DNA from: Leptolyngbya sp. SIO4C1 | GTDB taxonomy: Bacteria > Cyanobacteriota > Cyanobacteriia > Phormidesmidales > Phormidesmidaceae | Reading direction: 5' to 3' | DNA length: 32,114 nucleotides | NCBI GenBank assembly: GCA_010671975.1 | Contig: JAAHIA010000001.1 | Location: 1 to 32,114, forward strand | Shown: in pieces, positions 1 to 32,114 of the stretch | How positions within the stretch are numbered: position 1 is the stretch's first letter | How the letters are laid out: each line of letters starts with the position of its first letter | The notes under the pieces: model-generated | The model's database searches: none | What the model saw: the letters and a program-made list of their open reading frames with translations, nothing else | What the model was told of the DNA's origin: nothing | Made by a program: the position numbers and the translations under genes

Positions 1-1
1 A

Positions 2-172
2 TTGACCGATTGGCTACTGTTTGGCTGTGAGACCAAAGGACTGCCGCCAGAAGTGCTCAGCGCCTGTCACAAGACCCTGTGCATTCCCATGGCTCAAACA
101 GAGGTCAGGAGCCTAAATTTATCGGTAAGCGTAGCTATTGGCCTATTCGAGGCAATCCGGCAGCTGCAGTAG
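2..172 (+). CDS. tRNA/rRNA methyltransferase, SpoU family (TrmL-like), C-terminal fragment cut by the window edge
   Basis: Frame from nt 2 reads LTDWLLFGCETKGLPPEVL...CIPMAQTEVRSLNLSVSVAIGLFEAIRQLQ*, matching SpoU motifs 2/3 (FG-ET-GLP, IPM, RSLNLS). Confidence 0.85.
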   Translation: MTDWLLFGCETKGLPPEVLSACHKTLCIPMAQTEVRSLNLSVSVAIGLFEAIRQLQ

Positions 173-765
173 GCCCAGCTCTGTTGCAACTCCGTAGAAC
201 TACGTCATAAAGGATCGCCGAACTTAATACCTATTCATTTATAGAGAGATACATGCTCTATGCTGTCGACGTTCATTTGAAAGAATTGATAGCTTTAAGC
301 ACGAATGCAATCACCAACCTAAAGAGGCCACTGCCAGGCCTGAACAGCGGCTGAGCACAATCGTTTTCTCAGAATAGGCAAAATTTAGCCGGCTATGATA
401 AGAATTTTCTATATTCTTCAGTGTATTGAAAAAAGATTGCTTTTAAGATGGCCCTATTCTTGGCACTTAAAGCGTTTCGTAGCTTACAGAAAGTCTTTTT
501 GAAGATTGACTAGAGGCCCTCGCAAAGCAGATAAGCTGATCAAGTCAGACCCTAAAGTTGCCCCTTATAGACCGTCCTCATCTAAATATGAAACTATCTT
601 GAAAACCCCCTCTACAAAAGGCTTTTCATCGCTGAGCAAGGCTAATATCAGGGCGCTATAAGCACAGATTTGCAAATCTCTACTGTTAGATTTGTATGCA
701 CTTGGGGCAGTTAAGAGTAAGGACTTGTGCCATGGGATTGAAATTTTAGTTAAGTCGTGTAAACT

Positions 766-886
766 TGCCTAAGTCAGGCATGAAGGGTAATGTTACCTAG
801 ACAAGAAACATCTGCTAAATCCAGATGGATGGATAACTGATTGTCTAGTTGCCTGTAATTTAGCTGTTGACAGCAGCGACGCTGTC
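766..886 (+). promoter_or_regulatory. Candidate structured 5' leader upstream of the LysM/M23 gene (several consecutive hairpins)
   Basis: tgcct/aggca (766-780); ctagacaa (797-804) pairs with ttgtctag (841-848) and encloses catctg/cagatg (809-827); gacagc/gctgtc (869-886). Confidence 0.3.
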
Positions 887-951
887 GGGGAATCGCGAAA
901 GGTTTAGTGATTTTAAGACGGTTAAACGCTGGTCATTTAGGAGGTTAGTCC

Positions 952-2937
952 TTGAAACGTAAGAATTCGCAGGAGCCGACAAACGACTCTAGTCATTCAT
1001 GTTTGACTCCGATAGCTGAGTTTAACAGTCAGCTTTCCTCTGAAAGCATCTCCTCTGGAAGCAGCTGTCGAATGACTTCTGCAGCGATGCTGGGCATCGC
1101 TCTTTCGGTAGGGGCATCAGGCGTCTTACTGACTGAGAGCGAAGCATCCGCTGCGGTCGATCTACGCTCAGCGAGTGTCTCTTCTAAAGCGCTTCGAAGT
1201 CTTCCTCAAACGTCTGCATCGGCACTATCAGTCGAGGAAGTTTTTGGAGAGCGTCAGCTAGAGCGCAACTCGGCTCTCTACCATCGGGTTGAAGAGGGTG
1301 AAAGCCTTTGGCAGATTGCCCAGCGCCACAGCGTAGGCATTCAAGAAATTAAGGCGGCCAATCGCCTTGCCCCTGAGGCACCCATTCAGGTTGGACAGGT
1401 GCTCAAGGTCCCGACCGAGCCTGCTCAAGCAAGCCAGGCTGCTCCTGGCAAGAAAAGCAGTGCGGTACTGCTATCGCAGGCGGCAGCAGATGGGCAGTTT
1501 TCTGATTCTCAGGCGACGGTAGCGCTGCAGCCAGCCCCTGCGCCATCGGCTCAGCTCTCAGAGTCGCCAGCAGATCTGGCCTCACCTGAGCCAATCAGCA
1601 ATTTGAATCAGCCGGTGGCGGCCCCCGTGCTTTCCGAGACAGCACCAGAGCAAGCCGACTCGCTCCGCTCAGCCGGTTTGATGACTCAGGCGGAGGGCTT
1701 TAAGCAGGAGCTAGAGACCGCCGCTCGCCTAGAGTCTGCTTCAGCTGAGCAACCGGTGGTACCGCCGATGGTGCCGGATGAAGCGGCGCAGCTGCCCGTA
1801 GTGACAGCGCTCGCACCGTCAATGCCGCAGCGTGACTACCGAGTGCAGGCTGGAGAAACGCTTGCCAGCATCGCTAAATCGCTTGGGGTCACGCCCGAGC
1901 AGCTGGCTCATGTCAACCAGATTGCCGATCCTAATTTTATTTTGGCCGGTCAGACTTTAACGGTGCCTGAAGCGCCCTGGGGAGGTGCGGAGGCACCTTC
2001 TGTACCCGTCGTGATAGCGGCTTCGCCAGAGATTCAAGCGGCTGGAGGAGCTGTCGGAGGGACGAAGCTGTCTAGGCTGCAGTCAACCGTGGAAAATCAG
2101 GTGGATGCTTCTGAAATGCTGGCGCGGCTGCGCGGTGAGCAGCTCGAAGCCGCTAAAGTAGCGGCTCAAAGCGAGATGCCTAGTGAAACGCCTGCTGCCA
2201 GCGAGACCGAAGCCACCGAGAGCGCTGATACCTATACGGCAGCTCTGCTAGAGCAGGTAGATTTTGCAAGAGAGCGAGCTGAGGCGGACGCTGTGCCGGT
2301 TTCTCAGCCGGTAGCGCTGAGCCGCGCCGCAGCTGTGGCAGAGGGGACAGCCGTCAATCCTGAGTTTCAAGGGCGACTGGAAGTGCCGGCCGAAGCCATT
2401 GAAGCAGCGCCAGATGCTCAGCTTTTGGCAGCAGCCCCACTTGGCGCTGAAGCCTATGCGCCCCCGGCTTCTCAGCCGTCGGCTGGTCAGATGGTGTCCC
2501 CAGACATGCCGATGCTGCCGGCTTCTGACGAGTATCTGCCGGAGGCACCCGAATATTTCAACGGCTATGCCTGGCCTACTCGCGGCACGCTGACGTCTGG
2601 CTACGGCTGGCGCTGGGGTAGAATGCACCGTGGCGTGGATATTGCCGGCCCGGTCGGAACGCCAATTATGGCGGCTGCTCCAGGCGTGATTGAGCGAGCA
2701 GGCTGGAACTCTGGCGGCTATGGAAATCTAGTTGAAATTCGCCATGCTGACGGTAGCTTGACCCGGTACGCGCACAACAGCCGGCTGCTGGTGAGGGCTG
2801 GCCAGGCAGTTTCTCAAGGTCAGCAGATTGCGGAGATGGGCAGCACCGGCTACAGCACCGGACCGCATCTTCACTTTGAGATTCACATGCCCAATCAGGG
2901 AACCGTCAATCCTATGGCCTATCTGCCTCAGCAGTAG
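952..2937 (+). CDS. LysM domain-containing M23 family metallopeptidase (murein hydrolase)
   Basis: Two LysM repeats (YHRVEEGESLWQIAQRHSV..., DYRVQAGETLASIAKSLGV...) and a C-terminal M23 domain (HRGVDIAGPVGTPI...GPHLHFEI). TTG start preceded by aggagg. Confidence 0.93.
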   Translation: MKRKNSQEPTNDSSHSCLTPIAEFNSQLSSESISSGSSCRMTSAAMLGIALSVGASGVLLTESEASAAVDLRSASVSSKALRSLPQTSASALSVEEVFGERQLERNSALYHRVEEGESLWQIAQRHSVGIQEIKAANRLAPEAPIQVGQVLKVPTEPAQASQAAPGKKSSAVLLSQAAADGQFSDSQATVALQPAPAPSAQLSESPADLASPEPISNLNQPVAAPVLSETAPEQADSLRSAGLMTQAEGFKQELETAARLESASAEQPVVPPMVPDEAAQLPVVTALAPSMPQRDYRVQAGETLASIAKSLGVTPEQLAHVNQIADPNFILAGQTLTVPEAPWGGAEAPSVPVVIAASPEIQAAGGAVGGTKLSRLQSTVENQVDASEMLARLRGEQLEAAKVAAQSEMPSETPAASETEATESADTYTAALLEQVDFARERAEADAVPVSQPVALSRAAAVAEGTAVNPEFQGRLEVPAEAIEAAPDAQLLAAAPLGAEAYAPPASQPSAGQMVSPDMPMLPASDEYLPEAPEYFNGYAWPTRGTLTSGYGWRWGRMHRGVDIAGPVGTPIMAAAPGVIERAGWNSGGYGNLVEIRHADGSLTRYAHNSRLLVRAGQAVSQGQQIAEMGSTGYSTGPHLHFEIHMPNQGTVNPMAYLPQQ

Positions 2938-2957
2938 AGGGGCAGCTGATCAAGTAG

Positions 2958-2997
2958 ACAAAGGCGTCTGAGCATTGCTACGGGCGCCTTTGTTTAT
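2958..2997 (+). terminator. Rho-independent terminator after the M23 gene
   Basis: 9-bp perfect stem acaaaggcg...cgcctttgt followed by ttatttc. Confidence 0.75.
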
Positions 2998-3180
2998 TTC
3001 AGATCGCTTTGGGGTCGCTGCCTAACTTTGAGCCTAACTTTGAGACTGAGACAGGCGGCTAGGACTGGGCAAGCTCGCGTCGTCAAAGCTAAGCTAGAAA
3101 AGCAAAAAACTGCGTGTTTTAGCAGCGTTTTATGATACATTTATTGAGCTGCTAGCGGGCTAAGCTTTCATGCAGTGTAC

Positions 3181-3252
3181 GGCTCAGTAGCTCAGTGGTA
3201 GAGCAGGGGACTCATAAGCCCTTGGTCGCGTGTTCAAATCACGCCTGAGCCA
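3181..3252 (+). tRNA. tRNA-Met (CAT), elongator-type
   Basis: 72-nt cloverleaf: acceptor GGCTCAG/CTGAGCC, anticodon loop CTCATAA, T arm GCGTGTTCAAATCACGC. G1-C72 pair argues against an initiator. Confidence 0.93.
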
Positions 3253-3412
3253 TTTTAGATAGGTAAGCCTATTTTAGGAAAATTGATCGATAGATATTTG
3301 CCAAGCTCTCTCTGGCAGTCAGCTGACTTGAGGGTATCAAAGTTCGACTTTACTCAGAGTCGTTATGACTATGATATGGTGAAATGCAATTTATAGTTTG
3401 GAGAATACACTG

Positions 3413-4018
3413 ATGGCAATTCAGGTAGAGGGGTGTCTCAGAGTTGGCCAGCCTGCACCTGACTTCATTGCTACGGCAGTTGTTGATCAGGAATTTAAAA
3501 CAATCAAGCTTTCCGACTATCGAGGCAAATACGTTGTTCTATTTTTCTATCCACTGAATTTCACGTTTGTCTGCCCGACGGAGATTACGGCTTTTAGCGA
3601 TCGCTACAGCGAATTTCAAGAGCTTGATACTGAAATCCTAGGTGTATCTGTAGACAGCGAGTTTTCGCATCTGGCTTGGATTCAAACCGATCGCAAGGCC
3701 GGTGGCGTTGGCGACCTCGACTATCCGCTGGTTTCTGACATCAAAAAAGAAATTAGCGCCGCCTACAATGTGCTGGAAGCGGAAGCCGGCGTTGCCCTGC
3801 GGGGTCTTTTCATTGTCGACAAAGAAGGGATTGTCCAGCATTCCACTATCAACAACCTGTCGTTTGGTCGCAGCGTTGATGAGACGCTGCGCGTGCTGCA
3901 GGCCGTTCAGTATGTGCAGTCGCATCCAGATGAGGTCTGCCCGGCCGGTTGGCAGCCAGGTGAGAAAACGATGACGCCCGACCCAGCTAGGTCTAAGGAC
4001 TTTTTTGCAGCGGTATAG
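3413..4018 (+). CDS. 2-Cys peroxiredoxin
   Basis: [14 protein letters not shown] peroxidatic motif and resolving EVCPAGW. The track ORF starts at 3398; ATG at 3413 is the likely start. Confidence 0.95.
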
Positions 4019-4030
4019 CCTTCAACCAGT

Positions 4031-4654
4031 ATGCGGCTAACCTCCACGGATTTTCGCGGCTTGGTCAATCGGCGATTTTGCCAAAATTTGCTGCCTATTC
4101 CGGCGCGATCGCGCTTCAGGCTAGGGCAGCTGCTGCCAGATTTTCAGCTCCCAGCGGTGGGACAGCGCGCCCCGATCAGCCTGGCTGACTACCGAGGACG
4201 GCAGCCGGTAGTGCTGGCATTCACGCGCATCTTTACTGAGAAGCAGTACTGCCCCTTCTGCTATCCGCATATCTTAGCGATGAATGAGGCCTACGAACAG
4301 TTTGCTGCGCTCGGGGCGGAAGTGCTGCTGGTGACGAGCACCGACCTGCGTCAAAGTAAGCAGGTGCAGCAAGACCTGGCGTTAGCCATGCCGCTGCTGG
4401 TTGACCCTAGCTGCCAAACCTTTCGCACCTATGGCACTGGTCAAGCGCTGGGGGCACCGCTGTCGGCTCAGTTTGTAATAGATAGAGAAGGCCGTCTGCG
4501 ATTTCAGCATCTTTTTTCCTTTGCTCACCACAATGCCAGTCCAGAAAGGCTGCTGTGGGCGCTGAAAAAACAGGCGCTAGGCCTGCCAGACAAAAGCCGC
4601 CGATTTAATCAAACCAACGGAGAGGGAGGGATTCGAACCCTCGATGAGGTTTAA
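4031..4654 (+). CDS. Peroxiredoxin-like / AhpC-TSA (redoxin) family protein
   Basis: RFRLGQLLPDFQLPAVGQRAPISLADYRGRQPVVLAF...EKQYCPFCYPH, redoxin fold. Begins 12 nt after the upstream peroxiredoxin. The C-terminus reads antisense into tRNA-Ser. Confidence 0.8.
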   Translation: MRLTSTDFRGLVNRRFCQNLLPIPARSRFRLGQLLPDFQLPAVGQRAPISLADYRGRQPVVLAFTRIFTEKQYCPFCYPHILAMNEAYEQFAALGAEVLLVTSTDLRQSKQVQQDLALAMPLLVDPSCQTFRTYGTGQALGAPLSAQFVIDREGRLRFQHLFSFAHHNASPERLLWALKKQALGLPDKSRRFNQTNGEGGIRTLDEV

Positions 4655-4707
4655 CACCCCATAACTCCTTAGCAGGGAGCCGCTTTCAACCACTCAGCCA
4701 CCTCTCC
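4618..4707 (-). tRNA. tRNA-Ser (GCT)
   Basis: Reverse complement GGAGAGGTGGCTGAGTGGTTGAAAGCGGCTCCCTGCTAAGGAGTTATGGGG...GGTTCGAATCCCTCCCTCTCCG: class II tRNA with long variable arm, anticodon GCT. Confidence 0.93.
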
Positions 4708-4782
4708 AAGTCGTCCAAGTATCATAGCAAGATATCTCCTAAAGCTCCAACTTTTTTTATCGCTTTGACAAAATTGTCGAGC

Positions 4783-6033
4783 CTATGAGTCCGATGCGAT
4801 CGCAGAGGACGGATGAGATGCTGCGATCGCGCTGTCGGCCGCCGGAGAGTCGCCCTCCCTAACGCTGTGTCCGTCGACTAAAATGCGAGGCAGCCGATGC
4901 TTGAAGCCGCATAAGATCTCCCAGGAGATGGTTCCTAGCTGAGCCGCCCAATCGTCTGCTGTCACCTGCTGCGCGCCGCTGTGACCTAGCAGCGTGACCA
5001 CATCGCCGACCTGCAGTGCCGGTAGATCTGAGACATCGAGCATCAGCTGATCCATCGTAATAGCGCCAATTTGAGCGACTGAGCGCTGCTGGATCAGCGC
5101 CCGCAGCTGATTTGACAGTCGGCGCGGCACACCGTCTGCGTAGCCAATGCCAACGACGGCAATGCGCATATCGGTCGGGGCAATGAAAGTATGGCCGTAG
5201 CTGACGCCGGCCCCGGCTGCTAGAGCCTTGAGATGGGTAATGCGGGCTTTAACAGCTAGCGCTGGCCGCAGATTGAGTATGCCGCTGAGGTGAGGCGCCG
5301 GCGATAGACCATATAGCCCCAGGCCCACTCGCACCATGTCATAGTGCAGCTGAGGATCGGCGAGCGTGGCTGCTGTGTTAGCAAAGTGCAGCTTGGGCGG
5401 CAGCAGCTGTGCCTGGCGCAGGCTGGCAATCGCTTGCTCAAAGCGTCGCTGCTGCGCCCGCAGACAGGTCAAATCTGGGCTATCTGCCGTTGCCAGGTGC
5501 GAATAGAGGCTAACTACCCGCAGCGCTGGCAGCTGCGCCACAAAGCTGGCAAACTCGACCGCCTGACGCCAGTCATAGCCCAGTCGCGACATGCCCGTAT
5601 CCAGTTTGAGATGCACCGGCAGTACGGCTGATTCAGACTCAGCCGACAGCGTTTCGGCAAAGATGAGCGCCTGCTTGGGTGAAACGATGGTAGGCTGCAG
5701 CTGCCAGGCAGCAACCGCTCGAATTTCTGCCGGATGATAGACCGCCCCCATGATTAAAATAGGCGCTTCAATGCCGGCCTGTCTGAGCTCAATCCCTTCT
5801 GGAACCGTTGCAACGCCTAGCCAGCTAGCCCCAGCGGCCAGGGCTGTTTGAGCGACGCGGGTAGCGCCGTGTCCATAAGCATCCGCTTTGACAACCGCCA
5901 TCAGTGCTGTCTGCGGTGCTAGACCAGCCTTAAACTGACGGACGTTGTGCCGAATAGCCGCAAGGTCAATTTCTACCCAAGCCCGAGAGCACCGCATCGG
6001 CAGTAGGGCTGGCATCTGGTCCCAATTGAGCAT
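4783..6033 (-). CDS. alr: Alanine racemase
   Basis: PLP-lysine motif AVVKADAYGHGA, LHFANTAATL, DMVRVGLGLYGLSP, VGIGYADGVPR. Confidence 0.95.
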   Translation of the reverse strand: MLNWDQMPALLPMRCSRAWVEIDLAAIRHNVRQFKAGLAPQTALMAVVKADAYGHGATRVAQTALAAGASWLGVATVPEGIELRQAGIEAPILIMGAVYHPAEIRAVAAWQLQPTIVSPKQALIFAETLSAESESAVLPVHLKLDTGMSRLGYDWRQAVEFASFVAQLPALRVVSLYSHLATADSPDLTCLRAQQRRFEQAIASLRQAQLLPPKLHFANTAATLADPQLHYDMVRVGLGLYGLSPAPHLSGILNLRPALAVKARITHLKALAAGAGVSYGHTFIAPTDMRIAVVGIGYADGVPRRLSNQLRALIQQRSVAQIGAITMDQLMLDVSDLPALQVGDVVTLLGHSGAQQVTADDWAAQLGTISWEILCGFKHRLPRILVDGHSVREGDSPAADSAIAASHPSSAIASDS

Positions 6034-6175
6034 AGTTCACTCCTTCACTCCTTCACCCCTAGGCAGCGCTGCAGCGGCAGCGGCCGTAGATTAGCGACAG
6101 TGTATCAGCTGCTCGAACGCTGGCTATACACCTGTGCTACTATCAGTGCAAGGCCTTCCTGGTGTCTATCCCTCA

Positions 6176-6673
6176 ATGAGTAAGGTTCTCGTCCTGAACG
6201 CGTCGTATGAGCCGCTAAATGTCACAAGCTGGCGACGAGCGGTTGTGCTCATTATCAAAGGTAAGGCAGAGCGGATAGAACACAATGGCAAGGTCATCTA
6301 TGCTGACTTCCCGCTACCGACGGTCATTCGCCTGCGCCACTATGTGCGAGTGCCCTACAAAGATATTCCGCTCACCCGTCGCAACTTGCTGCATCGCGAT
6401 GGCAATACCTGCCAATACTGTGGCTACGCCGGTGACGGCCTTACGCTCGATCATATCGTGCCGCGATCGCGAGGCGGCATTGATTCTTGGGAAAACATTG
6501 TGACCGCCTGCGTGCGCTGCAACGTAAAAAAGGGCAACCGCACGCCCCGCGAAGCCGCGATGCCGCTGCGCACCGCACCTCGAAAGCCGCACAGCAGCCT
6601 CTATTTCGAGCTGTCTCGCCATATTCGCAGCGGGCTGCATCAGGAGTGGCGCAAGTATGTCATTGGCCTCTAA
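6176..6673 (+). CDS. HNH endonuclease
   Basis: MSKVLVLNASYEPLNVTSWRRAVVLI...CQYCGYAGDGLTLDHIVPRSRGG...NIVTACVRCNVKKGNRTP, typical HNH. Start moved from 6134 to ATG 6176. Confidence 0.92.
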   Translation: MSKVLVLNASYEPLNVTSWRRAVVLIIKGKAERIEHNGKVIYADFPLPTVIRLRHYVRVPYKDIPLTRRNLLHRDGNTCQYCGYAGDGLTLDHIVPRSRGGIDSWENIVTACVRCNVKKGNRTPREAAMPLRTAPRKPHSSLYFELSRHIRSGLHQEWRKYVIGL

Positions 6674-6797
6674 AAATTCCCCATAGGGCAGTAGCGATTC
6701 CTGAGGCTTCCTGCCATGATCAAAAAATAGGCCCCTGCTTGTGCGGGGACTCATTTCTTCAAATTACGCTAACTAAGGAGACAGTAGCTGCTTAAGA

Positions 6798-8006
6798 ATG
6801 GCAACTGAGAACGCTTTGCTGAACGATTCTGACTTTCAACCGATTCATCAAACGGCTGAGGCCCAACCAGCTGAGTCCAAGAAAAACGGGGCAGCAGCGC
6901 CAAACTCAGCGCAGGCCCTAAAGCGCCTGCTGATTGAGCATGCCGATAGCCGTCAGATTATCCTGCTACAGGATTTTCCGGATCCGGACGCGCTGTCTTC
7001 AGCCTGGGCCTACAAGCTGATTGCGGCCAAGCATCAGATTGAGTGCGATATTTTTTACTCGGGCACACTGAGCCACCAAGAAAACATTGCGCTGGTTAAG
7101 CTGGCCAACGTTCCTGCTAAGCGCTGGCCGCAGCAGAGCAGCGAGCAGCCCGATCTCTCTGAGTATGAGGGCTATGTTCTGATTGACACCCAGGGCACAA
7201 CCAGTCAGCTAACCAAGCTCGTGCGGGCGGCAAAGCTGCCGCTGCTGGTAGTGATTGACCACCACGCGCCGCAGGGAGAAGCCGCTGCTGAGCTGGCTGA
7301 TATTCGCCCTGAGATTCGGGCTACGGCCACCATCTTGACGCAGTACCTGCAGGCGGGTCTGCTGCAGCTCGATCGCAACAACAGCAAGCATGTAAAATGC
7401 GCCACTGCGCTGATGCACGGTCTGCGCTCAGACACCAATCGACTGATGAATGCCGTAGAGGCAGACTTTATGGCAGCGGCCTATCTCAGCCAGTATTACG
7501 ATCCGCAGCTGCTGAATGCCGTGCTGCAGGCGTCTCGCTCTAAGCGAGTGATGGACGTGATTGAGCGCTCGCTGCGCAATCGTCAAATCCAAAACAGCGT
7601 TTCGATTGCCGGCGTTGGCTATCTGCGCTACGAAGATCGCGATGCAATTCCGCAGGCAGCAGATTTTCTAGTCACTGAGGAAAATATCCACACCGCTGTC
7701 GTCTACGGTATCGTCCACGACGAGGACGAAGAGTTAGAAATCGTCATCGGCTCTTTGCGCACCAATAAGATCACGCTTGACCCGGATGAATTTATCAAAG
7801 AGGCCTTTGGCCAAGACGAGCAGGGGCGCTTTTTTGGCGGCGGCCGTTCAATGGCGGGCGGCTTTGAGATTCCGGTTGGTTTTCTTTCTGGCTTTTATGA
7901 AAACAGCGACTACAACCGCCTGAAGTGGGAGGTGTTTGATACGCAAGTGAAGCAAAAGCTGCTGCGACTGGTGAATCCGGAAGATGGCGTCATCAATACC
8001 GACTGA
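6798..8006 (+). CDS. DHH family phosphoesterase (NrnA/oligoribonuclease-like)
   Basis: DFPDPDALSSAWA, DTQG, VIDHH (DHH motif), C-terminal FGGGRSMAGGFEIP (DHHA1-like). Confidence 0.9.
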   Translation: MATENALLNDSDFQPIHQTAEAQPAESKKNGAAAPNSAQALKRLLIEHADSRQIILLQDFPDPDALSSAWAYKLIAAKHQIECDIFYSGTLSHQENIALVKLANVPAKRWPQQSSEQPDLSEYEGYVLIDTQGTTSQLTKLVRAAKLPLLVVIDHHAPQGEAAAELADIRPEIRATATILTQYLQAGLLQLDRNNSKHVKCATALMHGLRSDTNRLMNAVEADFMAAAYLSQYYDPQLLNAVLQASRSKRVMDVIERSLRNRQIQNSVSIAGVGYLRYEDRDAIPQAADFLVTEENIHTAVVYGIVHDEDEELEIVIGSLRTNKITLDPDEFIKEAFGQDEQGRFFGGGRSMAGGFEIPVGFLSGFYENSDYNRLKWEVFDTQVKQKLLRLVNPEDGVINTD

Positions 8007-8496
8007 GGTGTATCTGATTCGCCACGGCATTGCCGCCGAGCGCGGTACCCATCATGCTAAGGATGCTGACCGACCGCTGACTGAGAAAGGGCAACGGCGC
8101 ACGCAGCGGGTAGCTGAGCGGCTGGGTGAGCTAGGTCTAAGCTTTGAAGCGCTGCTGGTAAGTCCGCTGGTGCGTGCCCAGCAAACAGCCGATCTGCTGC
8201 TAGATGCCGGGTTGGCTAAAACCCTCACCACGTTTGAGCCGCTAGCGCCCGCCGGGGCGCTGGCCGACTGGCTGAGCTGGCTGAGCGACTGGCAGCAGAC
8301 TGACGGGGGCTGCGTGGCGCTAGTAGGGCACGAGCCCAATTTGAGCAGCTGGGCGCAGCAGCTAGTCGTCGGTGCAGTGACCGATCGCTGGCAGCTGAAA
8401 AAAGCCGGAGTGGTGGGCCTGCGGGTGCCGACTGCGGCACATGCGATCGCGCATAGCCAGCTTTTCCTATGGGTACCGCCTAGATTTTTGCTGTAG
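7984..8496 (+). CDS. sixA: Phosphohistidine phosphatase SixA
   Basis: EVYLIRHGIAAERG RHG motif, VSPLVRAQQTADLL, VALVGHEPNLS. Overlaps the upstream CDS by 23 nt. Confidence 0.9.
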   Translation: MASSIPTEVYLIRHGIAAERGTHHAKDADRPLTEKGQRRTQRVAERLGELGLSFEALLVSPLVRAQQTADLLLDAGLAKTLTTFEPLAPAGALADWLSWLSDWQQTDGGCVALVGHEPNLSSWAQQLVVGAVTDRWQLKKAGVVGLRVPTAAHAIAHSQLFLWVPPRFLL

Positions 8497-8647
8497 CCTC
8501 AGCCACTCCGCGCTGGCGCCGGCTAATTCAGACTGAGGACGGCGCGCGCGGCCCGGCTGACGCTCTGAGTCTTGCGGCTGGGGCTAGTTTGCGCACCCAA
8601 CTTCTCGATATCCTAGAGATAAAGCGAGCTGAACTGAGGAGCTGACA

Positions 8648-9847
8648 ATGACTGTATGCGAATATCGGCCTGGATTAGAAGGCATCCCAGCCACTGAGTC
8701 TGGCATTAGCTATGTCGATGGACAAAACGGCATTCTGGAATATCGCGGTATTCGCATCGAAGAGCTAGCGCTTAAAAGCAACTTCATCGAAGCGGCCTAT
8801 CTGCTGATTTGGGGCGGCTTGCCAACCCAGCAGGAGCTAGATGCTTTTGAGTACGAGATTCGCCACCATCGCCGACTCAAGTTTCGCATTCGCGACATGA
8901 TGAAGTGCTTTCCGGAGAGCGGTCACCCGATGGACGCGCTGCAGGCCTGTGCGGCAGCGCTGGGGCTATTTTACTCGCGCCGCGAGCTAGACGATCCGGC
9001 CTATATTCAAAAGGCGGTGGTGCGGCTGCTGGCCAAGATTCCCACCATGGTGGCGGCCTTTCAGCTGATTCGCAAAGGCAACGATCCGGTGCAGCCGCGC
9101 GACGATCTCGACTATGCGGCCAACTTTCTCTACATGCTGAATGAGCAAGAGCCCGATCCGCTGGCCGCCCGCATTTTTGATATTTGCCTGACGCTGCATG
9201 CCGAGCACACCATCAACGCCTCGACCTTTTCGGCCATGGTGACCGCTTCAACGCTGACCGACCCCTATGCAGTGGTGGCTTCCGCCGTGGGTACGCTGGC
9301 CGGACCGCTACACGGTGGGGCCAACGAAGAAGTGATCCAGATGCTGCAGGACATCGGCTCAGTGGAGAACGTACGACCGTTCGTCGAAGAGCGGGTGGCG
9401 CACAAGGCTAAGATTATGGGCTTCGGCCATCGGGTCTACAAAGTTAAGGATCCGCGCGCGGTCATTTTGCAAAAGCTGGCCGAGCAGTTGTTTGAAAAAT
9501 TTGGTCAGGATGAATACTACGCGATCGCGCTGGAGCTAGAGTCGGTGGTGACCGAAAAGCTAGGTAAAAAAGGCGTGTACCCTAACGTAGACTTCTATTC
9601 GGGCCTGGTCTATCGCAAGCTGGGCATTCCCACCGACCTGTTTACGCCCATTTTTGCGATCGCGCGCGTGGCCGGCTGGCTGGCTCACTGGAAAGAGCAG
9701 CTGGCTGAAAATCGGATTTTTCGACCGACCCAAATTTACACTGGCCCTCATGCCCAGTCCTATGTGCCGCTGGCTGAGCGGCCTCAGATTTGGGACAAGC
9801 AGCCCTCACCGTTTGTGGTGTCTAACGCCCTGCGCTCAGTTTCTTGA
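8648..9847 (+). CDS. gltA: Citrate synthase
   Basis: GLEGIPATESGISYVDGQNGILEYRGI, LHAEHTINASTFSA, GPLHGGANEEV, MGFGHRVYKVKDPRA. Confidence 0.96.
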   Translation: MTVCEYRPGLEGIPATESGISYVDGQNGILEYRGIRIEELALKSNFIEAAYLLIWGGLPTQQELDAFEYEIRHHRRLKFRIRDMMKCFPESGHPMDALQACAAALGLFYSRRELDDPAYIQKAVVRLLAKIPTMVAAFQLIRKGNDPVQPRDDLDYAANFLYMLNEQEPDPLAARIFDICLTLHAEHTINASTFSAMVTASTLTDPYAVVASAVGTLAGPLHGGANEEVIQMLQDIGSVENVRPFVEERVAHKAKIMGFGHRVYKVKDPRAVILQKLAEQLFEKFGQDEYYAIALELESVVTEKLGKKGVYPNVDFYSGLVYRKLGIPTDLFTPIFAIARVAGWLAHWKEQLAENRIFRPTQIYTGPHAQSYVPLAERPQIWDKQPSPFVVSNALRSVS

Positions 9848-9963
9848 ACGTCCGTGATACCGATGACTGCGGCGATGTGGGCGTGTGATGGGCGTCACCC
9901 CTCTTGTCAATTTGTCAGAATCCAACGAACATAACAATTAGTGACGATTTTCAGGAACTCCAG

Positions 9964-9995
9964 CCCCCCTCGCACATGCTTGGGGGGTTTTTATT
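9964..9995 (+). terminator. Rho-independent terminator after gltA
   Basis: cccccc-tcgcacatgctt-gggggg followed by tttttattttt. Confidence 0.7.
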
Positions 9996-10252
9996 TTTAC
10001 GTCACTGTGCCTGCAGTCTGCGCAGATTTACAGATGATCGGTGCGATCGCGCAGCAGCTGCGTCTGGAGACTGACCCATCAATCATCCAAGCCGAGTAGA
10101 CCTACTTGCTCGGCTCCTGCCCTTTATGAGTAAAAATTACTATCCGCTGGGCAATGGTTGACCGGTTTGTCGGGCTATAAAGCGTTAGAATCTGTAAGAG
10201 CAAAGAATCTTTAAACAAAATTCTAAAGCCGCAGTCTGTCACTCAATCCTTC

Positions 10253-11371
10253 ATGAATTCTGGAATTGACCTACAAGAGAGCTTTATTCGAGCCCTAACC
10301 TCGTTTGGGCTGCCGACGGGTTTGGCTAAAACCGTCTGGATTCCGCTGCCAATGCTGCTGATGCTAATTGCTGCTACGGTGAGTATTTTTATCGCCGTCT
10401 GGCTAGAGCGAAAAATTTCTGCCGCCGCGCAGCAGCGCATTGGCCCCGAATACGTTGGCGCGCTCGGCGCGCTGCAGGCCGCCGCTGACGGTATCAAGCT
10501 GCTATTTAAGGAAGATATCGTACCGGCCAAGTCTGACCCCTGGCTGTTTACGCTAGGTCCGGCGCTGGTCGTCATTCCGGTGTTTTTGTCCTACCTGATT
10601 GTGCCTTTTGGGCAAAACATGGTAATTACCGACATCGGGGTTGGCATTTTTCTATGGATTGCGCTGTCTAGCATCACGCCGATTGGTCTGCTGATGTCGG
10701 GCTACTCTTCAAACAATAAGTATTCGCTACTGGGCGGTCTGAGGGCAGCAGCCCAGTCAATCAGCTACGAGATCCCGCTGGCGCTGGCGGTGCTGGCCGT
10801 GGTGATGATGTCCAACAGCCTCAGTACAATTGACATCGTCAACCAGCAAGATGGCTACGGCATCCTCAGCTGGAACGTGTGGCGTCAGCCGGTTGGGTTT
10901 GTCATTTTTTGGATTGCGGCGCTGGCTGAGTGTGAGCGTCTACCGTTCGACCTGCCCGAAGCTGAAGAGGAGCTCGTTGCTGGCTATCAGACGGAGTATA
11001 CCGGCATGAAGTTTGGTCTCTTCTACGTTGGGTCATACGTCAATCTAGTGCTCTCAGCGCTGATGGTCTCAATTCTCTACTTAGGCGGATGGAGCTTTCC
11101 GGTACCGGTAGAATCGCTGGCTGGCTGGCTAGGCGTTTCAGAAACGGCTCCCTGGCTGCAGGTGATTACAGCCTCCGTTGGCATCGTGATGACCCTGATC
11201 AAGGCCTATGCGCTGGTCTTTTTGACCATCTTGCTGCGCTGGACCGTGCCCCGCGTCAGAATCGATCAGCTCCTAGACCTAGGGTGGAAGTTTCTACTGC
11301 CCGTTTCACTTGTAAATCTATTGCTCACAGCAGCTTTAAAGCTGACGTTTCCAGTTGCCTTTGGTGGTTAG
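10253..11371 (+). CDS. ndhA: NAD(P)H-quinone oxidoreductase subunit 1
   Basis: [73 protein letters not shown]. Confidence 0.97.
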
Positions 11372-11388
11372 AGAGGCGAATTTTTCTC

Positions 11389-12018
11389 ATGCTTAACTTT
11401 CTCAAACAAGTCGGCGACTATGCCAAAGAAACGGCACAGGCCGCAAAGTTTATTGGTCAGGGACTATCGGTAACCTTTGACCACATGAAGCGCCGTCCGG
11501 TCACGGTGCAGTATCCGTACGAAAAGCTGATTCCGTCTGAGCGCTATCGCGGCCGCATTCACTTTGAATTTGACAAGTGTATTGCTTGCGAGGTCTGCGT
11601 GCGCGTCTGCCCCATCAACCTGCCGGTGGTGGACTGGGACTTTGACAAAGCTTCTAAGAAGAAAAATCTCAAGCACTACAGCATCGACTTTGGCGTCTGT
11701 ATTTTCTGCGGCAACTGCGTAGAATACTGTCCGACTAACTGTCTGTCGATGACGGAAGAATATGAGCTCGCAGCCTACGATCGCCACGACCTCAACTACG
11801 ACAACGTGGCGCTGGGTCGTCTGCCCTACAAGGTCACTCAAGATCCGATGGTGACGCCGCTGCGCGAGTTTGCCTACCTGCCCAAGGGCGTTACCGATCC
11901 GCACGAGCTGCCGGCTGGCTCCCGTCGCTCTGGTAAACTGCCCCAAGAGATTTTAGAAGAGCTCGAAGCGGCCCAGGCAGATACCCAGCCAGAGGCGAAT
12001 GCTGAAGCGGATGCCTAG
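11389..12018 (+). CDS. ndhI: NAD(P)H-quinone oxidoreductase subunit I (2x[4Fe-4S])
   Basis: [20 protein letters not shown] and [23 protein letters not shown]. The track ORF starts at 11089, but ATG 11389 ([14 protein letters not shown]) is the proper start. Confidence 0.97.
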
Positions 12019-12066
12019 GTAGCCCACCGGTATCGGCACGTCAATCAACGTTAGAAAGGAACCGTC

Positions 12067-12684
12067 GTGAATTTAGCAGAAGGCGTACAGCTTGTTTCGT
12101 TTGGCATCCTTGGAGTTTTGATGCTAGCAGCGGCGCTAGGGGTAGTGCTGCTGTCTAACATCGTTTACTCTGCCTTTTTACTCGGCTTAGTTTTTGTTAG
12201 CATTTCGGGCCTCTATGTGCTGCTCAATGCTGGCTTTGTCGCAGCCGCGCAGATCCTGGTGTATGTTGGCGCGGTCAATGTTCTGATTCTCTTTGGAATC
12301 ATGCTGGTGAATAAGCGACAGGACTTTGCGCCGCTGCCCAAGGCCTGGCTGGGCAAGGCGGCTACAGCTGCTGTTTGCACTGGGCTGTTTGCTTTACTCA
12401 GCACGATGGTGCTGACGACGGGCTGGGGCGCTTCTGTGGCTGCACCGGCCGGTGATATCTCAATCGAGGTGATTGGGCAGCATTTCTTCAGCGACTTCTT
12501 ATTACCTTTTGAACTGGCTTCTGTGCTGCTGCTAGTGGCGCTAGTAGGGGCGATCATTCTTGCCCGCCGCGAATACATTCCCGATGTTGAACCGGTCGAT
12601 GAGGCAAAAGTGCTGACGCTGCCGGAGCGGCCGCGCGAGCTAGTCGCAGCCGGAGGGACCGAACCGAGCGAGCCGGCCCGCTGA
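12067..12684 (+). CDS. ndhG: NAD(P)H-quinone oxidoreductase subunit 6 (NdhG/NuoJ)
   Basis: NdhG-like TM pattern with VLLSNIVYSAFLLGLVFVSISGLYVLLNAGFVAAAQILVYVGAVNVLILFGIMLVNK; operon position. GTG start. Confidence 0.95.
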   Translation: MNLAEGVQLVSFGILGVLMLAAALGVVLLSNIVYSAFLLGLVFVSISGLYVLLNAGFVAAAQILVYVGAVNVLILFGIMLVNKRQDFAPLPKAWLGKAATAAVCTGLFALLSTMVLTTGWGASVAAPAGDISIEVIGQHFFSDFLLPFELASVLLLVALVGAIILARREYIPDVEPVDEAKVLTLPERPRELVAAGGTEPSEPAR

Positions 12685-12724
12685 TAGTCTTTTAGCCTTC
12701 TGATCTGTTCTAAGAGCCAAACCT

Positions 12725-13030
12725 ATGCAGCTTGAGTATTTTTTGATTTTGGCAGCCGCCCTATTTTGCGTGGGCATCTATGGCCTGGTGACTAGCCGCA
12801 ACGTAATTCGCGTTTTGATGTCGATTGAGCTGATGCTGAATGCGGTCAATCTAAATCTGATGGCGTTTTCCAACTATTTAGATCCGCAGGACATTAAGGG
12901 ACAGGTCTTTGCTGTCTTTGTGATTACCATCGCGGCAGCAGAGGCAGCCGTTGGTCTAGCCATTGTGCTGTCGATCTATCGCAACCGCGATACTGTTGAT
13001 ATGGAGCAGTTTAATCTGCTCAAGTGGTAG
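12725..13030 (+). CDS. ndhE: NAD(P)H-quinone oxidoreductase subunit 4L (NdhE/NuoK)
   Basis: [57 protein letters not shown]. Confidence 0.96.
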
Positions 13031-13062
13031 CTCGTCGCTGAGCAGCTAGCTGAATAACTGCG

Positions 13063-13983
13063 GTGCAACTCAAGCAGGCAATCATTGTCCATAAAGCAGG
13101 TAATGCCTACAGCAGAACCTGGGCCGAAAAATGCGCCCGCCAGCTTGAGCAGCTCGGATGTAAAGTTCTGCTCGGGCCAAGCGGTCCGAAGGATAATCCC
13201 TATCCGGTCTTTTTAGCCTCAGTGACGCAGCCAATCGATCTAGCCGTGGTTTTAGGCGGCGACGGCACGGCGCTAGCGGCAGCTCGACATCTGGCTCCAG
13301 AGCACGTGCCTATTTTGGCCGTCAACGTCGGCGGGCATCTCGGCTTTCTGACAGAATCAGCCGATGTGGTCGATGATTTTGAGCAGGTTTGGCAGCGGCT
13401 GCTCTCGGATCGCTATGCGGTGCAGCAGCGGATGATGCTACAAGCCTGTTTGCATGAGGGCAACTACGGCAACTTTGAGCCGATGAGCGACATTTTTTGG
13501 TCGCTCAATGAAATGTGCGTCAAGCCAGCCTCGCCCGATCGGATGATTACCTCCATTTTAGAAATGGAAATTGACGGGCAGGTAGTCGATCAGTATCAGG
13601 GGGACGGGCTGCTGATCAGTACGCCAACCGGCACGACGGGCTATACCGTAGCGGCAAATGGCCCAATCGTTCATCCCGGCATGGATGCGATCATCGTGAC
13701 GCCGATTTGTCCGCTCAGCCTGTCTAGCCGCCCGGTGGTGCTGCCGCCCGGCTGCGTGGTCAGCGTCTGGCCGCTGGCTGACCCAGATATGAATACTAAG
13801 CTGTGGACCGACGGCGTGCTAGCAACCGCTATCTGGCCGGGTCAGCGCGTCGATATTCGCATGGCTAGCGATATGGCACGCTTCATTGTGTTGGATATTG
13901 ATAATTCCTACTATCGAACGCTGCGCAATAAGCTGCAGTGGGCCGGCGCCAGGATTAACTATACTAACAATCATCGCAACTAG
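13063..13983 (+). CDS. nadK: NAD(+) kinase
   Basis: VVLGGDGTALAAAR, VNVGGHLGFLTE, YQGDGLLISTPTGTTGYTVAANGPIVHP. GTG start. Confidence 0.95.
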   Translation: MQLKQAIIVHKAGNAYSRTWAEKCARQLEQLGCKVLLGPSGPKDNPYPVFLASVTQPIDLAVVLGGDGTALAAARHLAPEHVPILAVNVGGHLGFLTESADVVDDFEQVWQRLLSDRYAVQQRMMLQACLHEGNYGNFEPMSDIFWSLNEMCVKPASPDRMITSILEMEIDGQVVDQYQGDGLLISTPTGTTGYTVAANGPIVHPGMDAIIVTPICPLSLSSRPVVLPPGCVVSVWPLADPDMNTKLWTDGVLATAIWPGQRVDIRMASDMARFIVLDIDNSYYRTLRNKLQWAGARINYTNNHRN

Positions 13984-13990
13984 CTAAGCT

Positions 13991-15712
13991 CTACGGTAGC
14001 CGCAGCACCGTCTGATTGCGGCCTCTGCGCTTGGCTTCGTAGAGTCCTAAATCGGCGATGTCAAACAAGGTTTCAGGAGAGAGCCGACGGCAGGGCACTA
14101 GGCCGGTCACTCCGACGCTGATGGTGATGTGGTCCGAGACGCGAGAGGCTTTGTGAGCTAGCTGCAGCGCCTGAACGTTGAGCGCGGCTGTTTGGGCCAC
14201 TTGCAAAGCTTCTTTGGGCGGCGTTTCGGGCAGCAGGATGACAAACTCTTCGCCGCCATATCGGGCAATCATGCCGTGAGGGCGCGTGACGGCCTGCTTG
14301 ATTGCCTGAGCCACCTGACGCAGGCAGGCATCGCCCTGCAGATGGCCGTAGGCATCGTTGTAATGCTTAAAATAATCAATGTCGCAAAGAATTAGAGACA
14401 GCGGCGTTTGCGATCGCACTGCGCGTACCCACACTGTTTCGAGCCGTTCTCTAAAAGCGCGCCGATTGGCTAGCTGCGTTAGCTCATCAAGCAGTGATAG
14501 CGCCTGTAGCCGCTGTAGCTTCTGCAGCCGATACAGCAGTGGCGCAATCGTCACCGCTAGGGCATATGGCAGAATGGGCAGCCACCAGCCTACGAGCAAT
14601 AGCCCATAGCTGACTATCAGCAAGCTGCCGACACAAGCAGCAATCAGACCTAAACGGCGCAGCTCGCTATCTACCCAGCCGTACAGCAGCAGGCTTAGAT
14701 GCGCCAAGCCCCAAATTAGCAGCAGCTCTAACGGTTCAGTCAGCGTTTTTAAGATCGGCCGATTGTCTAAAACGGCGCTGACCAGCTGGCTAATCAAGAT
14801 GGCATGAATCTCGACACCATGCGTTGGTAGCAGCTGCTGCCCCACTTTGCCGCTATGAGCAGTAAAAAAGATATCAGCCTCGCCAGACTGCAGACTGCCA
14901 ATCAGGATGATGCAGTCTTTGAACGTCTGCGGTGGAATCTGATCGCTCAGTAGGTCGGTCATCGAGACCGTCACAAACTGAGGATAAGCCAGACGCCAGT
15001 TTAATAGCACCTGATAGCCACCGCTATCGACCCATACGTAGCCGCCGCTGACGGCTTCGACTGGCGGAAATACGCGCCCTTTAATGGTCAGAAATTCTGT
15101 ATGAACGTCTGGCATAATGCCTTGGGCCGCCAGATACTCATAGGCAACGCGATAGCCAAAGCTCTCTAGAACGCGATCGCCATCAGCGCTAGGAAATAGA
15201 AATCCTCGGCGCACGCGGCCGTCTGCATCGACAATCAGATCGCTAGCGGCTGTGCGATTTTCATCGACCAAAACTGAGTTGCCTGAAACAGCTGACATTC
15301 TATTGTCGTCAATCAGTTTCTCAATACCAATTAGGTTTGGCGTATTGCGCAGCACCTGATTGAGCTGCTGGTGCCCGGGCGGATGGGGAATGTTGCGATA
15401 TAGATCGAGGCCAATTACGCTGGGCGACTGCTGCTTAACCTTTGTAATCAGCTGGGCCAGTAAAGCATCCGACAGCGCCGCCCGATTTAACCGCTCTAAG
15501 TCAGCATCATAAATTCCAACAATGACGATGCGAGGATCGGGGGTTTCGGGCGGCCGCGATCGCATCATCCAGTCAAACAGATGCAGTTCCCAAATCTGAA
15601 AGAGGCCAGACAGCCGTAGACCAATAATGCCAAGCGTAGTGGCAAGCCCTAACAGCGGCTTGGCAAACTTAGCCTGGGCTAATCTACGGCTCAGTTCTTG
15701 AGAACTATGCAC
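13991..15712 (-). CDS. CHASE2 sensor domain-containing diguanylate cyclase (GGDEF)
   Basis: N-terminal CHASE2 (PETPDPRIVIVGIYDADLERL...), TM segments, then GGDEF domain with LCDIDYFKHYNDAYGHLQGD and RYGGEEFVILLPET. Confidence 0.92.
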   Translation of the reverse strand: MHSSQELSRRLAQAKFAKPLLGLATTLGIIGLRLSGLFQIWELHLFDWMMRSRPPETPDPRIVIVGIYDADLERLNRAALSDALLAQLITKVKQQSPSVIGLDLYRNIPHPPGHQQLNQVLRNTPNLIGIEKLIDDNRMSAVSGNSVLVDENRTAASDLIVDADGRVRRGFLFPSADGDRVLESFGYRVAYEYLAAQGIMPDVHTEFLTIKGRVFPPVEAVSGGYVWVDSGGYQVLLNWRLAYPQFVTVSMTDLLSDQIPPQTFKDCIILIGSLQSGEADIFFTAHSGKVGQQLLPTHGVEIHAILISQLVSAVLDNRPILKTLTEPLELLLIWGLAHLSLLLYGWVDSELRRLGLIAACVGSLLIVSYGLLLVGWWLPILPYALAVTIAPLLYRLQKLQRLQALSLLDELTQLANRRAFRERLETVWVRAVRSQTPLSLILCDIDYFKHYNDAYGHLQGDACLRQVAQAIKQAVTRPHGMIARYGGEEFVILLPETPPKEALQVAQTAALNVQALQLAHKASRVSDHITISVGVTGLVPCRRLSPETLFDIADLGLYEAKRRGRNQTVLRLP

Positions 15713-15958
15713 TCAGTTAAACTCACGCATCGGGTCAAACGTCGCCGATTGAGCTTCACTTAGCAATTCAGACCGACGCCTGCCAGCGTTCCCCCAGGGA
15801 TAAGCGCTTGGACTACATCAGTTTGAAACCAAGACCATAAAGCCAACCAGCGCCCCCGACATTTTACCGGTATTGGTCAAATTGGAACAGGGATTTTTCG
15901 TATTTTAGAACGGCAGCGGACGCCATAGAAAATCTGTTCGCAGCTGCACAAGCTTCGT

Positions 15959-16177
15959 CTAGCGCTTACTGACGTGGCTACGTCGTCCGCCCGATAAGGT
16001 GCTGGTGGCCGTACCGCGATCTGAGTCTGGCTGCCATCGCTCAGCAGGAGCTTGTTTGGCGATGATCAGCTGCTGACCAACCCAGCAGGGGGTGTGGTCG
16101 CGAGCGGCCACTGAACCGAGACCATGCCCAACCAAAAGAGCCATTGCTGCGCCTAGTAAGCGATAGGAATGTGTCAT
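15959..16177 (-). CDS. Small hypothetical protein with a putative signal peptide
   Basis: 72 aa, N-terminus MTHSYRLLGAAMALLVGHGLGSVAARD looks like a signal peptide. Little other support. Confidence 0.4.
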   Translation of the reverse strand: MTHSYRLLGAAMALLVGHGLGSVAARDHTPCWVGQQLIIAKQAPAERWQPDSDRGTATSTLSGGRRSHVSKR

Positions 16178-16390
16178 TAGATCTTATTTGCGTTCACTGT
16201 AGGCCACCAGCGATAGCGAAAGCTATTAGCCAAAACACCGATATTTGAGCCCTGATATTAAGGAAATACGCAATATTCTCAGCAAAACCGCTGAATCAAG
16301 CGTAAGTTTTGATGAAGCTGAGCCTAGCTAGTATGAAGATAAAGTTAATTGTCGGCAGATAGCATAGGCCAATTGGCGTATCATAAAGTT

Positions 16391-16424
16391 TTCGCCTTCA
16401 GGCCTGGGCCAGCCTGAAAGCGAA
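16391..16424 (-). terminator. Hairpin, possible terminator/stabiliser for the 16473-16832 gene
   Basis: ttcgccttcaggc-ctgggcca-gcctgaaagcgaa. The single imperfection is G-U on the minus-strand transcript but C-A on the plus strand. Only a weak T-tract follows. Confidence 0.35.
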
Positions 16425-16472
16425 GTGTCTTCTAAAAGCGAAATATCAGTGAATCTGCTCTGCGGTCAAAGT

Positions 16473-16832
16473 TTACTTGACGGCAGACTCAATACCTTCT
16501 TTGGCCTGATCTGCTAAATTGCTCAGCGTGTCGCGCGTGGTTTCTAGCGGGTCGCGGCTGTTAACGCGAGTATCAGCCCGCTCTGCATCGTCAATCAGCT
16601 CTTGAGCCCTGGCTTCGACGCGGGTAGTATCTCGACGAGGATCGGTATCGTTATACCGGTTAATGCCATCTACCTCAGGCTGAATTTGGTCGTAGCGCTC
16701 ATAGGATTGCAGCGTGCCGCGATCGTTTTCATAGTAGCCATCTGTGCTAGCGGCATAGGCTGCTGTCGCAACGCCAAAGCATAGAGAGAAGCTGAGTAGA
16801 GCCGCGATCGCGCGTTTAAAAATAGTTTTCAT
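16473..16832 (-). CDS. Hypothetical secreted/periplasmic protein
   Basis: Start at internal ATG (MKTIFKRAIAALLSFSLCFGVATAAYAAS signal peptide), acidic helical C-terminal region; nearby agga. Confidence 0.7.
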   Translation of the reverse strand: MKTIFKRAIAALLSFSLCFGVATAAYAASTDGYYENDRGTLQSYERYDQIQPEVDGINRYNDTDPRRDTTRVEARAQELIDDAERADTRVNSRDPLETTRDTLSNLADQAKEGIESAVK

Positions 16833-17064
16833 GCTTAATACTCCTGAAAAACTGCTTTGTAGTGTATAAAGCAACACGGTTTGCGCCCTCTTTCGCAAGG
16901 TAGCAAGCTCAGGTGCGATCGCTATGCCGTTAGATCACCATATGCGTCTGTCAGCTGTACGTCTGTCAGTAGAGACAGGCATGAGGCGCTAAGCCTTTAG
17001 AAAGCTAATGCGCTTAAAAGACTAACGCTGTCGCCTAGCTGATACGCTTGGCGCTCTCTTAGCG

Positions 17065-17709
17065 CTATGCGGTTTCAGGCCAGTTGGGAGAATCGCCTTC
17101 AGGACCATCTTCAGGACCGTCTGCTGAAGGTGCTTCATGCAGTTCGTATTCCCCTGTCCAGACAGTATTAAGCCGCTCCATCCCGGTTTCGCTCAGAAAA
17201 ACGTCCTCAGCTACGATTTCACAATCCTGCTCTGTGCCGCCTGCTGCTAAAATCAGGTCGCAAATCCAGTCGTTGCACGGCTCAGCGTCAGCCATCTCTA
17301 GCAGCGTCTCTACCTGCGGCTGCGCTTCTGGAAAACGCTGTAGTAAACAGTGGTAAAGGGCAACGCCGGTTCGCCGCTCGACGCCGCTCATCACCTGCTG
17401 CAGATACCAGGCGGCTTTGGCAGCCGGCAGCAGCTCGAGCTGCTGCTGCACTGCCTGCAACATCCGCTCTACAAAGTTGACCCCTAGGTCTGCCTCTAGC
17501 TGCTGCACCGGACCTTCTATGTCGCGCTGGGTCACCTCTGTGATGGCAGGCCAATCGATCCCAGGGTAGGCGTTTTGTAGCAAAATAAAGCCGCGCTCAG
17601 TGAGGCGCACCGTTTGGTCGCTGAGGTCGCAGGAAAAGTCTCTGCCCGGTTCAGCGCCTGCTTCGATTAGCATGCGAAAGATTTGGATACTTTCTGGGTG
17701 CATCGGCAT
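17065..17709 (-). CDS. Conserved hypothetical protein
   Basis: Long ORF with a clean domain-like sequence from MPMHPESIQIFRMLIEAGAEPGRDF. The track start at 17883 would overlap the glycosyltransferase, so a start near 17703-17709 is likelier. Confidence 0.65.
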   Translation of the reverse strand: MPMHPESIQIFRMLIEAGAEPGRDFSCDLSDQTVRLTERGFILLQNAYPGIDWPAITEVTQRDIEGPVQQLEADLGVNFVERMLQAVQQQLELLPAAKAAWYLQQVMSGVERRTGVALYHCLLQRFPEAQPQVETLLEMADAEPCNDWICDLILAAGGTEQDCEIVAEDVFLSETGMERLNTVWTGEYELHEAPSADGPEDGPEGDSPNWPETA

Positions 17710-17771
17710 ACGGCATACTCTGTATCCTATGATATATCGCACCGGCTGACACACCGCCAACCGGCAAAGGG

Positions 17772-18728
17772 CTATGCCCGCCGCTCTTGATAGGCTGCAT
17801 AGACTGCCTGCACGTTGTACCAATTTAAAAAAATTCGCGCTAGCTCTTGAGAAAGCTGCGGCTGCCCTCTCTGAATTAGCCACTGCAGCAGCGGTGCCAT
17901 GGTGCGCTCATTGAGCCGTCCGCCTAGCGACAGCAGCCCCCACAGCAGCCAATGCAGCGGCGTCATCTGAATCATCATCCGCACGTCAAAAGTTGGATGC
18001 TTCTCATAAAAGACAACGCCCATTCTAGCCCGCTGAATTTCTTTATCAATTAGCTCGGGCAGCTCGTCAATTGAAAAGGGCGGATGCCAGTGATAGCCGA
18101 CCGCTGCTGGGCATTTGACCAGCGTCAGTCCCAAATTTTTGAGCCGCACGCCCAGCTCTAAATCCTCCCAGCCATACTGCGTAAACTGCGTATCAAACAG
18201 CCCTGCTTTGAGCAGCCAGCGCTTTGCGATCGCCACGTTGCCGGTTGCAAAAAAGGCTTGAGAATAGTCGGTTACCTTAAACGGCTCGGCGGTCGGATCT
18301 GCGAAGTTGCACGTGTTGACCACACGACCGTAGGTAAAGACGCGGTGATGCCCGTGGATTTGCTGAAACCGGCTGAGCGCATCGGCATGGTGCTGCAAAA
18401 AGTCCTCTAGCACCACCAAATCGCTGTCGATAAAGACAATCGTATCGCCTTGAGCCTGCTCAACCCCAAAATTACGAGCCGCTGCTGCCCCTTCATGCGA
18501 TCGCTCAAATAGCCTTACGTGAGCTAAGCTGGCTGATTTCAACCAGTCTACGGTGCCATCAGCTGAGCCGTCATCGACAACGATGATTTCATAGCCTGCC
18601 ACCTGCGTATCGCGCGAAAACACTTGCCGCTCCATCGCCTGCAGGCATTTTTCTAAAATCGGCTTGCGGTTGTAGGTAGGGATGACGACGCTGAAAAACA
18701 CGGCTTTTTCTGAAGAGAGCGACTTCAA
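17772..18728 (-). CDS. Glycosyltransferase family 2 protein
   Basis: FSVVIPTYNRKPILEKCLQAME, EIIVVDDGSADGT, GAAAARNFGVEQAQGDTIVFIDSDLVV, GWEDLELGVRL. Confidence 0.93.
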   Translation of the reverse strand: MKSLSSEKAVFFSVVIPTYNRKPILEKCLQAMERQVFSRDTQVAGYEIIVVDDGSADGTVDWLKSASLAHVRLFERSHEGAAAARNFGVEQAQGDTIVFIDSDLVVLEDFLQHHADALSRFQQIHGHHRVFTYGRVVNTCNFADPTAEPFKVTDYSQAFFATGNVAIAKRWLLKAGLFDTQFTQYGWEDLELGVRLKNLGLTLVKCPAAVGYHWHPPFSIDELPELIDKEIQRARMGVVFYEKHPTFDVRMMIQMTPLHWLLWGLLSLGGRLNERTMAPLLQWLIQRGQPQLSQELARIFLNWYNVQAVYAAYQERRA

Positions 18729-18897
18729 TCATAGCCCGGTGAGTTTCGACTCCGCTCTACTCACCTGAGCCCGGCAGCGCTGAGCGGAGCCAAAGCGCGC
18801 AAGAAAAATGTCAGAAAAAGCCAATGGTAGTTTTTATACCGACAAGGTTCGCTGCCATAATGGTTAACTTATTGTGAAGTGATCGCAGGTTGAAACT

Positions 18898-20106
18898 ATG
18901 GGTCGCGCTGAACGCGTTGTATTAGCCTATTCTGGCGGAGTCGATACGACTGTCTGTATCCCCTATCTCAAAAATGAGTTGGGGGTCAAAGAAGTCATTA
19001 CCTTAGCAGCTGATTTAGGCCAGGGCGATGAGCTAGAGCCGATCCGCAAAAAGGCGCTGAGCGCCGGTGCTGCTGAATCGCTGGTGGTCGATGCGACCAA
19101 AGAGTTTGTCACTGACTATGCGTTTCCTGCCATTCAGGCAAATGCGCTCTATGAAAATCGCTATCCGCTCTCGACGGCGCTGGCGCGGCCGCTGATTGCT
19201 CGACTGCTGGTCGAAGCAGCTGAAAAGTACGGAGCTGATGCGGTGGCGCACGGCTGTACCGGCAAAGGAAACGATCAGGTGCGCTTTGACGTTGCGATCG
19301 CGGCCCTTAACCCTAAGCTGAAAGTGCTCGCCCCGGCCCGCGAATGGGGCATGAGCCGTCCAGAGGCCATTGCCTATGGCGAAAAGTTTGGCCTGAGCTT
19401 CCCAGTCAAGAAGTCGTCGCCCTATAGCATTGACCGCAATCTGCTGGGTCGCAGCATCGAGGCCGGCCCGCTCGAAGATCCCTGGAATGAGCCGCTCGAA
19501 GAAATCTATGTGATGACTAAGGCAATTGCTGATACGCCCGATCAGCCCGACTATGTCGAGATTGGCTTTGAGCAGGGGATTCCCGTCAGCCTAGGGGGGC
19601 AAAAGCTGAGTCCCGTTGAGCTGATCACACAGCTCAATGCAGCGGTGGGACGCCACGGCATCGGTCGGCTCGACATGATTGAAAACCGCCTGGTCGGCAT
19701 CAAGTCGCGCGAAATCTATGAAACTCCGGCGCTGCTGGTGCTGATTGCAGCTCACCGCGACCTAGAGAGTCTGACGCTCACGGCCGATGTCACCCACTAC
19801 AAGCGCGGCATTGAGCAGACCTACAGTGAGCTGGTCTACAACGGGCTGTGGTATAGCCCACTGAAGGCAGCTTTGGATGCGTTTGTTACCCAAACCCAGA
19901 CGCGCGTCACAGGCACGGTGCGCCTCAAGCTCTTTAAGGGCAGCGCCACAGTGGTAGGGCGCAAATCGGCTAATACGCTCTACTCAGATGCACTCTCAAC
20001 CTATGGGGCAGACGATCAGTTTGACCATCAGGCGGCCGAGGGCTTTATCTACGTTTGGGGGCTGCCAACGCGCGTCTGGGCTGAAAAAACCCGCGCCTCT
20101 TCCTAA
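18898..20106 (+). CDS. argG: Argininosuccinate synthase
   Basis: [52 protein letters not shown]. Confidence 0.97.
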
Positions 20107-20135
20107 AAGATAGGACCCACGCCGCTCAAGCCGCT

Positions 20136-20176
20136 CCGTCAGGTAAGCATGCTGAGCCTGCCTGACGGGGTTTGGT
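20136..20176 (+). terminator. Rho-independent terminator-like hairpin after argG
   Basis: ccgtcagg...cctgacgg 8-bp stem followed by ggtttggttt. Confidence 0.5.
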
Positions 20177-20188
20177 TTGACAAGTAGC

Positions 20189-21661
20189 CTATCTGCTGTG
20201 CCTAAACCAAAACGCAATCAGATCGCTCAGCCAGTGCATTTCATCTGGGTCTAGGGCGAGCGCCTTTGCCGAGAGACGATAGTTGAGCTGGCGGCTGCGC
20301 GTGCGGTTGCGCTTTAGCAGCAGGTACAAATTTGAGGCATCCGGCTTGAAGATGATGTCGTAAATGTCCTGCTTGCGCGCGTTGACCACAAACTCAAGCG
20401 GCTGCGCCGGCGTATCGTAGCTGACTAACAAAATGTCTGGTTCTAGCTGAATTCGCGCGCTGCGCTTGAGCTGTTGCAGCAGCTTTAGCAGCCCGCGCCC
20501 GACTGCGATCGCGCTAGCCATGAGCAGACCGGCGAGGCAGCCGTAGCGCCACAGCGCGCTGACTGACGCTAGCGATAGCTGAACCAGTCCATAGCTGCTG
20601 CCGCCAAGCCCGATTAGCCCAACTAAGGTCAGCTTCAGGGCGCGATAAACAGCAGGCCACTGTAGCGCCAGCGAGGGGATTAAGACTTCTAGCGCGCGAT
20701 CGCGCTCAATCAGCTGCACTTTAGACCCAAACGGTTTGAGCGAGGCAAATAGCTGAATCTGCTGTCGAAAGCGAGTGGCTAGCGTTGCGTAAACAACTGA
20801 TGCCGGCCCCCGTCTGGCAAAAACCTCTTCTGCTCGGGCAAGCATTTGCAGCGCCTCCTGCGCGGACGCTGGTCGTCTCTCCTGACGCGGCTCGCTCAGC
20901 CATCGCAGCCAGCGTTTGAAGGGTCGGCTAAAGTCTCCTAGCTCTTGAGCAAACAGAATCTTGAGCCCCTGATGCGGCAGCTCAGTCGGATGATAGCCCG
21001 TCGCCAGGTGAATCAGCGTCATGCCCAAACAGTACATGTCTGAAGCAGGAACGGCGCGCCCGCCTAGCTGCTCAGGCGGACGATAGCCTTCTGTACCAGC
21101 AATCATCAGGACATGTGCAGGTTCGGCTGCTGCCTGCACCAGGCCAAAGTCAACTAGATAGACCTGCCCAACGTCGTGAGCTCGATCTGCCAAGACGAGA
21201 TTGCTCGGCTTGAGGTCGCGATGAATTAGGGCTGGCTGACGCTGGTGTAAGTAGCACAAAATCTCAAGTATCTGCTGAGCCAGCTGGGTCAGCTCAGCTT
21301 CATTGAAGCGTCTTCCGTGCCTGATTTGCTGGTAGAGGGACTCTCCTTCAATGTAGCTTTGCACCAGCATCAGGCCGCGATAATGGGCCGTCTGTAGCGC
21401 AAAGTCATCGAGATACCGAGGAATTGCAGGATGACTGAGTGACTTAAGTACCCGAATCTCTCGTTGAAAACGCCGTATATCGGCTGACTGGACCGGCTCA
21501 TCAAAGCAGAGATATTTAAGAATGACCCGCTGCTGCGCCTGATGGTCATACCCTAGCAGCGTTTGACGCCCCAAGCGAGTGCCCAGCGTCTGCTGAATGG
21601 CATAGCGATCTTGCAAAAGACGATCTGTTTTGGGTCTGGGCTGGTCGTAAACCATCGGCAA
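20189..21661 (-). CDS. Serine/threonine protein kinase with C-terminal TM segments
   Basis: LIHRDLKPSNLVL, YLVDFGLVQ, GTEGYRPPEQLGG, then hydrophobic segments. Confidence 0.92.
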   Translation of the reverse strand: MPMVYDQPRPKTDRLLQDRYAIQQTLGTRLGRQTLLGYDHQAQQRVILKYLCFDEPVQSADIRRFQREIRVLKSLSHPAIPRYLDDFALQTAHYRGLMLVQSYIEGESLYQQIRHGRRFNEAELTQLAQQILEILCYLHQRQPALIHRDLKPSNLVLADRAHDVGQVYLVDFGLVQAAAEPAHVLMIAGTEGYRPPEQLGGRAVPASDMYCLGMTLIHLATGYHPTELPHQGLKILFAQELGDFSRPFKRWLRWLSEPRQERRPASAQEALQMLARAEEVFARRGPASVVYATLATRFRQQIQLFASLKPFGSKVQLIERDRALEVLIPSLALQWPAVYRALKLTLVGLIGLGGSSYGLVQLSLASVSALWRYGCLAGLLMASAIAVGRGLLKLLQQLKRSARIQLEPDILLVSYDTPAQPLEFVVNARKQDIYDIIFKPDASNLYLLLKRNRTRSRQLNYRLSAKALALDPDEMHWLSDLIAFWFRHSR

Positions 21662-21833
21662 ACAGAAAAGCGATTGTTCTAGTTTGAGAATGCCCAGGCG
21701 GCGATGCTTAGACTCGAAGGCCCAGAGAAATTTGAATCACCCTAGCGCAAGTCAGCCGTTCCGAAATCTGGTCTGACTTTGCTGGAGCAGAGCAAAGATG
21801 CACCTATGCTTAGCAATAGCTAGGGAGTGAGTC

Positions 21834-22841
21834 ATGCAGCTCAATATTCAGCTTGATCTATCTTCTGAACAAGTGCAGCATCAGCTGCTGGCCGGGCTAG
21901 ATAGCTGGGTCAGGCTGGGGCTGCTATCAGAGTCGCAAATTCGCGAGCTAGCAGCTACTCTCAGTGAGCCGGTACCAGCCGTGCAGCCAGCCGCGCCGAT
22001 GACCGACTTTGTCAGCACTACACCAGCAGACGAGGCAGCTGAAGACTCTTCTGAAGATTTATTTGAACCTGTTCGAGCAGCGTTTAGCTGGCTGTCGCTG
22101 CGATCGCTGCTAGATGAAATCAGCGTCATCTGGCTGCTGTTCTTGGGCGTGTTTCTGGTTGTGGTTTCCTCGGGGGTGTTAGCGGCTAGCCAATGGCAGT
22201 CTTTCTCACCCGTTGGGCAGTATGCCATTTTGTTCACCTACACACTGGCCTTTTGGGGCGCGAGCGTCTGGGCGCAGCGGCAGGCGCACTTGCAGGCAAC
22301 CAGTAGAATGCTGGCACTGACAGCGCTACTGCTGATTCCCGTCAACTTTTGGATGATAGATGCGCTGAGCGTTTTGAGCTCTCTGCTGGGCTTGGGGCTT
22401 GGCGGTTTAGCTGCGATAGTGCTCACGGGTCTGCCGTTTAAGCTGCTGACGCATCGCTCTAATACGCTCAATCTAGTGGGCCTGAGCTGGCTGCACTGGG
22501 GCTGGGGCTGGCTGAGCTGGCCGCTGATTGCGACTTACCTGGGCACGGTAGGTACAGCGGCTAATCTCACCTATCAAGATCGCTATCAAGATCAACGCTC
22601 GGGGTCAGCAGAGGTAGCAGCGCCTTCCTCCTCACCCGCGCTGTCGTTTGACGGGCTGACGGTCGCGCTGGCAGTTTTGATCTTGCTGGTGCGCAGCTTG
22701 CTAATTGTGCAGGTGCCGCCGCACCAGCTGGGTCTGGCCGCCGGGCTGTGCGGCTGGCTGCTGGTTTGGCTGACTCGCCATCAGCCGGCGCAGGCGGTCT
22801 GGGGCCTGCTAGAGCAGCGGTGCGGCTGTGCAACAGCCTGA
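21834..22841 (+). pseudogene. Multi-TM protein (DUF2157-like N-terminus), apparently truncated at the breakpoint
   Basis: Acidic N-terminus (QLLAGLDSWVRLGLLSESQIRELAATL) followed by many TM segments. The reading frame ends with QRCGCATA, encoded by the inverted cphA-derived 39-mer. Confidence 0.6.
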
Positions 22842-22846
22842 TAGAT
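22808..22846 (+). repeat. 39-bp perfect inverted repeat, copy 1 (at the gene-truncation junction)
   Basis: gctagagcagcggtgcggctgtgcaacagcctgatagat is the exact reverse complement of 23018-23056. Confidence 0.97.
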
Positions 22847-23017
22847 GCCCTGGCCGAACTGAATCATGGCTCTTGCTCGCAGCGGCATCCAAGGAATGCC
22901 GCGATTTTCAGCTTCTTTGACCAGCGTTTCAGTGCTAGGCCCTAGCGAGGCCTCTGCTGCTAGATCTTGCAGGTCGCTGAGATCTTGAGCCAGCTCGCTG
23001 TCTGGATAGCGTCCGGT

Positions 23018-23056
23018 ATCTATCAGGCTGTTGCACAGCCGCACCGCTGCTCTAGC
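23018..23056 (-). repeat. 39-bp perfect inverted repeat, copy 2 (inside cphA codons ~126-138)
   Basis: atctatcaggctgttgcacagccgcaccgctgctctagc, encoding ARAAVRLCNSLID on the minus strand. 171-bp spacer to copy 1. Confidence 0.97.
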
Positions 23057-23677
23057 TGCATAGCGCCCGGCTTGCTCATTGCAATATTCGAAGACGACCT
23101 GGTAGACGCCTGACTCAGCCGTAGCCTGGGTCCGGCCAAAGCTCACCTCCATGCCGGCTAGCGTTTGCAGCTCTAAAGCTACATGCTCAACGACATGCCC
23201 TAAGTAGGTGCCGGCGCGAACCCGCTCCAAGAAAGTTTCAGCTCGATCGGCTGAGCAGTAGTGATCCCCTAGACTTGGCAATGCTTCAACCAGCCCCTCA
23301 TAAAAGTCAGGAATTTTATTTGAGGGGCGATCTTCTAGATCGGCTAGATCTAAGCGAATCACAATCAGGTTGCAATGTTCGATGCTCCAATAGTTCGGGC
23401 CTCTGAGGGTGAGCGTCTTAAGGATCTTCATAGTCGAGAAGTCTAGATGGAGAGGTCTAGGAAAAGGAACGTGAGCAGGCGTTACCGGCTGGGGTCAGCT
23501 GAGCAGCGCAGCAGTCAGTGCAAGCAGGCCAATAAAAGCGGCTAGACATTGAAAGTTTAGAAGTTTCAGCCGCTAAAAATAGCAGCCCTAGTCTTTTAGG
23601 GTATCTCGAGACTTGCTTTAGATCTCATTTTCCCAAAGCATGAAATCGCGATTTGCTCAGCGTGAACGCCAAAAAGA

Positions 23678-24535
23678 TCAGCTAGATGCTGGCGAATGTA
23701 GCAGCTGCTGCTGCTTGAGATCGTAACGATCGCCATGAACCAGGATGTGAACTTTCAAATTGTGAATGCAGAGGGGATCGCTAGCACCAACGGCGCGCTG
23801 ATTGGTATGAGAGACCTGCGTTGGATCAATGACGGTAACGGTGCCTTTGCCAATCACTTGAAAGACGCTGCTGCTAGAAAAGCAGGTGCAAGTGTCTTCG
23901 TCGATGCCGATACCGATGCGGTCGGGCTGTATTGCGATCGCGCTCATCAGCCGGGCCATGCGATTGCGATTTTGAAAATGCTGATCGACAATCACCTCGG
24001 GTAGGATACCAAGCCCTGTGGCCATATCGACTAGCGAGCGATTGGGCGATTCACCACTGCCGCCGCCGGCAATCATATGCTCCCCCATCACGGCTGCACC
24101 GGCGCTGGTACCGGCCAGCGCAATGTCGCCTGCCTGTGCTCGGCGGCGAATGTTGTCAATCACTGGGGTATCTGCTAACAGTCCGCAGAGGCGCACCTGA
24201 TCGCCGCCGGTCATAAAAACGCCGGTACAGTCCTCCAAGTAGGTTTGCCAAAGTGAGTCCTCACCCTGGGAGCGCTCGCGAATGTCTAGAATGACGATAG
24301 ACTTTGCGCCCATATCTTCAAAGATGCGTCGATAGCGATCGGCCGTAGCAACAGGCTCGCGCGACGCGCTGGGAATGATGGCAATGCGGGCATCGCGACC
24401 GCCGCTGGCATCAAAAAACGCGTATAAAATTTCGCGCCCGTGAACTTTGTCTTCAGCACCGCCAATAACTAAAACCGATGTGTGGGGGGAAGGCGTCATC
24501 CTCTCCTCAGCTTGTCGAAACTCTACTTGTTGCAT
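23678..24535 (-). CDS. cphB: Cyanophycinase
   Basis: VLVIGGAEDKVHGREILYAFFDASGG, GVFMTGGDQVRLCGLL, ALAGTSAGAAVMGEHMIAGG (nucleophile GTSAG), DQHFQNRNRMARL. Confidence 0.95.
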   Translation of the reverse strand: MQQVEFRQAEERMTPSPHTSVLVIGGAEDKVHGREILYAFFDASGGRDARIAIIPSASREPVATADRYRRIFEDMGAKSIVILDIRERSQGEDSLWQTYLEDCTGVFMTGGDQVRLCGLLADTPVIDNIRRRAQAGDIALAGTSAGAAVMGEHMIAGGGSGESPNRSLVDMATGLGILPEVIVDQHFQNRNRMARLMSAIAIQPDRIGIGIDEDTCTCFSSSSVFQVIGKGTVTVIDPTQVSHTNQRAVGASDPLCIHNLKVHILVHGDRYDLKQQQLLHSPASS

Positions 24536-24728
24536 GATAAATGGTTAGGTTTCTACGCCCTAGCGTTGGTTGGGTTGGGTGATCCAGTAGGTGATCAAAC
24601 GCGTAGGCCAATGGACGTGTGTCTTATTCTCGCTGAAGGCGGGCAGAGGACCAAACTCTGCTATTGCTAGGTCTAGTTAAGTCTTCAAATTTAACCGCTC
24701 GATCGTCTGTATCAGGAGCCACTTCTCG

Positions 24729-25430
24729 GTGCGATTCGATATTGTTACGCTATTCCCAGATTTTTTTAGCTCACCGCTGCGCTCTGGCTTGCTCGGTAAG
24801 GCGCTAGACAAGCAAATTGCCACGGTGCAGCTCACCAACCCGCGCGACTTTACCACAGACAAGCACCGCAAGGTCGACGATCAGCCCTACGGCGGCGGCG
24901 TTGGCATGGTAATGAAGCCAGAGCCGATTGTCGCAGCGGTTGAGTCGCTACCGCTGCTGCCGCGCCGGCAGGTGCTGCTGACGACGCCACAGGGGCAGGT
25001 GATGACGCAGGCGCTATTTCGAGACTGGGCCATCAGCTACGATCAGCTGATCGTGCTCTGCGGTCACTACGAAGGCATCGATGAGCGGGTGCTTAATATC
25101 GTCGATTGCGAAATTTCGCTCGGGGATTTTGTGCTGACCGGTGGCGAAATTCCGGCGCTGACGCTCTTGAATGGCGTAATCCGGCTTTTGCCAGGCACGG
25201 TGGGAAAGCCCGAGTCGATCTTATGCGACAGCTTTGAAGCGGGGCTGCTAGACTACCCTCACTACACCCGTCCGCCTGAGTTTCGCGGTTGGCTGGTGCC
25301 GGCGATTTTGCGCTCTGGCAACCATGCGGCGATTGCGGCCTGGCGTCGAGCGCAGATGATTGAGCGGACCAAGCAGCGCCGCCCCGATCTGTATGAAAAG
25401 TGGCGATCGCAATCAGAACCTGAACCCTAA
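24729..25430 (+). CDS. trmD: tRNA (guanine-N1)-methyltransferase
   Basis: RFDIVTLFPDFFSSPLRSGLLGKAL, DDQPYGGGVGMVMKPEPI, LCGHYEGIDERV, SLGDFVLTGGEIPA. GTG start. Confidence 0.97.
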   Translation: MRFDIVTLFPDFFSSPLRSGLLGKALDKQIATVQLTNPRDFTTDKHRKVDDQPYGGGVGMVMKPEPIVAAVESLPLLPRRQVLLTTPQGQVMTQALFRDWAISYDQLIVLCGHYEGIDERVLNIVDCEISLGDFVLTGGEIPALTLLNGVIRLLPGTVGKPESILCDSFEAGLLDYPHYTRPPEFRGWLVPAILRSGNHAAIAAWRRAQMIERTKQRRPDLYEKWRSQSEPEP

Positions 25431-25468
25431 ACCCGCTATGCTAGCCAGAGAGCTGACCTTCTCTGCGC

Positions 25469-25960
25469 GTGGACATGGACATTCGGATTGGCAACGGCTA
25501 CGACATGCATCGACTGGCACCCGCGCGATCGCTGATTCTAGGGGGCGTCACCATTCCGCATGAGCTAGGGCTAGCCGGCCACAGCGACGCCGACGTGCTA
25601 ACCCACGCCATTATGGATGCTATGCTCGGTGCGCTTAGCCTTGGCGATATTGGCCACTATTTTCCCCCGAACGATCCGCAGTGGGCCGGTGCCGATAGCC
25701 TGGTCTTGCTCGATCAGGTAAACCAGCTGATTACGGCCAGCGGCTGGGCAATTGGCAACCTAGACAGCGTGATTGTGGCTGAGCGACCCAAGCTGAAGCC
25801 GCACATTAAGGCGATGCGATCGCAGCTGGCCGAGCGGCTGAGCCTAGCGCCCGATCAGGTGGGCATCAAAGCCACCACCAATGAAAAGCTAGGCCCCACC
25901 GGCCGAGAAGAAGGCATTGCCGCCTACGCCGTAGTATTGCTAAAAAAATCGCCTAGCTAG
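25469..25960 (+). CDS. ispF: 2-C-methyl-D-erythritol 2,4-cyclodiphosphate synthase
   Basis: [69 protein letters not shown]. Start 25469 or 25475. Confidence 0.97.
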
Positions 25961-25977
25961 CCAAGCAATCAATATTT

Positions 25978-26310
25978 TTACAGTTGATATTGGCTAAAAG
26001 ACTGCAGCCCAATCACTTTTCTAACAGAAAAAAGACGCCTAGCAATTTTGCGCCGGGCGTAGTAAGCTGAGCTCAAAGCTATTGCAGCCCAAAGCGTTGT
26101 CGTTTCGGCGATGGAAGTTATTAAACGTAAGGTTGGCTGATTAAATTGCTCGCAAAATTGTAAAAAAGTCTTCCGAGATACGTAATTTTGCTGAGATTCT
26201 TTATACGATCTTAAAAGTTGTTCTGAAACGTAAGGAAAATCCTTGTGCTGATTTGAAGTGTCTGTAAAGACGAGAGGATACTTCGAGTAGGGTCGAGGAA
26301 GATTTCGCAA
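25978..26310 (-). CDS. Hypothetical ORF in a locally AT-rich stretch
   Basis: 110-aa ORF with TTG start and no recognisable motif. Composition differs from neighbouring genes. Confidence 0.25.
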   Translation of the reverse strand: MRNLPRPYSKYPLVFTDTSNQHKDFPYVSEQLLRSYKESQQNYVSRKTFLQFCEQFNQPTLRLITSIAETTTLWAAIALSSAYYARRKIARRLFSVRKVIGLQSFSQYQL

Positions 26311-26416
26311 GCTGAGTCTCGCTTACTGGCACCAGTTTCGGATCCTTTCTTATAGACATCAGTGATTGGAATCATCCTTCCAAACTTGAACAAGTGTGGA
26401 TGTAGAGGTGATAGTA

Positions 26417-26794
26417 ATGGGTGTAATCAGCCAAGTAGTAACATCAACAATTTCTGCTGCAGCTAGCTGTCGGTCAGCTGCAGATCAGTCAACCTCTGGA
26501 TCGCCAGTTCGCTGGTTCAAAACGCTGCCGCCTGAGCGCATTGGGCTGCAGGGTGAGTACGACTACAACGGTCTAGCAAAGCGAGTTTATCAGCAGCTGC
26601 ACGAGGCCTTAGGCGCCGCTGCTGCTAGACGGCTCAAGGTTCGTCAGCGCGGTCGCGTCATTTTGCTGAGCGGCTATGTCGCATCGCCTGAGCGGCTGGC
26701 GCAGATTGAGCAAATTGCGCTGCAGCTAGAAGGGGCCGACGCCATTGAAACCTACGCTGTGATGATTGACAGCTGGACGGCGGCATCGGCCTAG
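26417..26794 (+). CDS. BON domain-like hypothetical protein
   Basis: C-terminal RVYQQLHEALGAAAARRLKVRQRGRVILLSGYVASPERLAQIEQIALQLEGADAIETYAVMID resembles a BON fold (V-L-G-V, two-helix spacing). Confidence 0.65.
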   Translation: MGVISQVVTSTISAAASCRSAADQSTSGSPVRWFKTLPPERIGLQGEYDYNGLAKRVYQQLHEALGAAAARRLKVRQRGRVILLSGYVASPERLAQIEQIALQLEGADAIETYAVMIDSWTAASA

Positions 26795-26818
26795 GTCAGA
26801 GCGGGCAGCCAGCAGTAG

Positions 26819-27703
26819 TCAAGACAGCGGTTCGGGCACGTCGGTCGAAAACCACAGCCGAATCAGAGACAGGGTCAAAATAATCAGGAACAGCACCAGG
26901 CCGATGGTGCAGGCATAGCTCATCTCCAGGTCTTGGAAAGCTTGCTCATAGACGTAGTAGACCACGGTTTTAGTGCTGTTACGAGGCTGTCCCTGCGTCA
27001 TGATGAAGACTTCCTCAAAAACCTTAGTGGCTGAGATAGCTGAAATCACCGCCACAAGAAACAGGTAGGGACGCATGAGCGGCACCGTCACATCCCAATG
27101 CTTTCGCCAGCCGTCTGAGCCGTCAATGGCAGCCGCTTCGTAAAGCTCGGGCGGAATGCTTTGCAGCCCGGCTAGGTAAATCACCATGTAGTAGCCAAGC
27201 CCCTTCCAAACGGTGACGGCCATGACGCTAAACAGCGCAATCTGCGGACTGGTCAGCCAGGGAATGCGAACCGGCTGGCCGCTGAGGCTCTGCAGCAGCT
27301 GATTAAATAGGCCGGTTTCAGCATAGAGCCAGCGCCAGGCAATGCCAGCCACCACCATCGAAATGACCACTGGCGTATAGTAGGCGACGCGAAACCAGCG
27401 AATGCCGCGCAGCTTTTGGTTAGCCAGAATGGCTAACGCCAGCGGTGCGATCGCCAGCACCGGCACCACCCCTACCAAATAGATCAGCGTGTTGCCCAGC
27501 GTTTTCCAAAAGACATCGTCTCGCAGCAGCAGCTGAAAATTTTCTAGCCCCACCCAGGTCGGCGGCTGCGTGATGTCGTAGCCATATTCTGTAAAGCTGA
27601 GGTAAAACGCCTGCAGCGCCGGCCAAAAAACCGTCAGCGCCAGCACAGCTAGCGCCGGTGCGAGAAAAAAGTAGGGCGTTAGCAAAGAGCGAAGCGGCTT
27701 CAT
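26819..27703 (-). CDS. Sugar-type ABC transporter permease (MalF/UgpA family)
   Basis: Six-TM permease; EAAAIDGSDGWRKHWDVTVPLMRPYLF matches the EAA loop. Confidence 0.92.
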   Translation of the reverse strand: MKPLRSLLTPYFFLAPALAVLALTVFWPALQAFYLSFTEYGYDITQPPTWVGLENFQLLLRDDVFWKTLGNTLIYLVGVVPVLAIAPLALAILANQKLRGIRWFRVAYYTPVVISMVVAGIAWRWLYAETGLFNQLLQSLSGQPVRIPWLTSPQIALFSVMAVTVWKGLGYYMVIYLAGLQSIPPELYEAAAIDGSDGWRKHWDVTVPLMRPYLFLVAVISAISATKVFEEVFIMTQGQPRNSTKTVVYYVYEQAFQDLEMSYACTIGLVLFLIILTLSLIRLWFSTDVPEPLS

Positions 27704-27774
27704 TGGTAAGGCATAAAAGTAGAGTCTAGGCAGCTGAGAAATACCAGCGGTTTAAAGCTTGACGCAGCGCTAGG

Positions 27775-28464
27775 CTACAGCAGCTTACCAAAGTCTTCGC
27801 CTAGAAACAGGGCGCGCTCAGCCTGCCGCCGCCGCGTTAGCCCAGCCAGTACCCGTTTGCCTGCTTTGTTCCAGCGTAAAAACTCGTCTGCTGCACCGCG
27901 AACATCACCGCGATTGAGCTTTTTAAGCAGCGTAGAGCTGCGCAGCGCGCCAGCGCCCACGTTGTAAGTGAATGAGATCAGTGCGGAAAACTGGTTATCG
28001 TTGACTGGATGCTTGACCGCCTCGTGAATTGCTTTCTCGAACCTAGCGAGATCGTCTTTGAGAAACTCTTCAGCCTGCTCGTGCGTAATTTTCATGCCGG
28101 CCTTAACGCTGCGCGTGGTGCCATAGCCGATAGTCCAAATGCCAACCGCGTCCTGATAGGCGTCTAGTCGCAACCCCTCAAACGACTTGATCAGCCGCAG
28201 GCCGTTGGCATTGATGCGCTTTGGGCCGGCTTCATCGCTAGCGGGCTTAGCCAGTGCCGGCAGCGGCAGCGGCTCTGGGCCTTCTTTAGAAACGGTCATG
28301 CCTCGCGGGGCATCGGCTCTAGCAAACCAGGCTTTAAGGCCCGTGATATTGAGCACCTTTTCGGTCGAATTGCCCTTTGAGGGATACTTAGAAATTTTAG
28401 AAATGTAATATCCCCCCTCCATCAGGTAGAGGGCCTGTTCAGTTTCTTTAATCCAGGTGCCCAT
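27775..28464 (-). CDS. GH24 phage-type lysozyme (endolysin-like muramidase) with an extra N-terminal region
   Basis: INANGLRLIKSFEGLRLDAYQDAVGIWTIGYGTT...VNDNQFSALISFTYNVGAGALRSSTLLKKLNRGD. ATG 28464 has upstream agga; the track start 28506 is TTG. Confidence 0.9.
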   Translation of the reverse strand: MGTWIKETEQALYLMEGGYYISKISKYPSKGNSTEKVLNITGLKAWFARADAPRGMTVSKEGPEPLPLPALAKPASDEAGPKRINANGLRLIKSFEGLRLDAYQDAVGIWTIGYGTTRSVKAGMKITHEQAEEFLKDDLARFEKAIHEAVKHPVNDNQFSALISFTYNVGAGALRSSTLLKKLNRGDVRGAADEFLRWNKAGKRVLAGLTRRRQAERALFLGEDFGKLL

Positions 28465-28573
28465 ACTCGTTTTCCTAACGTATATTTCCTGACCAGCTTG
28501 ATTCAAAGGTTGCTTCTGTAATCGCCCGACTACAATAGATAGGAAAATAAAAGGAAGCAGCGCTCAAAACTTC

Positions 28574-29896
28574 ATGCCCTTCACATTAGCACCTCCCCCC
28601 TCTCATCCTTCGGGTTCAGTTCCTTCAGCACCTGCGGTGCGACGACTGGCTAACGGGCTGACCATCATTGCAGAACAAATGCCAATTGATGCTGTTAATC
28701 TCAGTATTTGGCTGCCGGTAGGGTCTAGCGTTGAATCTAATGATATCAATGGCATGGCTCACTTTTTAGAGCACATGATCTTCAAGGGCACGCCTCAGAT
28801 TCGCTGCGGTGAGTTTGAGCGGCTGATTGAGGAGCGAGGGGCTATCACCAACGCGGCCACTAGCCAAGACTATACGCACTATTACATCACCACTGCACCT
28901 AAAGATTTTGCTCAGCTGGCACCGCTGCAGATTGAATTGGTCACCAATGCCAGCCTGCAAGATGACGATTTTGAGCGAGAACGGCCGGTCATTTTAGAAG
29001 AAATTCGGCGTTCTGAAGATAGCCCGCGACGGCGGACATTTCACCGCTCGATGCAGCTCAGCTTTGATCGCCTGCCCTATCGCCGCCCGGTGCTCGGGCC
29101 GGCAACGGTGATTGAGCAGCTCACGGCCGATCAGATGCGCCATTTTCATCGCACCTGGTATCAGCCGCAGCGGATGACCGCCGTGGCGGTTGGCAACCTG
29201 CCGGTGGAGGAACTGCTTGAGATTGTTGAGCGCGGCTTCGAGCGAGCAGCGCAGCGCCGTCAGCCAGCAATCGCCGAGGCAGCAGCGGCGGACAATGCGG
29301 CTCCCGAAGCGCCATTCACCCAGATTCAGCGAGCCGACTATAGCGATGACAGCCTGCAGCAGGCTCGCCTGGTCATGGGCTGGCGCGTGCCAGGCATGGA
29401 GGACCTGAGTGAAACCTACGCGCTAGACGTGGCGGCTTCTATCTTGGGGCAGGGACGCACGGCCCGGCTAGTGAGCGATCTGCGCGAGCGGCGCAAGCTG
29501 GTCAACAGCATTTCAGTGAGCAATATGACCTATAGTCGGCAGGGGGTGTTCTCAATTTCAGCCTACTTGCCCAGCGAGCATATCGCGGCTGTAGAAGCTG
29601 CGATCGCAGCTCATATTCAGCAGCTGTGTGAGCAGCCCGTGACCGCTGCCGAGCTGCGGCGGGTGCGAACTCAGGTCGCCAATCGCTATGTCTTTGGCAG
29701 CGAATCGCCCAGCGATCGCGCCGGGCTCTACGGCTACTATCAGACCATGACCGGCGACATTGCCCATGCGCTGAACTATCCGCATCACATTCGGGCAGTC
29801 ACGCCCGCAGCCATTCAAAGCGCGGTGCGGCGCTATCTGCCGACTAGTGCCTACGGCGTGGTCACGCTGCGGCCTAGCTCACAGGCAGAGGGCTAA
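28574..29896 (+). CDS. M16 family zinc peptidase (pitrilysin/insulinase-like)
   Basis: GMAHFLEHMIFKGTPQI (HxxEH), VILEEIRRSEDSP, PYRRPVLGP. Confidence 0.95.
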   Translation: MPFTLAPPPSHPSGSVPSAPAVRRLANGLTIIAEQMPIDAVNLSIWLPVGSSVESNDINGMAHFLEHMIFKGTPQIRCGEFERLIEERGAITNAATSQDYTHYYITTAPKDFAQLAPLQIELVTNASLQDDDFERERPVILEEIRRSEDSPRRRTFHRSMQLSFDRLPYRRPVLGPATVIEQLTADQMRHFHRTWYQPQRMTAVAVGNLPVEELLEIVERGFERAAQRRQPAIAEAAAADNAAPEAPFTQIQRADYSDDSLQQARLVMGWRVPGMEDLSETYALDVAASILGQGRTARLVSDLRERRKLVNSISVSNMTYSRQGVFSISAYLPSEHIAAVEAAIAAHIQQLCEQPVTAAELRRVRTQVANRYVFGSESPSDRAGLYGYYQTMTGDIAHALNYPHHIRAVTPAAIQSAVRRYLPTSAYGVVTLRPSSQAEG

Positions 29897-29900
29897 GCCG

Positions 29901-30764
29901 ATGTGGGAGACGCTTGCCAAGCAACTCAGCCAGGCGCTAGGTCAGCCGTTTGAGATTCGCGATCGCGCTACCGTCGGCGGTGGCTGCATCAATCAAGCCT
30001 ATCGTGTCTCAGACGGGCAGCAGAGCGTCTTTGTCAAGCTCAACCAGGCCAGTCAGCTAGCCATGTTCGAAGCTGAATATGCTGGCTTAGAAGAAATCTA
30101 TCGCACTCAGACCATTCGGGTTCCGCAGCCGCTCGGCCGTGGCCTAGTCGATAGCTCCGCTTACATTGCGCTGGAATGGCTGCCGCTCGGCGGCAGTAGC
30201 GCGACGGCTTGGCAAACAATGGGTCAAAATTTGGCGGCTATGCACCGCGTTTCGAGCGACCTTGGCTTTGGCTGGCAGCGCAACAATACGATTGGTGACA
30301 CCCCTCAGCAGAATCCTTGGACTGACAGCTGGCTCAGCTTTTTTCGGCAGCATCGCCTAGAGTATCAGTTCAAACTGGCCAATCGCCGGGGCGGACATTT
30401 TCCCCAGCAGCAGGCGCTGCTGGAAGCCCTGCCGTCGCTGCTAGCCAGTCACGACCCGGTACCAGCGCTGGTGCATGGCGATCTGTGGTCGGGCAATGCC
30501 GATGTGACCCAGAGCGGCGAGCCGGTGATTCTCGATCCGGCCACTTACTATGGCGATCGCGAAGTTGATCTGGCCATGACCGAGCTGTTTGGCCGATTTC
30601 CAGCCGCCTTTTATCAAGCCTACGAGTCGGCCTATCCGCTCGATCCGGGCTATTCAGCGCGCAAGCCGCTCTATAACCTCTATCACATTCTGAATCACTT
30701 CAACCTGTTTGGCGGCGGCTACGGATCGCAGGCTAACCGCATGATTGACCAGATTTTGGCCTAG
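29901..30764 (+). CDS. Fructosamine kinase family protein
   Basis: GGCINQAYRVSDGQQSVFVKLN, LVHGDLWSGNADV, VILDPATYYGDREVDLAMTELFG, LYNLYHILNHFNLFGGGYGSQA. ATG 29901 follows the M16 stop. Confidence 0.94.
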   Translation: MWETLAKQLSQALGQPFEIRDRATVGGGCINQAYRVSDGQQSVFVKLNQASQLAMFEAEYAGLEEIYRTQTIRVPQPLGRGLVDSSAYIALEWLPLGGSSATAWQTMGQNLAAMHRVSSDLGFGWQRNNTIGDTPQQNPWTDSWLSFFRQHRLEYQFKLANRRGGHFPQQQALLEALPSLLASHDPVPALVHGDLWSGNADVTQSGEPVILDPATYYGDREVDLAMTELFGRFPAAFYQAYESAYPLDPGYSARKPLYNLYHILNHFNLFGGGYGSQANRMIDQILA

Positions 30765-30811
30765 ATGAGCGCAAGTTTGACGCGCAAGTTTGATATAGTA
30801 AGGGTCTGAAT

Positions 30812-30882
30812 GGCGGCATGGCCAAGTGGTAAGGCAGAGGATTGCAAATCCTTTATCCCCAGTTCGAATCTGGGTGCCGCCT
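30812..30882 (+). tRNA. tRNA-Cys (GCA)
   Basis: 71-nt cloverleaf: acceptor GGCGGCA/TGCCGCC, anticodon loop TTGCAAA, T arm CCCAGTTCGAATCTGGG, discriminator T. Confidence 0.95.
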
Positions 30883-30973
30883 TTGAGGTGTGAAGATAGG
30901 CTTTTACCGGCTCAGATTCTGAGGCAATCTCTCTGGGGCGATATCATGGAGCAGTCGGGCCGAAGGAATCACC

Positions 30974-31543
30974 ATGACAGTCGCCACACAGCCCATGACG
31001 CTTGAGGAATACCTCAACTTTGACGATGGGACCGATACCCGCTACGAACTGGTCGATGGTCACTTGATTGCCATGCCTACAGAGAGTGACCTCAACGATC
31101 GCATCGCGTCATTCCTGTATGCGTGCTTTCTGAAATTAGGTATTCCCTACTATCGCCTCAGTATGAAAGCGCAGATTGCCGTTAGCGGCAAACTGGCTAA
31201 TGCCCGGCAGCCAGACTTGATGGTCTTGTCTGAAGAGTCGGCTGCTGCCCTTGAAGGCGCTAGGCAACGATTAATCAATCACGATATGCCCCCACCGATG
31301 CTGGTTGTCGAAGTGGTCAGCCCTCAGCAAGAAAATCGCGACTATCGCCACAAGCGTACTGAATACGCAGGGCGACATATTCCTGAATACTGGATTATTG
31401 ACCCGATCGCCCAAAAAGTGACCGTGCTGGAATGGGTTGAGGGACTCTACGAAGAACAGGTCTATCAGGGAGATCAATCCATTCTGTCGCCTTCATGCCC
31501 GAATTTAGCTTTGACAGCTGCTCAGGTTTTAGCGGCAGGATAA
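30974..31543 (+). CDS. Uma2 family (DUF820) putative endonuclease
   Basis: MTLEEYLNFDDGTDTRYELVDGHLIAMPTES...ARQPDLMVLSEE...MLVVEVVSPQQENRDYRHKRTEYAGRHIPEYWIIDP. Confidence 0.92.
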   Translation: MTVATQPMTLEEYLNFDDGTDTRYELVDGHLIAMPTESDLNDRIASFLYACFLKLGIPYYRLSMKAQIAVSGKLANARQPDLMVLSEESAAALEGARQRLINHDMPPPMLVVEVVSPQQENRDYRHKRTEYAGRHIPEYWIIDPIAQKVTVLEWVEGLYEEQVYQGDQSILSPSCPNLALTAAQVLAAG

Positions 31544-31576
31544 CCGCTGTCTCACCAGGCTTACTTATCAATAAAG

Positions 31577-32114
31577 CTAACCTTCGTAGTCGTAATAAGG
31601 ATTAACCCGTCTGGGCCTAACCACCGGTGGTGGCAAAAATTCCTGCTCATAGTAGCGATAGGAGGGCGGTGACGGCATTTGCATAGGCGGATATATGACC
31701 TGTGATCCTCGCTCTCGCCGCTGAGACTGAGCTGAAAACACAATCAGGCAAAGAATCAGACCGCCTCCGCCTAGAACGATGACTAGCAGCAGGCCACCGC
31801 CCATCCACAGCAGCGCCGTTTGACCGCCTGAGCGCGGCTCGGGAACCGGGCGCTGAGAAGCTTGTAGCGATAGCGTGTCGATTGAGTGCTGATAGCTATT
31901 GAGCTGAGCGAGGACTTGCTGCATCTCAGCCTGCTGCTGCTGCAGCCGATCTTCCAAGTTGCCGGCCAAAAGCTCTTGCTGAGCCAGCTGATTTTCTAAG
32001 CGACTGGTAATCTCTCGCTGCCGCTCGAGCTCGCGACGCAGCTCATCGCTGTAGTCGGGGGTCGGTACCTGGGGCACCGGCACAGCCGTTGCTTCAACCG
32101 CTGCGCGCTCTGGC
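31577..32114 (-). CDS. Hypothetical protein with coiled coil and one TM segment; 5' end beyond the window
   Basis: RRELERQREITSRLENQLAQQELLAGNLEDRLQQQQAEMQQVL coiled coil, ALLWMGGGLLLVIVLGGGGLILCLIVF TM. Frame stays open to the window edge. Confidence 0.65.
   Translation of the reverse strand, partial: PERAAVEATAVPVPQVPTPDYSDELRRELERQREITSRLENQLAQQELLAGNLEDRLQQQQAEMQQVLAQLNSYQHSIDTLSLQASQRPVPEPRSGGQTALLWMGGGLLLVIVLGGGGLILCLIVFSAQSQRRERGSQVIYPPMQMPSPPSYRYYEQEFLPPPVVRPRRVNPYYDYEG

Follow-up and report, generated by a model that had tools for sequence, protein, structure and literature searches.

In the stretch of DNA analysed here (the window; 32,114 nt of Leptolyngbya sp. SIO4C1, contig JAAHIA010000001.1 of assembly GCA_010671975.1), two convergent genes, cphA and a multi-TM gene, break off against each other at a short inverted copy of cphA sequence. 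This raises the question whether the junction belongs to the chromosome or originated during sequencing and assembly. A first-pass annotation of the sequence had considered both a FoSTeS/MMBIR-like double template switch in vivo and a chimera from amplification or assembly; it had also allowed for native cphA carrying the inverted segment, and had proposed to look for the missing 3′ parts of both genes in the same assembly. In this study, the inverted copy was found to be almost certainly a laboratory or assembly artefact and not a real feature, because the rest of cphA, fitting exactly at the break, is located on another contig and the same kind of fold-back is present on other contigs.

By direct comparison within the window, positions 22808-22846 match the reverse complement of 23018-23056 at all 39 nt, with 171 nt between the exact arms. 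The extended pair (22808-22849 and 23015-23056) comprises 42 nt with 98% identity. About 2e-15 such 39-mers are expected by chance in the window, so that the pair is far above chance. A search of the window for inverted matches of at least 18 nt with arms at most 3 kb apart revealed this as the sole pair with separate arms; the other match, at 656-689, was an imperfect palindrome whose arms overlap. On the minus strand, the junction consists of GGCATCTATCA, followed by GGCTGTTGCACAGCCGCACCGCTGCTCTAGC and then by AGGCCCC, while native cphA on contig C362 (see below) continues from GGCATCTATCA into AAAG. The middle piece GGCTGTTGCACAGCCGCACCGCTGCTCTAGC corresponds to the cphA plus strand at 23026-23056, and the preceding word ATCTATCA is common to both sides. 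The microhomology amounts to 8 nt, a value that refers to the cphA fold-back switch only. The coordinates of all features are given in Table 1. The cphA strand with the chimeric end also has a high hairpin potential (z −2.6), which was rejected as independent evidence since the fold contains the copy itself.

Table 1. Features at the junction in the window and fold-backs at the ends of other contigs of the same assembly (G000).
Sequence	Feature	Position	Strand	Evidence or remark
Window	Multi-TM (DUF2157-like) gene, 5′ part, cut by the junction	21834..22807	+	54% identity over 328 residues to a relative in G003; frames of relatives 1271-1906 aa
Window	Putative chimeric insert, inverted copy of 23026-23056, 31 nt past the shared word	22808..22838	-	Not in native cphA of C362
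Window	Shared word ATCTATCA at the fold-back switch	22839..22846	-	Also 23018-23025 on +; comparison of C362 1-140, window minus strand and window 23015-23080
Window	cphA (cyanophycin synthetase), native 5′ part, residues 1-198	22839..23431	-	Pfam PF18921, E 5e-46; identity with C362 2-113; joined protein vs 7wac
Window	Native source of the inverted copy	23018..23056	+	cphA codons 126-138; exact reverse complement of 22808-22846
Window	Cyanophycinase-like gene (peptidase S51, cphB), upstream of cphA	23678..24535	-	PF03575, E 2e-27; intact, unaffected
L035 (C6)	Fold-back at contig end	1-417		Arm 80 nt
L112 (C34)	Fold-back at contig end	1-81		Arm 28 nt
L114 (C36)	Fold-back at contig end	10939-11026		Arm 39 nt, 10-nt loop
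L146 (C184)	Fold-back at contig end	1-227		Arm 21 nt
L153 (C268)	Fold-back at contig end	1-415		Arm 51 nt

The assembly of the window comprises 5.3 Mb in 848 contigs (98.5% complete, estimated contamination 3.4%). For the native continuation of cphA, window positions 22500-23400 were used as query against this assembly. Bases 2-113 of contig C362 (L005) are identical to the window from 22950 to 22839 (112/112 nt). At base 114, where native cphA resumes outside the window, C362 diverges into AAAGCGCATTCAGGCAACG, encoding IYQKRIQATLS, and the frame stays open until the stop codon at 2208. When window 23431-22839 is followed by C362 114-2208, 895 codons form a single frame without stop. The joined protein of 895 aa aligns end to end with PDB 7wac (about residues 1-896), and the join at residue 198 shows no gap. 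A full-length CphA with the N domain, the ATP-grasp and the Mur-ligase-like parts in one frame is obtained only from window plus C362, the window alone encoding residues 1-198. The 5′ part of cphA is single-copy in the assembly and present in the window only; C362 is therefore its continuation, and the continuation within the window is aberrant. The single 5′ part also excludes a second, truncated cphA copy, which had been considered as a candidate. Both C362 and solved CphA sequences (VNQKKIQATLS) continue directly across the switch point, without an insert. This rules out a natural repeat in cphA and contradicts the possibility, raised in the first-pass annotation, that the inverted segment is native to the gene in this lineage; the probability of that reading is close to nil.

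On the other side of the junction, the reading frame of the multi-TM gene happens to stay open until a stop codon at 22841. Its similarity to the relative in G003 holds up to residue 318, and its DUF2157 similarity is below the Pfam cut-off; the family with this weak similarity is poorly described. With the sequences of two relatives as queries, the second half of the gene was not found in the own assembly; nine relatives with the front half were tested with the first of these queries, and it detects the second half in each, in eight of them at E < 1e-20. The absence of this part places the junction at the edge of an assembly gap, and was counted in favour of a chimera, as it is expected at a coverage gap. 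In relatives, cphA and the multi-TM gene are not neighbours and lie, for example, about 250 kb apart in G002.

Most of what the first-pass annotation had described at this locus was correct: the exact inverted repeat with its 171-bp spacer, the source at cphA codons ~126-138, the truncation of both convergent genes (in our analysis, 198 of 895 residues are left of cphA and about 325 of the multi-TM gene, vs 1271-1906 aa in relatives), and a fold-back switch at a short shared word with a second switch into the multi-TM gene. The word at the cphA switch had been recognized, but its extent had to be corrected, as according to C362 the next G is already part of the copy. The proposed search for the missing 3′ parts was successful for cphA and without result for the multi-TM gene.

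Fold-backs were also searched for in 88 readable contigs sampled from the same assembly (0.99 Mb), as exact inverted matches of ≥20 nt located at most 1.2 kb apart; contigs reading as N (13 own and 10 control contigs) were left out of the counts. Seven inverted words were found, five of which reach the terminal base at the start or end of a contig, with arms of 21-80 nt and spacers of 10-313 nt. One of the others is the window junction, and the remaining pair, of 21 nt in C47, contains the word GCGATCGC, which is common in cyanobacteria. In addition, C47 starts with an inverted copy of the end of its neighbour C9 (shared word CCGTAGT, 7 nt) and C10 with an inverted copy of the end of its neighbour C148 (shared word TTCTC, 5 nt), so that seven of the 88 readable sampled contigs besides the window carry a fold-back (five terminal and two derived from a neighbour). 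When ends were compared with the interior, inverted words of 21, 51 and 80 nt were present at three of 160 ends, and none longer than 13 nt in 840 interior stretches. None of the 59 readable ends of the control assemblies G004 and G005 showed a fold-back, which carries little weight as only about one to two would be expected at the rate of the own assembly. Since fold-back copies recur at contig ends, fold-back chimeras are a property of this data set and represent assembly-wide artefacts.

These observations also bear on the two readings that place the rearrangement in living cells. A double template switch of the FoSTeS/MMBIR type may have interrupted cphA together with the multi-TM gene, which encodes a large membrane protein, and the inverted 39 nt would be its scar, either fixed or in some copies of a polyploid chromosome, with C362 representing unrearranged copies. 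Such an event would leave a short templated inverted insert between two breakpoints and microhomology, as seen at the cphA switch with the 8-nt shared word, and the missing second half of the multi-TM gene is compatible with it. However, it would need to be present in the genome, whereas the assembly contains the unrearranged continuation of cphA, to which no 5′ part other than that of the window corresponds; the same fold-back form occurs at contig termini, which cannot be separate chromosomal events ending exactly there; and the two genes are not adjacent in relatives. An event in vivo, be it fixed or confined to some chromosome copies, thus retains little support and is very unlikely, and this part of the first-pass annotation was not upheld, in contrast to its reading as an amplification or assembly artefact, which the in-register continuation in C362 and the contig-end fold-backs support. 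Alternatively, one strain of a mixture might have a rearranged cphA while a near-identical strain supplied C362. The fragmentation of the assembly and its estimated contamination would suit such a mixture, but the overlap is identical throughout, a second cphA 5′ part is found nowhere in the assembly, and the contig-end fold-backs would be left unexplained; we consider the chance of this slimmer still.

Chimeras formed during phi29 amplification are inverted in 85% of cases, mostly join sequences from nearby and share 2-21 nt (Lasken and Stockwell 2007, PMC1855051). In a larger short-read study, overlaps were mostly 5-8 nt, the distance peaked at 250-300 nt, and chimeric molecules comprised two or more parts (PLoS One 2015 reanalysis, PMC4595205). 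The junction and the other fold-backs resemble such MDA chimeras in the inverted joining within a few hundred nt, the short words, the composition of two or more parts and the large number per data set. The inverted copy lies 171 nt from its source, within the <10 kb typical of this class, and the word shared at the switch, delimited by comparison with native C362, has 8 nt; unrearranged sequence is present in the same data on the cphA side, and seven further contigs point to many independent chimeras per library. The measurable shared words of 8, 7 and 5 nt (window, C47/C9 and C10/C148) and the in-contig spacers also fit the values for phi29. Unlike phi29 chimeras, which were seen in reads, those described here are known from assembled contigs. 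Similar reads can arise by library end repair from partial single strands (PDSM model, PMC10908179), and this type resembles the junction in that the chimeric reads carry inverted copies of sequence close by, where inverted repeats occur; PDSM chimeras, in contrast, are local soft-clipped reads in human libraries, and PDSM alone would not explain the second join, to another locus. MDA is only favoured over library preparation, by roughly two to one.

From the sequence comparisons, we put at roughly 0.93 the probability that the junction is an in-vitro chimera, MDA-like or from library end repair, which was incorporated into the contig by a short-read de Bruijn assembler. Exact 126-nt overlaps of contig ends (C19/C362, C10/C148, C58/C8, C316/C8 and C1/C138) indicate an assembler of this kind with k=127. 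For the origin of the chimera, we infer a polymerase step and a choice made by the assembler. During strand-displacement amplification (MDA), with library end repair as the less likely setting, a free cphA strand end with ATCTATCA would have paired with its complement on a strand close by, at a distance of about 170 nt, and been extended by ~31 nt of inverted cphA sequence. A second switch would then have linked the cphA copy to DNA of the multi-TM gene; the reverse course, beginning in the multi-TM gene, could also yield this product. The assembler would have taken the chimeric path instead of the native one, so that true cphA would run from window 23431 to 22839 and on into C362 114-2208, and the true remainder of the multi-TM gene would lie in an unassembled gap. 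The native sequence that starts before 22951 and reaches C362 base 127 is in no contig of the assembly; that the chimeric path prevailed suggests very low depth at the junction.

Some points were counted against the chimera. The second switch, into the multi-TM gene, has no native counterpart for comparison, and molecules with two switches are rarer than those with one. Also, the first base of C362 is T where the window has G at 22951, just before the 112-nt identity. Similar first-base differences from the overlapped neighbour, before a 126-nt identity, occur at base 1 of C19 (L030) and where the window end (31989-32114) overlaps C138 (2-127); these mismatches probably stem from a peculiarity of the assembler or mark where another chimera begins.

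The junction matters as quality control and not as biology. If it is a chimera, both gene truncations on the contig are false, and so is the neighbourhood of the multi-TM gene and cphA. As a noticeable share of contig ends carries fold-back copies, truncated genes and contig-end inverted repeats in this assembly should not be read as biology.

Some further irregularities were observed at contig ends and elsewhere. Extra bases precede the overlaps at the starts of C58 (34 nt) and C36 (59 nt), for which no convincing source was found in the assembly. C56 (L134) contains a perfect 94-nt head-to-tail duplication at 5046-5233, which could be real or another assembly fault, and tandem repeats near contig ends are present in C112 (L140; ~83 nt, 17969-18271) and C20 (L048; ~90 nt, 9-272).
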